Assembly (NCBI RefSeq): GCF_024972755.1
Contig: NZ_CP087724.1
Location: 1,240,001 to 1,304,000, forward strand
From: Halanaeroarchaeum sp. HSR-CO
Lineage (GTDB): Archaea > Halobacteriota > Halobacteria > Halobacteriales > Halobacteriaceae
DNA length: 64,000 nucleotides
Direction: 5' to 3'
The notes beneath the pieces were generated by a model that had not been told where the DNA came from, did not search any database, and worked only from the letters and a program-made list of their open reading frames with translations. Shown here one piece after another: positions 1-64,000 of the stretch (within the stretch, counting starts at the first letter, position 1; the number at the start of each line of letters is the position of its first letter). A program made the translations under genes and the position numbers.

Positions 1-1
1 A

Positions 2-112
2 CGCACTGCGCCAGAATTTTTCGACGACATGGACTTCAGTGCGTTTGGCGGTGACAACTCGGCGTCCACCCGCGGGTTGGGAAATCATATCGGCGGTCCG
101 GAGAATGGGTGA
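2..112 (+). CDS. C-terminal end of an unidentified protein (partial)
   Basis: An open frame runs from the window edge to a TGA at 110-112 and gives 36 residues ending in a Gly/Asn-rich tail (begins RTAPEFFDDMDF). Acidic and aromatic content fits a haloarchaeal protein end, and the next gene starts about 40 bp downstream on the same strand. No family can be assigned from so short a tail. A chance open frame is possible. Confidence 0.4.
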   Translation, partial: RTAPEFFDDMDFSAFGGDNSASTRGLGNHIGGPENG

Positions 113-154
113 ATCTAACGACTAATCCCGCTGAACTGCGGGGTGAGAGACACG

Positions 155-1804
155 ATGATCCGACCAACTCACATACCGACGGACGTCCGGCAGGGAATGA
201 AAATCGCGCGAGCGGAGTGGATACGCCATCATCGTGAATTCGGAACTCCACTGACTGGTCGTCCGGTAATGCTCGTCATCCTGGTCGGAATCGCCAGTGC
301 TCTCGGGTGGCTCGGATTCTCACTGGGACGCGACCTCATCGCTGGACAGCCGCTTCCAGATGGCGTGGTAAGTCTCTTTGTCAGTGCTGCGTTCATCTGG
401 ATGGTTTGGCGAAGTTCGAAGTACACGCACGTTCGATTCGAGGGTCTGAACCCGAATTTCCTGTTGACGGCTGTTCCCGCCAGAACCGCTGCTCTGGGTC
501 TGCTGGGGTTCGTCTACGCGCGACTGCTCACTACGCTCGTTGTGCCGACGCTCGGGATCGCAATGGGCACCGCAATTGGACTCCGGTCGCCAACGGTCGT
601 CCTCACGATCACTCTCGCAAGCGTGTGCGTAGCTGTGCTCGCCGCTGTACTCGGAGCCACCAGTAGACTCGCCGGTCGACTCGTCGCGCTTCGACTCGTG
701 CGAGCACGGTACTATCGAGATCTCTTCATCGTGTTCGGCTGGATTCCGCTCATCATCGCTGCAATGCTTCTGCAAGAGCTGTCATTCTCGCTTACCCCGT
801 TGGCCGGACTCCTCGGTGCGTTACCGCTGGCATGGTTCGTGGACCTCGCGCTCATCGGCACTCCGCCTGAGACGGTCGGCTCACTTCGTCACACGCGACG
901 TGTGGTTGCTCTCCTTGGTACCATAGTCCCGATTTTCACGGCCGGGACGACGCTCCTCGCTCGCCAGGTCTGGGAACACGATTCCACCAGATCGACAGGG
1001 ACTCGCGGTTCACACTCAATTCTCAAAACAGGGGTGGTCGAGCGATTTGTCGGTGAACGCATCCCGCGAGCGATGTACACCGTCGCTCGGGAGCGATGGC
1101 TGATGGAACGCCGGGTTCCACAGGGACTTCTGTCCACGGGCTATGCCCTCCTATTCATGGGCGTAGTTGGGTTCCCAGTGGTCGCACTTGCTGGTGGTAC
1201 AACCAGCTTGCTGGTGTTTTTCGCAGTTACGCTCGGCCTCGTCAGTGGTGTCGCCTTCAGTTCGGATCCAATCGGCACCGAATATCGCGCCTTGGCGATG
1301 CTGTTCACGTCGGTCACCGGCCGGCAATTCGTCGGTGGCTTACTCCTCGCAGCGACCGTAGTCGGTATCCCTCTTATCGCCCTCATCATCGTTCCACTTG
1401 GCATCGTCGGTCCCGTTGGGCTTGGACAGACGTTCTTGATCGCACTCCTCGGCGGTGCCGTCTGTACGTGTACGGCGGCGGTCGCCACTATGGTCGGGCT
1501 GGGCGTCGAGCGGTTCAACTACGCTCCAGTTCCGTTTTTCTTCACCGACGTGCCGATTTACGCGGAAGTGGGCGCTGCTGCGTTCCTACGTCACGGACTG
1601 GTTCTTGCCATCGGAGTGTTCGTCAGTATACCAGCCTTCGTGGGGACCGCTCCGCCGATCTATGGGGCCATTGCAGCCCACGGGGTGCCGACCGTCGTCG
1701 TCCAGATCGGCGCGCTTCTCCTCACACTGTTGCTTGCCGCCATCATCACGAGAATTGCATTCAGGGCTGCAGTACAGCGGTTCCGAGACTATCAACTCGG
1801 GTGA
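155..1804 (+). CDS. ABC exporter permease-like membrane protein
   Basis: The protein is about 549 residues with many hydrophobic segments, arranged as two blocks separated by a soluble stretch near residues 250-330 (arginine-rich, with RIPRAMYTVARERWLMERR). This is the layout of large archaeal ABC-2-type permeases. I chose the ATG at 155; a GTG at 143 in the same frame is also possible. The stop is followed after 10 bp by the ATG of an ABC ATPase, so the two genes almost certainly form one transporter in an operon. The substrate is unknown; similar pairs export drugs, peptides or polymers or serve sodium efflux. The function as a permease is inferred from topology and neighbour, not from a specific motif. 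Confidence 0.75.
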   Translation: MIRPTHIPTDVRQGMKIARAEWIRHHREFGTPLTGRPVMLVILVGIASALGWLGFSLGRDLIAGQPLPDGVVSLFVSAAFIWMVWRSSKYTHVRFEGLNPNFLLTAVPARTAALGLLGFVYARLLTTLVVPTLGIAMGTAIGLRSPTVVLTITLASVCVAVLAAVLGATSRLAGRLVALRLVRARYYRDLFIVFGWIPLIIAAMLLQELSFSLTPLAGLLGALPLAWFVDLALIGTPPETVGSLRHTRRVVALLGTIVPIFTAGTTLLARQVWEHDSTRSTGTRGSHSILKTGVVERFVGERIPRAMYTVARERWLMERRVPQGLLSTGYALLFMGVVGFPVVALAGGTTSLLVFFAVTLGLVSGVAFSSDPIGTEYRALAMLFTSVTGRQFVGGLLLAATVVGIPLIALIIVPLGIVGPVGLGQTFLIALLGGAVCTCTAAVATMVGLGVERFNYAPVPFFFTDVPIYAEVGAAAFLRHGLVLAIGVFVSIPAFVGTAPPIYGAIAAHGVPTVVVQIGALLLTLLLAAIITRIAFRAAVQRFRDYQLG

Positions 1805-1814
1805 CCTCCAGACT

Positions 1815-2642
1815 ATGAGTAACATAACAAACGAAATGCCGAGTGCGGATGAACGAGAACCTCGCACCGGAATGGATACTCAACCAGCAATCAGCACGGA
1901 CGATTTGACGAAGACGTACAGCAACACGACAGCCGTCGATAGCCTCAATCTCACAATCGAACAGGGAGCAGTGTACGGATTCCTCGGTCCGAACGGTGCG
2001 GGAAAAACGACGACAATTCGGATGCTGACGGCGTTACTGCCTCCGACCAGTGGCTCCGGACGCGTCGAGGGGGCATCAATCACAGACCGCGAGGCACTCA
2101 TTGAATACATCGGCTACCTGCCCGAGTCACCACCGATCCACGAGGAGTTCACTGCCCGGGAACAACTCGAATACCACGGCGGGCTACGCAATATGACTCC
2201 AGCTGCCATCGACGACCGGATCGAAACACTCCTCGCCCGATTCGAGTTGACCGACGCTGCCGACGAGCGGATCGCCACGTACTCAAAAGGGATGCGACAG
2301 AAAACCGGGTTAATTCAGGCGATTATGCACGATCCGGAAGTGGTCTTTCTCGACGAGCCAACGTCCGGGCTTGATCCGCGTGCCGCCCGAACAGTACAGG
2401 AGACGATTACGAAGTTGGCCACAGGAGATACCACAGTGTTCCTCTCGACGCACATTCTCCCCGTCGTCGAGGATATTGCGACTTGTGTCGGCATCCTCTA
2501 CGAGGGTGACCTTGTCGCGGAGGGCCACCCCAGCGAACTCACTAACCGCAAAGCAATTGAGGAAGATCAAACGCTCGAAGACGTTTTCCTCGAAGTCACA
2601 ACCGAAGACGACTACCGTGCGAAGGAATCCACCTCGGAGTAA
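1815..2642 (+). CDS. ABC transporter ATP-binding protein
   Basis: This is a 275-residue ATPase. Walker A GPNGAGKTT lies at residues 58-66, followed by the Q-loop region, a degenerate signature (YSKGMRQKTGL) and Walker B with the D-loop (VVFLDEPTSGLDP) and a switch histidine (STHILP). The order and spacing are those of the CcmA/NatA-type ATPases that partner ABC-2 permeases. The frame stays open far upstream inside the permease gene, but the ATG at 1815, 10 bp after the permease stop, is where the family homology begins. It should hydrolyse ATP at the cytoplasmic face to drive the permease encoded just upstream. Confidence 0.93.
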   Translation: MSNITNEMPSADEREPRTGMDTQPAISTDDLTKTYSNTTAVDSLNLTIEQGAVYGFLGPNGAGKTTTIRMLTALLPPTSGSGRVEGASITDREALIEYIGYLPESPPIHEEFTAREQLEYHGGLRNMTPAAIDDRIETLLARFELTDAADERIATYSKGMRQKTGLIQAIMHDPEVVFLDEPTSGLDPRAARTVQETITKLATGDTTVFLSTHILPVVEDIATCVGILYEGDLVAEGHPSELTNRKAIEEDQTLEDVFLEVTTEDDYRAKESTSE

Positions 2643-3134
2643 GTGCTATCCGCGCTTGAATACGGTGAAGGCGTGGGAATAGGGACGAATTCGAACGGTC
2701 GAGGTTGTTGAGTGTGGGGTGACTGAACTACAAATGTAGCACTCAAGGACAATTTCTACGATTAAGATGTATTCTTCACCAGCAAACACTGATTCCTCCG
2801 GGAATCCGGAGTGCTAATTACACAGAATTCCGACGTTTTCTGCAGATTCAATAGGCCGTATATAGACAATAATCAACTTCTCGCTTGCGCTTAAACACCG
2901 TCTGCGGCTTGTATTGATCATGAGGTCGATTCTATTGCTCCAGGCAGTAACAAATCGAAGTGGAATTTCAAAGCGCATTATAACTGCGGGATCGGAGCAT
3001 ACTGTCCGAGTACAGGAATTTCCAAGGGAAGTGGTCAGTGAAAGTACAACCGAAGACTTGCCTGTTACAGTGGTTCAAACACACCCGATTGTTGTAACCT
3101 GTTTTTTAATATCGGACTGTTCAATAATTTCTTG
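2643..3134. other. Intergenic region, AT-richer, no convincing gene
   Basis: About 490 bp without a supported gene. Base composition is clearly AT-richer than the flanks. A 6-bp perfect stem with a GAAT loop (CTCCGG/CCGGAG) sits at 2796-2811. A TATA-like run TTTTTTAATAT at 3102-3112 probably serves the gene starting at 3135. The short open frame inside lacks the acidic composition of haloarchaeal proteins. The stretch may be remnant or integrated DNA. Confidence 0.6.
3102..3112 (+). promoter_or_regulatory. TATA-like promoter element for the sensor-like gene
   Basis: TTTTTTAATAT centred about 28 bp before the ATG at 3135, the spacing expected for a leaderless haloarchaeal transcript. Confidence 0.5.
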
Positions 3135-3806
3135 ATGCCCTCCACTGGCGATCGGAAACACACAGTTCCAGGTGTTATTGCCGCTGTAATTGGTCCGATA
3201 CTTTCTGGACAGACCTACAGGAACCTGTCCTATCTGGTCTTGGCGTTCCCTCTCATGATGCTGTACTGGCCCCTGTTCGGCTTTGGCCTGTTTCTCGGGA
3301 CCCTACTCTCAATTGTGCTTGTGGGAATCGTCATCTTGGTCCTGATGGTCTTCGTGGTGCGAATGCTCGTCACTCTGGAACGGTGGCTTGCGAACTCCCT
3401 ACTTACGGTTTCTTTAGAGGCGCCAGATGATGTCACCCTCAGGAGTGGGACTGGCAGAAACATTCGTGGATATATCGAGGCGGCGAGCACCTGGCGTGGT
3501 TTCGGATTTCTGTCATTGAAGGGTTTCCTCGGTATCATCGGGCTCATGCTTGCCTATGGGTTGGTGCAGGGATTGACATTACTCTCGGCAGTGGTTCGCC
3601 GTCCCCTCAAAGTCAGTTTCGGTGAGGTGAATGGTAACCCTGTAATCTGGACGATCGAAACAGTCCCCGAGACCGCTCTGGCAATGGGAACCGGTGCGAT
3701 TCTCGTACTTCTCGTACTGCACCTGGCTAATGGCTTCGGGTATGTCGCCGAACGAATGGCGATGTCACTATTAGGAAGTTCGGTGGAGGGATCAGATATC
3801 GAGTAA
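3135..3806 (+). CDS. Membrane protein resembling the putative sensor domain family
   Basis: A 223-residue protein. After a basic N-terminus comes the pattern TYRNLSYLVLAFPLMMLYW and a long hydrophobic region (about residues 30-85), then RMLVTLERWLANSLL, a soluble stretch, and two further transmembrane segments near 130-155 and 180-205. This layout matches the membrane sensor domain (PF13796-like) usually fused to histidine kinases or found alone beside ABC transporters in archaea and actinobacteria. Here it stands alone, with no kinase or receiver domain. An ABC exporter pair lies about 0.5 kb upstream. The ATG at 3135 is preferred over the adjacent TTG because a TATA-like element lies 28 bp before it. 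Ligand and output are unknown. Confidence 0.65.
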   Translation: MPSTGDRKHTVPGVIAAVIGPILSGQTYRNLSYLVLAFPLMMLYWPLFGFGLFLGTLLSIVLVGIVILVLMVFVVRMLVTLERWLANSLLTVSLEAPDDVTLRSGTGRNIRGYIEAASTWRGFGFLSLKGFLGIIGLMLAYGLVQGLTLLSAVVRRPLKVSFGEVNGNPVIWTIETVPETALAMGTGAILVLLVLHLANGFGYVAERMAMSLLGSSVEGSDIE

Positions 3807-3955
3807 TATCCATCCCAGAACTGTGAATGGGTGGCGAGTTATCCCACTTGGGGGGATCTTACGATGTCTGCGCGCCATGTGCCATTTATAGCCCTCAGGA
3901 ACGATTCATTGTATTTCGTTTCACGTGATTTTATCCACGCAGCGAGTATGCGAAT

Positions 3956-4378
3956 CTAGAACCGAAGAAATCTCCCACGACGGCGTAGTAGAACGGCAGT
4001 TACTACCAACGGGATTGCCACGTACACCGCTCCAAGTATAAGTAGGTCGGCCATCATACCTACTCTCACAGCCTGAACTACCCCGACCATCGCGGCTGTG
4101 AGTGTTCCGTACCAGCCGATAAGCCTCCGTTGATATACAAAGACTGCTAAGACACCGAGTACAACTCCCACGGCTCCCCATTGTAAACTGGCGACCGTTT
4201 GTGGGTTAATTCCAGCTTCAACGACCGGCCCTGAAAGTTGAGCCAGAATCGCCATCCAAAACGAACCGACTGCGAACACCACTAACACAGCTACGAGACC
4301 GAGAATATCCACTGGAGGACGCCCCTCGCCTTTCCGCTCAAAAAAACAGGAAACGTTCCAGCTCGCTTGGATACGCAT
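3956..4378 (-). CDS. Small integral membrane protein, unknown function
   Basis: The 140-residue product has four hydrophobic segments (about residues 25-47, 60-80, 88-108 and 112-132) and a strongly basic C-terminus (RRRGRFLRF). The N-terminal 20 residues are hydrophilic and not haloarchaea-typical, so the true start may be a later codon near residue 24. I do not recognise the family. It is convergent with the sensor-like gene. Composition is less acidic than average, in keeping with the accessory character of the region. Confidence 0.55.
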   Translation of the reverse strand: MRIQASWNVSCFFERKGEGRPPVDILGLVAVLVVFAVGSFWMAILAQLSGPVVEAGINPQTVASLQWGAVGVVLGVLAVFVYQRRLIGWYGTLTAAMVGVVQAVRVGMMADLLILGAVYVAIPLVVTAVLLRRRGRFLRF

Positions 4379-4520
4379 CGCCCCATAATCTTGGCGAATA
4401 TACCTAATTCTTTGTGTTTACCGAAATCACTCACCACATCAAGGCGGATTAGCACCATTTGCGTTGAGTGAAACAGCCGCTCTGTAGGGGTGCGAATCTA
4501 TCGGTAGAATGCGTCTATGA

Positions 4521-4949
4521 TCAGCATTCGATGTCAGCGACCTGGGCTAACTGTGGGCGCTCGTCACTGGGATGTGCATACCAGAAATGGAACCGGAGAC
4601 AGTAGTCCTCGTCGAGATTATTCACACCAAGAATCTCAACGCCCCCTGCGAAGTCCTCGACGGCTCCATGTAACGCGACTGGAGAGATATCTTCGTCCGG
4701 GGTCATCGTCACTCGCTGGTCAACGCCCCCATCGACACGGTATGAATCCCAGTCCAGCACACCAGACTCGGTTTCGAGCGCGAGGTGGAACGTCCGTGCC
4801 CGGTCGTCCGTATTCCGGAGTTCGACATTCACTTCTCTGAGGGACCCGTCGGACGTGAACGGAGCTATACAGCCAGTGAGTCCGGATAACGCGGCGGTCG
4901 CGCCGAGGAGGACTTGGCGGCGTTGCACCTTTTCGGCTACATCCGGCAC
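4521..4949 (-). CDS. Tat-exported lipoprotein, unknown function
   Basis: 142 residues. The N-terminus carries twin arginines at positions 10-11 (RRQVLL), a hydrophobic stretch and a lipobox LTGC with cysteine 27, the hallmark of Tat-dependent haloarchaeal lipoproteins. The mature part is acidic, contains an Ig-like or beta-rich pattern (VELRNTDDRARTFHLALE) and a second cysteine pair region near the C-terminus. It would be anchored on the outer face of the membrane. Similar proteins are common orphan lipoproteins in Halobacteria; no ligand can be named. No operon partner is evident. Confidence 0.75.
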   Translation of the reverse strand: MPDVAEKVQRRQVLLGATAALSGLTGCIAPFTSDGSLREVNVELRNTDDRARTFHLALETESGVLDWDSYRVDGGVDQRVTMTPDEDISPVALHGAVEDFAGGVEILGVNNLDEDYCLRFHFWYAHPSDERPQLAQVADIEC

Positions 4950-5123
4950 TGGGAAGTATGTTACCTGTATTTCCCACCAATCCGATTCGTCATCTGAGAA
5001 TCACTCATTGCAGGATTCGCGTCCTGTATCCAGCACGGCATTTCTATCGACTCCTGAGTATACCAACTGAGCCACAGCGATGTAAATCCAAAGCTTGCTC
5101 CGGTCCCCATCGTCGCGACCGGA

Positions 5124-5620
5124 CTACTCCACGGGCCGGACTAGGTCGCCGTCTCGTTGGACCCGGTCGAACGTCGAGAGATACGCGATCCGGTCGTGAA
5201 TCTCGTCGGCATCCAGTTCCAGTTCAGCGATCAGTTCGTCGACGGTCATCGACTTGTCGAGTACCTGAAGGACTTCGAGCCCCCGGTAGTATCTATTCGT
5301 GAGCTCCTGGATGCGGGTCTCAATCGGTGTGGTCACCCCGTACCGCTCCTCGAGTTCGACTACGGCCTCGTTCGCGAACGTGGCGAACTGATCGTCCCCC
5401 AGGCGTTCGATCTGGGCTTCGAGCTCATTCAGGACGACATCGTAGTCGAGGCCGGCCCGTACGAGCCCATTCATGTCATCGATGTCGTCGTCGCTCCCTT
5501 GAGGTCGCGCAGCGACATCGCGCCACCACCGATCAGGTAGACCGTGAGCGGTTCAGATAGCCCGTCCCCGATTCGCTGGAATTCGTTCTCGATGGACTCG
5601 CGTCCAAATGTTGGTCTCAT
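5124..5620 (-). pseudogene. Broken DUF6036-type nucleotidyltransferase (toxin-like partner)
   Basis: The gene starts with an ATG at 5620 that overlaps the stop of the upstream regulator by four bases (TCAT on the plus strand). It reads 49 residues containing VYLIGGGAMSLRDLKGAT, then stops at 5471. The remainder (about 116 residues, from a DDIDDMNGLVRAGLDYDVV-like stretch to the stop at 5124) lies in another frame. From memory of the haloarchaeal family, the intact protein is about 200 residues, with a nucleotidyltransferase core between these parts. That core of roughly 100 residues is missing, so this looks like an internal deletion that also shifted the frame. The short GACG and GACATCGA-type sequences at the junction could have served as microhomology. 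The catalytic region being absent, the product should be inactive. Confidence 0.7.
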
Positions 5621-6543
5621 TGTGGTAGTGGCACCTCGTATTCAGCCGCCAACTCCTGGAACACGTCCCACTCCGGGACCCTGTCGTCGTCAACCCCGCC
5701 GCGCGTCTCAAGGTAGCGGAGCAGGGCGTCGATTTCGTCTTCGAGTTCATACTTCGCCGCCTGCTCTCGGAGATCCGCTTCGTCGACGTCGACGTGGCTG
5801 AGCAGGAGGAGGCAGTACGAACGGTGGCGGCTACCGTCGTCGATGAGCAGCGTGTGACAGCACAGTTCCGCCGGCGAGACTGCGTCGAGCTCCTCGGAGT
5901 AGACGTAGTAGCGGTGGCCGGTAAGCAGGAACTGGAGGTCGAAGGCCGCGAACCGAGCGAGGCCAGTTTCGTGGAACGCCTCCGCGTCGATCTCCGTCTC
6001 GGCCTGAGCGAGAAATTCGTCGTAGTCCTCCCAGAGAATCGTACCCTTCGGGGCGACGGCTTCGAGGCGTTGGCGATGCAGATGGTGTGCGAGTTCGCAG
6101 GCGAACTCGTGGAGGCGGTCGAAGTCCCCGTTGAAATCGTAGTGGCCGTCGGCCGTCCCGACGAGACCCCGGTCGCGAAACCGCTTGAGGACTCGGTTGA
6201 CCGTGTTGCGGTAGTTGTCGCTGCGGTCGGCGATCTCGGAGACGGTTCGCGGCTGGTCAAGGTAGTACAGCACCTCGAGTGCTTTGCCGGTCAGTAGTTC
6301 GGGGAAGTCAATGTGGGTATACTGGCGGACGAGGTCCTGGTAGAGTTCGACGGCGCGAGCATCCGACGGGACGACTCGTTTTCGCCGCCCGTCGCGTTCC
6401 GTGTAGACGAGCCCCTTCTCGACGAGGTCGCCGACGGCACGAGAGAGGTAACTCTCGCTGTGGTCAAGCTTCGTTGCGAGGTCGGAGATCGTGTCGCCGC
6501 GGTTAACCGTGGCGAGGACCTCGAGTTCGATGCGACGGAGCAC
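5617..6543 (-). CDS. Winged-helix regulator paired with a nucleotidyltransferase (TA-like)
   Basis: 308 residues from a GTG at 6543. Two winged-helix modules are visible: residues 1-65 (ISDLATKLDHSESYLSRAV) and about 75-140 (VSEIADRSDNYRNTVNRVL), followed by a C-terminal domain of unknown fold rich in Asp/Glu. The GTG is favoured because TATATT-rich DNA at 6565-6574 is 26 bp upstream, ideal for a leaderless transcript; longer upstream frames would read through this promoter. Gene order (regulator first, nucleotidyltransferase second, 4-bp overlap) resembles AbiEi/AbiEii-like toxin-antitoxin systems, in which the HTH protein is the antitoxin and autorepressor. Here the partner is disrupted, so this may be an orphan antitoxin-like regulator. 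The assignment to a toxin-antitoxin role is inference. Confidence 0.8.
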   Translation of the reverse strand: MLRRIELEVLATVNRGDTISDLATKLDHSESYLSRAVGDLVEKGLVYTERDGRRKRVVPSDARAVELYQDLVRQYTHIDFPELLTGKALEVLYYLDQPRTVSEIADRSDNYRNTVNRVLKRFRDRGLVGTADGHYDFNGDFDRLHEFACELAHHLHRQRLEAVAPKGTILWEDYDEFLAQAETEIDAEAFHETGLARFAAFDLQFLLTGHRYYVYSEELDAVSPAELCCHTLLIDDGSRHRSYCLLLLSHVDVDEADLREQAAKYELEDEIDALLRYLETRGGVDDDRVPEWDVFQELAAEYEVPLPQ

Positions 6544-6564
6544 GTTGTAACATAGCACGAAACT

Positions 6565-6574
6565 AATATATAAA
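6565..6574 (-). promoter_or_regulatory. TATA box of the winged-helix/nucleotidyltransferase operon
   Basis: Plus-strand AATATATAAA, reading TTTATATATT toward the gene, centred 26 bp before the GTG at 6543. It argues for a leaderless mRNA starting at that codon. Confidence 0.7.
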
Positions 6575-6758
6575 TGGATTTCGACCAGTGTTACATTCAA
6601 CAGTCCACATATCGCTAGTTTAGATGTAGCGAATCGCATGACTGAGAAGCCACGATTCAGAATCGGTCGGTAATCGAACGAAATCCACTATACGAGTCAA
6701 TTTCGGTAATTAAACGATACACTGCTGTCTGTCGGATTTGGAACGTTCGATAAACCAA

Positions 6759-6833
6759 CGGGCGCTGCAGGATTCGAACCCGCGGCCCCTTGGTCCGAAG
6801 CCAAGTGCTCTGTCCAAGCTGAGCTAAGCGCCC
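6759..6833 (-). tRNA. tRNA-Arg (anticodon TCG)
   Basis: Reading the minus strand gives a cloverleaf of 75 nt. The acceptor stem is GGGCGCT pairing with AGCGCCC, with discriminator G. The D arm has TTAGCTCAG..., the anticodon arm is CTTGG-CTTCGGA-CCAAG with anticodon TCG, and the T arm contains GGGTTCGAATC. TCG decodes CGA (and wobble) arginine codons. No intron is seen and CCA is not encoded. Confidence 0.95.
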
Positions 6834-6955
6834 GCAATACGACGTAAGCCGAGATGGGTGTTAAACTTCCCGATGCGAGATTGCGACACCCTGGACCGAC
6901 CGGCATTCACCGCCCCGAGACCAACGTCTTTGCCTCGCGCCCGCAAATACCTGCT

Positions 6956-7423
6956 ATGCTCACTACTGAGACGCCCGCGCCACCATTCGAACTCCCGAAC
7001 CAACACGGTGAAACCGTCTCACTTTCAGCGTTCGACGGGCAGTACGTCGTCGTGTACTTCTATCCCCGGGCAGACACCCCCGGCTGTACGACCGAAGCCT
7101 GTGAATTTCGAGATTCCTGGGACGAGTACGCGGAGGCGAACGTGGGCGTGGTCGGCATCAGCGACGACCCGGTGAAGGACCTCGCCGATTTCGCCGGGAA
7201 ATACGATCTCCCCTTCGACCTGTTAAGCGACGAGGACGGGTCGGTCTCCGCCCGGTACGACACGTACGGGGAGAAGAACATGTTCGGAAACACCTTCGAT
7301 GGCGTCTTCCGGAACACGTACGTCGTGGGGCCGGAGGGCTCCATCGTAGCGACATTCGAAGGTGTCGATCCCGAGGAACACGCCACGGAAGTTCTCGAGG
7401 CCATCGAACAGCGACGGGAGTGA
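6956..7423 (+). CDS. bcp: Thioredoxin-dependent peroxiredoxin (Bcp type)
   Basis: 155 residues. The peroxidatic motif YPRADTPGCTTEACEFRD places catalytic Cys44 with the resolving Cys49 five residues on, characteristic of atypical 2-Cys Bcp/PrxQ enzymes. They reduce hydrogen peroxide and organic hydroperoxides with electrons from thioredoxin in the cytoplasm. The thioredoxin-fold context (EAVSL...VVYFYP, then GISDDP and YGVxxx-like regions) is complete and the length is normal. The ATG at 6956 was chosen because homology begins there; the frame extends upstream through the space before the divergent tRNA gene. No operon partner is clear. Confidence 0.95.
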   Translation: MLTTETPAPPFELPNQHGETVSLSAFDGQYVVVYFYPRADTPGCTTEACEFRDSWDEYAEANVGVVGISDDPVKDLADFAGKYDLPFDLLSDEDGSVSARYDTYGEKNMFGNTFDGVFRNTYVVGPEGSIVATFEGVDPEEHATEVLEAIEQRRE

Positions 7424-7467
7424 ATCGGGACTGCGATTCGGCCGGGTCGCCGACCGGGATTCGACCG

Positions 7468-7475
7468 CTTTATTG
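7468..7475 (+). promoter_or_regulatory. TATA-like element before the prenyltransferase gene
   Basis: CTTTATTG centred 27 bp before the ATG at 7499, typical of a leaderless haloarchaeal promoter. Confidence 0.5.
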
Positions 7476-7498
7476 TGCCGCGCTGGACTTTCGGTGAC

Positions 7499-8341
7499 AT
7501 GGACACCGACGCCCTTCGTGGCTATTTCGAACTCGCCCGTCCTACCAACACGTTCGTGGCGGGCGTGCTCACGTTCGTCGGTGCGTTCGTCGCGGGAGGA
7601 GCGGTAACTCGTCCGATACTCGCGGGGGCGGCAGTCCTCGCGACCTGGCTCGCAACCGCTGCTGGGAACGCGATCAATGACTACTTCGACCGGGATATCG
7701 ATCGCATCAACGCCCCGGATCGAGCAATCCCACGGGGTGCGGTATCGCCACGAGGGGCGCTGGTCTACAGCGGCGTGCTATTCGCTGGAGCCGTCGTATT
7801 TGCAGTATTGTTGCCCCCGTTGGCCATTGCTATCGCAGCGATCAACCTCGTCGCACTTGTGGCATACACCCGCGTATTCAAGGGACTCCCGGGGGCTGGG
7901 AACGCCGTCGTTGCGTATCTCGGCGGGAGTACGTTCCTCTTCGGTGCGGCTGCTGTGGGCGACGTCCGGGCAGGATCCGTCCTGTTCGCGCTCGCGGCGC
8001 TCTCAACGTTCACTCGCGAGGTGATCAAGGATGTAGAGGACATCGCTGGCGATCGCGCCGAGGGATTGCGTACGCTTCCGATCGTCGTGGGCGAACGTCG
8101 ATCACTTCTCGTCGCCGGTTTCGTCCTCGTGATAGCGGTCGCAGCGAGTCCGATGCCATTCCTCTGGGGCATCTTCGGCCTTCCCTATCTCGTCGTCGTG
8201 GTGCCGGCCGACGTCGTGATGGTCGCGGCGGTGGTACTCGCCTTCGACGATCCCACGACCGGGCAACAACTCCTGAAATATGGGATGTTCCTCGCGGCCA
8301 TGGCATTCGTCGTCGGGCGTCTCGCCGTCGTCCTCGGGTGA
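7499..8341 (+). CDS. UbiA-family prenyltransferase, likely DGGGP synthase
   Basis: 280 residues with 8-9 transmembrane segments. The first aspartate-rich motif NDYFDRDIDR (N60, D61, D64, D68) and the later VIKDVEDIAGDRAEG are the Mg-prenyl-diphosphate binding sites of the UbiA superfamily. The N-terminal pattern ELARPTNTFVAG and the second motif fit archaeal geranylgeranylglyceryl-phosphate geranylgeranyltransferase. That enzyme adds the second C20 chain to make digeranylgeranylglyceryl phosphate, the unsaturated core of archaeal membrane lipids. It acts in the cytoplasmic membrane. The start at 7499 is supported by the TATA-like element 27 bp before it. A related menaquinone or heme prenyltransferase is less likely. 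Confidence 0.85.
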   Translation: MDTDALRGYFELARPTNTFVAGVLTFVGAFVAGGAVTRPILAGAAVLATWLATAAGNAINDYFDRDIDRINAPDRAIPRGAVSPRGALVYSGVLFAGAVVFAVLLPPLAIAIAAINLVALVAYTRVFKGLPGAGNAVVAYLGGSTFLFGAAAVGDVRAGSVLFALAALSTFTREVIKDVEDIAGDRAEGLRTLPIVVGERRSLLVAGFVLVIAVAASPMPFLWGIFGLPYLVVVVPADVVMVAAVVLAFDDPTTGQQLLKYGMFLAAMAFVVGRLAVVLG

Positions 8342-8397
8342 CTGGCCGGGGTTCGACGACCTACAGCTTCTTGTCCCAGGCTGGCGAAGACGCCGGT

Positions 8398-8808
8398 ATG
8401 CCCGTGGATTCAGACGCGGAACTCGAATCGATACTCGCCAGCGATCGTATCGCCGTCGTCGGCTGTTCGACGACCGAAGGCAAGGCGGCACACGACGTGC
8501 CGAAGTACCTCCAAAACCATGGCTACGAGATCGTTCCTGTCAACCCCTTCGCCGACGAGATACTCGGCGAGACCGCCTACGATGCAGTAACCGATGTCCC
8601 CGGGGAGGTCGATATCGTCGACGTCTTCCGGCCGAGCGAGGAGGTCCCCGAGATCCTCGATGCCGTCCTGGAACGCGACGACGCTCCTGTGTTCTGGCTT
8701 CAGCTCGGCATCGAGCACGACGACGCCGGAGACCGGGCCGAAGCCGCGGGACTCACGTTCGTCCAGGACCGGTGTATGAAAATCGAGCACGAGCGACTCG
8801 TCGCCTGA
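8398..8808 (+). CDS. CoA-binding domain protein
   Basis: 136 residues forming a single Rossmann-type CoA_binding domain. Visible are IAVVGCSTTEGKAAHDVPKYL (nucleotide-binding turn), GYEIVPVNP, the central VDIVDVFRPSEEVPEI and the C-terminal VFWLQLGIEHDDA and FVQDRCMKIEH. This is the YccU-like family related to the N-terminal domain of succinyl-CoA synthetase alpha, but without a phosphohistidine domain. It probably binds CoA or a nucleotide; the physiological role is not established. The ATG at 8398, after a gap of about 57 bp from the prenyltransferase, matches family starts. Confidence 0.85.
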   Translation: MPVDSDAELESILASDRIAVVGCSTTEGKAAHDVPKYLQNHGYEIVPVNPFADEILGETAYDAVTDVPGEVDIVDVFRPSEEVPEILDAVLERDDAPVFWLQLGIEHDDAGDRAEAAGLTFVQDRCMKIEHERLVA

Positions 8809-9087
8809 TCAGGCCCCGGTGGCCTGGTCGGTGGCGTCGTCCTCGGTACTGTCGTCGGTCTCGACGGTCGCATCCGGCACTTCGACACCTTCTGCTTCGG
8901 CGAGTGCCTCGAGTATCTCTCGTTGCTCTTCGAGTTCCGTCTCGATGGCGCCGACCCGATCGTTCGTGGTGTCGATCGTTTCCCGGATGGCCGCCATCTG
9001 TTCTTTGACCTCGTTGAGTTTCTGATAGAGGTTGTCGGCCATGTCGACGACCGATTGCAGCTTCTTTGCCGTGCTCCCGAATCCCAT
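8809..9087 (-). CDS. Small haloarchaeal coiled-coil protein (DUF5798-like)
   Basis: 92 residues. After MGFGSTAKKLQSVVDMADN comes a long heptad-patterned helix (about residues 18-62) and then an acidic tail rich in Asp, Thr and Ala. The conserved start and coiled coil match a small protein family confined to haloarchaea that I know as DUF5798; its function is unknown. It ends adjacent to the convergent CoA-binding gene. The SRP RNA gene lies about 120 bp upstream, divergently oriented. Confidence 0.75.
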   Translation of the reverse strand: MGFGSTAKKLQSVVDMADNLYQKLNEVKEQMAAIRETIDTTNDRVGAIETELEEQREILEALAEAEGVEVPDATVETDDSTEDDATDQATGA

Positions 9088-9182
9088 ACGTGGGCAATCG
9101 AACCGGAGGCCTTTGGCCGTTTCGACCTGGCAGCAACCGGTGCGGATCGATCGCCGTCCTGGCGTTTTCGACCCGAAAGGCC

Positions 9183-9189
9183 CTTAAGA
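9183..9189 (+). promoter_or_regulatory. Probable TATA element of the SRP RNA gene
   Basis: CTTAAGA lies about 25 bp before the predicted 5' end of the 7S RNA near 9205-9212, in an otherwise GC-rich context. Confidence 0.45.
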
Positions 9190-9204
9190 GGCACCCGAGT
9201 ACAT

Positions 9205-9490
9205 CCGGTTGGACTAGGTCGGGCGGTTTGGCCCCGCCCGTCACCCGCTCTATGGTCATTAGCGGGGACCGAATACCGGGTGCGTCCGGTCAGACCGGTC
9301 CGGACCCCGGGAGCCGACGTGGAAGCCTCGTCCTGCGGGGACGGCGGTACGTGGCGGACGCCTGCAGGGGCGTCGCGCCCACGTCTCGTCGGTGGCAACC
9401 CGCCAGGCACGGAAGTGAGCAGCGGACCACCGAACGTTCGTCGCTCGTAGGGTCGCGGGGTGGAGGAGGCGACCGGGACTATCCGGGCTG
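9205..9490 (+). ncRNA. Signal recognition particle 7S RNA (archaeal type)
   Basis: No protein gene fits this roughly 290-nt stretch, and it contains the SRP RNA landmarks. The 5' domain has ACTAGGTCGGGCGG and a short GCCCGTCACCCGC hairpin set. The S-domain helix 8 is at about 9403-9428, with the conserved GGCACGGAAGTGAGCAGCGG core that binds SRP54. The 5' side (CCGGTTGG, 9205-9212) can pair with the 3' side near 9479-9488 (ACTATCCGGG), giving the archaeal helix 1. The RNA scaffolds SRP19 and SRP54 and targets ribosomes to the membrane. Ends are estimated from pairing and could be off by 5-10 nt. Confidence 0.93.
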
Positions 9491-9571
9491 GAACGTCGGG
9501 CAACCCCGGCCGTCCACATTCATCTGGCTGTCATACGAAACGCGAGTGGCGTCTCTACCGAGAACGGCCCG

Positions 9572-10441
9572 TTACTCGAGGTGGTCGACCGACGGGGAAC
9601 CCGAGATCTCTACCTCGCCGTCAAGGGTTCGAATTGGATAGGGTATGTCGATACCAGCCTCGTCGAATCGCTCCTTGACCGACTGGACGTACTCGCTTCT
9701 GGTCTTCACGAAGTCGGATCGAGAGGGGTCGTCGATCCAGAATCGGGATTTGAGACCGACGAAGGAGTCGCCGAGTTCGGTCAGTCTGACGGTCACGCCC
9801 GGGTCGTCCATGATCTCGTCGTGGGCCTCAGCCTCGTCGACGATGATCTCGGTGGCCTGGTCGATATCGTCGTCGTAGCCGATACCGAAGAGGAACTGGA
9901 GGCGGAGTTTCTCTTTGGCGACGGGGTTCTTGAGCACACCGTCGGTGAGCGTCGAATTCGGAACCGTGAGCAGTTCGTTGTCGAACGTGCGCACGCGAGT
10001 CACACGGAGGCTGATGTCCTCGACGATTCCCGAGTTGTCGTCCCACTCGATCCAGTCGCCGATCTTGAAGGGGCGATCCGTGTAGATGAACACGCCCGCG
10101 ACGAAGTTCTTGATGACGTCCTGAAGGGCGAACCCGACGGCGAGCGTCCCGGCCGCCGCGATGGTAGCGAGCGATTGGAGAAACCCAGTGAATCCCGCGA
10201 ATCCGAAGGCCGCCGAGATGGCCACGAAATAGACGACCGCGTTCGTCAGTTTGAGTAACGGGCGTTTGGCGTGTTCGTCCAGGTCACGTCGGTCGAGTAG
10301 TCGGGCGACGAGTGGGCTGAAGACCGCCCGTCCGAGGAACGTGATGGCGAGGAACGCGATGACGAAGTAGAGCGCCTGTGTCGCCACGAGTGCGTACTGT
10401 TCGGGCAAAAGGTCACGTACGATTGGAAGTGGCGTAACCAT
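9572..10441 (-). CDS. MscS-family mechanosensitive channel
   Basis: 289 residues. Three N-terminal hydrophobic segments (about 15-40, 62-88, 90-120) are followed by the MscS core: pore-lining TM3 with AAAGTLAVGFALQDVIKNF, then the beta domain VFIYTDRPFKIGDWIEW and TRVRTFDNELLTVPNSTL. The C-terminal alpha/beta domain is present. These channels open under hypo-osmotic membrane tension and release solutes, an important safeguard for halophiles. The stop faces the 3' side of the SRP RNA gene. The next upstream gene on the same strand begins only 7 bp away, so the CRM gene and this one may be co-transcribed. Confidence 0.93.
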   Translation of the reverse strand: MVTPLPIVRDLLPEQYALVATQALYFVIAFLAITFLGRAVFSPLVARLLDRRDLDEHAKRPLLKLTNAVVYFVAISAAFGFAGFTGFLQSLATIAAAGTLAVGFALQDVIKNFVAGVFIYTDRPFKIGDWIEWDDNSGIVEDISLRVTRVRTFDNELLTVPNSTLTDGVLKNPVAKEKLRLQFLFGIGYDDDIDQATEIIVDEAEAHDEIMDDPGVTVRLTELGDSFVGLKSRFWIDDPSRSDFVKTRSEYVQSVKERFDEAGIDIPYPIRTLDGEVEISGSPSVDHLE

Positions 10442-10448
10442 CGTGAGA

Positions 10449-10691
10449 TCAGTGGTAGACGGCCGTATTTCCCCTCGTCTCGAACAGTTCGGCGTCGACC
10501 CGCTCGGCGAGGGTTTCCGCGAGTGCTTCGGTGGAGTCGGTGCCTCGGGCCGAACGAAGGAACTTGACCTTCACCAGTTCGGCGTCGGCTAGCTGGTCGT
10601 TCAGCTCGTCGACGACGGAATCGATCCCCGCTTTCCCGACCCAGACCGTCACGTCCAGTTCGTGTGCCTTCTTCCGTAGCTCTTCGGTCAT
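10449..10691 (-). CDS. CRM/YhbY-type RNA-binding protein
   Basis: 80 residues covering one complete CRM domain: TEELRKKAHELDVTVWVGKAG, with the GxxG-like loop (GKAG) that contacts RNA, then VVDELNDQLADAELVKVKFL and the closing strand ELFETRGNTAVYH. Single CRM proteins in bacteria associate with pre-50S ribosomal particles; archaeal members are thought to act in rRNA or tRNA processing. It lies 7 bp upstream of the MscS gene and about 90 bp downstream of the RNase P component 4 gene on the same strand. That position suggests an RNA-processing transcript. Confidence 0.9.
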   Translation of the reverse strand: MTEELRKKAHELDVTVWVGKAGIDSVVDELNDQLADAELVKVKFLRSARGTDSTEALAETLAERVDAELFETRGNTAVYH

Positions 10692-10778
10692 CTCTGTGAG
10701 TCTTTACACCCGGGACCTTTGAATGTTCACCTCTGTATGGCAACGACAACGGCAGGCGTCGGTTCCAAGGGCCGACTG

Positions 10779-11069
10779 TCAGTCGTCGGATGAATGCTCG
10801 TATGGGTATCTGGATTGCCCACCGCACTCGCAGGTGATCACCACGTGCCCATCCTGGGTTCGTACGCGGGCATTCCGCCCGGGAACGAGATAGCGGTCGC
10901 AGCGCGTACAGGAGAAGCGTTTCAGTTGCCGGGGCAGTTCGAGTCGGTGTCGTTCGGCGATTCGCCGCGCGAGTCGCACGTACTCCCTGGCTCGGTCGTC
11001 GTCGCCCTCCCTGGCCGCAGCTCTGGCGAGCTCTGTCAGCCGCTCGATGCGCTCCCCGGCGATGCCCAT
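10779..11069 (-). CDS. rnp4: Ribonuclease P protein component 4 (Rpp21/Rpr2 family)
   Basis: 96 residues from the ATG at 11069. N-terminal helices (IERLTELARAAAREGDDDRAREYVRLARRIAERH) form the Rpp29/Rpp21-type helical region. Zinc ligands follow at C54, C57 (CTRC) and C80, C82 (CEC), giving the zinc-ribbon of archaeal RPP21. The conserved RYLVPGRNARVR follows the first cysteine pair. The protein pairs with Rpp29 and helps the RNase P RNA cleave tRNA 5' leaders. A longer frame to 11114 would run toward the divergent glycosyltransferase; the ATG at 11069 is where homology begins. Confidence 0.95.
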   Translation of the reverse strand: MGIAGERIERLTELARAAAREGDDDRAREYVRLARRIAERHRLELPRQLKRFSCTRCDRYLVPGRNARVRTQDGHVVITCECGGQSRYPYEHSSDD

Positions 11070-11110
11070 CACTCGCCGAGTCGGCGACGATGGCTCAAAG
11101 TGGTTCCGGT

Positions 11111-11119
11111 ACAATTATC
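11111..11119 (+). promoter_or_regulatory. TATA-like element of the glycosyltransferase pair
   Basis: ACAATTATC centred about 29 bp before the GTG at 11144. It supports that codon as the leaderless start over an in-frame ATG at 11090. Confidence 0.5.
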
Positions 11120-11143
11120 GGTCGCGGTGAAGTTCCTCGGTTC

Positions 11144-12211
11144 GTGCAGGTCCTCAACTACCTCGAACTCGCCGACCGCCTGGAGCGTAGCGGTATCGGG
11201 ACCTCGGCTCGCCACCAGCGCAAGGCACTGGCGGGAACCGACTTCGAGGTGATAACGTCACCCTGGGTGGACGGATCGCCTCTCGAGGCGATCGCATCGA
11301 CCATCTCTGGCGGACGGTTCTTCGCGGCCTTCGATCTCGCTCACGTCAACGTCATCGGTCCAGGTTCTCTGGCCGTCGCAGGTCACGCGAAGCGGAACGA
11401 TATTCCGCTCGTCCTCCACGCCCACGTCACCCGCGAGGACTTCGCGGAATCGTTTCGCTTCTCGGAGCAGCTAGCGGTCCCACTCGGGGCCTATCTCCGC
11501 TGGTTCTACTCGCAGGCCGACCTGGTACTCACGCCCAGTCGGTACACGAAGGGCGTCCTCGAATCGTATCCAGTGAGCGCTCCCATCGAGACCGTCTCGA
11601 ACGGGGTCGATATCGAACGGCTCTCCGGATACGATGATCTCCGCGAGGAGTACCGAGATCGGTACGACCTGGAGGGGATGGTCGTCTTTGCCGTCGGCAA
11701 CGTCTTCGAGCGGAAGGGGCTCTCGACGTTCGGTCGTCTCGCTCGCCGGACGGACTACGACTTCGTCTGGTTCGGGCCGTACGATACGGGTCCACAGGCG
11801 TCGACGGCCGTCAGGAACTGGACGTCGAATCCGCCATCGAATCTCACGTTCACCGGGTGGATCGACGATATTCGTGGTGCCTACGGGGCGGGAGACGTCT
11901 ACCTCTTTCCGACGAAAAACGAGAACCAGGGCATCGCCGTCCTCGAGGCGATGGCGACCGGAAACGCCGTCGTCCTCCGGGATATTCCCGTCTTCGAGGA
12001 GTTCTTTACCGACGGCGAGGACTGTCTGAAAGCGTCGACCGAAGGGGAGTTCGAGGCGGCCCTCGACAGATTGGCGGCGGACCCCGCGTTGCGCTCGCGA
12101 CTCGGGGAGAACGCCATGGAGACCGCCCGGGAACACGACCTCGATCGCGTCGGTGACCGCCTCGAATCGATCTACCGTCGACTCGTTTCCGATGGGGTGG
12201 ATTTGAACTGA
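11144..12211 (+). CDS. Glycosyltransferase family 4 protein, first of a pair
   Basis: About 355 residues, GT-B fold. The N-terminal domain begins VQVLNYLELADRLERSGIGT. The C-terminal Rossmann domain carries FAVGNVFERKGLSTFGRLAR and the nucleotide-sugar motif YLFPTKNENQGIAVLEAMATG (the E-x7-E region). It should move a sugar from a nucleotide donor to a lipid, glycan or protein acceptor at the membrane. Its TGA overlaps the ATG of a second GT4 by one base, so both are made together. Homologous tandem pairs are common in Halobacteria. The acceptor (glycolipid or exopolysaccharide) is not shown by sequence. Confidence 0.85.
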   Translation: MQVLNYLELADRLERSGIGTSARHQRKALAGTDFEVITSPWVDGSPLEAIASTISGGRFFAAFDLAHVNVIGPGSLAVAGHAKRNDIPLVLHAHVTREDFAESFRFSEQLAVPLGAYLRWFYSQADLVLTPSRYTKGVLESYPVSAPIETVSNGVDIERLSGYDDLREEYRDRYDLEGMVVFAVGNVFERKGLSTFGRLARRTDYDFVWFGPYDTGPQASTAVRNWTSNPPSNLTFTGWIDDIRGAYGAGDVYLFPTKNENQGIAVLEAMATGNAVVLRDIPVFEEFFTDGEDCLKASTEGEFEAALDRLAADPALRSRLGENAMETAREHDLDRVGDRLESIYRRLVSDGVDLN

Positions 12212-13329
12212 TGACTGTGAAAGGGACGGCCACGCCACCGACCGTCGCCACTTTCACCGACACCTATCTGCCGACGGTGAACGGAGTGACGTACACCGTC
12301 TCTTCCTGGCGAGACCGCTGGGTTGAGCGCGGCGGCCGGATGGACGTGGTGTATCCGGGCTCCTCCCACGACCCACGAGACGGCGAGTTCCCGGTCAGGA
12401 GCGTTGCCTTCCCGTTCTACGACGGATTCAGACTCGGTCTCCCTCGGATCCCCGACGCAGTCGAGGACGTCGACGTCGTCCACGCCCACACCCCGTTCTC
12501 CCTCGGACTCGCCGCGTATCGACTCGCGCGTCGGGCGGATATTCCGCTGGTGGTCTCCTATCACACGCCGACCGCGGAATACGCGGAGTACGTCGCACCG
12601 GCCTGGGCAACTCCGGCGGTGTCGTCGGTCAGTCGCCGCTACGAATCCTGGTACCTGGATCGGGCCGACCTCGTGTTGACGCCGAGCGAGTCGACCGCCG
12701 AGACGGTTAGTGCGTTCACCGACTCACCGGTCGAATCGCATCCGAACGGCGTCGACGTGGGTTTCTTTCGCCCGACGTTTCCGAACGCCTTCATTCGGCG
12801 ACACGACATCCCGACCGACCGTCCGATCGTGGGGTATACCGGGAGACACGGCTTCGAGAAGAACCTCGACGCGATACTCGACGCGGCCGTCGACCTCGAG
12901 GTGACCGTCCTGTTCGGCGGAGACGGGCCGGCCCGAGCAACCCTCGAGGAGAGAGCCGAGGAACTGGGCATCGACGCCATCTTCCTCGGCTTCCTGGAAC
13001 GGGACGAACTCCCGGAGTTCTACTCGACGCTCGATGTCTTCGCGTTCCCGAGTCCGGTCGAGACGCAGGGACTGGTGGCTCTCGAGTCTATCGCCTGTGG
13101 GACACCGGTCGTCGCCGTCGACAGTGGCGCGCTGTCCCATACCGTCGACGATGGACAGACCGGGTTCCACTTCGAACACGGCGATACCGACGACTTCCGC
13201 GCCACCATCGTCGAGGCTCTCGAGGCGGGGGACTCGCTCTCCAGACGGTCTCTTCGACGACGGGACGATATCAGTCTCGAGCGGTCGATCGATCGACTGG
13301 AGTCAACCTACGAGCGATTGCTCGGGTAG
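12211..13329 (+). CDS. Glycosyltransferase family 4 protein, second of a pair
   Basis: 372 residues. The start VATFTDTYLPTVNGVTYTV is typical of diacylglycerol- or mannosyl-type GT4 enzymes. Donor-binding elements are VGYTGRHGFEKNLDAILDA, VLFGGDGPARATLEERAEE and the E-x7-E region AFPSPVETQGLVALESIACGTP. It overlaps the first glycosyltransferase by one base (TGATG), which is translational coupling. The two enzymes could add successive sugars to the same acceptor. Resemblance to bacterial glycolipid synthases makes a membrane-lipid acceptor plausible, but this is inference. Confidence 0.88.
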   Translation: MTVKGTATPPTVATFTDTYLPTVNGVTYTVSSWRDRWVERGGRMDVVYPGSSHDPRDGEFPVRSVAFPFYDGFRLGLPRIPDAVEDVDVVHAHTPFSLGLAAYRLARRADIPLVVSYHTPTAEYAEYVAPAWATPAVSSVSRRYESWYLDRADLVLTPSESTAETVSAFTDSPVESHPNGVDVGFFRPTFPNAFIRRHDIPTDRPIVGYTGRHGFEKNLDAILDAAVDLEVTVLFGGDGPARATLEERAEELGIDAIFLGFLERDELPEFYSTLDVFAFPSPVETQGLVALESIACGTPVVAVDSGALSHTVDDGQTGFHFEHGDTDDFRATIVEALEAGDSLSRRSLRRRDDISLERSIDRLESTYERLLG

Positions 13330-13351
13330 AACCCAGAACTGCGGCGATCGG

Positions 13352-13756
13352 TCAGTCGTCTGCTTCGAGGGCGTCCGCGATACGCTCGAGTTGTGTCGTG
13401 ACGTCGCCGACCTCCCGGCGAAGTTCCTCTATCTGCCGTTCCAGGCGTCGGGTATCGACGCCGCCTTCGTCACTGCCCTCGGCACCGGGACCCATGCCGC
13501 CGCCCATGGCGCCGGGGCCTCCGCCACCGCCCATCATCCCGCTCATCATCTGGGCGAAGGGATTGCCACCCATTCCGCCACCCATGCCACCGGGGCCACC
13601 GCCGCCACCCATCATCTCTTGCATCCGCTCGCGGGGATCTTCTTCGCCTTCTTCGCCCGCATCGCGGTCGGCCTCGCGCTGTTCGCGGATTTCCTCGACG
13701 CGTTCGCGGAACGATTTCTCCTCGTCGTCTCCATCGGTGGTGTCGTCGTCTACCAT
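13352..13756 (-). CDS. Gly/Met-rich low-complexity protein
   Basis: 134 residues. An acidic, charged N-terminus (about 1-50, coiled-coil-like EKSFRERVEEIREQREADRD) leads into two Gly/Met/Pro-rich repeats built from MMGGGGGPGGMGGGMG-like units (about 50-95). A C-terminal helix (RRLERQIEELRREVGDVTTQLERIADALEAD) that looks like a coiled coil closes the protein. I chose the ATG at 13756; the frame extends 16 residues further but with non-typical composition. No enzyme motif is visible. The architecture suggests an oligomerising scaffold or condensate-forming protein; the function is unknown. Confidence 0.7.
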   Translation of the reverse strand: MVDDDTTDGDDEEKSFRERVEEIREQREADRDAGEEGEEDPRERMQEMMGGGGGPGGMGGGMGGNPFAQMMSGMMGGGGGPGAMGGGMGPGAEGSDEGGVDTRRLERQIEELRREVGDVTTQLERIADALEADD

Positions 13757-13800
13757 GGCTCGCGGTTGGGCGTCCGGTCGGAAAAAGGACCGGTTTGCGG

Positions 13801-14634
13801 TCACTCGAACGAGCCGAAACTAGATTGGAGTGACCGTGTCGACGTCCCAGTCGTGACGTCGTAGCCCACCAGGTCCCGGAGGTCGACTGCATAGGCGGTT
13901 CCGCCTCGTTCGAGGACGAGAACTCGACCCTGCGTTCCCACGATGGATCCACTCGCGACGGTCTCGGCGACTGGACGGGTGTCGAGTGAGAACCCATAAT
14001 CGAAGTCGAAGGTCTCGATGGGGTCGAACTCGTCGACGATCGCGTTCCAGCGGTCGCCGTCGACTGTCCGGTGGAGCGATTCGATCTTCGTCGGAACGCG
14101 GACCCGGTCTGGGAAGCGATCGGCCAGGTCGGCCTCCAGTTGCCTCGCGATCCGACCGTCCTTCACGGTCCGGATGTGTGCCGCCCGGTCGGCTCCCTGC
14201 TCGCGGAGTCGTCGTTGCAACCGCCAGGATCGCGTAACGCCGACTTTGACCGTCTCTGGGGCGAACGCGGCCAGATAGACGGCGTGCTCCTCGTGGCACG
14301 CCGCGACCGGCATCGCACAGGTTCCGGTGCAGACGGCACACGGCCAGTGGCTCGTGTGGACCTCGCAGTAGGGCGCATCGTCGCGTGAACACGGTTCGTG
14401 GTGGCCATCGGACCGGTCGCCTGCACAGTGACGATGGTCGAGGGTGAACGAGAGCTCCGCACCGGTGTGGAGGGGGTGCTCCTTGACGGTCCCGTCGGTA
14501 CCGATGACGAGGGTCGCTGGCCCGTCCCCTGCGGCAGTCTCGTACCCGATGATCTGCACGTTCCGGGGTGGGTCGTCGGCCCCTATAGCCGTACCGCTCG
14601 CCGACTCCGACCGTGTGGGAAACATTGTTAGCAC
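13801..14634 (-). CDS. DUF2797 protein: zinc-finger plus GIY-YIG-like domain
   Basis: 277 residues. The N-terminal part has a beta-rich segment (VQIIGYETAAGDG). A Cys/His-rich block follows (CAGDRSDGHHEPC..., CEVHTSHWPCAVCTGTCAMPVAACHEEH) that must bind zinc. Then comes a segment with the GIY-YIG-like arrangement VYLAAFAPETVKVGVTRSWRLQRRLREQGA followed by HIRTVKDGRIARQLEADL. DUF2797 proteins are widespread in haloarchaea and some bacteria but uncharacterised. The upstream start is uncertain: the N-terminal 25 residues are not conserved and a GTG or later codon may be used. It is divergent from the carboxylase gene. Confidence 0.8.
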   Translation of the reverse strand: MLTMFPTRSESASGTAIGADDPPRNVQIIGYETAAGDGPATLVIGTDGTVKEHPLHTGAELSFTLDHRHCAGDRSDGHHEPCSRDDAPYCEVHTSHWPCAVCTGTCAMPVAACHEEHAVYLAAFAPETVKVGVTRSWRLQRRLREQGADRAAHIRTVKDGRIARQLEADLADRFPDRVRVPTKIESLHRTVDGDRWNAIVDEFDPIETFDFDYGFSLDTRPVAETVASGSIVGTQGRVLVLERGGTAYAVDLRDLVGYDVTTGTSTRSLQSSFGSFE

Positions 14635-14654
14635 GTCACGACGAGTGAAGGATT

Positions 14655-16421
14655 ATGAAGGTCCGAATCGGGCAAGACGCGACCGATCCGGAAGCCGAGG
14701 CGGTTGCGAGGGTCCTCGCAGTGCACGTCGGGGACGACGTCGAGGTGTACGTCGGCGACGAGGACACACCGAGCGCGACAGCGAGTCGGCCCCAATCGGC
14801 AGAAGCCGTGAGGGCCGATGGTTTGGAGGACGAGCCGCTCGAACCGACGGACCGAGAGGTGGCCTTGCGCGAGGAGATAGACGATATTCTGGAGGGTGGC
14901 CCCGAGAAGTACCGGCAGCGGCTTCCCGAGCAGGACAAACTGTTCGTCCGGGACCGGATCGATCTCTGGTTCGGCGACGATGGGCTCAAGTTCGAGGACG
15001 GCAAGTTCGCGAACTTCGATGCCTGGCATCCGGACAGTCCGGCCGTCGAGGAGTACGACCCCGATACCCGACTGCCAGCAGACGGCCTCATCACGGGTGC
15101 TGGCGACTTCGAGGGGCGGACGGTCCATTTCATGGCCAACGACTTCACGGTCAAGGCTGGCAGTATGGCCGAGCGTGGCGTCGAGAAGTTCCTCCGGATG
15201 CAAGAGCGTGCGTTGAAATCGGGGAGACCGGCGTTGTACCTGATGGACTCCTCGGGGGGACGCATCGACCAGCAATCCGGGTTCTTCGCGAATCGGGAGG
15301 GGATCGGGAAGTACTACTACAATCACTCTCGGCTGTCGGGTGCCGTCCCGCAGATCTGTGTCCTCTACGGGCCGTGTTTCGCCGGGGCGGCGTACACCCC
15401 GGTGTTCGCCGACTTCACCATCATGGTCGAAGGGATGTCCTCGATGGCCATCGCCAGTCCGCGGATGGTGCGGATGGTCACGGGTGAGGACATCTCCGTC
15501 GAGGATCTCGGCGGCCCGTCCATCCATACCCGCCACTCTGGCAGCGCCGACCGCATTGCCGATGACGAGCAACACGCCCGAGAACTGGTCGCTGAGCTGA
15601 TCGGTTATCTGCCAGACAACGCGGACGAGAAACCGCCACGGGTGGACTCGAAACGCCCGACGAACTCCCCGCAAGGCATCGACGCCGTCGTCCCCGAGGA
15701 ACCAGATCGCTCCTACGACATGCACGAGGTGATCGACCGACTGGTCGACGCGGACTCCTTTTTCGAACTCAAACCTGCGTACGGTCCCGAGATCATCACC
15801 GGATACGCTCGGATCGACGGTCGCCCCGTCGGAGTCATCGCGAACCAGCCGATCGAACGAGCGGGAGCGATCTTCCCGGACTCTGCGGAGAAAGCCGCAG
15901 AGTTCGTCTGGAAGTCGGATGCGTACAACATTCCACTGCTCTATCTCGCCGATACGCCCGGATTCATGGCCGGATCGCAGGTCGAGAAGGAGGGGATTCT
16001 CGAGCAGGGCAAGAAGATGATCTACGCCACTTCCGAGGCGACGGTCCCGAAGCAGAGCGTGGTCGTCCGAAAGGCGTACGGAGCAGGTATCTACGCCATG
16101 AGCGGACCGGCCTACGATCCCGAGAGTACCCTCGCGCTCCCGAGTGGTGAGATCGCCATCATGGGGCCGGAGGCCGCGATCAATGCCGTCTATGCGAACA
16201 AACTGGCCGAGTACGACGACGAGGACGAACGGGCCGAACGCGAGCGGGAACTCCGCGAGGCGTACCGGGAGGAGATCGACGCCCATCGCATGGCCAGCGA
16301 GGTGGTCATCGACGAGATCGTGCCGCCGAGCGATCTTCGGAGCGAACTGATCCAGCGCTTCGAGGTCTACGAGGACGTCGACAAACAGCGCCCAACGAAA
16401 AAACATGGGACCGTCCTCTGA
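14655..16421 (+). CDS. Acyl-CoA carboxylase carboxyltransferase subunit, N-terminally extended
   Basis: 588 residues. The central and C-terminal parts form the two-crotonase carboxyltransferase: GSMAERGVEKFLRMQERALKS and YLMDSSGGRIDQQ in the acyl-CoA half, GPCFAGAAYTPVF oxyanion region, and a biotin-binding half with LYLADTPGFMAGSQVEKEG and SGPAYDP. It should carboxylate propionyl- (or acetyl-) CoA using a biotin carrier and biotin carboxylase that are not in this window. The first about 95 residues (MKVRIGQDATDPEAEAVARV, VEVYVGDEDTP) are extra compared with typical 515-residue subunits and recall the small epsilon/PccX subunit fused on. It is divergent from the DUF2797 gene and convergent with the MaoC gene. 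Confidence 0.9.
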   Translation: MKVRIGQDATDPEAEAVARVLAVHVGDDVEVYVGDEDTPSATASRPQSAEAVRADGLEDEPLEPTDREVALREEIDDILEGGPEKYRQRLPEQDKLFVRDRIDLWFGDDGLKFEDGKFANFDAWHPDSPAVEEYDPDTRLPADGLITGAGDFEGRTVHFMANDFTVKAGSMAERGVEKFLRMQERALKSGRPALYLMDSSGGRIDQQSGFFANREGIGKYYYNHSRLSGAVPQICVLYGPCFAGAAYTPVFADFTIMVEGMSSMAIASPRMVRMVTGEDISVEDLGGPSIHTRHSGSADRIADDEQHARELVAELIGYLPDNADEKPPRVDSKRPTNSPQGIDAVVPEEPDRSYDMHEVIDRLVDADSFFELKPAYGPEIITGYARIDGRPVGVIANQPIERAGAIFPDSAEKAAEFVWKSDAYNIPLLYLADTPGFMAGSQVEKEGILEQGKKMIYATSEATVPKQSVVVRKAYGAGIYAMSGPAYDPESTLALPSGEIAIMGPEAAINAVYANKLAEYDDEDERAERERELREAYREEIDAHRMASEVVIDEIVPPSDLRSELIQRFEVYEDVDKQRPTKKHGTVL

Positions 16422-16440
16422 GACTGGGACGCCAGGCCGG

Positions 16441-16896
16441 TCAGTCTGCGAACTCGCGTTTCAACGAGAGGACGGTCCGGTCGAACTCGCAGACGAGTTC
16501 GTCGTCCTGATTGAACGCCTCGACGTGCATCACGACGATGCCGCGCTCGCCATCGCTGGTCTCGCGTTTCTCGGTGACCGTCGACTGGGCGTGGATGGTG
16601 TCGCCGTGGAAGACTGGCGAGGGGTGCTCGACCTCGTCGTAGGAGAGGTTCGCGACGATGGTTCCGTCGGTCGTCTCGGGGATGGAGATTCCCACCGCGA
16701 GCGACATGGTATAGAGACCGTTGACCACTCGTTCGCCGAACTGGGTCTCCGCCGCGAATTCGGCGTCGAGGTGGAGGGGTTGCTGATTCATCGTCATATC
16801 GCAAAAGCGCTGGTTATCGCTCTCGGTGACGGTTCGACGCGCGGCGTGTTCGATCGTCTCGCCGATCTCGAACTCCTCGTAGTACCGTCCAGGCAT
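16441..16896 (-). CDS. Single-domain MaoC-type hydratase (mesaconyl-CoA hydratase candidate)
   Basis: 151 residues, one hot-dog fold. The conserved YYEEFEIGETIEH start, the ESDNQRFCDMTMNQQPLHLDAEFA catalytic loop (Asp/His of the R-hydratase motif) and FGERVVNGLYTMSLAVG are present. MaoC enzymes add water to enoyl-CoA thioesters. Haloarchaeal mesaconyl-CoA hydratases of the methylaspartate cycle are this short single-domain type, and the neighbours (CitE-like lyase, glutamate dehydrogenase, acyl-CoA carboxylase) fit that cycle, so this is the favoured role. A generic enoyl-CoA hydratase is possible. Starts at 16923 or further upstream (after AAGGAGGTG) cannot be excluded. Confidence 0.8.
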   Translation of the reverse strand: MPGRYYEEFEIGETIEHAARRTVTESDNQRFCDMTMNQQPLHLDAEFAAETQFGERVVNGLYTMSLAVGISIPETTDGTIVANLSYDEVEHPSPVFHGDTIHAQSTVTEKRETSDGERGIVVMHVEAFNQDDELVCEFDRTVLSLKREFAD

Positions 16897-17017
16897 GTGG
16901 TGAGCCTCGCGGTCGACCGGCATAACTTCCGGGGCGATCATCACCTCCTTGCGCCGACGACCATAGTCATCCGTCCCACGGGCCAATCTACAAGACAGGG
17001 GGGTTCGTCTGTGCCCT

Positions 17018-17860
17018 ATGGCACGTCGTTCGCTGCTGTTCACCCCTGGCGATCGACCGTCGATGATGCGCAAGGCCCCCGAAGCCGGTGCGGACGTCCT
17101 CGTATTCGACCTCGAGGATGCGGTCTCACCAGACGCGAAGGATGCGGCCCGGGCGGCCGTCCGGGACGTTTTGAGCGATCCATCTTTCGATCCCGCTGTG
17201 GAGGTATTCGTCCGACTGAATCCGGTTGGGCTGTCTGCGGACGAGGACCTCGACGTTCTTGCCGAGGCCGATGGTCGCCCGGACGGCGTGATGCTCCCGA
17301 AGATAGGCGACGCCGACGATGTGACCACCGGGGCGCGAATGCTCGAGGAACACGATTTCCCCCAGCGAATCATCCCCCTCGCCGAGTCCGCTGGTGGCGT
17401 GCTCCACGCCGAGGGCATCGCCGCGGCGGATGCGACGGTCGCCATCGCGTTCGGTGCCGAGGACCTTGCGGCAGATATCGGCGCGACCCGAACTGAAGAG
17501 GGTGTGGAGGTTCTTCATGCACGTGAACACGTGGTACTCGCCGCCGGGGCCGCAGGTGTGGATGCAATCGATACGGTCTTCACGGATTTCGAGGACACGG
17601 CGGGACTCGAGGAGGATGCCAGGTTCGCCGTTCGACTCGGATACGACGGAAAGCTGGCGATCCATCCCGATCAGGTCGACCCGATCAATCGGGCATTTAC
17701 TCCTGACGGTGCGGACGTGGAGTGGGCTCGTCGCGTGGTGGCCGCCCGCGAAGAGAGCGGCCAGGGCGTGTTCAGCGTGGACGGCGAGATGATCGACGCC
17801 CCGTTGCTTGCCCAGGCCGAGCGCATCCTCGAACGGGCCGACGCAGCAGATTCTTCCTGA
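17018..17860 (+). CDS. CitE-like HpcH/HpaI family lyase (beta-methylmalyl-CoA lyase candidate)
   Basis: 280 residues. The CitE-type TIM-barrel motifs are present: RRSLLFTPGDRPSMMRKA (N-terminal CoA/Mg site), VLVFDLEDAVSPDAK (metal-binding Asp/Glu), VFVRLNP, VMLPKIGD, IPLAESAGGVLH and AFGAEDLAADIG, ending with YDGKLAIHPDQVDPIN. These enzymes cleave or form malyl-, citramalyl- or methylmalyl-CoA thioesters. Next to a mesaconyl-CoA hydratase-like gene (divergent) and a glutamate dehydrogenase (50 bp downstream, same strand), the likely reaction is beta-methylmalyl-CoA to propionyl-CoA and glyoxylate. Alternatives are citramalyl-CoA lyase or a malate-synthase-type activity. Confidence 0.83.
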   Translation: MARRSLLFTPGDRPSMMRKAPEAGADVLVFDLEDAVSPDAKDAARAAVRDVLSDPSFDPAVEVFVRLNPVGLSADEDLDVLAEADGRPDGVMLPKIGDADDVTTGARMLEEHDFPQRIIPLAESAGGVLHAEGIAAADATVAIAFGAEDLAADIGATRTEEGVEVLHAREHVVLAAGAAGVDAIDTVFTDFEDTAGLEEDARFAVRLGYDGKLAIHPDQVDPINRAFTPDGADVEWARRVVAAREESGQGVFSVDGEMIDAPLLAQAERILERADAADSS

Positions 17861-17927
17861 TTGTTAACATTTGACCTGGTATTTGTTATCGTCGTCACTC
17901 TTATCTCACGATGGGTGAATTGTTAAC
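17861..17927 (+). promoter_or_regulatory. Paired TTGTTAAC sites flanking the gdhA promoter
   Basis: TTGTTAAC occurs at 17861-17868 and again at 17920-17927, with a related TTTGTTATC at 17882-17890. A CTTATCTC TATA-like element at 17900-17907 lies between them. The second copy sits just before the ATG at 17932, where a bound protein could block initiation. Regulator unknown. Confidence 0.4.
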
Positions 17928-17931
17928 CGTC

Positions 17932-19185
17932 ATGGCCGAGGAGAACCCATTCGAAAGTCTACAGTCGCAACTGGACGCGGCGGCGGCCCACCTCGATATC
18001 GGAGACGACGAACTCACACGGCTCAAACATCCACAGCGGATCCTCGAGTTGAACCTCTCCGTGGAGCTAGACGACGACAGTATCGGTAGCTTCCGGGCAT
18101 TTCGCTCCCAGTTCAACGACGACCGTGGGCCCTACAAGGGCGGCATCAGGTACCATCCGGGCGTCAGTCGCGACGAGGTGAAAGCCCTCTCCGGCTGGAT
18201 GACGTACAAGACCGCCATCGTCGACATCCCGCTCGGTGGAGCGAAAGGCGGGATCGTCATCGATCCGGCCGAGTACAGCGAAGCGGAACTGGAGCGCATC
18301 ACTCGATCGTATGCCGTCGAACTCCGACCGATCATCGGGGAAGACCAGGACATCCCCGCACCGGACGTGAACACCGGCCAACGGGAGATGAACTGGATCA
18401 AGGACACCTACGAGACGCTGGAGAACGTCACCGAACCCGGCGTCATCACCGGAAAGGACCTCGACTCCGGCGGAAGCGAGGGACGCGTCGAAGCGACGGG
18501 TCGCTCGGTGGTCCTTGCCGCACGAGAGGCGTTCGATTACCTCGGAAAGGACCTCGAGGGCGCCACCGTCGCCGTACAGGGCTACGGCAACGCTGGCTGG
18601 ATATCGGCCAAACTCATCGACGAGATGGGGGCGACCGTCGTCGCCGTCAGCGATTCGAGTGGCGGTATCTACCGGGAGGCGGGCCTCGATCCGGCGACGA
18701 TCAAGGACGTCAAGCGCGACCAGGGGTCCGTCGTGGAGTACACTGCCGTGGACGAGATGATCACGAACGAGGAACTGCTCACCCTCGACGTCGACCTGCT
18801 GATTCCCGCGGCCCTGGAGAACGCCATCGATGCGGAAATCGCGACGGAGGTTTCGGCGGACGTCATCTCGGAGGCGGCAAACGGGCCGTTGACACCCGGT
18901 GCAGACGAGGTCCTCGAAGACGAAGACGTCCTCGTCATCCCCGATATCCTGGCGAACGCCGGCGGTGTCACCGTCTCTTACTTCGAGTGGGTGCAGAACC
19001 GGCAGCGTTTCTACTGGTCCGAGGAACGCGTGAACGAGGAACTGGAGGCGATCATCGTCGAGGCGTTCGACGACATGATCGAAGCGTACGAGGAGAACGA
19101 CACGGCCAACCTTCGAACGGCGGCGTACGTGGTGGCGATGCAACGGGTCATCAACTCCTACAGCGAAGGCGGTAACTGGCCGTAA
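17932..19185 (+). CDS. gdhA: Glutamate dehydrogenase
   Basis: 417 residues of the Glu/Leu/Phe/Val dehydrogenase family. Substrate-domain motifs are [37 protein letters not shown] (catalytic lysines in the PLGGAKGG loop) and [11 protein letters not shown]. The coenzyme domain has [10 protein letters not shown] (Rossmann GxGNAG) and [15 protein letters not shown]. It interconverts glutamate and 2-oxoglutarate plus ammonia, linking nitrogen assimilation to the methylaspartate-type carbon route suggested by its neighbours. The ATG at 17932 is preferred, as the TATA-like CTTATCTC is about 28 bp upstream; an ATG at 17911 in frame is possible. Cofactor (NAD or NADP) cannot be read with certainty. 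Confidence 0.96.
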
Positions 19186-19203
19186 CGGAGACTGACTCCC
19201 CTC

Positions 19204-20130
19204 TCAACCCGACTCGTCGACGTCGATTCGTCCCTCCAGGTAACGCTTGGAAGCCGGACTGAGGGTGATGTCCGCTTCCTCGAGACGAGCTTTTACTGCT
19301 TTGGCATAGGCCGACCTGATGCTGAAGACGTCACTCCGGTCCGGATCTTCGATCCAGAAGTGTACCTGGACGATGACCGCGTCGTTGCCGAACTCGTGAA
19401 GGTACGCGTGCGGTGTCGGCGCATCCAGGATGGTGTCCAGTTCGAGGGCGACGGCTTCGAGATGGTCCAACGCAACTTCGATATCGGTCTCGTAGGCGAG
19501 GCCGATGGTCTCCACGACGCGATAGTTCCCCTTCCGGTACGGTCTGGTGATCGCTTGGCTGGTCAATATCGTATTCGGGATCGTCACCAGTTCTCCATTC
19601 TGCGTCCGCACACGGGTGACGCGAAGCGTGATCGACTGGACGACGCCACTCCCGTCCGACCATTCGATGAAGTCTCCGACGTTGAACTCCGGATCGAACA
19701 CCAGCGCGATTCCACTGACGATGGATCCGATGACACCCTGTGCTGCGACGCCGATGGCAAGCGTCACCGCGCCGACGACGACGGCGGAGGTGGTGAGGAA
19801 TCTAACGTACCCAGCGAACCCGGCGCCGACGACGATAGCCAGGAGCAACATGACTACACGGGTGTACAGTCGGAGCCCCTCCCGAAGCGTGGGGTTGTGC
19901 CGGTTCCGACGGCGAATTATCCGAAGGAGTGTCGGTTCGACGAAGACGCGACCGATGACGATGACGGCGAAGAAGCCGACGAGAAACCATCCGAGCCGGA
20001 CGAAACTGGGGAGATAATGGATCAGTCCCGCCGGACCGGTCTCGGGTTGGGCTGTCGTCGTCTGGAGGACCACGCTGTCGAGAATCGGTGCGGCTAGCAT
20101 CGAGACCGGTTGTCGGGTGGCGGGAGACAT
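19204..20130 (-). CDS. MscS-like mechanosensitive channel, second paralogue
   Basis: 308 residues. An N-terminal hydrophobic leader and two transmembrane segments precede the pore helix region (VGAVTLAIGVAAQGVIGSIVSG), then the beta domain FDPEFNVGDFIEWSDGSGVVQ and TRVRTQNGELVTIPNTIL. It resembles the MscS protein at 9572-10441 in architecture but is only partly similar in sequence, for example in its pore segment, so they are diverged paralogues, not a recent duplicate. It probably helps release solutes after osmotic downshock. An internal start at 20100 would remove 10 residues. It converges with gdhA. Confidence 0.9.
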   Translation of the reverse strand: MSPATRQPVSMLAAPILDSVVLQTTTAQPETGPAGLIHYLPSFVRLGWFLVGFFAVIVIGRVFVEPTLLRIIRRRNRHNPTLREGLRLYTRVVMLLLAIVVGAGFAGYVRFLTTSAVVVGAVTLAIGVAAQGVIGSIVSGIALVFDPEFNVGDFIEWSDGSGVVQSITLRVTRVRTQNGELVTIPNTILTSQAITRPYRKGNYRVVETIGLAYETDIEVALDHLEAVALELDTILDAPTPHAYLHEFGNDAVIVQVHFWIEDPDRSDVFSIRSAYAKAVKARLEEADITLSPASKRYLEGRIDVDESG

Positions 20131-20289
20131 CGATCGGTCACATCTGTGGCGATTCCAAGTGGTATCGGCGGATGGAACTGGGTGGGCGGGAACCCGCAGC
20201 GACTCCCTTCAGGGTCGGCCTCCAGACTAGCGGGCTTGTCGTGTGTCGACCGACGGTGGCTTCCGGGACCGTTGCCGTCAGTGCTTCGG

Positions 20290-20385
20290 TCAGGCTTCCG
20301 CTGGATTCGACCGTCGCTTTCGCAGTACGCTCACGGTGACGATTCCGACCACAATTGCGAGGCTGGCGAGTAGTCGCTTTCTCAT
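20290..20385 (-). CDS. Possible 31-residue single-TM micro-protein
   Basis: From an ATG at 20385 the minus strand reads 31 residues. A basic start (MRKRLL) is followed by one hydrophobic stretch (ASLAIVVGIVTVSVL) and a basic end (RKRRSNPAEA), then TGA. This is a textbook single-span membrane micro-protein with positive flanks, rare by chance in GC-rich DNA. No clear promoter or ribosome-binding site is seen. Conservation in other haloarchaea would decide whether it is real. Confidence 0.4.
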   Translation of the reverse strand: MRKRLLASLAIVVGIVTVSVLRKRRSNPAEA

Positions 20386-20580
20386 GGGTGCTACACGAAC
20401 TCCCACGAATCGGGGCGACATTAGTATGGAGCGACTAACCGCCACTCACTGGTGATTCGAAGCGAGTGACGACGAAGCGTGAGCAACCGACCGTTCGACG
20501 AACGGTTGCGATCCGCTCCGTATGGAGAGTACCACTCCCTGGCTGTGGTGACCACGATTGCCGATTCGCTCGGGACAACA

Positions 20581-20588
20581 TCTTTACC
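20581..20588 (+). promoter_or_regulatory. TATA-like element of the phosphoesterase gene
   Basis: TCTTTACC centred about 28 bp before the ATG at 20612, consistent with a leaderless transcript. Confidence 0.5.
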
Positions 20589-20611
20589 CGAGGATTGGGC
20601 ATGCTAATCCG

Positions 20612-21949
20612 ATGGGCGAAGACGCCGATGATCGCGTCTACTACGTGATCAGTGACCTCCACATCGGCGGCGACGAGCAACTGGAGGAGGTCGAGTTCCT
20701 CGACGAACTCCTCTCCTTCCTCGACCGGCTCGAGCGAACCGACGAGGACGCCGAACTCGTGATAAACGGCGATGCATTCGGTCTCTGGGAGATTACGGGT
20801 GTCGAGGGAATGGCGAAATTCGACGTCCTGGAGGGGACCTACCCGGAACTGTTCGAACAGCTACGGGCGACGGGGAGCAACGTCCCGATCACGCTCGTTC
20901 CCGGTAATCACGACCACGAACTCGCGGCGTACGACGAGTACGTAGACCGGTTCGCCGAGTACAACGTCGACCTGGTCCAGCAGGAGTCGATCACACGTCG
21001 GCTCGATGGGCAAGCAATCCATTTCGAACACGGCCACCAGCAGGACCCAAACAATCGGATCGACGAGTGGGGCGATCCGAACGTGACGCCGCTTGGATAC
21101 TACTACAACACTATCGTCACCAGTCGGGCCGGTCAGCTGTCGGATCGGGGTCGGTACAACTGGTTGAAAGACGTTCAGGCAATCACCCCGACCGAGCGGA
21201 TGCCGGTCTGGCTGCTCTCGAAGTACTTCTATCGGGAGATGAACCCGCTTCTCCGGTACGCACTGCTCCCCTTTCTCTTGCTTTTTAACATCAGCGCGGT
21301 CCTCGCCGTGGTCGCCGGCCTCAATATCGCCGGGGTCTGGTCGACCCCGGTCGAGTGGTTCACCGCCTTCCTCGGACAGTTCGGGACCGCCGGGACGGCC
21401 TTGTGGTTCCTCCTCGCGATCAACGTGTCCGTCGCGGGTCTGCTGTTACTCGTCTACATCCCGTTGTCCCTTCTCCGCCGGGACATCAAGAAGACGATCG
21501 ATCGCTTTGGCATCTTCGAGACCGGGATAACCATAGACGAGGAGGTGCCCTACGTGGAGGCCGCAAGCGAGGTCTTCGACGAGCGGCCGGATACGAGGAT
21601 ATTCTGCTACGGGCACACCCACCGCCCCAGACTCCAGCAGACCGACGGTGGCCTGCTCGTCAACAGTGGCACGTGGCTCAAACGGCTCCATCGACGGGAC
21701 GGTATTATCGGTATTCTCCCGCCGGTGTTCTATCCCACTTACCAGCTCAGCGCCGTCAAGATCGCGGTAGAGCAGTCGGGTCGGATACGAGTCGCGTACG
21801 AGGAGTTCGAGAAGCCGAACCCGGGACCCGAGGAACTCACCCTCACCGAACGCCTGTTGACCCTGGGCCGAAAGCCGGACCCCGAGTCACCCGATGCTGT
21901 GGTGCTCGACCCCGATACGGGAGGCTCGGACGCCGAATCAACGGTCTGA
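20612..21949 (+). CDS. Membrane-inserted calcineurin-type metallophosphoesterase
   Basis: 445 residues. All metallophosphoesterase ligands are visible: DLHIGG (D15, H17), NGD (52-54), GNHD (98-101), HGH (140-142) and GHTH (334-337). The fold resembles UDP-2,3-diacylglucosamine hydrolase and related phosphodiesterases. Unusually, two hydrophobic segments (about residues 213-243 and 260-288) interrupt the domain between the HGH and GHTH blocks, anchoring the enzyme in the membrane with the active site on one side. A proline/acidic C-terminal tail follows. The substrate (perhaps a nucleotide-lipid pyrophosphate or cyclic nucleotide) is unknown. Confidence 0.88.
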   Translation: MGEDADDRVYYVISDLHIGGDEQLEEVEFLDELLSFLDRLERTDEDAELVINGDAFGLWEITGVEGMAKFDVLEGTYPELFEQLRATGSNVPITLVPGNHDHELAAYDEYVDRFAEYNVDLVQQESITRRLDGQAIHFEHGHQQDPNNRIDEWGDPNVTPLGYYYNTIVTSRAGQLSDRGRYNWLKDVQAITPTERMPVWLLSKYFYREMNPLLRYALLPFLLLFNISAVLAVVAGLNIAGVWSTPVEWFTAFLGQFGTAGTALWFLLAINVSVAGLLLLVYIPLSLLRRDIKKTIDRFGIFETGITIDEEVPYVEAASEVFDERPDTRIFCYGHTHRPRLQQTDGGLLVNSGTWLKRLHRRDGIIGILPPVFYPTYQLSAVKIAVEQSGRIRVAYEEFEKPNPGPEELTLTERLLTLGRKPDPESPDAVVLDPDTGGSDAESTV

Positions 21950-22100
21950 GTGTGGCGACTCGCGGTTCGATGTCGTCGACTGCCTGCCTAACGCTTCTCG
22001 CACGCGGAGACATTCGATTGCTGAGACGACTTCATGGCGGACCGTTGCTGTTTCTGATGAACGATCGGGGTGAAAGAATTGAGAAATGGGGTCCTGTGGG

Positions 22101-23243
22101 TTACAGATACCCGGCGTCGGTCAACCGTTCGACGGCTTCCTCCAGTCGCTCCGCACTCGCGGCGTACGAGATGCGGACGTACCCGGGCGTTCCGAAGGCA
22201 CTCCCCGGCACCGTGGCCACCTTTGCGTCGCGGAGCGCGTTCGTCGCCCACTCCTGATCGTCGTCGTCCACTGGCACCATCATGTAGAAGGCGCCGTCGG
22301 GGTGGGGGACGTCGACGTCGTGTTCGTCGAACAACTCGAGCAGTAGGTCTCGACGGTTCTCGAACGCGTCGACCATCTCGTCTATCTCGTCGTCCGTCTC
22401 CTCGAGTGCGGCGACGCCCGCGTGCTGGACGAAGTTCACGGCGGAGGAGACCGAGTGCGACTGGATCTTGCCCGCCTGGTCGATCAGTCCCTCCGGTGCG
22501 GCGAGGTAGCCGAGGCGCCAGCCGGTCATCGCGTAGGCCTTCGAGAAGCCGTTGATGGTGACCGTGCGCTCGTACATCCCGTCGAGGGTCGAGAGACTCA
22601 CGTGTTCGCGACCGTAGTTGATGTGCTGGTAGATCTCGTCCGCGATGACCGTCACGTCGTGTTCGACGGCGAGGTCGCGCACACCCTCCATCGCCGCCCG
22701 GGAGTAGACGGCACCGGTCGGGTTACTCGGGGAGTTGACGACCAGCATCTCCGTCTCGTCGGAGACGGCTTCGGCGAGGTCGTCGAGGGCTGGTTCGAGC
22801 TGGAAATCGTACGGTCCGAGATCGATCCTGGTGAGGTCGGCGCCCGCTATCTTGGCCTGCGCCTCGTAGGACACCCAGGCCGGATCCAGCAGGACCACCT
22901 CGTCGCCGTCGTCCACGAGGGTCTGGAACGCCTCGAAGAGCGCCTGCTTCGCGCCGGGCGTTACGATGATGTTGTCGGACTCGTAGGCCATCCCGTCGCC
23001 CTGGAGTTTCTCGGCGATGGCTTCTCGGAGTGCGGGGATGCCGTTGGACGGGGCGTACCCGGTCTCGCCCGCTTGCATCGCCTCGTTCGCTGCGGCTTTG
23101 ATGTGTTCGGGCGTATCGAAGTCTGGCTCTCCGACGGAGAGATCGACGACGTCCTCGCCCTCGGCCTCGAGCTCCTTCGCGAGGTTGCTGACGGCGAGCG
23201 TCGCGCTCGGTTCGACTCGTTCGACGCGTGCTGCGTAGTTCAT
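22101..23243 (-). CDS. PLP-dependent aminotransferase, aspartate type
   Basis: 380 residues, fold-type I. Conserved elements are SVGEPDFDTPEHIK, GYAPSNGIPALREAIAEKL, NSPSNPTGAVY, VIADEIYQHINY and the PLP-lysine site NGFSKAYAMTGWRLGY, ending with the substrate arginine region GYVRISYA. It transfers amino groups between amino acids and 2-oxo acids, probably aspartate or aromatic amino acids. The ATG at 23243 overlaps the ribH stop by four bases, so translation is coupled to lumazine synthase. The exact substrate cannot be read from sequence. Confidence 0.95.
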   Translation of the reverse strand: MNYAARVERVEPSATLAVSNLAKELEAEGEDVVDLSVGEPDFDTPEHIKAAANEAMQAGETGYAPSNGIPALREAIAEKLQGDGMAYESDNIIVTPGAKQALFEAFQTLVDDGDEVVLLDPAWVSYEAQAKIAGADLTRIDLGPYDFQLEPALDDLAEAVSDETEMLVVNSPSNPTGAVYSRAAMEGVRDLAVEHDVTVIADEIYQHINYGREHVSLSTLDGMYERTVTINGFSKAYAMTGWRLGYLAAPEGLIDQAGKIQSHSVSSAVNFVQHAGVAALEETDDEIDEMVDAFENRRDLLLELFDEHDVDVPHPDGAFYMMVPVDDDDQEWATNALRDAKVATVPGSAFGTPGYVRISYAASAERLEEAVERLTDAGYL

Positions 23244-23641
23244 AGTTGTTCGAAAAGTTGGATCGCGCTTTCGACTGCATCGGCACCCTTGTGCGTCCGG
23301 GCGCGCGCTTCGTCGCCGGACATCCCGGGACCGCTGACACCCAGGGTTACCGGGGTGTCGCGGTCGAGGCTCACGTCTGAGAGACGCTGTGCCGTGGCAT
23401 GGCCGATGGTCCGGTCGTGTTCCGTATCGCCGGTGACGATCGCACCGACGACGGCCACCGCATCGATGTCGTCGCGCCGCGCGAGCCGGTCCGCCGCCAG
23501 GGGCGCGTCGTACGCGCCAGGAATGTAGACGGTCTCGACGACGGTCGCATCGCCTGCTCGCGCCGCTTCCATGGCGGCGTTCTCCATCGCTTCGGTGACC
23601 TCGCGGTTGAACTCCGCGACCACCAGCCCAAGGGCTACCAT
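23240..23641 (-). CDS. ribH: 6,7-dimethyl-8-ribityllumazine synthase
   Basis: 133 residues. It carries VALGLVVAEFNREVTEAM, ETVYIPGAYDAPLAADRLARR, VGAIVTGDTEHDRTIGHA (the phosphate/catalytic His loop) and GVSGPGMSGDEARART, matching RibH. The enzyme condenses the ribityl-pyrimidine with dihydroxybutanone phosphate in riboflavin synthesis, forming pentameric or icosahedral assemblies. The ATG at 23641 is the family start; an upstream frame adds non-conserved residues. An ACAAAATGG element about 27 bp upstream may be a promoter. It is first in an operon with the aminotransferase. Confidence 0.95.
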   Translation of the reverse strand: MVALGLVVAEFNREVTEAMENAAMEAARAGDATVVETVYIPGAYDAPLAADRLARRDDIDAVAVVGAIVTGDTEHDRTIGHATAQRLSDVSLDRDTPVTLGVSGPGMSGDEARARTHKGADAVESAIQLFEQL

Positions 23642-23746
23642 GTGGAATGCGTCGGTGGCCCCTGACAAAATGGTACCGCTCGCGGCTGAAATCGACGAGC
23701 CATGCCATCCGCTACCTATTGGCGGCGGTTCCACCAGTCCATCTGC

Positions 23747-23893
23747 TCACTCCGAATAGCCTTCCTGGAGGAATCGCCCCTCGCTCTCGTACATCGAGAC
23801 GAGTTCCTCGATGAACTGTTCGACTGTTTCGCCCTCGTCGGTATGCGACTCGAGCCGTTCGTAGAGGTCGGGGTCGATTTCGATGGACGCCAT
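23747..23893 (-). CDS. Small antitoxin-like protein (DUF7557-type)
   Basis: 48 residues beginning MASIEIDPDLYERLESHTDEGET, with a beta strand followed by two helices (VEQFIEELVSMYESEG). This ribbon-helix-helix-like pattern is that of small VapB/DUF7557 antitoxin-like proteins of Halobacteria. No toxin gene (PIN or otherwise) flanks it, so it may be an orphan regulator. The ATG at 23893 was chosen because the residues before it are non-conserved. The neighbouring gene runs divergently. Confidence 0.65.
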   Translation of the reverse strand: MASIEIDPDLYERLESHTDEGETVEQFIEELVSMYESEGRFLQEGYSE

Positions 23894-24007
23894 CGTTTTA
23901 GAGTATGTCGCGCGAGGACATGAAGGTTCGCCAAGGTTACCGGTCGAATCGACACACCCCCACCCGAACCCGTCCGTTTTTTGCCCACCGGGAAAGAGGA
24001 CTCCGCC

Positions 24008-25654
24008 ATGGATGTCCCCGCGCTGAATCGTCGCCGAACCACGATCGGCGTCCTGGTCATTACCCTCCTTGCGATTGCCGTCCGGTTCGTGGGTCTCGGG
24101 AGTCGCGTCTTCCACTGGGACGAGGCTCGCGTCGGATACTGGATCTTGCAGTACATGGAGACGGGTGTCTGGAGTTATCGCCCGATAGTTCACGGTCCGT
24201 TCCTCTTTCACGTCAACGACGTCGCCTTCGGGCTGTTCGGTCCCACGGACTTCGTTGCTCGGTCCGTTGTCGCACTGGTCGGCGCTCTGTTGCCGCTGTC
24301 CGCGTTGTTGTTCCGGGACCGATTGAAACGACTCGAGACACTGGCAGTCGCCGCCTTCCTCGCGTTCAATCCGATCCTCCTGTACTACTCGCGGTTCATG
24401 CGGAACGACGTGCTGGTCGCCGCATTCGCGTTCGTCGCACTCGGCTCGTTCGTCCGACTCCACGACACTGGTCGTCGTCGCTATCTCTATGCAGGGACCG
24501 GTGCGTTCGCGCTCGCCGCGACGACCAAGGAGATCTTCGTAGTGTACCTCGCTGTCTGGGTCGGGACGGTCATCCTCCTGCTGGATAACAGACTCGTCGC
24601 CGCTCGTCATCGGGGTGAACCCTGGCATTCTGTCGGCACGCGATACAGGTCGGCCACCACCGATTTCCTCGCCGAGTGGACGATTCCGCTTGGCATCGCG
24701 GCCGTCGAATTCCTCGCTATCGTCACGTTCTTTTACGCCCCCCGGCCCGACCTGTATCAGGCACTGGGGGCACCGACACAACTCCCGGCGGTTCTCCAGG
24801 CGGCGACGGTGGGCGCCTGGCAGGAACTCTGGGGGACATGGGTCGCCGGCGGACACGAACACAGCTACGTCGACTATCTGGTCGAGGACGTCCGACGGCT
24901 CGGAGCCACGGCGGTCGCGATAGTTGGTTTTGGACTCCTCGGATTCGTCATCGACCGGTATGGACGGCGACACCCCCGGGACGTGGTCACCGTTGGATTC
25001 GGTTGGGCGGCTGCGATATTCGTTATCTACCCTGCGATCACGGACATCTCCGCAGCCTGGGGACTGGTCCATACGGTCGTCCCGCTGGCGATACCGGCCG
25101 CCGTCGGCCTCGGATACGTCATCGAACAGGGTGGTGGGCTGGTTCGCGACGAAGACCGGGTCGGCTCGGTCATCATCGCCGTGCTTCTCCTCGTGGCGAC
25201 CGTCCAGGTCGGGGTCACCGCGTACGACACGTCCTTCGATTCACCCCAGGCGTACGACAACCCGCTTGTCCAGTACGGCCAACCGGCCGGAGAGATGCAG
25301 GCGACCCTCGAGGATGTCGAATCGATTGCGGCCTCGAATGGGGGAACTGACGTCTTGTTTTACGGCGAGCACTTCTACGTGGCGAACGAATCCGAACCGC
25401 AGGAGGGGCCCAACTGGACCAACCGGTTCCCGCTGACGTGGTACCTCGACCGGGCGGATGCGGACCTTGCCAGTACAAAACGGCCCGGTGATCTGGACGA
25501 CCCGCCGCCCGTGGTCATCGCCCGTGCCAGCGATTACTCGACGGTCAACGACAGTCTCGATGGCTACGAGTCCTTGACGTACGAGTTGACATCCCGCGGT
25601 ACCGAGACGGTGTTCTTCATCGACCGCTCGGCGCTCGAAAACTCGACGGCGTAG
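24008..25654 (+). CDS. Agl23-like polytopic membrane protein (TIGR03663 family)
   Basis: 548 residues with about 11 predicted transmembrane segments. The first extracellular loop has the Asp-Glu motif FHWDEARVGYW (D38, E39) found in GT-C/PMT-type glycosyltransferases, followed by VHGPFLFHVNDVAF and YYSRFMRNDVLVAA. This is the pattern of the TIGR03663 family, annotated in haloarchaea as flippase activity-associated protein Agl23. It probably acts at the membrane in dolichyl-linked sugar handling for N-glycosylation, but direct evidence is limited. The C-terminal about 130 residues are a soluble, extracytoplasmic domain. The ATG at 24008 follows a GGGAAAGAGG stretch. Confidence 0.85.
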   Translation: MDVPALNRRRTTIGVLVITLLAIAVRFVGLGSRVFHWDEARVGYWILQYMETGVWSYRPIVHGPFLFHVNDVAFGLFGPTDFVARSVVALVGALLPLSALLFRDRLKRLETLAVAAFLAFNPILLYYSRFMRNDVLVAAFAFVALGSFVRLHDTGRRRYLYAGTGAFALAATTKEIFVVYLAVWVGTVILLLDNRLVAARHRGEPWHSVGTRYRSATTDFLAEWTIPLGIAAVEFLAIVTFFYAPRPDLYQALGAPTQLPAVLQAATVGAWQELWGTWVAGGHEHSYVDYLVEDVRRLGATAVAIVGFGLLGFVIDRYGRRHPRDVVTVGFGWAAAIFVIYPAITDISAAWGLVHTVVPLAIPAAVGLGYVIEQGGGLVRDEDRVGSVIIAVLLLVATVQVGVTAYDTSFDSPQAYDNPLVQYGQPAGEMQATLEDVESIAASNGGTDVLFYGEHFYVANESEPQEGPNWTNRFPLTWYLDRADADLASTKRPGDLDDPPPVVIARASDYSTVNDSLDGYESLTYELTSRGTETVFFIDRSALENSTA

Positions 25655-25746
25655 ACGCCGATCGGGATTCGGCCCCCAGTTCGGTGACCCCAGATTCACC
25701 GTCCAGGCTGCCCACGGTCGTGTACAACCAGCCTCCGATACGAGAA

Positions 25747-25755
25747 CGTTTATGC
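25747..25755 (+). promoter_or_regulatory. TATA-like element of the purK-purE operon
   Basis: CGTTTATGC centred about 31 bp before the purK ATG at 25782. Confidence 0.4.
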
Positions 25756-25781
25756 AGGTGTATCCACAATCAGCGGGCACG

Positions 25782-26924
25782 ATGTCGGAACTGGTTCCTG
25801 GCGCGACCGTTGGTGTCGTCGGGGGCGGCCAACTCGGACGGATGCTCGCCGAGGCGGCGAGCCCACTCGGGATCGAGGTGGTCGTCCTGGACCCGACACC
25901 TGATTGCCCCGCGTACCCGCCCGCTGCCGACCAGATCGTCGCGGACTTCGACGACGAATCGGCAATCGAGGACCTTGCGGACCGCGTCGACGTCCTCACT
26001 CTCGAGATCGAACTCGCCGACCCGGAGGGGTTCCGGGCTGCGACCGAAGCGACCGGGACGCCGGTACATCCCGCCCCTGCCGACCTGGAGATCACGCGTG
26101 ACAAACTCCTCGAGGCTCGGCGCCTCGACGAGGCGGACATTCCCGTCGCTCCGTTCCGACAGGTAGACGACGCAGAGGATCTGGAGTCGGCGTTCGATGC
26201 GCTCGGCTCGCCACTCATGCTCAAGGCCCGTCATGGCGGATACGATGGACGTGGGAACTCGGTGGTGGAGTCGGTTGCCGAGGCCACGGACTACTTCGGG
26301 ACGCTCGACGACCTGGTCGCGGAGGGGCTCGTCGACTTCGAACGCGAACTCTCGGTCATCGGTAGCCGAGGAGCGGGAGAGATCGCGACCTATCCCGTCG
26401 TCGAGAACGTGCACGAGGCCGAGATACTCCGCGAGACGCTCGCCCCGGCCAGGACGATGGACTCCGTCAAAGAACGGGCAGACGCCGTGGTTCGGGACGT
26501 GCTCGAACAGATGGACGGTCGTGGTGTCTTCGGGGTCGAACTCTTCGAGACGAGCGACGGCGAGGTGCTCGTCAACGAGATCGCGCCCCGTCCGCACAAC
26601 TCGGGCCACTACACCATCGAGGGGGCCGTCACGTCACAGTTCGAACAACACGTGCGCGCCATCCTCGGTGCGCCGCTCGGTGACACCCGGCTCTGGACGA
26701 CGACGGCGATGGTGAACCTCCTCGGCACCGGTCAGACGACTCGTGCGGCCTCGATCACTGGCGTCGACGCGGTGCTGTCGATGGCCGGGGCTCACCTTCA
26801 CTGGTACGGGAAACGAGACGTGCGCCCGCTGCGGAAGATGGGACACGTGACGGCGAGGGGACAAAATCTGCCGGCCGCGCGGAATACGGCGATGAGTGCC
26901 CTCGATGCGATCGAATTCGAGTGA
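25782..26924 (+). CDS. purK: 5-(carboxyamino)imidazole ribonucleotide synthase
   Basis: 380 residues of the ATP-grasp superfamily. VGVVGGGQLGRMLAEAASPLG at the N-terminus, LKARHGGYDGRGN (ATP-grasp loop), FERELSVIGSRGAGE, NEIAPRPHNSGHYTIEGAVTSQFEQH and MVNLLG near the C-terminus are diagnostic of PurK. It carboxylates aminoimidazole ribonucleotide with bicarbonate and ATP; PurE then rearranges the product. The ATG at 25782 was chosen because it begins the conserved region; an earlier ATG at 25752 coincides with the TATA-like region. Its stop is 5 bp from the purE ATG, so the two are one operon. Confidence 0.97.
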   Translation: MSELVPGATVGVVGGGQLGRMLAEAASPLGIEVVVLDPTPDCPAYPPAADQIVADFDDESAIEDLADRVDVLTLEIELADPEGFRAATEATGTPVHPAPADLEITRDKLLEARRLDEADIPVAPFRQVDDAEDLESAFDALGSPLMLKARHGGYDGRGNSVVESVAEATDYFGTLDDLVAEGLVDFERELSVIGSRGAGEIATYPVVENVHEAEILRETLAPARTMDSVKERADAVVRDVLEQMDGRGVFGVELFETSDGEVLVNEIAPRPHNSGHYTIEGAVTSQFEQHVRAILGAPLGDTRLWTTTAMVNLLGTGQTTRAASITGVDAVLSMAGAHLHWYGKRDVRPLRKMGHVTARGQNLPAARNTAMSALDAIEFE

Positions 26925-26929
26925 AATCC

Positions 26930-27562
26930 ATGACCACTGTTAGCGAACTCATCGACCTGTTCGAGACGGAGGCGGAACGAAACCGACCGCCAGCGGAGAC
27001 GCCGGACGTCGGAATCATCATGGGGAGCGACTCCGACCTGGACGTGATGGCTGGGTCCGAATCGGGGCGTGTGGGGGCCTACGACGCACTGACCGCGCTG
27101 GGATTCGACGAAATCACCGATTACGAGAACCCACCCGACTCCCGGTTCACCTTCGAGACGTGGGTGGTCTCCGCTCATCGGACACCGGAGTTGCTGTACG
27201 CGTACGCGGAGACCGCGGTGGATCGAGGGCTCGAGGTCATCATCGCTGGGGCCGGCGGTAAATCGGCAGATCTCCCGAACATGACCGCCTCTATCGCCTA
27301 CCCGCTGCCGGTCATCGGCGTTCCCGTTCAGGAGAAGTCAGTCGATTCGGTCATCGGCATGCCCATCGGTGCCCCACTCACCGCCGTCGACGCTGGAAAA
27401 TCGTACAATGCCGCCCTTTCAGCCGTCCAGATACTCGCTCGCCAGCACGACGACCTCGACCGACGGCTTCGGGAGTTGCACGACGAACGACAGGGCGCCG
27501 TCGCCGACGTGTCCATGTCACTGCACGCAGCAGGCACGGAGGAATTTCGGCGACAGCGGTGA
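26930..27562 (+). CDS. purE: N5-carboxyaminoimidazole ribonucleotide mutase
   Basis: 210 residues. VGIIMGSDSDLDVM, VVSAHRTPELLYAYAETA, VIIAGAGGKSADLPNMTAS and PLPVIGVPVQ are the class I PurE signature and include the catalytic His in SAHRTP. Compared with bacterial enzymes there is an N-terminal extension of about 25 residues and an insertion (GRVGAYDALTALGFDE to RFTFET) before SAHRTP, a haloarchaeal feature. It converts N5-CAIR to CAIR in purine synthesis. A GTG at 26921 overlapping the purK stop is an alternative start. Confidence 0.95.
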   Translation: MTTVSELIDLFETEAERNRPPAETPDVGIIMGSDSDLDVMAGSESGRVGAYDALTALGFDEITDYENPPDSRFTFETWVVSAHRTPELLYAYAETAVDRGLEVIIAGAGGKSADLPNMTASIAYPLPVIGVPVQEKSVDSVIGMPIGAPLTAVDAGKSYNAALSAVQILARQHDDLDRRLRELHDERQGAVADVSMSLHAAGTEEFRRQR

Positions 27563-27736
27563 CTCGTGTCCACTACTAACACGGGTTCATAAGTTCATCG
27601 CGAAACGGTAAAGAGACCTCCTAACACCTGGTTTGTGGGCATTTTTACGCTCCGTACCAGCTGGTCGGCGGGAACGGACAAGAATCAACGTTTATGGGGG
27701 GTGCGCCACAATTCCAGAGACGTTACGGAGACACTT

Positions 27737-28147
27737 ATGAATCCATGGATCGCTGTGGGTATGCTAGCACTCGTTGGCATCCTCATACCGCTCGCGATGG
27801 TAGCGGTATCGTGGCTGCTCCGACCTAGCGTGCCCGAACAAGGAAAACGGACCACGTACGAAAGCGGTGAGGTGCCGACGGGCAACACCCATGTCCGCTT
27901 CAACATCCAGTATTACATGGTCGCACTGTTGTTCGTCGTATTCGACATCGAAACCGTCCTCATCTTCCCGTGGACCGTCATCTACCGAGACGCCGTCGCG
28001 TCGGTGGGCATCGTCCGGGCCCTCGCACCGATGCTCGCGTTCATCCTCGTCTTGCTCGTCGCATTGGCGTGGGCGTGGCGCAACGGCGCCGTCCGGTGGG
28101 TGCGGACCGAGGGATACCGCAGGGGGAGGAAAAGCCATGAGCAGTGA
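27737..28147 (+). CDS. nuoA: Complex I subunit A
   Basis: 136 residues with three transmembrane helices. VSWLLRPSVPEQGKRTTYESGEVPTG and VRFNIQYYMVALLFVVFDIETVLIFPW are the NuoA signature; the first cytoplasmic loop sits at the quinone site. It opens an eleven-gene operon encoding the archaeal NADH:quinone oxidoreductase-like complex. GGAG seven bases before the ATG is a plausible Shine-Dalgarno, and TTTATGG at 27691-27697 could be the TATA element about 44 bp upstream. It overlaps nuoB by 11 bases. Confidence 0.97.
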   Translation: MNPWIAVGMLALVGILIPLAMVAVSWLLRPSVPEQGKRTTYESGEVPTGNTHVRFNIQYYMVALLFVVFDIETVLIFPWTVIYRDAVASVGIVRALAPMLAFILVLLVALAWAWRNGAVRWVRTEGYRRGRKSHEQ

Positions 28148-28844
28148 CACACCACGAGACGACATCGTCGAACCAGACGACCCGAGTACCAAGACCCAGG
28201 ACGCGAGATTGGGGTCGGGGATGGACGCGCGCTTCAACTCGAATCTACGGGAGGCGCTCGGATCGACCCCCTTCCTGCTGACGAAACTGGACCAGTTCAT
28301 GAACTGGGCCCGGGGGTCGTCGATGTTCATGCTCCAGTTCGGTATCGCGTGTTGCAGCATCGAGATGATGCACACGTACTCGGTGAAACACGACCTCGAC
28401 CGCTTTCACGCGGGCGTCCCGCGCGCGTCACCACGACAGGCCGACGTGATGATCGTTCCCGGGACCATCGTCTCGAAGTTCGCCCCGCGGATGAAACGGG
28501 TCTACGACCAGATGCCAGAACCCAAGTTCGTCGTGAACATGGGGAACTGTTCGGCATCCGGTGGGCCGTTCCAGGAGGGGTACAACGTCGTGAAGGGCGC
28601 CGAGGAGGTCATCCCGGTCGACATTCACGTTCCCGGCTGCCCACCGCGACCCGAGGCGCTAGTCTATGGCGTCGCGAAACTCCAGGAGCGAATCGCCAAT
28701 GGCGAATCCTCCCCCGTCACGGTCAAGCCCTACGAACTCGAGGAGTTCGGCGACCTCGAGCGGGACGAGATCGTCGAGAAACTCTCCAGGGAGATAGATC
28801 CGGAGACACTCGTCATGCGATACAACTGGGCTGATTCACCATGA
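28137..28844 (+). CDS. nuoB: Complex I subunit B (N2 Fe-S cluster)
   Basis: 235 residues. The N2 cluster cysteines are visible at C72-C73 (ACCSIEMM), C138 ([10 protein letters not shown]) and C168 (HVPGCPPRP). This cluster passes electrons to the quinone. There is a hydrophilic acidic N-terminal extension of about 40 residues before the core begins at [15 protein letters not shown]. The ATG at 28137 follows AGGGGGAGGAAA, a strong ribosome-binding site, and overlaps nuoA. The end overlaps nuoCD by four bases. Confidence 0.97.
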
Positions 28845-30526
28845 GTTCCCAGGAAGAGGAGGACGCCGCGGCGGTCGAACCCGTCGACGACGGCGTGGAT
28901 TACGACTACCTCGAATCCCTCGTCTCCGAGCACGTGACCGGTCGGGAGTCGCACGTGAACGCCGAGGCGTTCCGGATCGACGCGAACTCGGTACCGGACG
29001 TCCTCTCGACATTCAAACAGGAGGCCGGGTTCGACCACCTCTCGATGCTCACGGCACAGGAGTACGAGGACCGCTTCGAATCTATCTACCACCTCAAGAA
29101 GTTCGACGATCCAACACAGGAGGTCTCGGTCGTCGTCCCGATGCCGCGGGACAACCCGGTCCAGCAGTCGGCCGAACCCGTCTTCCGTACTGCCGACTGG
29201 CACGAACGCGAGGCCTACGACTTGGTGGGCGTCGAGTACGAGGGGCATCCGGATCTCCGCCGTATTCTTCTCCCGGAGACCTGGCAGGGCCATCCGCTCC
29301 GGCTGGACTACAACCAGGACAAACCGCAGATCGTGACCTTCGAGGAACACGAGAACCCCCTGGAGGAACACTACAAGGAGACCGAGGGCGAGGAGGACCT
29401 GGACACGATGTTCCTCAACATCGGTCCCCACCACCCGGCGACCCACGGTGTCCTCCACGTCAAGACGGTCCTCGACGGCGAGCAGGTCGCCGACCTCGAC
29501 CCCGACATCGGCTACCTCCACCGCTGTCAGGAGCAGATGTGTCAGAACGGCACCTACCGCCACCAGATCATGCCGTATCCGGACCGGTGGGACTACGCCC
29601 CGTCCGGACTGGCGAACGAGTGGGCCTACGCCCGCGCCATCGAGGACCTCGCGGAGGTAGAGGTTCCGGAGTACGCCCAGGTCATCCGGACCATGGGTAC
29701 CGAACTGACCCGGATCGCCTCGCACATGCTCGCACTCGCGACGTTCGGGCTCGACATCGTGGGCGATTTCTCCGCGGTGTTCATGTACGCGATGCGCGAC
29801 CGGGAGATCGTCCAGAACATCCTCGAGGACCTCACCGGTCAGCGGATGATGTTCAACTACTTCCGCATCGGTGGGGTCGTCTGGGACCTCCCCGAACCGC
29901 GTGATGAGTTCTTCGACAACATCCGCAACTTCCTCGAGGGGCTCCCAGAGCGCATCGACGAGTACCACAACCTGCTGACGCAGAACGAACTGTTCCAGAT
30001 GCGGACGGTGGACACCGGCTACATCGGCCCCGAGATGGCCAAGGACTACGGTGTCACCGGTCCCATTCTCCGGGCGTCCGGCGTCGATTACGACCTGCGT
30101 CGCGACGACCCCTATGGGTACTACGACAAACTCGACTGGGACGTCCGCACGCGCGAGGAAGGCGACAATCTCGCCCGACTGCTCGTCCGGATGGAGGAGG
30201 TGGAGGAGTCCGCCAAGATCATCGAGCAGTGTGTCGACATCCTCGAGGACTGGCCCGAGGACGACCGCGAGATCCAGTCGAACGTCCCGCGGACCCTCAA
30301 ACCGGACGCGGGCAAAGAGATATACCGCGCCGTCGAGGCGCCGAAGGGAGAACTCGGCATCTACATCCGCTCCGACGGTACGGCGAAACCGGCCCGCTTC
30401 AAGATCCGTGGCCCGAGTTTCAACAACCTCTCCGCCCTCCAGGTGATGTCCGAGGGTGAACTCATCTCGGACCTCATCGCCACGCTCGGCAGTCTCGACA
30501 TCATTCTCGCGGAGGTGGACCGCTGA
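28841..30526 (+). CDS. nuoCD: Complex I subunits C and D fused
   Basis: 561 residues. Residues about 20-165 are NuoC (30 kDa type, with [20 protein letters not shown] and RRILLPETW). After a short acidic linker, NuoD (49 kDa) begins near residue 190 with [14 protein letters not shown] and continues through RRCQEQ-like and GRVGVPL-type quinone-site regions to the C-terminal [17 protein letters not shown]. The fused form places the quinone-site subunits on one chain, as also seen in some bacteria. It overlaps nuoB by four bases and nuoH by one base (TGATG). Confidence 0.96.
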
Positions 30527-31572
30527 TGGCCACCGCGCCACTCGCCGATTCCATCTCCCGACTGCTGGGCCTCGAAGGGCTCGTCGGCGATCTCGTCGGT
30601 GGGCTCCTCGGCGCCGTCGTGGTCGCCGTTTTGATGCTGGCCATGGCCGCCGTCGCCGGCCCGTACATGAAACGGAAGATTACCGCGTCCTTTACTGACC
30701 GCATCGCGGTCGATCGGGTGGGTCCGTACGGTATCCTCACCATCGCCGTCGACGCACTCAGGCTCCTCGGGAAAGAGCAGATCATCCCCGAGAACGTCGA
30801 CCGTCCGGCCTGGGACCTCGCCCCGTTCCTCGTGGTTCTGTCCGCGACGCTCGGCTTCGCGGTCATCCCGATGGGGAACGGCATCCACCTGGCGGACCCG
30901 CAGAACGGGCTCGTCTACGTGTTCGCCGTCTCCTCCATCGCGACGCTGGGCCTCGTGACCGGTGGGTACGCCTCGAATAACAAGTTCTCGATGCTCGGCG
31001 GTCTCCGTGCCGTCGCACAGAACATCGCCTACGAGATCCCGCTCATCGTGACCGCGGCGTCCGTCGTCATCTTCGCGGGGACACTACAGATGTCCGAGAT
31101 CGTCGCGGCCCAACAGGAGACGCTGTTCTCCATCGGCGCCATCGCGATTCCGTCGTGGTACGGGTTCGTCAACCCGTTCGCGTTCGGGCTGTTTATGCTG
31201 GCTAACCTGGCCGAGATCGGTCGGAACCCATTCGACCTGCCCGAGGCGCCCAACGATCTGGTCGCCGGGTACCAGACCGAATATTCGAGCGCCTACTTCG
31301 TCCTGTTCTACCTGGGCGAGTTCCTCCACATCTTCCTGGGTGCGGGTATCGTGACGACGCTGTTCCTCGGCGGACCGGCGGGGCCGGTCCTTCCGGGAAT
31401 CGTGTGGTTCATCCTGAAGATCTGGGGCGTGTTCTTCTTCACCCAGTGGTCACGCTCGGCCGTGGCCCGCATCCGCCCCGACCAACTTCTCGACGTTGGC
31501 TGGAAGGGAATGTTGGTTCTCGCCTTCGCCAACCTGCTACTCACGGCAGTCATCGTGGGGGTGATCGCATGA
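30526..31572 (+). CDS. nuoH: Complex I subunit H
   Basis: 348 residues with eight transmembrane helices. MKRKITASFTDRIAVDRVGPYG, YEIPLIVTAASVVIF, and the charged loop EIGRNPFDLPEAPNDLVAGYQTEYS that lines the quinone tunnel are characteristic. NuoH links the peripheral arm to the proton-pumping membrane arm. It overlaps nuoCD and nuoI (ATGA), so its stoichiometry is probably set by coupling. Confidence 0.97.
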   Translation: MATAPLADSISRLLGLEGLVGDLVGGLLGAVVVAVLMLAMAAVAGPYMKRKITASFTDRIAVDRVGPYGILTIAVDALRLLGKEQIIPENVDRPAWDLAPFLVVLSATLGFAVIPMGNGIHLADPQNGLVYVFAVSSIATLGLVTGGYASNNKFSMLGGLRAVAQNIAYEIPLIVTAASVVIFAGTLQMSEIVAAQQETLFSIGAIAIPSWYGFVNPFAFGLFMLANLAEIGRNPFDLPEAPNDLVAGYQTEYSSAYFVLFYLGEFLHIFLGAGIVTTLFLGGPAGPVLPGIVWFILKIWGVFFFTQWSRSAVARIRPDQLLDVGWKGMLVLAFANLLLTAVIVGVIA

Positions 31573-32030
31573 TCGGCGTACTCCAATCGCTCGCGACGAC
31601 GATGAAACACGCACTCGACGGCAAGACGTTCACCGTCGAGTATCCCGAACAGGCGCCGGAGGTCAGTCCCCGGTTCCGTGGCGTCCACAAGTGGAGCCAG
31701 GAGCGCTGTATCTGGTGTCGCCAGTGCGAGAGCGTCTGTCCCAACGACACCATCCACATCGTCATGGACGAAGAGCGTAATGGCGAGCAGTACAACCTCC
31801 ACATCGGCCAGTGCATCTACTGCCGTCTCTGTGAGGAGGTTTGCCCGACCGACGCCATCCTCTTGACCCAGAACTTCGAGTTCACAGGCGATACGAAACA
31901 CGATCTGGCGTTCAACAAAGAACAACTCAAGAACGTCCCGTGGTACAAGGATATCGACCCGCTCGAGGCACGCGAACCCGACCGCGACGCGTGGGTCGGT
32001 GAGGGTGAAGGGGAGGTCGATTATCAATGA
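31569..32030 (+). CDS. nuoI: Complex I subunit I (two 4Fe-4S clusters)
   Basis: 153 residues, bacterial-ferredoxin fold. Two CxxCxxCxxxCP motifs are seen at C47, C50, C53, C57 and C82, C85, C88, C92, with an acidic C-terminal tail. In complexes without NuoEFG, this subunit is the likely entry or relay point for electrons, possibly from reduced ferredoxin. It starts inside the nuoH stop (ATGA) and its own stop overlaps a 16-codon open frame leading to nuoJ. Confidence 0.97.
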   Translation: MIGVLQSLATTMKHALDGKTFTVEYPEQAPEVSPRFRGVHKWSQERCIWCRQCESVCPNDTIHIVMDEERNGEQYNLHIGQCIYCRLCEEVCPTDAILLTQNFEFTGDTKHDLAFNKEQLKNVPWYKDIDPLEAREPDRDAWVGEGEGEVDYQ

Positions 32031-32066
32031 ACAGCGGTTCCGATCGACTCGAGGAGGTGACAGCCG

Positions 32067-32324
32067 ATGGTGGCTGAGACCATCGCGTTCGCGCTGTTTG
32101 CCTTCATCACGTTGGCGAGCAGCCTCGGCGTCGTCGTCGTGGACGACGTCTGGCACTCGGCACTGTTCCTCGGGGCCGCTCTCCTGAGCGTGGCGGTTCA
32201 CTTCGTCATGCTCCAGGCGGAGTTCCTCGCGGCGATTCAGATCCTCGTGTACGTCGGTGGGGTGTTGATCCTCATCTCCTTCGCCGTGATGCTGACACGT
32301 GATCCGGAGGTGAGCACGCGATGA
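32067..32324 (+). CDS. nuoJ1: Complex I subunit J, N-terminal half
   Basis: 85 residues with three transmembrane helices matching the first half of NuoJ (ALFLGAALLSVAVHFVMLQAEFLAAIQILVYVGGVLILISFAVML). The NuoJ gene is split into two proteins, as is usual in haloarchaea. It ends in a four-base overlap with the second half. It starts 36 bp after nuoI, preceded by GAGGAGGTGACAGCCGATG, which carries a good ribosome-binding site. Confidence 0.93.
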   Translation: MVAETIAFALFAFITLASSLGVVVVDDVWHSALFLGAALLSVAVHFVMLQAEFLAAIQILVYVGGVLILISFAVMLTRDPEVSTR

Positions 32325-32620
32325 CGACGAGACCAGAACTTGCCAAAGACATCGATCTGTTCCCGGGACTGCTGGCTGCTGGGCTGTTCGGCGTGCTGGC
32401 CGTGGTCGTCCTGGGTGCATCGTTCGCCGGGGCTGCCGGTTTCGAGACGGACGCGCCGATTACGGCGAGCATCGGGTACGCTCTCATCGATCTCGAGGGC
32501 GTTGCCGCCACCGTCGCGAGCGAGGGCTTCCTCGCCGCGCTGGTAACCATCGCGTTCCTTCTGGACGCGGCACTGGGCGGGGCCGTGATGCTCGCTCGCC
32601 GCGACGGGGGTGAGCACTGA
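32321..32620 (+). CDS. nuoJ2: Complex I subunit J, C-terminal half
   Basis: 99 residues with two hydrophobic segments (LLAAGLFGVLAVVVLGASFAG and LVTIAFLLDAALGGAVMLAR), equivalent to the second half of NuoJ. It is in the same frame order as the split subunit of other Halobacteria and is coupled by ATGA to both neighbours. Little sequence conservation is visible, so identification leans on position. Confidence 0.85.
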   Translation: MTTRPELAKDIDLFPGLLAAGLFGVLAVVVLGASFAGAAGFETDAPITASIGYALIDLEGVAATVASEGFLAALVTIAFLLDAALGGAVMLARRDGGEH

Positions 32621-32925
32621 TGGCGGTTCCGGTCGAGTGGTACGTGTTACTATCCGCAGGCATGTTCGCCATCGGACTGCTGGGGATCCTGACGCGCAAG
32701 AATGCGCTGTTGTTCCTCATGTCCGTCGAGTTGCTGCTCAACGCGGCCAACATCAACCTGGTCGCCTTCTCCCACTACTGGGGGAACCTGACCGGACAGA
32801 CGTTCAGTCTGTTCACCATCGGCATCGCTGCTGCCGAGGTCGCAGTCGGCCTCGGCATCATCCTGGTACTGTATCGTAACTTCAAGGACGTGGACGTGAC
32901 CACGCCGACATCGTTGAGGTGGTAA
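32620..32925 (+). CDS. nuoK: Complex I subunit K
   Basis: 101 residues, three transmembrane helices. MSVELLLNAANINLVAF contains the conserved glutamate in TM2, and IAAAEVAVGLGIILVLYRN a second one in TM3, both essential for proton translocation. It overlaps nuoJ2 by one base and ends 1 bp before the nuoL ATG. Confidence 0.97.
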   Translation: MAVPVEWYVLLSAGMFAIGLLGILTRKNALLFLMSVELLLNAANINLVAFSHYWGNLTGQTFSLFTIGIAAAEVAVGLGIILVLYRNFKDVDVTTPTSLRW

Positions 32926-32926
32926 G

Positions 32927-34999
32927 ATGGCTGAGGTATTCCAATACGCAGTCGCGATACCGCTCCTGCCGTTGGCCTCGTTCCTGATCGCGTTGCTCGT
33001 GGGGCATTTCGCCCCACGGCTGCTGCCGAAAGGCGGTGCGATTCCGGGAATCCTGGCCACGGGTGGGTCGTTGCTGCTTTCGGCATGGCTGTTCGTTGCA
33101 GTGAGTGGGACGACCGAGTACTACAATCAGGAGCTGTACACGTGGGTGACTGGACTCGACACGTTCAGCCTCAACCTGGGGATGCTGTTCGACCCGCTGG
33201 CGGCGATGATGTTGCTCATCGTCTCGCTCATCAGCTTCCTCGTGCACGTGTTCAGCCTCGGGTACATGAACGACGAGGGCGAGACGGGCCTCCCCCGGTA
33301 CTACGCCGGCCTCGGCCTGTTCACGTTCTCGATGCTCATGTTCGTCGCATCGTCGAACCTCCTGATGGCGTTCATGTTCTTCGAACTCGTAGGACTGAAC
33401 TCCTGGCTCCTGATCGGCTTTTGGTTCCGCGAGGACGGGCCACCGAGCGCCGCGAAGAAGGCGTTCCTGGTCACCCGCTTCGGTGACTACTTCTTCCTCA
33501 TCGGGGTCGTCGGTGTCTTCGCCACCTTCGGAACCTCGTTGTTCGCGCCCCGCGGCGGGGAACTCGGCTTCCCGCAGATCGCCGAACAGGTGCTCGTCGA
33601 TGGCCAGATACCGACCGTCGTCGGGGACTTCCTCGGCGTCGTCGGTCTGGATCCCCAGACGTGGTTCGCCATCCTGGGACTGCTGGTCCTGGGTGGCGTC
33701 ATCGGCAAGTCGGCGCAGTTCCCGCTGCACACCTGGTTGCCGGACGCGATGGAGGGCCCGACCCCGGTCTCGGCGCTTATCCACGCGGCGACCATGGTCG
33801 CGGCCGGTGTCTACCTGGTCGCCCGGATGTTCGGGTTCTACGCCCTCCTGCCGGAGGTGCTGGCGTTCATCGCCCTCGTCGGTGGCTTCACCGCCCTGTT
33901 CGCGGCGACGATGGGCGTGGTCAAACGCGAGATCAAACAAGTGCTGGCGTATTCCACCATCTCGCAGTACGGGTATATGATGCTCGCGCTGGGGGCCGGT
34001 GGGTACGTCGCGGCGACCTTCCACTTGATGACACACGCCATCTTCAAGGCGCTGTTGTTCCTCGGGGCCGGTTCAGTCATCATCGCCATGCACCACAACG
34101 AGAACATGTGGGACATGGGTGGGTTGAAGGAGAAGATGCCAGTAACCTACTGGACGTTCCTCTCGGGGTCGCTGGCGCTGGCCGGCATCATCCCGTTCGC
34201 TGGCTTCTGGTCCAAAGACGAGGTCCTCCACGCTGCACTCGTGCACGGGATGGACAACGCGATGATCCTCGTCGCGTTCGCGATGGGACTCCTCGCGGTC
34301 TTCTTCACGGGATTCTACACCTTCCGAATGGTCTTCCTGACCTTCCACGGTGAGCCCCGGACGGAGACGGCCGAGGACCCCCACGGCGTCCGATGGAACG
34401 TCAAGTTCCCCCTCGTCGTGCTCGGTATCTTGGCGGCGACGGTCGGGTTCGTCAACATGACTCCGGTCGCGAAGGTGACTGGACTTCACATCGAGTTCCT
34501 CCACGAATGGTTCGGTGGCGGACTCGAAGGCGTGACAGTTCACCACTACGACGAACTCCTCGCCAGTCAGGCGGGGTACACGACGGACGCCGTTCTCGGC
34601 CTTTCGCCGACTGCGACGACGCTCGCGGCGGGAGCGGTCTCGCTGGGGCTGGCACTCGCTGGTGCCGGACTCGCCTGGGTGCTCTACAACGTCCCCGAAC
34701 CGGAAGAGCACACGGCGAAACTGGGGCCGGTCAAGGATCTCCTGTACAACAACTACTACCAGGACGAATACCAGGTCTGGCTCGCCGAAGGGTTCACGTA
34801 CCCCATCGCGAAAGTCGCAGATCGGTTCGATCAGGGTGTTATCGACGGTGCCGTCGACGGCATCTCGAGCGTGAGCCTGTCGAGTGGATCGCGCATCCAG
34901 CGAGTTCAGACCGGCGTCGTGACGAACTACGCGGCGCTGCTCACCCTGGGACTGGTCGTCCTCCTCGTGGCGTTCGGCGTCGCAGGGGGGTGGTTTTAG
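32927..34999 (+). CDS. nuoL: Complex I subunit L (antiporter-like proton pump)
   Basis: 690 residues. The antiporter-like core has TWLPDAMEGPTPVSALIHAATMVAAGVYLVAR and KREIKQVLAYSTISQYGYMMLALG, with the key glutamate and lysines (FELVGLNSWLLIGFW, KSAQFPLHTW). The long C-terminal lateral helix region is present, with TFPFLYNNYYQDEYQVW-type loop. The last gene of the antiporter set begins right after its stop at 35000. Confidence 0.97.
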   Translation: MAEVFQYAVAIPLLPLASFLIALLVGHFAPRLLPKGGAIPGILATGGSLLLSAWLFVAVSGTTEYYNQELYTWVTGLDTFSLNLGMLFDPLAAMMLLIVSLISFLVHVFSLGYMNDEGETGLPRYYAGLGLFTFSMLMFVASSNLLMAFMFFELVGLNSWLLIGFWFREDGPPSAAKKAFLVTRFGDYFFLIGVVGVFATFGTSLFAPRGGELGFPQIAEQVLVDGQIPTVVGDFLGVVGLDPQTWFAILGLLVLGGVIGKSAQFPLHTWLPDAMEGPTPVSALIHAATMVAAGVYLVARMFGFYALLPEVLAFIALVGGFTALFAATMGVVKREIKQVLAYSTISQYGYMMLALGAGGYVAATFHLMTHAIFKALLFLGAGSVIIAMHHNENMWDMGGLKEKMPVTYWTFLSGSLALAGIIPFAGFWSKDEVLHAALVHGMDNAMILVAFAMGLLAVFFTGFYTFRMVFLTFHGEPRTETAEDPHGVRWNVKFPLVVLGILAATVGFVNMTPVAKVTGLHIEFLHEWFGGGLEGVTVHHYDELLASQAGYTTDAVLGLSPTATTLAAGAVSLGLALAGAGLAWVLYNVPEPEEHTAKLGPVKDLLYNNYYQDEYQVWLAEGFTYPIAKVADRFDQGVIDGAVDGISSVSLSSGSRIQRVQTGVVTNYAALLTLGLVVLLVAFGVAGGWF

Positions 35000-36523
35000 A
35001 TGATGATCGAAGCACTCATCGCGGTAACGCTCCTGAGCGCGGTGGTCGTCCTCGCGGCACCGGAACGATGGGCCGCGAAACTGGCCTTCGCGTTGAGTCT
35101 CCTCCCGTTACTCGGGAGTCTCTGGATGTATCGGGTCTTCGATGGCACGGGGAACGCCCTGCTGGGCGGTTCGCTGGCCTTCGAAACGCAGGTACCCTGG
35201 ATAACGCTCGGCCAGTACGACCTCACCTGGCACGTCGGCATGGACGGCATCAGCATGGCGCTGGTCACGTTGACCACGGTCCTGATGTCGCTCGCACTGC
35301 TGAGCGCGTGGACACCTATCGAGGAGCGTCGCTCACAGTTCTACGGCATGATGCTCTTCATGGAGGCGAGCCTCCTGGGTGTATTCACGGCGCTCGACTT
35401 CTTCGTCTGGTTCGTCTTCTGGGAGTTCGTGCTGGTCCCGATGTACTTCCTGATTGCCATCTGGGGCGGTCCGCGACGGAAGTACGCGGCGATCAAGTTC
35501 TTCGTGTACACCAACGTCGCAAGTCTGGTGATGTTCATCGGATTCATGGCGCTGGTGTTCGCGACGCCCGTGCAGTCGCTGGGGATGCCAGCCATCGCAC
35601 AGGCACTGCTCGCCGACGAAGTGACCGCGTTCGCCGGCATCGCGCCGGAGACGCTCAAACTCGTCGCGTTCATCGCCATGTTCGCGGGCTTCGCGGTCAA
35701 GGTCCCGATGGTCCCCTTCCACACGTGGCTCCCGGACGCCCACGTCGAGGCGCCGACACCGGTGTCGGTCATCCTGGCCGGCGTCCTCCTGAAAATGGGG
35801 ACCTACGCGTTACTCCGATTCAACTTCACCATGTTGCCGGACGTCGCCAACGCGCTGGCCGTTCCCATCGCCATACTGGCGGTCATCAGCGTCATCTACG
35901 GCGCGATGTTGGCACTCGCTCAGGAGGATCTCAAGCGCATCGTGGCGTACTCCTCCATCTCGTCGATGGGGTACGTCATCCTCGGGCTGATCGCCTGGAA
36001 CATGTACGGAGTCGGCGGCGCGACCTTCCAGATGGTCGCCCACGGCCTCATCTCGGGGTTGATGTTCATGAGCGTCGGCGTCATCTACAACGTCGCCCAC
36101 ACGCGCATGGTCGGAGACCTCTCGGGAATCGCCGACCGGATGCCGGTGACGAGCGCGGTCTTCGTCGGCGCGGCATTCGGGTATATGGGGCTGCCGCTGA
36201 TGGCCGGCTTCGCTGGAGAGCTGTTCATCTTCCTCGGTGGGATGCAGTCGACGGCACTGCCGGGCGCCCAACTGTTCACCGCGCTGGCGATGTTCGGTAT
36301 CGTTATCGTGGCCGGCTACCTGCTGTTCGCGATGCAGCGGGTCTTGTTCGGTCCGTTCCGGGCCGACACCGAGCACGAGATCGTGCCTGCCGCGTTCCAC
36401 GACGCGGCCGCCATCGTCGTGCTCATCCTCCTGGTCATCCTGCTGGGTACCGCACCGGACCTCTTCTACGGGATGATCCAGGACGCGGTTCGCCCGATAC
36501 TCGCCGCAGGAGGTGGATTGTAG
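35000..36523 (+). CDS. nuoM: Complex I subunit M (antiporter-like proton pump)
   Basis: 507 residues with 14 predicted transmembrane helices. Conserved motifs are WEFVLVPMYFLIAIWGG, VPFHTWLPDAHVEAPTPVSVILAGVLLKMGTY and QEDLKRIVAYSSISSMGYVILG, carrying the glutamate and lysines of the proton channel. The frame joins nuoL with no gap (stop followed directly by ATG ATG) and nuoN in the same manner. Confidence 0.97.
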   Translation: MMIEALIAVTLLSAVVVLAAPERWAAKLAFALSLLPLLGSLWMYRVFDGTGNALLGGSLAFETQVPWITLGQYDLTWHVGMDGISMALVTLTTVLMSLALLSAWTPIEERRSQFYGMMLFMEASLLGVFTALDFFVWFVFWEFVLVPMYFLIAIWGGPRRKYAAIKFFVYTNVASLVMFIGFMALVFATPVQSLGMPAIAQALLADEVTAFAGIAPETLKLVAFIAMFAGFAVKVPMVPFHTWLPDAHVEAPTPVSVILAGVLLKMGTYALLRFNFTMLPDVANALAVPIAILAVISVIYGAMLALAQEDLKRIVAYSSISSMGYVILGLIAWNMYGVGGATFQMVAHGLISGLMFMSVGVIYNVAHTRMVGDLSGIADRMPVTSAVFVGAAFGYMGLPLMAGFAGELFIFLGGMQSTALPGAQLFTALAMFGIVIVAGYLLFAMQRVLFGPFRADTEHEIVPAAFHDAAAIVVLILLVILLGTAPDLFYGMIQDAVRPILAAGGGL

Positions 36524-38005
36524 ATGGTCGAACTTCCCTATCTGACGCCGCAGTACCTGCTCGGTCTCACCGCGCTCGTGCTGTTGCTCTACGACACGAT
36601 CGCACCGAACACCCGCCGAAACGAGGTGCTCGCAGGCATCGCCACGGTTGGTGGGCTCCTGACTGCCGGGACGAGCGCCTGGTTCCTCTCGGCTGGAACC
36701 GGGCTCACGCCGACGGAAGCGTTCAGTAACACGCTCGTCGTCGACCAGATGAGTCTGTTCTTCACGTTCATCGTGGGGAGCGTCACGTCACTGGTCGTCG
36801 TCGCGAGTTACGACTACGTGGCCGACGAGCCACACATCGGCGAGTACTACTCGCTGGTCGCGCTCGCGGCGACCGGGATGGCACTGATGGCGGCGGCGAA
36901 CAGTCTCGTCACCGTGTTCATCAGCATCGAACTGGCCTCCCTTCCGTCGTACGCGCTGGTTGCGTACCTCAAGACGAACAAAGGGAGCGTCGAGGCAGCG
37001 CTGAAGTACTTCCTCGTCGGGGCGCTCTCATCGGCGATCATGGTCTACGGGATCAGTCTCATCTACGGGGCGACCGGGACGCTGCTCCTCGGACCGATCG
37101 GTGACGCGGTCGCCGACCTCGAGGCCGGACTCTTCGGCGTCCTCGGTCTCGGGGTCGTGATGATGGTCGGTGGCTTCCTGTTCAAGACGGCCGCCGTCCC
37201 GTTCCACTTCTGGGCACCGGACGCCTACGAGGGCGCCCCGGCCCCCATCAGTGGTTTCATCTCGTCGGCCTCCAAGGCGGCCGGGTTCGCGGTCGCGTTC
37301 CGCGTCCTGCTCGAGGCTTTCCCGATCGACGTCGTCGGAGCGACCATTCCATGGACCTGGCTGTTCGTCGTCGTCGCGGCGGTCACGATGACGCTTGGTA
37401 ACTTCGCCGCGGCCGTTCAGGACAACGTCAAGCGGATGCTCGCGTACTCCTCGGTCGGCCATGCGGGCTACGTGCTCATCGGTCTCGCCGCCATCGGCGG
37501 TGGAACGACGCAGGCCGATACCCTCGTACTCGGTGCAGCGATGATGCACCTGCTCGTCTATGGCTTCATGAACACGGGCGCATTCCTGTACATCGCACTC
37601 GCGGAGTACTGGGGTGTGGGTCGTACTTTCGAGGACTACAACGGTCTCGCGTCGGTGGCCCCCTTCGCCTCGGTCGCGATGACGGTGTTCATGTTCAGCC
37701 TGGCCGGGCTACCGGTCGGTGCTGGCTTTCTCTCGAAGTACTTCCTGTTCGCCGGCGCCATCGAGGCCGGCTTCTGGTGGCTCGCCGCCATCGCCGCGGT
37801 TAACAGCGCCCTGTCGCTTTACTACTACTCGCGCGTGGTCAAGGCCATCTGGATCGAGGAACCGGCCAGCGACTTCAGCGTCGACGGGACCCCCACGGGC
37901 CTGTACCTGGCGGTCATCGGGGCCGGTGTTATGACGGTCGCGTTGCTGTTCGTGTTCGACCCGGTGGCCCAGTGGGCCATCGACGCGGCCGCGATTTTGC
38001 TCTGA
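36524..38005 (+). CDS. nuoN: Complex I subunit N (antiporter-like proton pump)
   Basis: 493 residues. FISIELASLPSYALVAYLKTNKGSVEAALKYFLVGALSSA, TAAVPFHFWAPDAYEGAPAPISGFISSASKAAGF and QDNVKRMLAYSSVGHAGYVLIG match NuoN. It is the last gene of the operon. The T-rich CCCTTTTTACC 20 bp downstream could serve both as a terminator-like run for this operon and as the TATA element of the next gene. Confidence 0.97.
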   Translation: MVELPYLTPQYLLGLTALVLLLYDTIAPNTRRNEVLAGIATVGGLLTAGTSAWFLSAGTGLTPTEAFSNTLVVDQMSLFFTFIVGSVTSLVVVASYDYVADEPHIGEYYSLVALAATGMALMAAANSLVTVFISIELASLPSYALVAYLKTNKGSVEAALKYFLVGALSSAIMVYGISLIYGATGTLLLGPIGDAVADLEAGLFGVLGLGVVMMVGGFLFKTAAVPFHFWAPDAYEGAPAPISGFISSASKAAGFAVAFRVLLEAFPIDVVGATIPWTWLFVVVAAVTMTLGNFAAAVQDNVKRMLAYSSVGHAGYVLIGLAAIGGGTTQADTLVLGAAMMHLLVYGFMNTGAFLYIALAEYWGVGRTFEDYNGLASVAPFASVAMTVFMFSLAGLPVGAGFLSKYFLFAGAIEAGFWWLAAIAAVNSALSLYYYSRVVKAIWIEEPASDFSVDGTPTGLYLAVIGAGVMTVALLFVFDPVAQWAIDAAAILL

Positions 38006-38021
38006 GCAGAATCGCACCGCC

Positions 38022-38029
38022 CTTTTTAC
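38022..38029 (+). promoter_or_regulatory. TATA-like element before the RCK-DHH gene
   Basis: CTTTTTAC centred about 28 bp before the ATG at 38054. It also lies just after the complex I operon and may help end its transcript. Confidence 0.45.
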
Positions 38030-38053
38030 CGCATCACGACAACATCTACGCAC

Positions 38054-39469
38054 ATGGTGACCTGGCTGATGCTCGGTGCTGGCGGGGTCGGGCATGCCCT
38101 CGTCGATAGCATCGGTCATCGAAGCGGGTCTCTCCAGGTCGTCGACCCCGACGAAGCACACGTCGAACAGCTGCGAACCGAGAAGATAGACGCGGTCAGT
38201 GGCGACATTACGTCCGAAGAGCGGATCGATAGTCTCGGTGTCGATCCGGCTATCGTCGTCGTAGCGAGTGCCGACGTGGGTCGAAACCGAGTCGCCGCAA
38301 CTGTGGCCAGGTCCGTCTTCCCCGACAGTTACATCATCGCGTTCGCGGGCGAGGAACCCACGCGGGCGGACGTCGCCGCCATCGAGGCGGTCGCCGATCG
38401 TGTCTTCGACCCTGGGGAGGCATTCCTCGATCATCTCTCGTCGGTCGTCAAAGACGGTCAGGCGAAGCGGCTTCGTGATCTCCACGCGACACTGGATGGT
38501 ATCGACGGTCGGCTCGGTATCTTCACGCACGACAATCCGGATCCAGACGCAATCGCGTCGGCCGTTGCCCTGGCAGAGATCGCGGATTACCACGGCGTCG
38601 AGGCCCAGCCAGCGTACTTCGGCCGCATCTCTCACCAGGAGAATCGTGCATTCGTCAATCTCCTCGACCTCCGCCTCGAGCAGTTCGAGCCGGGCGAACC
38701 ACTCGATTTCGATGGCATCGCTCTCGTGGACCACTCGACCCCTGGCGTCAACGATCAGCTACCGGCCGACACGGTCGTCGACATCGTCTTCGACCATCAT
38801 CCCTCGAAACGGACCGTGACGGCCGACTTCGTCGACGTCCGCGAGTCGGTCGGGGCGACGAGCACGCTCCTCGTGGATTACCTCAAAGGATTCCACATCG
38901 ACATCGACATCGCTGTCGCGACCGCCCTCCTCTATGGCATTCGGGTGGATACGAACGACTTCGCACGGGGCATCACGGCGTCGGATTTCGACGCGGCGGC
39001 ATTCCTGATATCCTACGCCGACATCGACGTTCTCAAACGCATCGAGAGTCCGTCCATCTCCGCGGATACCTTCGAGATCATCGCCCGCGCCATTCGCAAT
39101 CGCGATCGTCATGGCAGCGTCCTGACCTCGTGTGTCGGTTCGATATCGGATCGGGATGCCCTCGCTCAGGCCGCCGATCGCTTGCTCAATATGGAGGACA
39201 TCGGCGTGACACTCGTCTATGGCTACATGGATGGGACGATATTGGCATCCGGTCGTGCCCGAGGGGTCGACATCGACCTCGGTGAGACGCTCAGAATCGC
39301 GTTCGATGACCTGGGCAGTGCCGGCGGGCATCCGGATATGGCCGGTATGCAGATCCCACTGGGGCTCTTCGAGAGCGTCGACGCCGAAGAGGGGCTGACG
39401 GCGATGGTCGAGGACGTCGTCACCACGAACTTCTTCGACGTCCTCGATCCCGACGAAATCGAAGAGTGA
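38054..39469 (+). CDS. RCK/TrkA-N domain fused to DHH-DHHA1 phosphoesterase
   Basis: 471 residues. Residues 1-125 form a TrkA-N/RCK Rossmann domain (WLMLGAGGVGHALVDSI, VVDPDEAHVEQLR). Residues about 150-330 carry the DHH phosphodiesterase motifs: TIFTHDNPDPDAIASAVAL, VDHSTPGVNDQ and DIVFDHHPSKRTVTAD. The rest is DHHA1 with the glycine-rich RARGVDIDLGET and SAGGHPDMAGMQIP. DHH-DHHA1 enzymes hydrolyse nanoRNA, cyclic di-AMP or pAp. With an RCK nucleotide-sensing domain in front, a role in cyclic dinucleotide or short RNA turnover, tied to potassium physiology, is plausible but unproven. The CBS-ParB gene begins 35 bp downstream. Confidence 0.9.
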   Translation: MVTWLMLGAGGVGHALVDSIGHRSGSLQVVDPDEAHVEQLRTEKIDAVSGDITSEERIDSLGVDPAIVVVASADVGRNRVAATVARSVFPDSYIIAFAGEEPTRADVAAIEAVADRVFDPGEAFLDHLSSVVKDGQAKRLRDLHATLDGIDGRLGIFTHDNPDPDAIASAVALAEIADYHGVEAQPAYFGRISHQENRAFVNLLDLRLEQFEPGEPLDFDGIALVDHSTPGVNDQLPADTVVDIVFDHHPSKRTVTADFVDVRESVGATSTLLVDYLKGFHIDIDIAVATALLYGIRVDTNDFARGITASDFDAAAFLISYADIDVLKRIESPSISADTFEIIARAIRNRDRHGSVLTSCVGSISDRDALAQAADRLLNMEDIGVTLVYGYMDGTILASGRARGVDIDLGETLRIAFDDLGSAGGHPDMAGMQIPLGLFESVDAEEGLTAMVEDVVTTNFFDVLDPDEIEE

Positions 39470-39504
39470 CGGGTTTTTGAGGGGGGCGCGCATACACGGC
39501 ACCG

Positions 39505-40311
39505 ATGGACGAGGCCCTCGATCACGACGGTGGGAAACCCAGGGTCAAAGACTACATGACTCGGGAGGTGTCGACGGTCTCACCGGATCAGACGGTACGT
39601 GAGGTGTCGACGCGGATCGTCGAGAGCGACGATCACAACGGATTTCCGGTGACGGAAGGGCGGAAGGTGCGCGGGTTCGTCAGTGCCCGCGATCTGTTGC
39701 TCGAGGACGAGCGCGAGCCGATATTCAAGGTGATGAGCGACAAACTCATCGTGGCCCACCCGGAGATGAAGGTGACCGACGCCGCTCGCGTCATCCTGCG
39801 GTCGGGCATCCAGAAACTTCCAGTGGTCGACGACGCCGGGAATTTGGTCGGAATCATCTCCAATGCCGACGTCATCCGGAGTCAGATCGAACGGGCAACC
39901 CCCGAGAAGGTGGGGAAACTCAAGCGGACGCTCGAATCGATCCACGGTATCGAGGCCCGAGAGGAGCGACGGACTATCGACCTGTCGAGGTTGACGCCGA
40001 CACAGGGGAAGGTCTACGCGGACGAACTGGAAGGGCGAAGCTACGAACTCGATCGCGGGTTGACCGAGCCACTCGTCGTCATCGACAACGCGGGCCAGTT
40101 GCTGCTGGCGGACGGCCACCATCGCGTAATGGCAGCCCAGCAGGCTGGAATTGACGAGATGGACGCCTACGTTATCGTCCTCGACCGACGCGTCGACCTG
40201 GGGATGGCCAAAACGGCCAAAAAGGAGGGGCTGGAGCATCTCGATGATATCTCGATCGTCGACTACGCCAGACATCCGCTCATGGAGACGATCGAACGAC
40301 TGAACGAGTGA
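39505..40311 (+). CDS. CBS-pair protein with ParB/SerK-like domain
   Basis: 268 residues. Residues about 10-135 hold two CBS motifs (VKDYMTREVSTVSPDQTVREV and FKVMSDKLIVAHPEMKVTDAA) that usually bind adenine nucleotides. Residues about 160-260 form a ParB/Srx-type domain with LTPTQGKVYADELEGR, EPLVVIDNAGQLLLADGHHR (the DGHHR signature) and VMAAQQAGIDEMDAYVI. In Thermococcus, a related DGHHR protein is the free serine kinase SerK, so small-molecule phosphorylation is a real alternative to a partition role. It follows the RCK-DHH gene at 35 bp and probably shares its transcript. Confidence 0.88.
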   Translation: MDEALDHDGGKPRVKDYMTREVSTVSPDQTVREVSTRIVESDDHNGFPVTEGRKVRGFVSARDLLLEDEREPIFKVMSDKLIVAHPEMKVTDAARVILRSGIQKLPVVDDAGNLVGIISNADVIRSQIERATPEKVGKLKRTLESIHGIEAREERRTIDLSRLTPTQGKVYADELEGRSYELDRGLTEPLVVIDNAGQLLLADGHHRVMAAQQAGIDEMDAYVIVLDRRVDLGMAKTAKKEGLEHLDDISIVDYARHPLMETIERLNE

Positions 40312-40363
40312 CCGGTCCACAGCGCCCAAGGCGGTCTCCGGGGCGATTGGATTCGATACGAAC

Positions 40364-40370
40364 CTTAATA
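40364..40370 (+). promoter_or_regulatory. TATA element of the methylmalonyl-CoA mutase gene
   Basis: CTTAATA centred about 29 bp before the ATG at 40396. Confidence 0.55.
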
Positions 40371-40395
40371 GATTGTCAGGCAGAATTAGACGACT

Positions 40396-42105
<1,710 letters not shown>

Positions 42106-42234
42106 TCGAGCGGCGGGCAGTCTTTTCCTCCTCGTGGAGGTGCCCGCGATCGCGTCAAGCGGTGCCCGGAAAGACCATCGTCGCGAAGGGCCCGAGAGAA
42201 GGACGATCGACGGGCCGGGACATGTCGAGCGCGC

Positions 42235-42960
42235 TCAGTACCCGCCAGTCGTCGACATTCCGCTACCGGGCATCTCTTGGCAATCCCCGTCCGGCGCCTG
42301 AATGGGATCGACGTCGCCCCACGAGTGAAAGTCCCACTGCATGGATGTCGATTCGATGCGACGGGGATACCCGGTGTCGGTCGACACGTAGTATTTCATG
42401 ACCTCCCCCGATGGTGCGGCATCGTCCGCCCGTACTTCGTACACCCATACCGCGTCCCCGTCGATCGTGTCTCTCCCGACCGGTTCGATATCCGGGTGTG
42501 CAGCGGCGTCCGACGAAAATCCCTCGGGGTCGGTCGCGTCCTCGTTCATTCCGCCGTGTATCGTCCCGCGGAAGCACTGGCCCTGGGTGACGACGTAGCT
42601 CGCATCGCCGATACGGTACCATTCCATTTGCTGTCCGTCCTGTTCGAATTGCCAGTATACGTCTCCCTGGTAGAACCGTCCGTCCATTTCGGTGCTCTCT
42701 CCGTCCATCGATATCGTCGCCGTCATCGCATACGAATCCGGGAACTCGATGGTCTCTCCGAGCTGGGGAGCCGTGCCGTCGTCTGATTGTCCCGCCCCGT
42801 CTGCGCTCGTGGGTTCTTCGCCGCCATCGTCGGCACCCTCACTACCGTCCTCGCCGTCGGATCCGTCGGCACCATCACCGCCGTTGCTACTACAGCCAGC
42901 GAGTGTGACCAACACACCACTCGCGTAGAGGACGAATCGTCGCCGTGGGATTGTCGTCAT
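42235..42960 (-). CDS. Tat lipoprotein with acidic linker, unknown function
   Basis: 241 residues. The signal has RRRFV (residues 6-10) and a lipobox LAGC with Cys23. A 40-residue low-complexity Asp/Gly/Glu/Ser linker follows, then a folded domain (about 70-241) with LGETIEFPDSYAMTATISMDG, VYWQFEQDGQQMEWYRIGDASYVV and several cysteines (QCFRG, DCQEMPG) that may form a disulfide. The C-terminal domain resembles LolA-like lipoprotein carriers in its beta-strand pattern, but this is weak. It is surface-anchored. It sits between the two mutase subunit genes with opposite orientation. Confidence 0.78.
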   Translation of the reverse strand: MTTIPRRRFVLYASGVLVTLAGCSSNGGDGADGSDGEDGSEGADDGGEEPTSADGAGQSDDGTAPQLGETIEFPDSYAMTATISMDGESTEMDGRFYQGDVYWQFEQDGQQMEWYRIGDASYVVTQGQCFRGTIHGGMNEDATDPEGFSSDAAAHPDIEPVGRDTIDGDAVWVYEVRADDAAPSGEVMKYYVSTDTGYPRRIESTSMQWDFHSWGDVDPIQAPDGDCQEMPGSGMSTTGGY

Positions 42961-43222
42961 GCGCGAACGATGCAGCCACGACAGATTGTAAATCGTATCA
43001 TTAGCCCTCGGTAACGTGCAACTTTCATGTTCGTCAGCTATCGGTCACTGACCAGAATTGGACCGTGCAAGGAGACGGCGGGGCGCCGTTCCGGAGAACC
43101 GCCAGGGTACCCGTCGCGGTGGCGTCGGATCCGTGGTCGCCGTGGGGCATGCCGCCGGCAAGACGGTGACTGCATGCAGTCGTTCTCGCTCTACGGTATC
43201 GAGTCGAACCGATGGCGACCGA

Positions 43223-43969
43223 TTAGAGCCAGGCCGCATCCCAGCGGCTGGCTTTGTGCTTGTTGCCGCAGTCGTTGCAGATGATTCGGCCCATCGAGTC
43301 CATCGAGGTGTTGATGGTATCGCAGCTGTCGCAGTAGTAGCCGTAGCGTTCGTTCCGACCGACGTCCGTGTACGCGACGTAGAAGTCCCCGCGCGAGCCG
43401 ATCTCGTGTTCGTCGAGGGCGACGTAGTAGGTACCCTCGTCGGTCTGTTTGGCCTCCATGAGCGCTGCGGGTTCGCCCTCGGGGAACCGCAGGTAGCGCC
43501 GTTCGGTGAAGGTGTCACCCGCGATAGTCGTCTCCTGATCGGCGCCGCGAACGTAGCCGTGGTCCTCGTAGAAGTTGATGCCGTCTACGTTTGCGGCCAG
43601 CACCGCTCCCTCTACGCGAGCGACCCCTCGGTCGAGGAGGTCCACTTCGGCGGCCTCCAGTAGTGCCGAACCGACGCCCTCCTCGCGGTACTCCGGATCG
43701 ACGTGGAGCCACTGGATGGCGCCGACGTCGGTCGCGTCGGAGACCGTCAGTTCGGCGAATCCGACGACGTCGTCGTCAGTCTCGGCGACGAGGAAGTGTT
43801 CGGTCTCCTGCTCGAGGAGGTCCTGCAGGCGGTCCCCACCGTACCACTCTTCGACTGCCTCCTCGATCGTGTCGTCGTCGAGGGCTCCGGTGTACGATCC
43901 GAGCAACGATTTTCTGGCGACCGACTTGATCGCTGTTGCATCCGCCGGCGTCGCGTTGCGAACGTCCAT
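43223..43969 (-). CDS. GNAT acetyltransferase fused to DUF5816 zinc-ribbon domain
   Basis: 248 residues. Residues 1-160 are a GNAT acetyltransferase: ARKSLLGSYTGALDD, IQWLHVDPEYREEGVGSALLEAAE (acetyl-CoA P-loop) and NVDGINFYEDHGYVRG. Residues about 180-248 are a separate domain with the zinc knuckles CDSC and CNDCGN (DUF5816-type). The fusion is recognised in haloarchaea. It may acetylate a protein or small molecule under zinc or nucleic-acid recognition, but no substrate is known. A perfect 18-bp palindrome lies 10 bp before its ATG, suggesting tight repression. Confidence 0.88.
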   Translation of the reverse strand: MDVRNATPADATAIKSVARKSLLGSYTGALDDDTIEEAVEEWYGGDRLQDLLEQETEHFLVAETDDDVVGFAELTVSDATDVGAIQWLHVDPEYREEGVGSALLEAAEVDLLDRGVARVEGAVLAANVDGINFYEDHGYVRGADQETTIAGDTFTERRYLRFPEGEPAALMEAKQTDEGTYYVALDEHEIGSRGDFYVAYTDVGRNERYGYYCDSCDTINTSMDSMGRIICNDCGNKHKASRWDAAWL

Positions 43970-43978
43970 ACGGCTTCA

Positions 43979-43996
43979 TTGTGACTAATGTCACAA
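43979..43996 (-). promoter_or_regulatory. 18-bp perfect inverted repeat, likely operator
   Basis: TTGTGAC-TAAT-GTCACAA, two seven-base arms around a four-base centre, 10 bp upstream of the GNAT-DUF5816 ATG (43969). A TATTTG TATA-like sequence overlaps its distal arm at 43994-43999. A dimeric HTH repressor bound here would block both TBP and the start. No matching regulator gene can be named in this window. Confidence 0.6.
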
Positions 43997-44154
43997 ATAC
44001 CCACCTGAGATTTGAATCGACAGCCGGTGTTCTGGGTGTCCGGGCGAGGCGGTAGTCCGTTCGCGACCGAGAACGACAACTCTGGTTGGTGTAATCCAAA
44101 TTAATTGTAATGGTTTTCCGTTAGAGTGAAAGCCTCCACCGACGATTTTCCAGT

Positions 44155-44568
44155 ATGAGCGAGACGCAGACCGAGCGGAAAATCCGGACACTCGTCGCCA
44201 AGGTCGGCCTCGACGGTCACGACCGGGGCGCCCACGTGATCTCTCGCGCCTTCCGCGACGCTGGATTCGAGGTGATCTATTCGGGGCTCCACAAGGCACC
44301 CGACGAGATCGTCCAGGCGGTCGTCCAGGAGGACGTAGACGTCCTGGGCATCTCCATCCTCTCCGGTGCCCACAAGACGCTCGTCCCCGCGGTCATCGAG
44401 GGGCTTGAGGAGTACGGCGTCGCCGAGGATACGCTCGTCCTCGTCGGCGGTATCATCCCGGACGAGGATCGAGCGGCGCTCGAGGGGGCAGGCGTCGACG
44501 CCATCTTCGGCCCAGGGACGCCGATGGAAGAGACCATCTCCTACGTCCGCGAACACGTCGACCGGTAA
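44155..44568 (+). CDS. Methylmalonyl-CoA mutase, B12-binding small subunit
   Basis: 137 residues. A B12-binding domain with VAKVGLDGHDRGAHV (the DxHxxG lower ligand histidine motif), VIYSGLHKAPDEIVQAV, LGISILSGAHKTLVPAVIEGL and LVGGIIPDEDRAALEGAGVDAIFGPGTP. It complements the large subunit at 40396-42105, from which it is separated by two opposite-strand genes. It should carry adenosylcobalamin. The MeaB gene begins 1 bp after the stop, so the two form an operon. Confidence 0.96.
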   Translation: MSETQTERKIRTLVAKVGLDGHDRGAHVISRAFRDAGFEVIYSGLHKAPDEIVQAVVQEDVDVLGISILSGAHKTLVPAVIEGLEEYGVAEDTLVLVGGIIPDEDRAALEGAGVDAIFGPGTPMEETISYVREHVDR

Positions 44569-44569
44569 G

Positions 44570-45550
44570 ATGTCGACACCCACCAGTCCGCAACTCGTCG
44601 AGGACCTCCTGTCTGGGGACCACGCAGCGCTCGCGCGGGCGATCACGACGATAGAGAACCGGTCGAGTGGGTACCGTGACCTCGTCTCGGCACTGTACAG
44701 GCACGCGGGCGACACAGTGGTTATCGGCATCACCGGGAGTCCAGGGGCCGGAAAGTCGACCCTCGTGGACAAACTCGCGGAGTACTACCGAGACGAAGGG
44801 ATGACCGTCGGCGTCATCGCCGTCGACCCCTCCTCGCCGTTCTCCGGCGGCGCAGTGCTGGGAGATCGGATCCGTATGGCGGCGACAGCGGGCGATATGG
44901 ACGTCTTCTTCCGCTCGATGAGTGCCCGTGGGAACCTCGGTGGACTCTCGACGGCCACCGCTGATGCAGTCAAAGCACTGGACGCGTTCGGGAAGGATGT
45001 CGTCCTCGTCGAGACGGTCGGGGCCGGCCAGAACGAGGTCGACGTGGTGAAGACCGCGGACACCGTCGCCGTTCTCGTCCCACCGTCGAGTGGCGACGAC
45101 GTCCAGATGCTCAAGGCCGGGATCCTGGAGATCGGCGACGTCTTCGTGGTCAACAAGGCCGACCTGGCGGGGGCGAACAAGACCGTCCAGGAACTCCGCC
45201 AGATGCTCGATATGCGTGACCGACGTGAAGACGACTGGGACCCCCGCATCGTCGAGACCGTCGCGACCGACGGGACGGGGCTCGAGGACCTGCTCGAGGC
45301 GTTCGAGGCCCACACGACGTGGCTCGAACGCACCGGCCAACTCTCCGAGCGACGACGTGAGCGGTACGCCGCAGAGATCAGGACGCTCCTCCGGGACGAT
45401 GCGTCCGGGTTGCTCGAACGGGAGATAGCGAACGCGGGCGGGATGGACGCTCTCGTCGACGCCGTCGAAGCGAACGAGACAGACCCGTACGCGATCGCAG
45501 CGGACATCGTCGAACCGCTCGAGGAGTGTGTCGAACGGCACAATGGCTAA
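44570..45550 (+). CDS. meaB: MeaB/ArgK-type G-protein chaperone for methylmalonyl-CoA mutase
   Basis: 326 residues. GTPase motifs GITGSPGAGKSTLVDKL (P-loop), VIAVDPSSPFSGGAVLGDR, VLVETVGAGQNEVDV (switch II) and NKADLAGANK are present. MeaB guards and reloads adenosylcobalamin on the mutase, using GTP. The C-terminal region after about residue 250 forms the helical dimerisation domain. The ATG at 44570 follows the mutase small subunit directly, and the end overlaps an alpha/beta hydrolase gene by 8 bases (45543-45550). Confidence 0.95.
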   Translation: MSTPTSPQLVEDLLSGDHAALARAITTIENRSSGYRDLVSALYRHAGDTVVIGITGSPGAGKSTLVDKLAEYYRDEGMTVGVIAVDPSSPFSGGAVLGDRIRMAATAGDMDVFFRSMSARGNLGGLSTATADAVKALDAFGKDVVLVETVGAGQNEVDVVKTADTVAVLVPPSSGDDVQMLKAGILEIGDVFVVNKADLAGANKTVQELRQMLDMRDRREDDWDPRIVETVATDGTGLEDLLEAFEAHTTWLERTGQLSERRRERYAAEIRTLLRDDASGLLEREIANAGGMDALVDAVEANETDPYAIAADIVEPLEECVERHNG

Positions 45551-46514
45551 GCGGACGCCGACCGACAGATCTCGTATGCGAACCCGATCGATAGCCGGGA
45601 TCCTGGCTGGCGGTATCGTCGCGGCTGCCGCAGCCAACCGACTCCGTTCCAGCCGGGTCCAACCCACCCATCCCCCCGTCGACGGAGACCGCGAAACGTT
45701 TCGGTGGCGCGGTTTCGACGTTTCGTTCGTCACTGCCGGCGATCCCAACCGCCAGGACGTCGTCCTCCTGCACGGCCTTCATCCGACGGCCTCGAATCGG
45801 GAGTTCCGTGGTATCTTCGGGTCGCTGGCGGGTCGCCATCACGTGATCGCCGTGGACCTCCTGGGATTCGGTGGCTCGGACCGTCCTGCCATCAGATACT
45901 CCGGGTCGTTGTACGCGGCGCTCATCCGTGATTTCCTCACGGAGGTCGCCGACGACGCCATCGTTGTCGCGAGTTCGCTTACCGGTTCACTGGTCGCGAC
46001 CGTCGCCGCACAGGCCGATGTCGCTTCGCTGGTGCTGGTCAATCCCATCGACGAGACCGGCTCCGCTCCATCAACAGTCGTCCGGGAGCTCGTCCGAGCG
46101 CCGATTCTCGGGGATGCGGCGTTCGCGCTCCTCGTCTCGAAACCAGCCATTCGGTACTTCGACCGGGAAGTAGCGTATTACGACCCGGATGCGGTGACCG
46201 AGGACATCGTCGAAGCGCAGTACTGGAGTGCCCATCGACGGAACGCCCGGTTCGCGCCTACCGCGGCACTGGCCGGATTCCTCGACCCGTCAGAACCGCT
46301 CGAAACGTCGCTGGCCGCCTTCGACGGCCCGGTGACCCTCGTCTGGGGTCGAGAGTCCGTGACCCCTCGACTGGCCGCTGGTCGCGACCTGGCGGACGCT
46401 GTCGATGCGAGACTCGTGGTCCTGGATCGGAGTCGGTTACTGCCACACGACGAACATCCGGACGAATTCCTCGAGGCGATCGCCCCCTCGTTACCGGGAC
46501 TCGAAGACGATTAA
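45543..46514 (+). CDS. Alpha/beta hydrolase with unusual active-site motif
   Basis: 323 residues. After a short basic start, a hydrophobic stretch (GILAGGIVAAAAANRL) could be a membrane anchor. The hydrolase core has VVLLHGLHPTASN (oxyanion HG), VDLLGFGGSDRP and a nucleophile elbow where the usual GHSMGG is VASSLTGS, so the putative Ser is flanked by non-glycine residues. The late LLPHDEHPDEF supplies the histidine. The acidic residue region WGRESVTPR lacks the usual Asp. It overlaps meaB by eight bases, so it is made with it. Activity is uncertain. Confidence 0.83.
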   Translation: MAKRTPTDRSRMRTRSIAGILAGGIVAAAAANRLRSSRVQPTHPPVDGDRETFRWRGFDVSFVTAGDPNRQDVVLLHGLHPTASNREFRGIFGSLAGRHHVIAVDLLGFGGSDRPAIRYSGSLYAALIRDFLTEVADDAIVVASSLTGSLVATVAAQADVASLVLVNPIDETGSAPSTVVRELVRAPILGDAAFALLVSKPAIRYFDREVAYYDPDAVTEDIVEAQYWSAHRRNARFAPTAALAGFLDPSEPLETSLAAFDGPVTLVWGRESVTPRLAAGRDLADAVDARLVVLDRSRLLPHDEHPDEFLEAIAPSLPGLEDD

Positions 46515-46877
46515 GCGGTCGTCGTTGGTCTCGGTTCTGCTCACGGACGGCGAGACACTGATCCCGTCGGTCATCGAGTCGGGTTCGACGTCGACGACCT
46601 GTCCGGTGAGTTGCACCTCGCCAAAATCGACCACGGCGGTGATGTACGGGGCGTCGTCGATGAACCGCGGTGTCGGGACGTGGACGACGGTGTGCGCGAC
46701 GACCTCGCCGGTCTCCGGGAGGGCCCTCTCTGTCAAGTCCCGATCGCCGCAGTGTGGGCAGACGCGCCGGGGTGGTAGTGAGCCGTGTCCCTCCGCGCAC
46801 TGGAGGTAGTAGCCCGCTCCGTCCTCGAGCGAATCGACGAAGTCGTCGTAGCCAGCATCGCGGACGCGTTCGGTCAT
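46491..46877 (-). CDS. DUF35 OB-fold/zinc-ribbon protein partner of thiolase
   Basis: 128 residues. A zinc rubredoxin-like knuckle (LQCAEGHG, VCPHCGDR) precedes an OB-fold with YITAVVDFGEVQLTGQVV. Such DUF35 proteins lie beside archaeal thiolases and HMG-CoA synthases and, in characterised Methanothermococcus complexes, hold the thiolase and synthase together and pass the CoA. Here it overlaps the thiolase by four bases (ATGA), with the DUF35 gene second. No HMG-CoA synthase gene is nearby, so its partner here is only the thiolase. Confidence 0.9.
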   Translation of the reverse strand: MTERVRDAGYDDFVDSLEDGAGYYLQCAEGHGSLPPRRVCPHCGDRDLTERALPETGEVVAHTVVHVPTPRFIDDAPYITAVVDFGEVQLTGQVVDVEPDSMTDGISVSPSVSRTETNDDRLIVFESR

Positions 46878-48040
46878 TCCGCTACCTCCAGCACGTGGAC
46901 CACCGTGCTCGCGACGGTCCCACCAGCGTTGTGTGTGACGCCGACGGTGGCGTCCTCGACGTATTCGCTGTTGTGATGCTCCCCGCGGAGCAACCGCGTC
47001 ATCTCGACGACCTGTGCAGCGCCGGTGGCTCCCACCGGATGGCCCTTGGCCTTGAGACCGCCGGAGAGGTTGACCGGGACGTCCCCGTCCGGAAGCGTAT
47101 CGCCGCGCCGGGCCGCTCCGATCCCTTCGCCGGGATCGAACAGGCCGAGCGCCTCGAGTGCGAGTACTTCTGCGATGGTGAAACAGTCGTGGACTTCGGC
47201 GAGGCCCACGTCGTCGGCGTCGATGCCGGCCTCTGTAAAGGCTTCCTCGGCGGCATCGGCCGCCGCCGGCGTCTCGGTCATCGTCGTCCTGTCCTGGAGC
47301 GCCATTTTGTCGCTACCCTGGCCGGTACCCGTGACGGCGACGGCAGCATCGAGGTCGTGGTCTTTGGCGTACTTCTCGCTCACCACCACGAGGGCCGCCG
47401 CCCCATCGGTGATCGGGCAGGCGTCGTACAGGTGAAGCGGTTCGGCGACCGGCGGGGAGTCCAGAGCGTCCTCGATATCTATCTCGTAACGGAACTGGGC
47501 GTAGGGATTGTCGACGGCGTTCGCGTGGTTTTTCACCGCGATGTGTGCGAGATCCTCGCGACCGCCCCCGTACTCCTCGAAGTACGCGTCGGCCATCAGG
47601 CCGTACGCACCAGGGAACGTCATCCCCGCCCGGACCTCGTAGAGGTCGTCCGCGGCGATGGCCAGCGACTCGGTCGTCTCCGCGGTCTCGAGGTTGTTCA
47701 TGCGCTCGGCGCCGCCGACGAGCACGACGTCGCTCTCACCCGACCGGACGTTCTTCACGGCCTCGCGGACGGCCACGCCGCTGGACGCACACGCGCTCTC
47801 GTACCGGGTGGCCGGCGCGTCGATACCCAGGGCCTCGGCAGCCAGCGGCCCCATGTGGCCCTGATGCTCGGCGAGTTCTCCCATGAAGTTTCCGTAGAAG
47901 ACCGATGCCACGTCGTCGGGGTCGATACCCGCATCGTCGAGCGCGGCGAGCCCCGCCTCGGCGAAGAGATCGCGACTCGTCCGTTCGGGATGTTCGCCGA
48001 AGTGGGTCAGTCCCACGCCAGCGATTCGCACGGAATCCAT
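46874..48040 (-). CDS. Thiolase-family acetyl-CoA C-acyltransferase
   Basis: 388 residues. The active cysteine is in YESACASSGVAVREAV; the conserved histidine and general-base regions are AEVHDCFTIAEVLALE and AKGHPVGATGAAQVVEM. The SCP2-type thiolase features (lack of a short N-terminal loop) fit archaeal enzymes. It either cleaves 3-oxoacyl-CoA in beta-oxidation or condenses two acetyl-CoA for isoprenoid synthesis. DUF35 coupling favours the condensing role, whereas the nearby acyl-CoA and 3-hydroxyacyl-CoA dehydrogenases favour degradation. Confidence 0.93.
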   Translation of the reverse strand: MDSVRIAGVGLTHFGEHPERTSRDLFAEAGLAALDDAGIDPDDVASVFYGNFMGELAEHQGHMGPLAAEALGIDAPATRYESACASSGVAVREAVKNVRSGESDVVLVGGAERMNNLETAETTESLAIAADDLYEVRAGMTFPGAYGLMADAYFEEYGGGREDLAHIAVKNHANAVDNPYAQFRYEIDIEDALDSPPVAEPLHLYDACPITDGAAALVVVSEKYAKDHDLDAAVAVTGTGQGSDKMALQDRTTMTETPAAADAAEEAFTEAGIDADDVGLAEVHDCFTIAEVLALEALGLFDPGEGIGAARRGDTLPDGDVPVNLSGGLKAKGHPVGATGAAQVVEMTRLLRGEHHNSEYVEDATVGVTHNAGGTVASTVVHVLEVAE

Positions 48041-48096
48041 AGATTCACCTACGGAAAGAACGGGTAAAAGGGATACGAAAATCCTGTCGACGTCGG

Positions 48097-49245
48097 TCAG
48101 TCCAGGAGTTCGTTGGCGATAGTGTTCCGGAGGACCTCGCTCGTCCCCTCGTAGATCTCGTTGAGTTTCGCATCCCGGTAGAACCGTTCGACGGGGAAGT
48201 CTTTCGTGTACCCGTACCCGCCATGGATCTGGATCGCCTCGTTCGCGACCTCTCTGCTGACCTCCGAGGCGTGCAGTTTGGCCTGTGCCGCCTCCTTGAT
48301 GAACCGCTCGCCCTCGATCTTGTTGTGGGCGGCCTGGTGCATCAACAGCCGCGCCGTCTGAATCTTCGTGTCCATGTCCGCGAGTTTGTGTTGAATCGAC
48401 TGAAACTCGCTGATGGATTGGCCGAACTGCTCACGTTGCTGGGCGTATTCGAGGGCTTCGTCGAGGGCCGCCTGGGCGATGCCGACACTCCGTGCGGCGA
48501 TGGTGATCCGGCCGGCGTTGAGCGTCTCGAGTGCCTGTATGAATCCGTCACCCTCCTCGCCGAGCAGCCGGTCTGCGGGGAGACGGAGGTCGTCGAAGCG
48601 GAGTTCCGCGGTGGGACACCCCTTGTCGCCGAGTTTGTGCTCGGTGTTCTCGACGGAGAAGCCATCGTCTTCCTCGGGACGGACGACGAACGAGGAGATT
48701 CCATGGTGGCCCGCCTCGGGGTCGGTCCTCGCGAACACCGTAACGGTCTCCGCGATCGATCCATTGGAGATCCAGAGTTTTCCCCCATCGAGGACGTACT
48801 CGTCTCCCTCCCGTTCGGCCGTCGTGGTCATCGCGGGAACGTCGGAACCCGCACCCGCCTCAGAGAGTGCGAAGGCACCGATGTCGTCCCCGCGATTGAG
48901 TGGGGAGAGGAACTTCTCTTTTTGCGACTCGGAGCCGTACTGGTAGAGCATGTTGCCCGCGAGGCTCGTGTGTGCGGCGACGATGGTGCCGAGACCGCCA
49001 CTCCCCCTGGCGATCTCCGCGAGTGCGAGCGCGTAGGCGTGGTAATCGAGGCCGGCCCCGTCGTACTCCTCGGGGAACGGCATTCCCATCAGGCCCAGTT
49101 CGCCCATCTGCTCGATGAGGTCCCACGGCACCTCGTCGGTCTCGTCGATGTCGGCGGCGACCGGAACGACCTCTTCGTCGACGAATTCCCGGACCATCTC
49201 CCGAATCTGGCGCTGTTCGGGGGTCAGACTGAGATCCATATCCAA
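48097..49245 (-). CDS. Acyl-CoA dehydrogenase
   Basis: 382 residues. Motifs include [20 protein letters not shown] (substrate and FAD binding), [32 protein letters not shown] and [25 protein letters not shown], with the catalytic glutamate in YEGTSE. It introduces the first double bond of acyl-CoA, passing electrons to ETF. The chain-length range cannot be read. It lies between the thiolase and the 3-hydroxyacyl-CoA dehydrogenase on the same strand, all three serving fatty-acid degradation. Confidence 0.96.
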
Positions 49246-49381
49246 AATCTCCCACCGTCTTTCCTTTAGTTTTCCTGTCCTGTCCCGAGGTCTGGAGATC
49301 CATGCGACCGTGACACGACCCGTCCCCGGATCGGTGTCCTGGCAGGTTCCAGCAACCTATCTGGGCCGTCCGACGACCGGG

Positions 49382-50239
49382 TCAGTAGTCGTAGAAGCCG
49401 GTTCCTGTCTTCTTGCCGAGGTCGCCGGCCTCGACTTTTCGTTTCAGGAGATAGGCGGGTTTGTACCGGTCGCCGAGTTCTTCGTGGAGTGTTTCGCTAG
49501 CGTCGAGACAGATGTCGAGCCCGATGTGGTCGGCCAGTTCGAGCGGTCCCATCGGAACGTTCGTCCCCAGTTTCATGCCCCGGTCGATGTCTTCTTTCGA
49601 CGCCACGCCCTCGTCGTAGGCGCGGATCCCCTCGTTGATCCACGGGATGAGGATCCGGTTGGTGACGAACCCGGGTCTGTCGTCGGATTCCCAGGTCTCC
49701 TTCCCGAGGTCCGCGGCGAGGTCGTGGGCGAACTGCACGACGTCGTCGTCGGTCTTCTCGCCCACGACGAGTTCGACGCCGTCCATGATGGGGACCGGGT
49801 TCATGAAGTGCAATCCGACGACGAGTTCGGGCCGGTCGGTGACGCTCGCGATGGCGGTGATCGAGAGCGTGCTCGTGTTCGTCGCGAGGACGACGTCCTC
49901 GGGCACGACGTCGTCGAGGTCACTGAAGATATCCTGTTTCACTTCCATGTCCTCCAGAGCGGCTTCGACGATCACGTCTGCCGCTGCGAGGTCGGACAGT
50001 TCGGTCGTCCCGGTGATCGAATCGACCACGTCGTCGGCTTCGGACTCGGTCATCGCCTCCTTGGTCACGAACCGATCGAGACTGGAACGAATCGACTCGA
50101 ATCCGCTGTCGATGAAGTCCTGCTCGATGTCGCGCAGTATGACGTCGTATCCGCTCGCCGCCGCCACCTGGGCGATGCCGCTGCCCATCGTTCCCGCACC
50201 GACGACGCCGATCGTGTCAACTGATTGGAGTCCGCGCAT
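49382..50239 (-). CDS. 3-hydroxyacyl-CoA dehydrogenase
   Basis: 285 residues. The N-terminal NAD Rossmann domain begins IGVVGAGTMGSGIAQVAAASG; the catalytic region has LATNTSTLSITAIA, GLHFMNPVPIMDGVELV (His) and DRPGFVTNRILIPWINEGIRAYDEG. It oxidises (S)-3-hydroxyacyl-CoA, or reduces acetoacetyl-CoA. The ATG at 50239 is the family start; upstream in-frame codons are not conserved and overlap the divergent HhH gene region. It is the third gene on this strand after the acyl-CoA dehydrogenase. Confidence 0.96.
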   Translation of the reverse strand: MRGLQSVDTIGVVGAGTMGSGIAQVAAASGYDVILRDIEQDFIDSGFESIRSSLDRFVTKEAMTESEADDVVDSITGTTELSDLAAADVIVEAALEDMEVKQDIFSDLDDVVPEDVVLATNTSTLSITAIASVTDRPELVVGLHFMNPVPIMDGVELVVGEKTDDDVVQFAHDLAADLGKETWESDDRPGFVTNRILIPWINEGIRAYDEGVASKEDIDRGMKLGTNVPMGPLELADHIGLDICLDASETLHEELGDRYKPAYLLKRKVEAGDLGKKTGTGFYDY

Positions 50240-50322
50240 ATCGGGGAGTTGTGGGGGCCGAGCCCTTAGCACTGCCGAAAACGGGAAACACTGAAGCACC
50301 TCGGGACGTATCGCCCCATACG

Positions 50323-50949
50323 GTGACATCCCGGAACGTCCCCGACGACCTCCAGGCGTTGAAGTTCATCGGTCCGGCCACGGCTGACGTCCTCGAGGAG
50401 GCGGCGATCACGCCCACGGACGTCGTCGAACGGCGGGTCTCTCACGCCGAGATGATCCGCTCGGGCGTCAATCCCGGTGTGGCGGCTCGCATCCGGCGCG
50501 AACATTCGCTCGCCTGGTCGATGTCCGGTGGCGAGGATCTCGACCAGCGGGCCGAGCAGGTTCGCGGCCTCCAGGACGACGAACGCGCCTGGGTCGCCGC
50601 GAGTTCGGGCTCCTGGGAGGATGAATCGCCGACCGAGACGGCGAGTACCGACGGCCGGGGTGACGACATCGATGCGGAATCGCTCTGGCAGTCCCGGTCG
50701 TGGCCGACCCATCCCGCGACCGACGACGTTCAGACCGACGAAATTGCGTGGCGAGAGGCCAGTCTTCCGACGCCAGTCTCGGATCTCGAGGAGATCGATC
50801 AGACGGCGGCCGTCCTGCTCGCCGATGCCGGTATCACGTCGGTTCGCCGACTCGCGACCGCGAACCCCGAGCACGTGGGGGAATCCCTCGATATCGACGT
50901 CGAGACGATACGTGTGTGGCGGGACGCGGCGCGGTCCCGAATACGCTGA
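50323..50949 (+). CDS. Helix-hairpin-helix protein with two modules, unknown function
   Basis: 208 residues from a GTG at 50323. Residues about 1-50 (VPDDLQALKFIGPATADVLEEA) and 150-205 (LEEIDQTAAVLLADAGITSVRRLATANPEHVGESL) are two helix-hairpin-helix-like modules of the DUF4332/RPA-type class, joined by an acidic, disordered linker. Such proteins may bind DNA or other proteins. The start is uncertain, because an in-frame GTG at 50251 exists. I do not know a specific function. Confidence 0.7.
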   Translation: MTSRNVPDDLQALKFIGPATADVLEEAAITPTDVVERRVSHAEMIRSGVNPGVAARIRREHSLAWSMSGGEDLDQRAEQVRGLQDDERAWVAASSGSWEDESPTETASTDGRGDDIDAESLWQSRSWPTHPATDDVQTDEIAWREASLPTPVSDLEEIDQTAAVLLADAGITSVRRLATANPEHVGESLDIDVETIRVWRDAARSRIR

Positions 50950-51008
50950 GGAGAGACGAACTGATTTTTCCACCCTGGGAGTGCCCACTCGTCTCTACAT
51001 TCAGTTAG

Positions 51009-51018
51009 CTTATTATAC
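51009..51018 (+). promoter_or_regulatory. TATA element of the aldolase-FBPase operon
   Basis: CTTATTATAC centred about 27 bp before the aldolase ATG at 51040. Confidence 0.65.
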
Positions 51019-51039
51019 GCGTCTCCACAGTTTTTCACC

Positions 51040-51834
51040 ATGGTACCTCTTGCAGATTCGCCGTTGGCGCGGGACGGCAAGATACTGATCCTCGCGTACG
51101 ACCACGGGTTGGAACACGGTCCGACCGACTTCGAATCGGTCCCAGAGACGATGGACCCGGAGACCGTCTGGGACATCGCCACCCACGACGCAGTGACCTC
51201 CTTTGCGGTCCAGAAGGGCATCGCCGAAGCGTACTACCCCTCCTACGAGGACGACGTCAGTCTGTTGGCGAAGGTGAACGGGACCTCGAACCTCTGGATG
51301 GGCGAGTACGACAGTGCGGTCAACTGGACGGTCGACAATGCCGCCGACCTCGGTGCCGATGCCATCGGCTTCACCCTCTACGGCGGGTCGAACAACGAGG
51401 TCGAGATGGCCGAGGAGTTCCGCGACGCCCAGGAGAGCGCCCGCGAGCACGACCTCCCGGTAGTGATGTGGTCGTACCCGCGCGGACAGGGCGTGAAAAA
51501 CGACACCAAAGATGGCGTCATCGCCTACGCCTCCCGGTTAGCGCTCGAACTCGGCGCCGACGTGGCGAAGATCAAGTACCCGGGGAGCCCCGAGGCGATG
51601 GAGTGGGCGGTCGACGCCGCCGGCCCCGTCAAGGTCGTGATGAGCGGTGGGTCGAAGACCGACGACCGTTCGTTCCTCGAGAGCGTGGACGCGGTTCTCC
51701 AGGCGGGCGGCAGTGGACTCGCGGTCGGGCGGAACGTCTGGCAGCGCGAGAACTCGATGGCGATGCTCGACGCCCTCGAGGCCCTCATCTTCGAGGAGCA
51801 GAGCGTCGACGAGGCCCTCACGTATCTCGAATGA
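51040..51834 (+). CDS. Fructose-bisphosphate aldolase, archaeal class I
   Basis: 264 residues of the FbaB/DhnA type. ILAYDHGLEHGPTDFE is the start of the TIM barrel, KVNGTSNLW and GFTLYGGSNNEVEMAEEF follow, then the Schiff-base lysine loop VAKIKYPGSPE, and the phosphate-binding GGSKTDDRSFLES. It cleaves or forms fructose-1,6-bisphosphate. The FBPase gene overlaps its stop by four bases (ATGA), so the two act together in gluconeogenesis. A strong TATA element precedes the gene by about 27 bp. A DhnA-like 2-amino-ADTH synthase is an alternative, but the context favours aldolase. Confidence 0.94.
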   Translation: MVPLADSPLARDGKILILAYDHGLEHGPTDFESVPETMDPETVWDIATHDAVTSFAVQKGIAEAYYPSYEDDVSLLAKVNGTSNLWMGEYDSAVNWTVDNAADLGADAIGFTLYGGSNNEVEMAEEFRDAQESAREHDLPVVMWSYPRGQGVKNDTKDGVIAYASRLALELGADVAKIKYPGSPEAMEWAVDAAGPVKVVMSGGSKTDDRSFLESVDAVLQAGGSGLAVGRNVWQRENSMAMLDALEALIFEEQSVDEALTYLE

Positions 51835-52661
51835 GCGTCAGTGAGATCCTGGACGTCGTCGCCACGGCGGCGCCGGAGATCCGCTCCGGGCTACCGGGCC
51901 GACGCACGAAGATCGACGAACAGAACCGCAGCGGTGAACGCCAGCTCGCCGCCGACGTCTGGGCCGACGAACTCCTGGGCGACCGTCTCGCCGCGGTCGA
52001 TTCGGTCGGCGCCTACGCCAGCGAAGAACGAGACGAAGTCGAGAACGTCGGCGACGGCTACCTCGTGGCGGTCGACCCACTCGATGGATCGTCCAACCTG
52101 CGATCCAACAACCCGATGGGGACGGTCGTCGGAGTCTACGACGACGACCTCCCGACGACTGGCCGTTCGCTCGTCGCCGCCGCATTCGTGCTCTATGGGC
52201 CGATCACCACGATGGTGGTGGCTCGGGACGGATCGACCACCGAATACGTTGTCGAAGCGGGAGACCGCAGGGACGTGGGCGAAATCGCCCTCCCCGAAGA
52301 GCCGACGGTCTATGGATTCGGAGGGCGGGTCCCCGACTGGCCGGCGGGCGTCGCCGACTACGTCGAGACCATCGAAGGGGAGTTGAAACTCCGATACGGC
52401 GGGGCGATGATCGCGGACGTGAGCCAGGTACTCACCTACGGCGGCATCTTCGCCTACCCGATGTTGCAATCGCGTTCCTCGGGAAAACTCCGGATCCTGT
52501 TCGAGGGCGCGCCGATAGCGTACATCGTCGAGAGCGCCGGTGGCTCCTCCTCGGATGGGACACGGTCGTTGCTCGACGTCGAGGTGACCGAGGTGCATCA
52601 ACGGACCCCGGTTTTCGTCGGCAACGCCGACCTCGTCGACCGTCTCGAGGCGACGGTGTAA
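51831..52661 (+). CDS. fbp: Fructose-1,6-bisphosphatase, class I type
   Basis: 276 residues with the lithium-sensitive phosphatase fold. The metal-binding motif VAVDPLDGSSNLRSNNPMG and the sugar/phosphate regions LRYGGAMIADVSQVLTYGG and IAYIVESAGGSSSDGTRSLL match FBPase. It dephosphorylates fructose-1,6-bisphosphate in gluconeogenesis. Coupled to the aldolase (ATGA) and followed 60 bp later by RuBisCO. An inositol monophosphatase activity is possible but the VDPLDGSSN form favours FBPase. Confidence 0.95.
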   Translation: MSVSEILDVVATAAPEIRSGLPGRRTKIDEQNRSGERQLAADVWADELLGDRLAAVDSVGAYASEERDEVENVGDGYLVAVDPLDGSSNLRSNNPMGTVVGVYDDDLPTTGRSLVAAAFVLYGPITTMVVARDGSTTEYVVEAGDRRDVGEIALPEEPTVYGFGGRVPDWPAGVADYVETIEGELKLRYGGAMIADVSQVLTYGGIFAYPMLQSRSSGKLRILFEGAPIAYIVESAGGSSSDGTRSLLDVEVTEVHQRTPVFVGNADLVDRLEATV

Positions 52662-52721
52662 CCGACGCCCGGATCGATTCCCCGAACGTTCTTTTCACTC
52701 GCCGACGTATCTCCTGGGGTA

Positions 52722-53969
52722 ATGCCCGGGATATCGTACGATGACTTCGTCGACACGGACTACGAACCGACCGGCGGCGATCTCGTCTGTGAGTTCGCGG
52801 TCGCTCCGGCCGACGGACTCGACATGGTGGACGCGGCCGGTCGCGTGGCTTCCGAGAGTTCGAACGGGACGTGGGCGACCCTCGACGTTACCGACGAGAT
52901 AACCGACCTGAGTGCGACGGCCTTCGAAATCGGCGACGGGGAGATAACGGTCGCCTATCCACTCGAGCTGTTCGAGGGGGGTAACATGGCGCAGGTGCTG
53001 TCCTGTATCGCTGGGAATATTATGGGGATGAAGGCGGTCGACACCATCCGTCTCCGGGACGTGGAGTGGCCGGCGGCCCTCGTCGATTCTTTCAGAGGCC
53101 CGCAGTTCGGCTCGTCGGTGAAGTCACGATTTCTCGACGCTGCCGACCGCCCGGCCCTGGCGACGGTACCGAAACCCAAGGTGGGACTCTCCGCGGCCGA
53201 CCACGCCGAGGTCGGCTATCGGGCGTGGGTCGGTGGTATCGACCTCCTCAAGGACGACGAGAACCTGACGAACCAGTCGTTCAACGGGTTCGAGGAGCGG
53301 GTGAAACGTGCCTTCGAGATGCGTGACCGCGCCGAGGAGGAAACTGGTGACAGGAAGGACTACCTCGTAAATATCACCGCCGACGTCGACGAGATGAAAC
53401 GCCGGGCGGACCTCGTCGCCGATCAGGGCGGTCGCTTCGTCATGGTCGACGTCATCACGACCGGGTGGGCGGCCGTCCAGTCGGTCAGAGAACACACCGA
53501 GGACCTCGGGATGGCGATCCACGCCCACCGCGCGATGCACGCAGCGTTCGACCGTATCGAATCACACGGGGTATCGATGCGAGTCCTCGCGCAGGTCGCA
53601 CGGCTCGTCGGTGTCGATCACATTCACACGGGAACCGCGAACCTCGGCAAACTGGATAACGAGGACACGGCCGGAATCAACGACTGGCTGGCCAGCGATC
53701 TGTTCGGCATGAACGACGTGGTGCCAGTCGCCTCCGGCGGCCTGCATCCCGGGACGGTCGAACCGCTCCTGGACCGCATCGGGACGGAAGTCATCGTTCA
53801 GGCTGGTGGTGGCGTCCACGGTCATCCCGACGGCACCGAGGCGGGCGCTCGGGCGTTCAGACAGGCCGTAGACGCGTATCAAGACGGGATCGAACCGACC
53901 GAATATGCGGACGATCACCACGAACTCGCGGTGGCACTCGACCAGTGGGGAACCCATTCCCCACGATAG
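52722..53969 (+). CDS. rbcL: Ribulose-1,5-bisphosphate carboxylase, archaeal (form III) type
   Basis: 415 residues, full-length. All catalytic residues are present: KPK at 151-153, the carbamylated lysine with metal ligands KDDE at 177-180, HAHR at 267-270, H302 and K310 in HTGTANLGK (loop 6), S338 in VASGG and AGGG at 361-364. N99 in the GNIMG loop is present as well. So it is a real carboxylase, not a RuBisCO-like protein. Archaeal form III enzymes turn RuBP from AMP breakdown into two 3-phosphoglycerates; no AMP phosphorylase is in this window. It starts 60 bp after fbp and may have its own weak TTCTTTTC promoter. Confidence 0.96.
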   Translation: MPGISYDDFVDTDYEPTGGDLVCEFAVAPADGLDMVDAAGRVASESSNGTWATLDVTDEITDLSATAFEIGDGEITVAYPLELFEGGNMAQVLSCIAGNIMGMKAVDTIRLRDVEWPAALVDSFRGPQFGSSVKSRFLDAADRPALATVPKPKVGLSAADHAEVGYRAWVGGIDLLKDDENLTNQSFNGFEERVKRAFEMRDRAEEETGDRKDYLVNITADVDEMKRRADLVADQGGRFVMVDVITTGWAAVQSVREHTEDLGMAIHAHRAMHAAFDRIESHGVSMRVLAQVARLVGVDHIHTGTANLGKLDNEDTAGINDWLASDLFGMNDVVPVASGGLHPGTVEPLLDRIGTEVIVQAGGGVHGHPDGTEAGARAFRQAVDAYQDGIEPTEYADDHHELAVALDQWGTHSPR

Positions 53970-54132
53970 GGCACTCCCCGTCCCTATCGAACAGTCCGCC
54001 GTACGAAATGCCCCGGCGGAAACCCGCCAGAGGCTTGTCAGAGGCACAGCCGGTGGCAAGCCACCCGCCACTTCAACATAGATGCTGGCGTATAATTAGG
54101 TCACTTACTGACGCTCTCGTCAGTGATCGGTT

Positions 54133-54143
54133 TTCATATAAAA
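54133..54143 (+). promoter_or_regulatory. TATA element of the HTH regulator gene
   Basis: TTCATATAAAA centred about 31 bp before the ATG at 54170. Confidence 0.6.
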
Positions 54144-54169
54144 ATGTGTCGGCCATTTAAATAACACCG

Positions 54170-54985
54170 ATGGGTTTTTCTGACGACACCAACCATGGCA
54201 GTATGATGGGTTGTGACGATGTCGAGTGTTTGATCGGTCTCCTCTCTCGTCGGTACGACCTTCTGGAAGCGCTCACCGACGACCCTCGAACGAAAAATGA
54301 ACTCGAATCGTCCCTCGGCGTCTCTCGATCGACCATCGACCGGGCAGTGCGCTCACTCGAAGAAGAGTCAATCGTCGTTCGGGGAATGGATGGGGTCAGG
54401 TTGACGCTGCTCGGACGCATCGCACTCGACGGGTACCGCCAGTTCAGGACCGGTCTGGAGGGGCTCGATCTGGCCCGTCCGCTCGTCTCTTCACAGGAAT
54501 CCGACGAGAAGATTCCGTTCGAACTGTTCGAAAGAGCGGACATCATCAACGCCAATCGGCAGTCGCCACATCGTCCGATCGTCGGCTTACAGCAGTTCCT
54601 CGAGGACGCATCGACGGTGAAGAGCATCGCGACGGCCCTCCTTCCCGAGTACGTGGAATTCTACCACAACCAGGTCGTCGACCACGAGATGGATGTGGAA
54701 CTCGTCGTCCTGTCGTCGGTTCTCGACGAACTGCTCGCGACCTACTGGGAATCCATGAACGATGCCCTGTCCACGGGGCGGCTCACCATCTTCGAGACGT
54801 CCGCGGAACCGCCGTACAGCCTGAAGATCGGGGAGACGGACACGACGGAGGTCTCCATAGTCACGTACGGAGATCAGGGTGTGACCGGGTTCATCCGCTC
54901 GGAGAGCCGCGTAGCCGTCGAGTGGGCACAAGAGCTCTATCAGCGGACGAAAGCGAACGCCACGCTCGTTGCGCCGATGGACTGA
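54170..54985 (+). CDS. Winged-helix regulator of the DUF1724/FilR1 type
   Basis: 271 residues. An N-terminal winged helix (LLEALTDDPRTKNELESSLGVSRSTIDRAVRSLEEE) is followed by a C-terminal sensor region (about 105-270) that resembles the FilR1/DUF1724 domain: SVLDELLATYWESMNDAL, YGDQGVTGFIRSESRVAVEWA. This class is widespread in haloarchaea and methanogens; the best-known member controls metabolism in Methanothrix. The ligand is unknown. It lies 200 bp after rbcL and could regulate the aldolase-FBPase-RuBisCO cluster or itself. The start at 54170 fits the TATA spacing; ATG codons further on are possible. Confidence 0.82.
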   Translation: MGFSDDTNHGSMMGCDDVECLIGLLSRRYDLLEALTDDPRTKNELESSLGVSRSTIDRAVRSLEEESIVVRGMDGVRLTLLGRIALDGYRQFRTGLEGLDLARPLVSSQESDEKIPFELFERADIINANRQSPHRPIVGLQQFLEDASTVKSIATALLPEYVEFYHNQVVDHEMDVELVVLSSVLDELLATYWESMNDALSTGRLTIFETSAEPPYSLKIGETDTTEVSIVTYGDQGVTGFIRSESRVAVEWAQELYQRTKANATLVAPMD

Positions 54986-54991
54986 CTAGTC

Positions 54992-55657
54992 TCACCGCGA
55001 TGGACGCCTGACGCTGACCGCGATGCCCTGCCCCAGCGGCACGAGGACGGACTCGAAGTCCGGGTCCTCACGGATTCGTTCGATGTATGCGACGATTCCT
55101 GCGGTCCTATCGTCTTTGGGGTCCTCGCCGGCCAGTGCCCCATAGACGTGTTCGGGGTCGACCGGTCCGTCCATCATGTTGTCCGCGACGACGATTCCGC
55201 CGTCGGTCACCCGATCAGCGACCCGCTCGAAGGCGTCCTCGTATCGGATCTTCTCGTGGTCGATCAGTACGACGTCGAAGTGTCCCGTGGTCTTCGCGAA
55301 TGCGGTCATCGCATCGCCAGCCTCGAAGCTCGCTTGCTTGCCATAGCCCGCACGCTCGACGAATTTCCGTGCCCGGTCGAGGTTCTCCTCGTCGTAATCG
55401 GTGAGGATTATCTCGCCGTCGTCGGGCAACGCACTCGCCGTCCAGACAGCGGAGTAGCCAAAGCCCGAGCCGAATTCGAAGACCCGCTCCGCATCGACCA
55501 TGGTGGCCGCGACCCGGAGAAACCGGCCGACGTCGGCCCCGACGATCGGAAAATTCTGTTCGCGCGCGTAGGCCTCCATCGACTCGACGACCGGATCGAG
55601 GTCACCGTTTCCGAGTTCCAGCAATGCTCCGACCGGGTCAGCGAGGATGTCTGTCAT
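54992..55657 (-). CDS. Class I O-methyltransferase
   Basis: 221 residues. VFEFGSGFGYSAVWTASAL is the SAM-binding motif I, GEIILTDYDEENLDRAR motif II with the acidic ribose ligand, and DVVLIDHEKIRYEDAFERV the metal-ligand post-motif of the COMT-like O-methyltransferase family. The C-terminal region has GGIVVADNMMDGPVDPEHV. It should methylate a hydroxyl of a small molecule with SAM. The substrate is unknown. The redoxin gene lies 17 bp upstream on the same strand. Confidence 0.93.
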   Translation of the reverse strand: MTDILADPVGALLELGNGDLDPVVESMEAYAREQNFPIVGADVGRFLRVAATMVDAERVFEFGSGFGYSAVWTASALPDDGEIILTDYDEENLDRARKFVERAGYGKQASFEAGDAMTAFAKTTGHFDVVLIDHEKIRYEDAFERVADRVTDGGIVVADNMMDGPVDPEHVYGALAGEDPKDDRTAGIVAYIERIREDPDFESVLVPLGQGIAVSVRRPSR

Positions 55658-55673
55658 CTACCTGACCCCACGA

Positions 55674-56231
55674 TCAGTCTCGCCACTTGATCGAGCACCC
55701 TCTGGATGGGAGGAACGCCTTGTCCACGGGCCGACCGGCCAGGACCTGTTCGATGGCCTCTCGCATGTCGTGTTGGCTCGGTTCGTCGTCCGGGTTGAGC
55801 GCGTCGTCGAGCCGACCCTGCCAGGCCAGCACGAACTCACCGTCATCGTTCCTGAAGAGGAAGGGGTCGGGCGTGCAGACGGCACCGTATTCTGTTGCCA
55901 CCGTCTGGTCCTCGTCGCGGAGGTAGGCGTCGTACTGGATCGTTTCATCTTCGACCAGTTCCCGCATTCGTTCGAAGGAATCGTCGGGATACGCCGTCTC
56001 GTCGTTCGGATTGATGCCGACGACTGCGACCTCGTCGTAGTCCCCGGCGAGTCGGTTCAACACGTCTATCTTCGCTTTCGCGTACGGACAGTGGTTGCAC
56101 GTGAAGACGACGAGGAGTGCGTCGTTTTCTTCGAACGAAGAGAGCGTGTACGTCTCGCCATCGGTGCCGGGCAGTGAGAACTCCGGGGCAGGGTCACCCG
56201 TCGAGAGTTCCTGGATCGATTCTTCTGCCAT
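55674..56231 (-). CDS. Thioredoxin-fold redoxin (AhpC/TSA type)
   Basis: 185 residues. VFTCNHCPYAKAKIDVLNRLAG places a CxxC (CNHC) at the active site, typical of thioredoxin-like proteins in the AhpC/TSA superfamily. GINPNDETAYPDDSFERMRELV and YGAVCTPDPFLF complete the fold, with further Cys near the end (SRGCSIKWRD). It probably acts as a thiol:disulfide oxidoreductase or peroxidase. A homologous DUF is common in haloarchaea. It may be co-transcribed with the methyltransferase 17 bp downstream. Confidence 0.9.
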   Translation of the reverse strand: MAEESIQELSTGDPAPEFSLPGTDGETYTLSSFEENDALLVVFTCNHCPYAKAKIDVLNRLAGDYDEVAVVGINPNDETAYPDDSFERMRELVEDETIQYDAYLRDEDQTVATEYGAVCTPDPFLFRNDDGEFVLAWQGRLDDALNPDDEPSQHDMREAIEQVLAGRPVDKAFLPSRGCSIKWRD

Positions 56232-56273
56232 AGAGACACGTTCGGGTGCGGCGGCAAAATCTATTGGGGCCGC

Positions 56274-57272
56274 TCAGCGACTGGCCAGGTTGGCCCGTTC
56301 GACGACCTCGGTCGAGGAGAGCGTCTCGTCGGCCATCTCGTAACGGCCGTCTTCCTCCGAGAGGATACCGGCGTCGACGAGATGGGTGAGGTGTGCGTCG
56401 GCCTCGCCAGGGCCGTGGAGGATGTGGATGTTCTCCAGATCACCGAACAGGGCGTCGCTGACCTCCCACGTGGTCAGGGGTCCGGCGTTACGGACGACGT
56501 CGACTACACGTTCTGTTCGGTACTCGTGGTGGCGGGCGATATCTCGGGCACGTTCCGTGGGGGCGAATATCGGCCCGCGGTGTCCCGGCCACGCCCGGTC
56601 GAGGTCGAGGTCGACGATACGGTCGAGACTGTCGAGGTACCTGGCCAGCGGTGCGTCCACGCGGACGTCGGCACCGCCCACGTTCGGGGTGTACTTCGGC
56701 AGGATCGCATCGCCGACGAACCCCTCGGTTCGTCCTTCGCGCTCGAAGACGTACGCGACGAGACCCGCCGCGTGGCCCGGTAGATGCACGACCGACATCG
56801 AGTGGTCGCCGACGTCCACTACGTCTCCATCGGTGACCCTCGTGACGTCGGCTGGGACGCCGCGGAGGCCTTCGTGATGGTCGAGGAAGGTCACGAGTTC
56901 GGCGCGCTCGTCGTCGGGCATTCCCCACTGTTCGAAATAGCGTTCCTGTCGCTCGTTCAGCGCGTCGAGCGTCGCTTCGTCGCCCTCGACGATGGGTGCA
57001 TCGGCCTCGTGAACGTATATCGTCGCACCACTTGCCGCCTGTATCTCGCCCGCGAGACCCGCGTGGTCGTGGTGCCAGTGGGTCAGTAGCACCTGGTCTA
57101 CGTCTGCGAATGCGACGCCATGTCCCTCGAGCGCGCTCTCCAGTTCCTCCCGGACCGGGCCAGTCGCCACACCAGTATCGACCAGGGTCGTCGGTCCGTC
57201 GTCGTCACTCCCCACGAGGTAGACGCTGTTGCGTCCCTCGAACGCGTTGTTCGTCAACTGGATGTGCTGCAC
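56274..57272 (-). CDS. MBL-fold metallo-hydrolase with C-terminal winged helix
   Basis: 332 residues. The metallo-beta-lactamase motif THWHHDHAG (HxHxDH) binds two metals, with PGHAAGL and GDAIL supplying further ligands. The last about 90 residues after DIARHHEYRTERVVDVVR look like a winged helix. This is the layout of the RNase Z/glyoxalase II-like 'MBL + HTH' family. It may hydrolyse a thioester or nucleotide. It lies upstream of the redoxin (42 bp) in the same direction. Confidence 0.9.
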   Translation of the reverse strand: MQHIQLTNNAFEGRNSVYLVGSDDDGPTTLVDTGVATGPVREELESALEGHGVAFADVDQVLLTHWHHDHAGLAGEIQAASGATIYVHEADAPIVEGDEATLDALNERQERYFEQWGMPDDERAELVTFLDHHEGLRGVPADVTRVTDGDVVDVGDHSMSVVHLPGHAAGLVAYVFEREGRTEGFVGDAILPKYTPNVGGADVRVDAPLARYLDSLDRIVDLDLDRAWPGHRGPIFAPTERARDIARHHEYRTERVVDVVRNAGPLTTWEVSDALFGDLENIHILHGPGEADAHLTHLVDAGILSEEDGRYEMADETLSSTEVVERANLASR

Positions 57273-57314
57273 GGGTCCCCGTTGGCTCCGAACTATTATG
57301 AGGGTTTCAGTCCG

Positions 57315-57941
57315 TCACCGAACGAGATACGGGTCCGGGTCGGTGAGGAACCGACCCAGGTCGCTCTCTCGGGCGTAATCTCGGTCCAGGACCGCTTCGA
57401 GTGTTGCGATCAATTCGTCGGCGTCGTCATCGGTCCAGTCGATCGGATCCGTGACAGGGACGATCAGCCACGCACCGCCAGATATCTCCGTCGCGTGGAC
57501 TGCCCTGACATCGAGGTTCGCCACCGGGTACGTCGAGAATTGCTCGAGGACGTGCCGGACTGCGCGCTCGCCGACGGGGACGAGGACGTGGGCGGTAATC
57601 GCCCGTAGTTCCGTATCGAAGTACCGCTCCATCTCCAAATACGACTCCGAGGTCGGTTCTTCGTCCGACACGCACATGTGTAGATAGGAGCAGAACAGGT
57701 TCTGGGCGGTCGGAGCGTCGCCAGGATCGGACAAGAGGCCCACTGCCTCGAGTACACGCTGAATGCGTTCGCCGGCGATGGAATCGGTAAACGGGACGCC
57801 GGTCTCGATGCCGCCGTGACGCCCGGGGTGATCGCCGATGACGTGCACGTCGGCATTGGCATCCCCATAGCCGGGCACGTACCGGTCACATGGTGGTTCC
57901 ATCCCGAAGGGGTTCCGTGTGCGGTCCGTGATGTTCTCCAC
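57315..57941 (-). CDS. Uracil-DNA glycosylase superfamily protein
   Basis: 208 residues from a GTG at 57941. The family pattern PCDRYVPGYGDANADVHVIGDHPG, matching the VPGEG...iGEAPG of family 4/5 UDG, is clear, followed by FTDSIAGERIQRVLEAVGL. The cysteine set for the iron-sulfur cluster is incomplete: one in PPC and two in CSYLHMC, with no fourth at the usual spacing. So DNA repair activity is plausible but needs testing. The start is supported by a TATATT at 57964-57969 about 26 bp upstream, giving a leaderless transcript. Confidence 0.8.
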   Translation of the reverse strand: MENITDRTRNPFGMEPPCDRYVPGYGDANADVHVIGDHPGRHGGIETGVPFTDSIAGERIQRVLEAVGLLSDPGDAPTAQNLFCSYLHMCVSDEEPTSESYLEMERYFDTELRAITAHVLVPVGERAVRHVLEQFSTYPVANLDVRAVHATEISGGAWLIVPVTDPIDWTDDDADELIATLEAVLDRDYARESDLGRFLTDPDPYLVR

Positions 57942-57963
57942 AGGGAATGACTGGCGGCCGTCG

Positions 57964-57969
57964 AATATA
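57964..57969 (-). promoter_or_regulatory. TATA element of the UDG-like gene
   Basis: Plus-strand AATATA, read TATATT toward the gene, about 26 bp before the GTG at 57941. Confidence 0.55.
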
Positions 57970-58009
57970 GGGCCCGCGATAACGGCAGCCCACACAATAG
58001 CGGGCGAAC

Positions 58010-58018
58010 AATTATGAT
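58010..58018 (+). promoter_or_regulatory. TATA element of the acyl-CoA synthetase gene
   Basis: AATTATGAT centred about 27 bp before the ATG at 58041. Confidence 0.6.
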
Positions 58019-58040
58019 AAATTCGGTAGATGGCCTATTC

Positions 58041-59663
58041 ATGTCAGTAGATTACGATGCCGCCGTCGACCAGTTCGACTGGGACATCCCCGAGGACTTC
58101 GCCATTCCCTCGGTCGTCGAGTCACATGCGGCGGAGTTCGGCGACCGAACGGCCCTTCGGTTCCTGGACCGAGCCGGACGACGCGAGACTCTGACGTTCG
58201 GAGAACTGCGGGATGGAATGAATCGCTTCGCGAACGCCCTGGAATCGATGGGCGTGGGGAAGGGTGACCGTGTTTTGCACCTATTACCCCGCCATCCCGA
58301 CGTTTTCGCCATCCAGTTAGGGGCCTTGAAACGTGGGGCACTGCTCGTCCCCTCCTCCGAGATGCTCCAACCGAACGACATCGAGTTCAGGGCAACCGAT
58401 TGCGATGCGACGACCATCGTCGCCCACGAATCCCTCACCGGGATGGTCGATCCTATCCTCGAAGACACACCCATCGAGCGCACAATCGTCGTCGACGGCC
58501 ACGTCGACGGCTGGGAACGATACGAGGACCTCGTTTCGGATCGATCGACGACCCACGACGGCCCGTCCCTTTCTGCACAGGACCCGATGTCGATCAATTA
58601 CACCAGCGGAACGACCGGAAAACCCAAACCGGTACTGCATCGCCACCGATGGCTGTACGCGTTCAGTCGCGTGAACGGGCCGTACTGGTGGGGTGTCTCG
58701 GTCGACGACGACCTGTCGGACGAACTGCTCTGGGCAACCACTGGCACCGGGTGGGCGAAGTGGTTCTGGAGTCCCGTCGGAGTCGGATTGGCGACGGGTG
58801 CGACACAACTCGTCTACGAGGGAGAGTTCGAACCCGACATCTTCCTTGACGTGATGGAGTCGGAGGGGGTTACGCGTCTCTGTGCCGTTCCAACCCAGTA
58901 CCGTATGTGGTCTCAGGAGGATCTGGACTCGTGGGACCTGGCGTTGACCGACGCGCTCTCCGCCGGGGAGCCACTCAACGTCGAACCGATCGAAGCGTTC
59001 GACGACGCATTCGGTGTCACACCCCGTGACGGCTATGGCCAGACCGAGACCGTCGCACTCGTCACGAACTATCCCGGTATCGACGTGAAACCTGGGAGCA
59101 TGGGGAAGCCGACACCTGGTCTCGAGACGACCATCATCGACACGCAAGACGACGAGGAGGTCGAACCGGGTGAGATCGGTGAGATAGCCGTCCCGGTCGA
59201 CAATCCGGGAATCTTCGATGGATACTACGAGAAACCGCACCTCGACGATAAGACGTTCCGGGGCGAGTACTATCGAACAGGCGACCTGGCACGGCAGGAC
59301 GAGGACGGCTACTTCTTCTTCGAGGGACGCGCCGACGATATCATCATCTCCTCTGGGTACCGGATCGGTCCATTCGAGGTGGAAGACGCCCTCGTCAGCC
59401 ACGATGCGGTCTCCGAGGCCGCAGCCGTCGCGAGTCCGCACGATGATCGCGGGAACGTCGTCAAGGCCTACGTGGTACTGACCGAGGAGTACGAACCGAG
59501 CGAGTCACTGGTGGACGAGATTCAGGAATTCATGAAGTCGGAGACGGCACCCTACAAATATCCGCGCCGCATCGACTTCGTGGACGAACTCCCGAAGACC
59601 TCCAGTGGGAAGATCCGTCGGATCGAACTCCGCTCTGCAGAGACGGATCAGTTCGGTGGCTGA
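58041..59663 (+). CDS. AMP-dependent acyl-CoA synthetase
   Basis: 540 residues of the ANL superfamily. Key motifs are INYTSGTTGKPKPVLH (P-loop), DGYGQTETVALVTNYPG, YRTGDLARQDEDGYFFFEGRADDIIISSGYRIGPFEVE and the C-terminal lysine in KTSSGKIRR. The acyl-AMP intermediate is converted to acyl-CoA. The sequence is closer to medium-chain or aryl acyl-CoA synthetases (ACSM-like) than to acetyl-CoA synthetase. The substrate chain is unknown. The ATG at 58041 has a TATA element 27 bp before it; an in-frame ATG at 58014 is less likely. It could feed the beta-oxidation genes at 46-50 kb. Confidence 0.94.
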   Translation: MSVDYDAAVDQFDWDIPEDFAIPSVVESHAAEFGDRTALRFLDRAGRRETLTFGELRDGMNRFANALESMGVGKGDRVLHLLPRHPDVFAIQLGALKRGALLVPSSEMLQPNDIEFRATDCDATTIVAHESLTGMVDPILEDTPIERTIVVDGHVDGWERYEDLVSDRSTTHDGPSLSAQDPMSINYTSGTTGKPKPVLHRHRWLYAFSRVNGPYWWGVSVDDDLSDELLWATTGTGWAKWFWSPVGVGLATGATQLVYEGEFEPDIFLDVMESEGVTRLCAVPTQYRMWSQEDLDSWDLALTDALSAGEPLNVEPIEAFDDAFGVTPRDGYGQTETVALVTNYPGIDVKPGSMGKPTPGLETTIIDTQDDEEVEPGEIGEIAVPVDNPGIFDGYYEKPHLDDKTFRGEYYRTGDLARQDEDGYFFFEGRADDIIISSGYRIGPFEVEDALVSHDAVSEAAAVASPHDDRGNVVKAYVVLTEEYEPSESLVDEIQEFMKSETAPYKYPRRIDFVDELPKTSSGKIRRIELRSAETDQFGG

Positions 59664-59675
59664 AACGCGGAACCG

Positions 59676-59942
59676 TCAGTCGAGGGAAGCGTGGGCCTCG
59701 ACGGGGGCCTCTGATTCGACGGTGAGGGTGTACAGGTTCTGCCGGGCGTCGGGAACGTAGATGTTCTTCTCGACGATGCTCTGCTCCTGAAGTCGGTCCA
59801 GGGCGTCGCGGACGGTCCGCTGAGAGAGGCGGGACTTCTCGACGATCTGTTTCTGGGTGAGGCCGCCGTTGTACTCGAGAACCTTCAGGACTAGCTTTCC
59901 ACTCGGGGGCAGGTCTCGGACGGTGTCTTCGGACTGGGACAT
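59676..59942 (-). CDS. Small winged-helix transcriptional regulator
   Basis: 88 residues. LPPSGKLVLKVLEYNGGLTQKQIVEKSRLSQRTVRDALDRLQEQ is a MarR/TrmB-like winged helix; no extra ligand domain is present. In haloarchaea such short proteins often act as repressors. A TATA element at 59968-59981 and a near-perfect palindrome at 60001-60015 lie upstream, so it may control itself. It is convergent with the acyl-CoA synthetase gene, which might be its target. Confidence 0.88.
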   Translation of the reverse strand: MSQSEDTVRDLPPSGKLVLKVLEYNGGLTQKQIVEKSRLSQRTVRDALDRLQEQSIVEKNIYVPDARQNLYTLTVESEAPVEAHASLD

Positions 59943-59967
59943 TCTAGGTGCACCAAAGAACTGGGGG

Positions 59968-59981
59968 ATATTATATATTAG
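59968..59981 (-). promoter_or_regulatory. TATA element of the small winged-helix gene
   Basis: ATATTATATATTAG, reading leftward about 33 bp from the ATG at 59942; the strongest AT run in this part of the window. Confidence 0.55.
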
Positions 59982-60000
59982 GTATCGGTGCCGTGACCTG

Positions 60001-60015
60001 GTTACTATTAGTAAC
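60001..60015. promoter_or_regulatory. 15-bp palindrome GTTACT-ATT-AGTAAC, candidate operator
   Basis: Two perfect six-base arms around ATT, about 20 bp upstream of the TATA element of the small winged-helix gene (on its strand). The position suits an activator or autoregulator site. Confidence 0.5.
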
Positions 60016-60284
60016 TTCCCAACATTGCGCGGGTAGTTTCAACTGGAACGTCGGCTCGACCTCGAAAGCGCCCACACGACGAGTCCGCTGGTCTCCTCGT
60101 CACAACACACCGCCTGGAAGAGATACCTGCCCAGTAATCTGCAGGCTGAGCAGGCCGAGTCCCCCGGGGCTCGACCACGAGGCGGTTTACGGCGGAGAAT
60201 AGTTCGGTTCATCGCCCGTGTCACGGACCGGCGACGGCGGCGCCCGATTCGTCACACTGCCCGTCTTCGACGGCGTCCGGGTCG

Positions 60285-60560
60285 TTACTCCTCGTCTTCG
60301 TCAGATTCGTCGCTCGACTCGACTTCTTCTGTCGGTTCGTCTTCGTCGTCTGCCGTGGTCGTCCCTTCGGTGGGGTTGTACCCCGCGAAGTCGATAGCTT
60401 CTTTGACCGCTTCGACGTCGGCATCGCCCTCGACCGTGACCGTCTGTGCTTCGCGGTCTGCTTCGACCGATTCGACGCCTCTGACGTCTGCGACGGCGCC
60501 TTCGACGATCTCTTCACAGCCATCACAGGACATGTCCGTAACGGTAACCGTAATCGACAT
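60285..60560 (-). CDS. CopZ-like copper chaperone with acidic tail
   Basis: 91 residues. A single heavy-metal-associated domain (about 1-66) has MSCDGCEEIVEGAV (metal ligands Cys12 and Cys15), EADREAQTVTVEGDA and IDFAGYNP. It is followed by a 24-residue acidic, disordered tail rich in Glu, Asp and Ser. It should bind Cu(I) and deliver it to the CopA ATPase encoded 50 bp upstream on the same strand. The tail is a haloadaptive or protein-docking addition absent in standard CopZ. Confidence 0.92.
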   Translation of the reverse strand: MSITVTVTDMSCDGCEEIVEGAVADVRGVESVEADREAQTVTVEGDADVEAVKEAIDFAGYNPTEGTTTADDEDEPTEEVESSDESDEDEE

Positions 60561-60610
60561 GAAACGGGATTGGAGGGGGGAGGTTTAGGGCGTTTCGGGT
60601 TGTACCGGCG

Positions 60611-63178
60611 CTATCGTCGGAGACCACCGAGGACGTGGTAGTCGGTGTCCGGGGTGTAGCGGCGGAACAGTAGGCTGTTCGTCAGCACACTTACGCTCGA
60701 AAACGCCATCGCGGCCGCCGCCAGCACTGGCTGCAACAACCCGAGCGATGCCAGAGGGATCATCACGGTGTTGTAGCCGAGTGCCCAGAAGAGGTTCTGC
60801 TTGATCTTCTCCAGGGTCGCCTCGGAGATGCGGATCGCCTTCACAACGTCGAGGGGGTCGTCCCGCATGAGCGTCACGTCCCCGGCTTCGATCGCCACGT
60901 CGGTCCCGCTCCCGATGGCGGTCCCCACGGAAGCAGCCGCGAGTGCGGGCGCGTCGTTGACGCCATCACCAACCATCATTGCCCGACGGCCATCGGTCTG
61001 AATCTCGTCGATGGCGTTCGCCTTGTCCTCGGGGAGCACACCCGCCATGACGTTGTCGGCGTCGATACCGACCTCCTGGGCGACCGCTTTCGCCGTCCGT
61101 TCGTTGTCACCGGTGATCATCCACACGTCCTGGCCGCGCGTGGTGAGTGTCGCGACGGCCCGCTTTGCGGATTCTTTGATCTCGTCCGCGGTCGCGATGA
61201 CACCGACTACCTGGCCATCGACGGCGACGAGCATCGCCGTTTTCCCCGCCGATTCGAACGTCTGCAGCGTCTCCGATACCCGTTCTGTGTCGACGTCGTT
61301 CGACTCGAGTAACGCTCGATTGCCGACGAGGACCTCCGTGTCTGCGACCGTCGCGCGGATGCCGTGTCCGGGGACGTTCTCGAAGTCGGTCGGTTCGCTC
61401 ACCTCGAGGTCACGATCCGTCGCGCCATCGACGATGGCCGCGGCAAGCGGGTGCTCGCTCCCGCGTTCCGCACTCGCAGCCATCCGCAGGACGAACGACT
61501 CGTCGATCCGTGTCTGCAGAACGCCGCCATCGGCGACGGCCTGGTCGTCGAGGGCCACGACGTCGGTGAGTCGCATCTCGCCCCTGGTGAGCGTCCCCGT
61601 CTTGTCGAAGACGACGGCATCGATGTCGCGGACCTGTTCCAGCACGTCGCCACCCTTGAAGAGGACGCCGTTGCGGGCGCCGATGCTCGTACCGACCATC
61701 GTCGCGGCCGGGGTGGCGAGTCCCAGCGCACAGGGACAGGCGATGAGGACGGCGCTGGCGAAGACGATGATCGAGAACTCGAAGACCGACACTGCCCCGC
61801 CCGCGACCGCCGGGCCACCGGCCACGACCCCCCAGAGTGGGAGTGCGCCGACGAATCCGGCGAGCGCTTCGGGGAACAGGTACCAGATCGACCCCCAGAA
61901 CAGCGCGTTGACGATGACCGCCGGGACGAAGTATGCGCTGATGCGGTCGGCCGTGTTCTGGATCTCGGGCTGGCGGGACTGCGCGTCCCGGACGAGGTCG
62001 ACGATCTGCTGGATGGCGGTCTCGGCGCCGACCTTCGTGGCCTGGACGGTCAGCATACCGTTTTCGTTGATGGTGGACCCGACCACCTCGTCGCCCTCGG
62101 ATTTCTCGACGGGGACCGACTCGCCGGTCACCATCGATTCGTCCACGGCGCTCTGACCGTCGATGACCTCGCCGTCCGTGGGAATCTTCTCGCCGGGTCT
62201 GACCTTCAGAATGTCGCCGACCTGGACCTCCTCCAGGGGGACTTCGCGTTCCGTTCCGTCCGGGCCGATGACGGTCGCCGTCTCGGCTTCCATCTCCAGG
62301 AGTTGCTGGATGGCCTCGCCGGCCTGGCCCTTCGAGCGGGCTTCGAGGAAATTACCGAGGGTGATGAACACCAGGATGAGGGCTGCGGTATCGAAGTAGA
62401 GCCCGCCCGCGATGAGCCCGGCCAGTACGGCCACGCTGTAGGTGTACGCAGTCGTGGACCCGAGCGCGATGAGCACGTCCATGTTGGCGGTCCGGTTGTG
62501 GACGAGTGCGTTCCAGGAGTTGCGGTAGAACTCGCGGCCGAGGACCACCTGGACGGGGGTCGCGAAGAGGAACGCGAACCATCCGACGCCAACCGGTCCG
62601 ATGGCATCCGGCAACAGCGATGGGAAAAACAGATGCTCGACCATCAGCCCGAGGAGCGGAAGCGATAGTGCGGCCCCGAAGAGCACCAGTCGTCGCTGTT
62701 TCGCTATCTCCTCGTTCCGGGCGGCCTGTCGTCTATCCGAATCGCTCTGTTCGTCGCCCTCAGTCTCTCGGACGGGGGAGTAGCCCGCCGCCTCGACGGC
62801 GTCGTAGAGGTCTTCGAGTGCGACGTCGGCCGGATTGTACGTCACGGCGGCCTCGTCGGTCGCGTAGTTCACACTCGCCGTGATGACCCCCGCCGTATCG
62901 TGGAGGCGGTCGGCGATGGTCTCCGCACAGTTCGCACAGGACATATCGGAGACGCCGATGGAGACCGTCTCAGTGGCGGCGCTGTAGCCGGCCTGCTCGA
63001 TGGCATCGAAGATCGTTTCGAGGCGCACTTCCTCGGGGTCGTACTCTACCGAGCCCTCGTCGGTCGCGAAGTTGGCCGTCGCCTCGTCGACGCCCTCGAG
63101 GTCACCGACGGCGTCCTCGATGGCGGCCGAGCAGTTCGCACAGCTCATACCGGTTATCTCCAGGCGGGCGTGGCGCAT
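60611..63178 (-). CDS. copA: Copper-exporting P1B-type ATPase
   Basis: 855 residues. Two N-terminal HMA domains hold TGMSCANC (C13, C16) and SDMSCANC (C81, C84). The membrane region has the CPC copper channel ([10 protein letters not shown]). The cytoplasmic domains carry TGES, the phosphorylated DKTGTLT, SEHPLA and [10 protein letters not shown]. It exports Cu(I) using ATP. I chose the ATG at 63178; an in-frame GTG at 63187 is less likely. The chaperone gene lies 50 bp downstream; the divergent regulator at 63285-63872 is upstream on the same strand. Confidence 0.97.
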
Positions 63179-63284
63179 CGAATTCACTATCTGTAGAAAG
63201 GCTCTCCAGGTTGATGCCGATTGCCCCTAACGAACCAAAGTGAGCTGGGCCTTCAACCGAAGGATCTGAAATGAACGGACGGTT

Positions 63285-63872
63285 TCAGACATCGCTCGCG
63301 AGGTTTTCGTATGCTTCACGGTACCGTGCTTCACAGGACCCACAGCAGAACTGTTTCACCTCGCCGCCGATCCGTGCGGTCACACCCTCGGCGGTCACCG
63401 TGTTCCCGCACTCGTCGCAGGTGAGAGCGAACTCCGTCGCGCCGACTGCAGGGGTCCACTCCGAACTGCTGAGGAGATCGACCGCCATCTCCTCGACGTG
63501 TTCGGGTTCGACGATCGACAGTAGCCACTGTCTGACGTCCGCCGGTGCGTTCGCCTGCACGACCAGCCGGGAGTCGACGGTCACGAAGCAGTGTTCGACG
63601 GCCTCCGCCTCGCGAATGGACGCTCGAACGGTGTCGAGTTTCGCCGGGTCGACCTCGAGGGTGACGAGCACTGGCGTCCCCTCTCTGAGCTGCTCCCTGT
63701 CGAGCGCGACGGTGAACCGCCGAATGACGCCCTGATCGCGGAGCCGCTGGACCCGATCGGAGACGGCCGGTGGCGAGAGTCCGACCTCGTCTGCGATCTC
63801 TCGATAGGGCCGCCGCCCATCCTCGACCAGCAACCCGAGGATCTCGATGTCGATGTCGTCGAGGTCGCGCAT
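63285..63872 (-). CDS. AsnC/Lrp-type regulator with TRASH metal-sensing domain
   Basis: 195 residues. An N-terminal Lrp-type HTH (DIDIEILGLLVEDGRRPYREIADEVGLSPPAVSDRVQRL) precedes a RAM-like ligand domain and a C-terminal TRASH zinc-knuckle region with CDECGN and FCCGSC. Halobacterium VNG1179C, of the same architecture, activates the copper ATPase gene in response to copper; CopT of Sulfolobus is analogous. The position just upstream of copA, in the same direction, fits that role. A GGAGG sequence about 13 bp before the ATG may be a ribosome-binding site. Confidence 0.93.
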   Translation of the reverse strand: MRDLDDIDIEILGLLVEDGRRPYREIADEVGLSPPAVSDRVQRLRDQGVIRRFTVALDREQLREGTPVLVTLEVDPAKLDTVRASIREAEAVEHCFVTVDSRLVVQANAPADVRQWLLSIVEPEHVEEMAVDLLSSSEWTPAVGATEFALTCDECGNTVTAEGVTARIGGEVKQFCCGSCEARYREAYENLASDV

Positions 63873-64000
63873 GTGAGTCGATTATCCTCCTGACAGATAC
63901 GTCTGACGAGCGGTCGGCTGCACCGACGCCCATCACAGCAGCGGAGTGGTCCGAGCGGATGCGGGCTGGCCGAATCGGTCGGAGCCATCCAGCATATACT

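Follow-up and report, generated by a model that had tools for sequence, protein, structure and literature searches.

Reciprocal retention of the catalytic site and the RCK motif in two haloarchaeal RCK-DHH proteins, one of them encoded next to a CBS-ParB gene

Two full-length RCK-DHH proteins with reciprocal motif states were found in the haloarchaeal genome analysed: the first, p1, keeps the DHH catalytic site, while the second, p2, keeps the RCK motif, a division that is new here. The p1 gene lies just upstream of a gene coding for a protein with two CBS domains and a ParB-type fold (CBS-ParB), and the preliminary description of the locus had seen a possible signalling pair in these two genes. 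With moderate confidence, we consider a different joint account to be probable: p1 would be a phosphodiesterase of the GdpP kind, CBS-ParB an independent regulator, the two would owe their proximity to the conserved nuoLMN block of haloarchaea, of which both are part, and the RCK-DHH function would be split between p1 and p2.

The locus and the p1 enzyme

The window, i.e. the whole stretch of 64,000 nucleotides that was analysed, belongs to a 2.79-Mb haloarchaeal genome whose CBS-ParB is nearest in identity, among named relatives, to those of Halobacterium and Halodesulfurarchaeum. Its relevant features are as follows.

36524..38005, plus strand: nuoN, which ends the nuoLMN block, usually upstream of the pair (synteny)
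38054..39469, plus strand: RCK(TrkA_N)-DHH-DHHA1 protein p1, 471 aa (ORF, Pfam, AF2 model, Foldseek)
38060..38452, plus strand: RCK_N (TrkA_N) Rossmann domain of p1, residues ~3-133, with GAGGVG at residues 8-13 (Pfam)
38519..38941, plus strand: DHH domain of p1, residues 156-296, with HDNPDPD and VDHS, DHH at 38792-38800 (Pfam)
39113..39409, plus strand: DHHA1 domain of p1, residues 354-452, with the SAGGH motif (Pfam)
39470..39504, no strand: intergenic gap between p1 and CBS-ParB, 35 bp
39505..40311, plus strand: CBS-CBS-ParB-fold protein, 268 aa (ORF, Pfam, AF2 model with a pLDDT of 85)
39544..39909, plus strand: CBS pair of CBS-ParB, residues 14-135, with G-x-x-S-x-x-D adenosyl-binding motifs (Pfam)
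39946..40308, plus strand: ParB/SerK-fold domain of CBS-ParB, residues 148-268 (profile search)
39997-40005 and 40111-40125, plus strand: PTQ and DGHHR (residues 203-207) motifs of CBS-ParB, the Gln of PTQ standing at the SerK Glu30 position

Both genes are present in all 122 near-complete genomes of the order, and the two ORFs are therefore real genes; their coordinates confirm the 35-bp spacing given in the preliminary description. The upstream genes are presumed, from their sequences, to be nuoL, nuoM and nuoN, and the gene downstream, at 40396, is likewise taken to be methylmalonyl-CoA mutase-like. The fusion of RCK with DHH-DHHA1 was recovered by Pfam with all three domains above the cut-off (TrkA_N 50 bits, DHH 45 bits, DHHA1 48 bits), and the RCK_N and CBS calls back the nucleotide-binding nature that had been ascribed to both domains, through which NAD or ATP may be sensed.

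As for the catalytic part, the active site of p1 (H159, D163, D165, D226, D247, H248 and H249) is complete in all 73 distinct p1 proteins, as is the GGH of DHHA1. A Foldseek search with the AF2 model (pLDDT 89.9) gave TM1595 and the catalytic domain of GdpP, in complex with pApA or c-di-GMP, as its top ranks, with DhhP and Rv2837c also retrieved; the match to GdpP 5xt3 extends across DHH and DHHA1 (E 1.7e-20). When the p1 family profile was run against the PDB, the best match was the GdpP c-di-AMP phosphodiesterase 9n0l, with 84 bits over DHH and DHHA1, vs. ~42 bits for enzymes of the NrnA/Rv2837c type. Together with the DacZ (diadenylate cyclase) encoded in the same genome, these searches agree with the enzyme class proposed earlier, p1 being plausibly a DHH-DHHA1 phosphodiesterase of the c-di-AMP/pApA class. 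It would be a soluble enzyme whose substrates are most likely the c-di-AMP made by DacZ and/or pApA.

Compared with GdpP (PDB 9n0l, 5xsi, 5xt3, 5xsp), its best match in both sequence and fold, p1 has the same DHH-DHHA1 order and active-site residues, but it is archaeal, its activity is predicted, it carries RCK_N in front instead of the GdpP N-terminal part and no membrane part was seen. GdpP proper starts with a membrane-PAS-degenerate GGDEF arrangement, of which p1 has no trace in Pfam, where RCK_N is called. The RCK_N domain matches KtrA, TrkA and, best of all, the RCK domain of an archaeal 'exopolyphosphatase-related protein' (3llv) in the PDB profile search. With KtrA and TrkA, p1 has the RCK_N fold in common, but it is fused to an enzyme and an RCK_C (TrkA_C) domain gave no Pfam match; in KtrA and KtrC, it is RCK_C that binds c-di-AMP. 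The GxGxxG motif of RCK, GAGGVG in the window protein, is intact in 37 of the 57 p1 orthologues with readable N-termini and decayed in the other 20. With RCK_N only and a motif so often decayed, the suggested link to potassium is not supported through this domain.

The c-di-AMP context is general in these organisms: a diadenylate cyclase (DAC) domain was found in every one of the order's 122 near-complete genomes and in 61 of the 64 genomes checked in the phylum. Family f33, with neither DAC nor RCK-DHH, speaks for the proposed role of p1, and the reduced f2 genomes, with DAC but no RCK-DHH, speak against it. In Haloferax volcanii, c-di-AMP is essential, and two 2021 papers describe its c-di-AMP and pApA phosphodiesterases as still unknown while proposing candidates in a supplement (PMC8646023, PMC8305020). 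Among the papers listed in a literature search on TrkA-N with archaeal DHH proteins and c-di-AMP, none contained the term TrkA-N. In the source genome, the DacZ gene (L174:7862-9498, minus strand) overlaps the following mechanosensitive-channel gene, which suggests a coupling of c-di-AMP to osmotic conditions.

An alternative, which we hold to be somewhat unlikely, is that p1 is a housekeeping enzyme of the NrnA kind, i.e. a nanoRNase or a pApA or pAp hydrolase, with no role in c-di-AMP turnover. Substrate promiscuity is common among enzymes of the DHH-DHHA1 type, a DHH enzyme cleaving only pAp exists in archaea (PMC8268124), so that the fold does not reveal the substrate, and one genome (G167) has RCK-DHH and CBS-ParB with DAC absent. 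Against it stands the profile match, far better to GdpP than to NrnA along the whole of DHH-DHHA1, as well as the broad co-occurrence of RCK-DHH with DAC, the latter carrying hardly any weight, as the two are found nearly everywhere. The true phosphodiesterase could also be p3, a third DHH-DHHA1 gene of the genome, which has no RCK domain.

Reciprocal motif states of p1 and p2

The second full-length RCK-DHH protein of the genome, p2 (G000:C1:1706019-1707404; L172:7993-9462, minus strand), is 41% identical to p1, present throughout the order and more conserved than p1. Only 3 bp separate its open frame from that of the next gene downstream, which codes for a DEAD-box helicase carrying an MrfA Zn-binding domain.

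A motif census was carried out on distinct proteins, comprising 73 p1 (57 with readable N-termini), 40 p2 and 31 single-copy RCK-DHH proteins taken as outgroup. All 40 p2 proteins have GxGxxG together with the acidic residue that follows, and only two have an intact DHH active site, the motif being changed to DHY, DHF, DHN and so on. In the single-copy RCK-DHH of the phylum's other archaea, which have the same architecture as p1, the RCK motif and the DHH site are both intact (31/31), whereas the haloarchaeal p1 has a decaying RCK domain and is accompanied by p2. The mean pairwise identities varied in the same direction for RCK, with 0.39 in p1 vs. 0.73 in p2, and were close for DHH (0.65 and 0.68, respectively). 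In many lineages, the RCK_N of p1 appears to be losing its dinucleotide-binding motif.

In a maximum-likelihood tree built from the DHH part and rooted on p3, p1 and p2 form separate supported clades (98/92 and 100/99). The single-copy RCK-DHH proteins found in other archaea join the p2 clade (97/97), with p1 outside, and the tree does not favour a p1/p2 duplication within haloarchaea, which had been considered. The outside position of p1, a fast-evolving protein, may be due to long-branch attraction. Concerning families f10 and f12, the intact enzyme closest to p1 is a DHH-DHHA1 protein with no RCK (L321, L322, L323), found beside a retained p2; this protein may represent the last stage in the loss of RCK, unless it lacked the domain from the start.

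With its DHH site intact and that of p2 decayed, p1 becomes the main candidate for the phosphodiesterase acting on c-di-AMP/pApA in haloarchaea, and p2 a candidate sensor of the pseudo-enzyme type: p1 would keep catalysis, and p2 the RCK sensor with its active site lost. More tentatively, an ancestral single-protein sensor-phosphodiesterase may have been divided into a catalytic p1 and a dead p2, the latter sensing a dinucleotide, for instance NAD(H), or binding c-di-AMP/pApA, and controlling p1 or another target in trans. Any such control between the two proteins is our reading of these motif states.

Neighbourhood of p1 and CBS-ParB across genomes

Among the 134 haloarchaeal genomes in which both genes were located, p1 immediately precedes CBS-ParB in the same orientation in 110, the remainder consisting of 12 with the two genes within 10 kb and 12 with the genes apart; they are separated in genus g10 and in several others. 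Most of the loci inspected show a larger block, nuoL-nuoM-nuoN / RCK-DHH / CBS-ParB, and the mutase gene often comes after it, some way downstream. Of 80 named loci in haloarchaea, 63 have p1 linked to CBS-ParB and 45 have nuoN adjoining p1, with 15 loci keeping the pair without a neighbouring nuoN. The gap between the two genes is loosely conserved, with a median of ~175 bp, 60 bp or less in 13 and more than 100 bp in 96 of the 110 genomes.

Outside the haloarchaea, RCK-DHH and CBS-ParB are both widespread across the phylum, and their adjacency was found in none of the 52 genomes with both genes located: the nearest same-contig distance is 14.7 kb, and the genes are on different contigs in 30. 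Families f19, f22 and f24 have RCK-DHH with no full CBS-ParB match, while in the reduced f2 genomes RCK-DHH is missing but DAC is present, as is CBS-ParB, located after nuoN. Family f33 (G188, G204) seems to lack RCK-DHH, CBS-ParB and DAC altogether. The 16 non-haloarchaeal CBS-ParB loci analysed for neighbours have no common partner, a NOG1-like GTPase, an HTH-CBS protein, Hsp20, a sugar nucleotidyltransferase and others each being found near the gene at five loci at most.

The absence of adjacency in these 52 genomes, the loose gap and the independent losses therefore lead us to read the pairing as conserved haloarchaeal synteny, that of the nuoLMN block, a dedicated module being possible but not indicated. 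The case for the signalling pair put forward earlier is accordingly weak, as each gene also occurs alone. Regarding the suggested profiling of the pair together with DacZ, the genes do prove nearly universal within the order, which makes the comparison uninformative at that level, and the linkage is not kept in the 52 genomes examined beyond the haloarchaea.

What such a module would entail is that CBS-ParB senses the level of AMP/pApA or c-di-AMP set by p1 and acts downstream. Order and strand, kept in so many haloarchaeal genomes, argue for it, and the persistence of the pair without nuoN points to a possible functional tie of some kind. The CBS pair also counts in its favour: its adenosyl motifs are kept in ~93% of CBS-ParB proteins, and its structure matches CBSX2-AMP and AcuB-AMP/ADP (Z ~18), superposes also on DarB and has OpuCA with c-di-AMP among its matches. 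The separation of the genes in g10 and other genera, the gaps mostly above 100 bp, the families with one gene only and the lack of adjacency in all 52 non-haloarchaeal genomes nevertheless make this module unlikely.

The CBS-ParB protein and its predicted role

For CBS-ParB, Pfam gives two CBS domains (88 bits) and a ParBc_2-like region below the cut-off (16.8 bits). In the PDB, the profile of the C-terminal domain retrieves chains of ParB (4umk, 6sdk), Spo0J and SerK, with 4umk and 6sdk scoring above SerK. Note that the ParB call rests on this profile search, since the structure search with the CBS-ParB model was dominated by the CBS pair and barely probed the other half. SerK, the free serine kinase TK0378 (PDB 5x0b), has the ParB-like fold and DGHHR in common with CBS-ParB, but CBS-ParB has the additional CBS pair and a Gln (Gln167, in PTQ) aligned with SerK Glu30. 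We take Glu30 to be the catalytic residue of SerK, the depositors having mutated it to Gln (5x0j) and Ala (5x0e). Both PTQ and DGHHR, the latter corresponding to the GxxR or P motif, are found in 159/159 distinct CBS-ParB proteins. The CBS pair, DGHHR and ParB fold of the preliminary description are hence retained, and its SerK-like kinase is not.

The fusion itself is already known: a 2025 survey reports CBS-ParB-CTPase as the commonest archaeal ParB-fold fusion, present in Methanobacteriota and Haloarchaea, and takes the NTP-binding GxxR (P motif) as a mark of the ParB-CTPase fold (PMC12704722). These fusions have the same architecture as the window protein (a CBS pair and a ParB fold, chromosomally encoded); the survey's text on them gives neither function nor gene neighbourhood, and the Gln found where SerK has Glu30 is an observation of the present analysis.

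Given this Gln, the conserved DGHHR and the CBS motifs, CBS-ParB is likely an adenylate-controlled, NTP-binding regulator, in which an independent adenylate-sensing CBS pair would act on a ParB-type fold, and probably not a serine kinase. A ParB-related clamp on DNA, switched by CTP or NTP, seems very unlikely to us: the higher scores of 4umk and 6sdk, the conserved GxxR and a box I Gln that resembles the ParB NPxQxR motif are in its favour, but no helix-turn-helix or C-terminal dimerisation domain was detected by Pfam, and the survey, published in PNAS, finds that archaea have no genuine ParABS system on their chromosomes (PMC12704722). Least probable of all is a SerK-type kinase under CBS regulation that would phosphorylate small molecules with ADP or ATP, for despite the invariant DGHHR and the profile matches to SerK chains, the position mutated by the crystallographers is Gln in all 159 proteins and the best SerK match is precisely the E30Q mutant chain 5x0j.

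A few variants of CBS-ParB were also encountered. In family f28 (G192, G213, G160, G178, G185), the matches end near profile position 248 with an in-match stop (TAG, TAA or TGA), reflecting either a shortened C-terminus without the HPL motif or a reading problem. A stand-alone ParB-fold copy of 120 aa without CBS (G044:C2:8793-9152) shares 68% identity with the CBS-ParB C-terminal half, and a divergent second CBS-ParB paralogue (46% identical) occurs in two genomes (L187 and L188, in G070 and G126).

As a whole, the analysis calls for caution in annotation, as haloarchaeal p2 should not be annotated as an active phosphoesterase, nor CBS-ParB as a serine kinase. For the Haloferax volcanii question, the motif census names a universal and catalytically intact candidate (p1), its decayed twin (p2) and an alternative (p3).

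Follow-up and report, generated by a model that had tools for sequence, protein, structure and literature searches.

The window analyzed here is a 64,000-nucleotide stretch (C1:1240001-1304000) of G000, a haloarchaeal genome of 2.79 Mb belonging to Halanaeroarchaeum. Another genome of this genus, G001, contains the 124,256-base plasmid of Halanaeroarchaeum sulfurireducens (NZ_CP008875; 100% identity across 15,000 compared bases). Within it, genes for an aldolase, a fructose-1,6-bisphosphatase (FBPase) and a RuBisCO follow one another among the following features:

50251..50949, + strand: DUF7409/helix-hairpin-helix protein, the first gene of the conserved block (PF24158, 77.5 bits)
51010..51018, + strand: TATA-like element, a TTATTATAC-type stretch and putative fba-fbp promoter, 22-30 bases 5' of the fba ATG
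51040..51834, + strand: fba, class I fructose-bisphosphate aldolase (ORF coordinates, Pfam and NCBIfam scans)
51831..52661, + strand: fbp, class 1 fructose-1,6-bisphosphatase (ORF coordinates, Pfam and NCBIfam scans)
52681..52699, + strand: promoter-like 19-base block CCCGAACGTTCTTTTCACT in the fbp-rbcL spacer, 23-41 bases 5' of the rbcL ATG and identical in G001
52722..53969, + strand: rbcL, form III ribulose-1,5-bisphosphate carboxylase, 415 aa (family scans, residue check, tree)
54170..54985, + strand: HVO_A0261_N/FilR1_middle (DUF1724-type) transcriptional regulator (family scan)

The layout described in a previous, sequence-only reading of this DNA agrees with the checked coordinates: the bases ATGA are common to the fba and fbp ORFs as a four-base overlap, and an intact rbcL begins on the same strand 60 bases after the fbp stop. 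The gene identities are computed from family scans. The fba product is a DeoC-type class I aldolase by its match to PF01791 (139 bits, cut-off 23.8) and falls under every NCBIfam cut-off (best NF005556, 202 of 241; class I FBA NF040816, 196 of 430); we label it a class I FBP aldolase because of this family resemblance and its pairing with fbp, the product of which matches the FBPase families PF18913/PF00316. FilR1_middle in the downstream regulator is the domain formerly named DUF1724.

The rbcL product scores above the curated form III model (TIGR03326, 615 bits, cut-off 497.45), and its best match in the PDB is 2cwx (424 bits), a Pyrococcus RuBisCO. The catalytic residues are retained, as had been proposed from the sequence: with positions in spinach numbering, all 19 of the active-site and substrate-contact positions checked are present, namely the carbamylated lysine (K177 within the motif GGIDLLKDDEN) and the 18 others. 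Across 113 aligned rows, 17 of the 19 are invariant, with one exception at each of the other two. The window rbcL is probably functional.

To place this arrangement among related genomes, we used a sample of 146 genomes that includes the window's own. RuBisCO matches were found in 46 genomes, of which 44 carry form III once G037 and G118, whose matches (34-35% identity) we class as RuBisCO-like, are set aside; pairing of fba and fbp was scored in the 124 genomes where both are listed, with 22 left out. Among the matches listed, fba and fbp are neighbors in 111 of the 124, comprising 38/38 with rbcL and 73/86 without. Since the two genes are paired with or without rbcL, they constitute the ordinary gluconeogenic unit of haloarchaea, independent of RuBisCO. 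By comparison, rbcL lies no more than 850 bases from fbp in 8/44 form III genomes among the matches listed, the 36 scored as not adjacent including G012 and G069 (both with a partial match) and G070 and G140 (both with a flank ending near a contig end). In a separate named collection of 80 rbcL loci, fba-fbp is found within 6 kb only at L126 (the same as G016, Halobacterium sp. TGN-42-S1), and of the 63 haloarchaeal loci among them, 25 have e2b2 and 1 has fba-fbp no more than 6 kb from rbcL. No report of a haloarchaeal fba-fbp-rbcL cluster was found in the open-licence PMC literature; for natronoarchaea, one paper describes a gene cluster of FBP aldolase and FBPase and, as a separate finding, a form III RuBisCO with AMP phosphorylase (PMC6176080).

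In a RuBisCO tree inferred by a quick method (rows with fewer than 380 aligned residues dropped; 116 kept, 113 after removal of identical rows), the eight genomes with rbcL beside fbp form one clade together with G006, all Halobacteriaceae, with a support of 99. The arrangement therefore most simply arose once. Computed gene order varies within this clade. The four rbcL-bearing Halobacterium genomes all display fba-fbp-SRAP-rbcL-FilR1, where SRAP is a DNA-repair gene of the SOS-associated peptidase family (PF02586, 216.5 bits), while fba-fbp-SRAP-FilR1 is found in 8/8 rbcL-less Halobacterium loci examined (G005, G014, G017, G018, G019, G021, G023 and G025; G024 was left out). SRAP is missing from this site in the two Halanaeroarchaeum genomes, so that rbcL lies 60 bases from fbp in G000 and 43 in G001, and two genomes of the genus g3 (G003 and G009) have neither SRAP nor the regulator at the locus. 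In G006, SRAP, rbcL and FilR1 are sited away from fba-fbp. The DUF7409 gene is found 5' of fba in G000, G001, G003, G009 and 12/12 Halobacterium loci examined. These arrangements are most simply read as descending from one common gene order, from which SRAP, rbcL or the regulator later dropped out; on this view, SRAP would have been lost from an ancestral fba-fbp-SRAP-rbcL-FilR1 in both Halanaeroarchaeum and genus g3; we infer the order of these loss events from the present-day gene orders. The rbcL-fbp gap of approximately 43-60 bases is seen in four genomes from two genera, and selection for an operon could likewise account for its retention in both.

The same comparison bears on the regulator, which the sequence-only reading had put forward as a possible controller of RuBisCO. 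In favor of a dedicated RuBisCO switch at this locus, it lies 200 bases 3' of the window rbcL and directly after rbcL in six other clade genomes, one of which is G006, with rbcL sited away from fba-fbp. However, the regulator stays behind SRAP in all eight of the rbcL-less Halobacterium loci examined, and no significant match to it was found in G003 or G009, both of which keep rbcL. Its presence does not follow that of rbcL, and we regard a dedicated role as improbable.

A further question is whether rbcL is transcribed with its neighbors. The TATA-like element upstream of fba is a candidate promoter of fba-fbp, and most of the 11 fba loci compared carry a TTATTATAC-type stretch equally far from the gene. 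In the fbp-rbcL spacer, G000 and G001 have an exact 19-base block in common, and a common block of this length arose in 0/5000 shuffles. This conserved block coincides in place with an AT-rich peak 5' of stand-alone rbcL genes, which we examined in the 25 of 44 rbcL genes with flank and a readable start (L123/G137, the frame of which starts after the ATG, was left out). The 16 genes outside the clade are AT-rich 25-33 bases before the ATG (0.74 A+T vs 0.43 over 90 bases; 0/5000 circular shifts), and in the nine clade genes, a less pronounced peak occupies this position (-33 to -26; 0.65 vs 0.38; 1/5000 shifts). In leaderless archaeal promoters, an AT-rich stretch is expected at such a distance. 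The TATA-like element is weak (TTTTCA). Given the upstream AT peak and the block that the G000 and G001 spacers have in common, rbcL has most likely retained a promoter of its own, and some transcripts may also run through from fba-fbp.

These observations can be weighed against the possibility that fba-fbp-rbcL is a functional operon, in which 3-phosphoglycerate is drawn into hexose and shared control induces ribose salvage jointly with gluconeogenesis. The genes share one strand with a 60-base fbp-rbcL spacer, the spacer is also short in G001, G003 and G009, and TrmB is reported to activate fbp in Haloarcula hispanica, which would make fbp a gluconeogenic control point (PMC10817205). On the other hand, the fba-fbp pairing is independent of rbcL, rbcL is away from fbp in 36/44 genomes among the matches listed (a few of which are cut contigs), the DNA-repair gene stands between fbp and rbcL in Halobacterium, and a promoter-like block lies directly 5' of rbcL. 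We therefore consider the operon unlikely. The sequence-only reading had taken adjacency to suggest that 3-phosphoglycerate flows straight into hexose synthesis; the adjacency itself stands, but the inference is weak given that, among the matches listed, the pair occurs without RuBisCO in 73/86 genomes and rbcL lies beside it in only 8/44, all from one clade, with SRAP intervening in four Halobacterium. That reading had also named poor conservation of the cluster and separate regulation of RuBisCO as grounds against it: outside the one clade, the cluster is indeed not conserved, and the promoter-like element suggests separate regulation of rbcL. The conversion of 3-phosphoglycerate to hexose is nonetheless a chemically possible step.

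We looked for the TrmB motif TACT-N7/8-GAGTA and found none near fba in the window; a single copy lies at 59476-59491, compared with 0.18 expected. Relative to the TrmB-controlled fba-fbp of Halobacterium and Haloarcula, as given in PMC10817205, the window is alike in having a class I FBA and a class 1 FBPase in tandem and in the 3-hydroxyacyl-CoA dehydrogenase gene running upstream in the opposite direction, as at paaH-fbp of Har. hispanica, whereas it differs in that rbcL directly follows and the TrmB motif is not near fba.

The source of RuBP was sought through genome-wide calls of gene presence and absence. The R15P isomerase gene (e2b2), which the sequence-only reading had suggested looking for outside the window, is present at C1:2407515-2408411 (TIGR00511, 471.9 bits, cut-off 314.1). 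An ATP-R1P kinase is encoded at L104:6644-7573 (NF053626, 422.3 bits, cut-off 330), with the ADP-dependent R1P kinase family NF041134 scoring 103 bits on the same gene, under its cut-off. Adjoining the kinase is a uridine-phosphorylase-like gene (L104:5833-6570; TIGR01718, 223.2 bits, below the cut-off of 280.3), and these three genes form one strand-wise run. PGK is also present in the genome. The absence of AMP phosphorylase and PRK, previously noted for the window alone, is true of the whole genome. For AMP (NMP) phosphorylase, which exceeds its cut-off in 18 of the 146 genomes, G000 yields a 29-bit partial match over 122 of 500 positions (cut-off 535) that is probably another phosphoribosyltransferase. 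A PF00485 search for PRK in G000 gave a single match, which was rejected as a PRK: it is a uridine kinase (NF004018, 299 bits, cut-off 180), and the PRK subfamily NF005655 scores 114.7 of 236. No transketolase in G000 exceeds the cut-off of 22 (two partial matches, 21.3 and 20.8 bits), and Aldolase_II (PF00596; class II FucA-type; the Ru1P aldolase family) has no match in G000 or G001.

The alternative of a partial Calvin-like route, also raised in the sequence-only reading, is not supported by this inventory. Such CO2 fixation would make the cluster the lower part of a reductive cycle, to which CO oxidation might contribute, and several components are in place: an intact RuBisCO, FBPase, aldolase and PGK, as well as an anaerobic CO dehydrogenase (TIGR01702, 594.6 bits, cut-off 478) as a CO2 source. 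With neither PRK nor a transketolase over cut-off, however, there is no visible RuBP regeneration for a net CO2-fixing cycle, and AMP phosphorylase is likewise missing from G000. Oxidative regeneration of pentose from hexose loses, at each turn, the CO2 gained by RuBisCO, and thus, no net fixation would result. Furthermore, G001 has the same cluster but gives no CO dehydrogenase match, and therefore, the cluster and CO dehydrogenase are not tied; CO-oxidizing Halanaeroarchaeum strains are known (PMC11332174). We consider Calvin-like fixation very unlikely. A PRK-less carbon-saving cycle, in which a pentose-phosphate mutase-fed ATP-R1P kinase stands in for PRK, rbcL is read through and CO2 from CO dehydrogenase ends in hexose, is extremely unlikely.

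The reading that we favor, and consider likely, is that the locus combines the usual fba-fbp pair with an active-looking form III RuBisCO for nucleoside-ribose salvage, the adjacency reflecting an old gene order of the clade and rbcL probably having its own promoter. In this pathway, a phosphorylase would split nucleosides to give ribose-1-phosphate, which the ATP-dependent R1P kinase would convert to ribose-1,5-bisphosphate and R15P isomerase to RuBP. RuBisCO would then combine RuBP with CO2 to yield two molecules of 3-phosphoglycerate, which would enter central metabolism via phosphoglycerate kinase, with or without onward conversion to hexose. We infer the enzyme activities and the direction of flux from gene content. 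Transcription of rbcL would begin at the promoter in its own spacer, with possibly some read-through from fba-fbp.

The pentose-rescue half of the earlier suggestion is thus supported by R15P isomerase and ATP-R1P kinase elsewhere in the genome, a known haloarchaeal route (PMC9700705). In that paper (Fig. 5b), Sato et al. 2022 assign to 11/63 halophilic archaea a pentose bisphosphate pathway of the type "RuBisCO without NMP phosphorylase", and the predicted parts list of G000 matches this variant in its R15P isomerase, ATP-R1P kinase, form III RuBisCO and lack of NMP phosphorylase. The difference is in location: in G000, rbcL adjoins fba-fbp instead of standing alone or near e2b2. In the AMP/pentose bisphosphate pathway of Thermococcus kodakarensis, R15P isomerase feeds a form III RuBisCO as in G000, but that organism has AMP phosphorylase and an ADP-dependent R1P kinase, while G000 has no AMP phosphorylase and a kinase of the ATP-dependent family. 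The non-carboxylating pentose bisphosphate pathway of Halobacterium salinarum has the same upstream half to RuBP and then uses Ru1P aldolase, in contrast to G000, where Aldolase_II is absent and RuBisCO is present instead. By its predicted parts, the G000 locus adds one more case to a haloarchaeal pathway already on record, and its neighborhood is inherited, a matter of lineage synteny and not a Calvin-like operon. A RuBisCO gene touching aldolase and FBPase genes resembles a Calvin fragment, and this tempting inference is corrected here by the parts list and gene order, which point to ribose salvage. Halobacterium, with its fixed site that occurs with and without rbcL while the regulator is kept, provides a natural presence/absence series usable for studying the role of RuBisCO.

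Across the sample, R15P isomerase exceeds its cut-off in 37/44 form III genomes compared with 37/102 others, as raw counts with kinship ignored. The seven exceptions comprise three genomes (G034, G049 and G060) with a divergent R15P isomerase under the cut-off no more than 1.6 kb from rbcL, one (G036) with a 204-bit copy on another contig, and three incomplete assemblies (G012, G040 and G070). An Aldolase_II gene is found in 37/37 genomes that have R15P isomerase without RuBisCO and in 11/44 form III RuBisCO genomes. This distribution agrees with the division into RuBisCO and Ru1P aldolase routes already published, with the qualification that Aldolase_II is a wide family and was matched at the family level, and the counts carry that division over to a larger sample of genomes. 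Both RuBisCO and Aldolase_II are present in the four Halobacterium genomes with rbcL.

Four rbcL-bearing Halobacterium genomes (G011, G016, G020 and G022; loci L108, L109, L110 and L111) also carry an Aldolase_II gene, and therefore the two known sinks for ribulose-1,5-bisphosphate, RuBisCO and the Ru1P-aldolase route, may coexist in these organisms. The fba-fbp site of this genus also holds a gene for an SRAP (SOS-associated peptidase) protein, at 7323-8009 of L108 and at equivalent positions in 12 Halobacterium loci, where the order is either fbp-SRAP-rbcL or fbp-SRAP-FilR1 regulator.

In the window, the fba-fbp block is adjoined on the opposite strand (46874-50329) by a 3-hydroxyacyl-CoA dehydrogenase gene and by two genes that were named thiolase-like and acyl-CoA dehydrogenase-like on visual inspection of the sequence. 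The position of the 3-hydroxyacyl-CoA dehydrogenase gene beside fba-fbp is kept in most of the Halobacteriaceae loci examined. The window contains a single match to TACT-N7/8-GAGTA, which we take to be the TrmB motif, at 59476-59491, versus 0.18 expected. Among the fba matches listed, those of four genomes from one genus (G044, G107, G136 and G141) each contain a single TAG, which may mean that the fba copy is broken or may be no more than an end effect.

Elsewhere in the genome of the window, a DUF63 membrane protein gene (L104:7597-8415) lies within the R1P kinase-R15P isomerase run. This genome also encodes an anaerobic CO dehydrogenase catalytic subunit (G000:C1:861826-863538; L230:6734-8713, minus strand; TIGR01702, 594.6 bits). 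Across the 27 genomes searched, no anaerobic CO dehydrogenase gene was found in G001, of the same genus, and Prismane-family matches occur in G003, G009, G012, G028 and G035.
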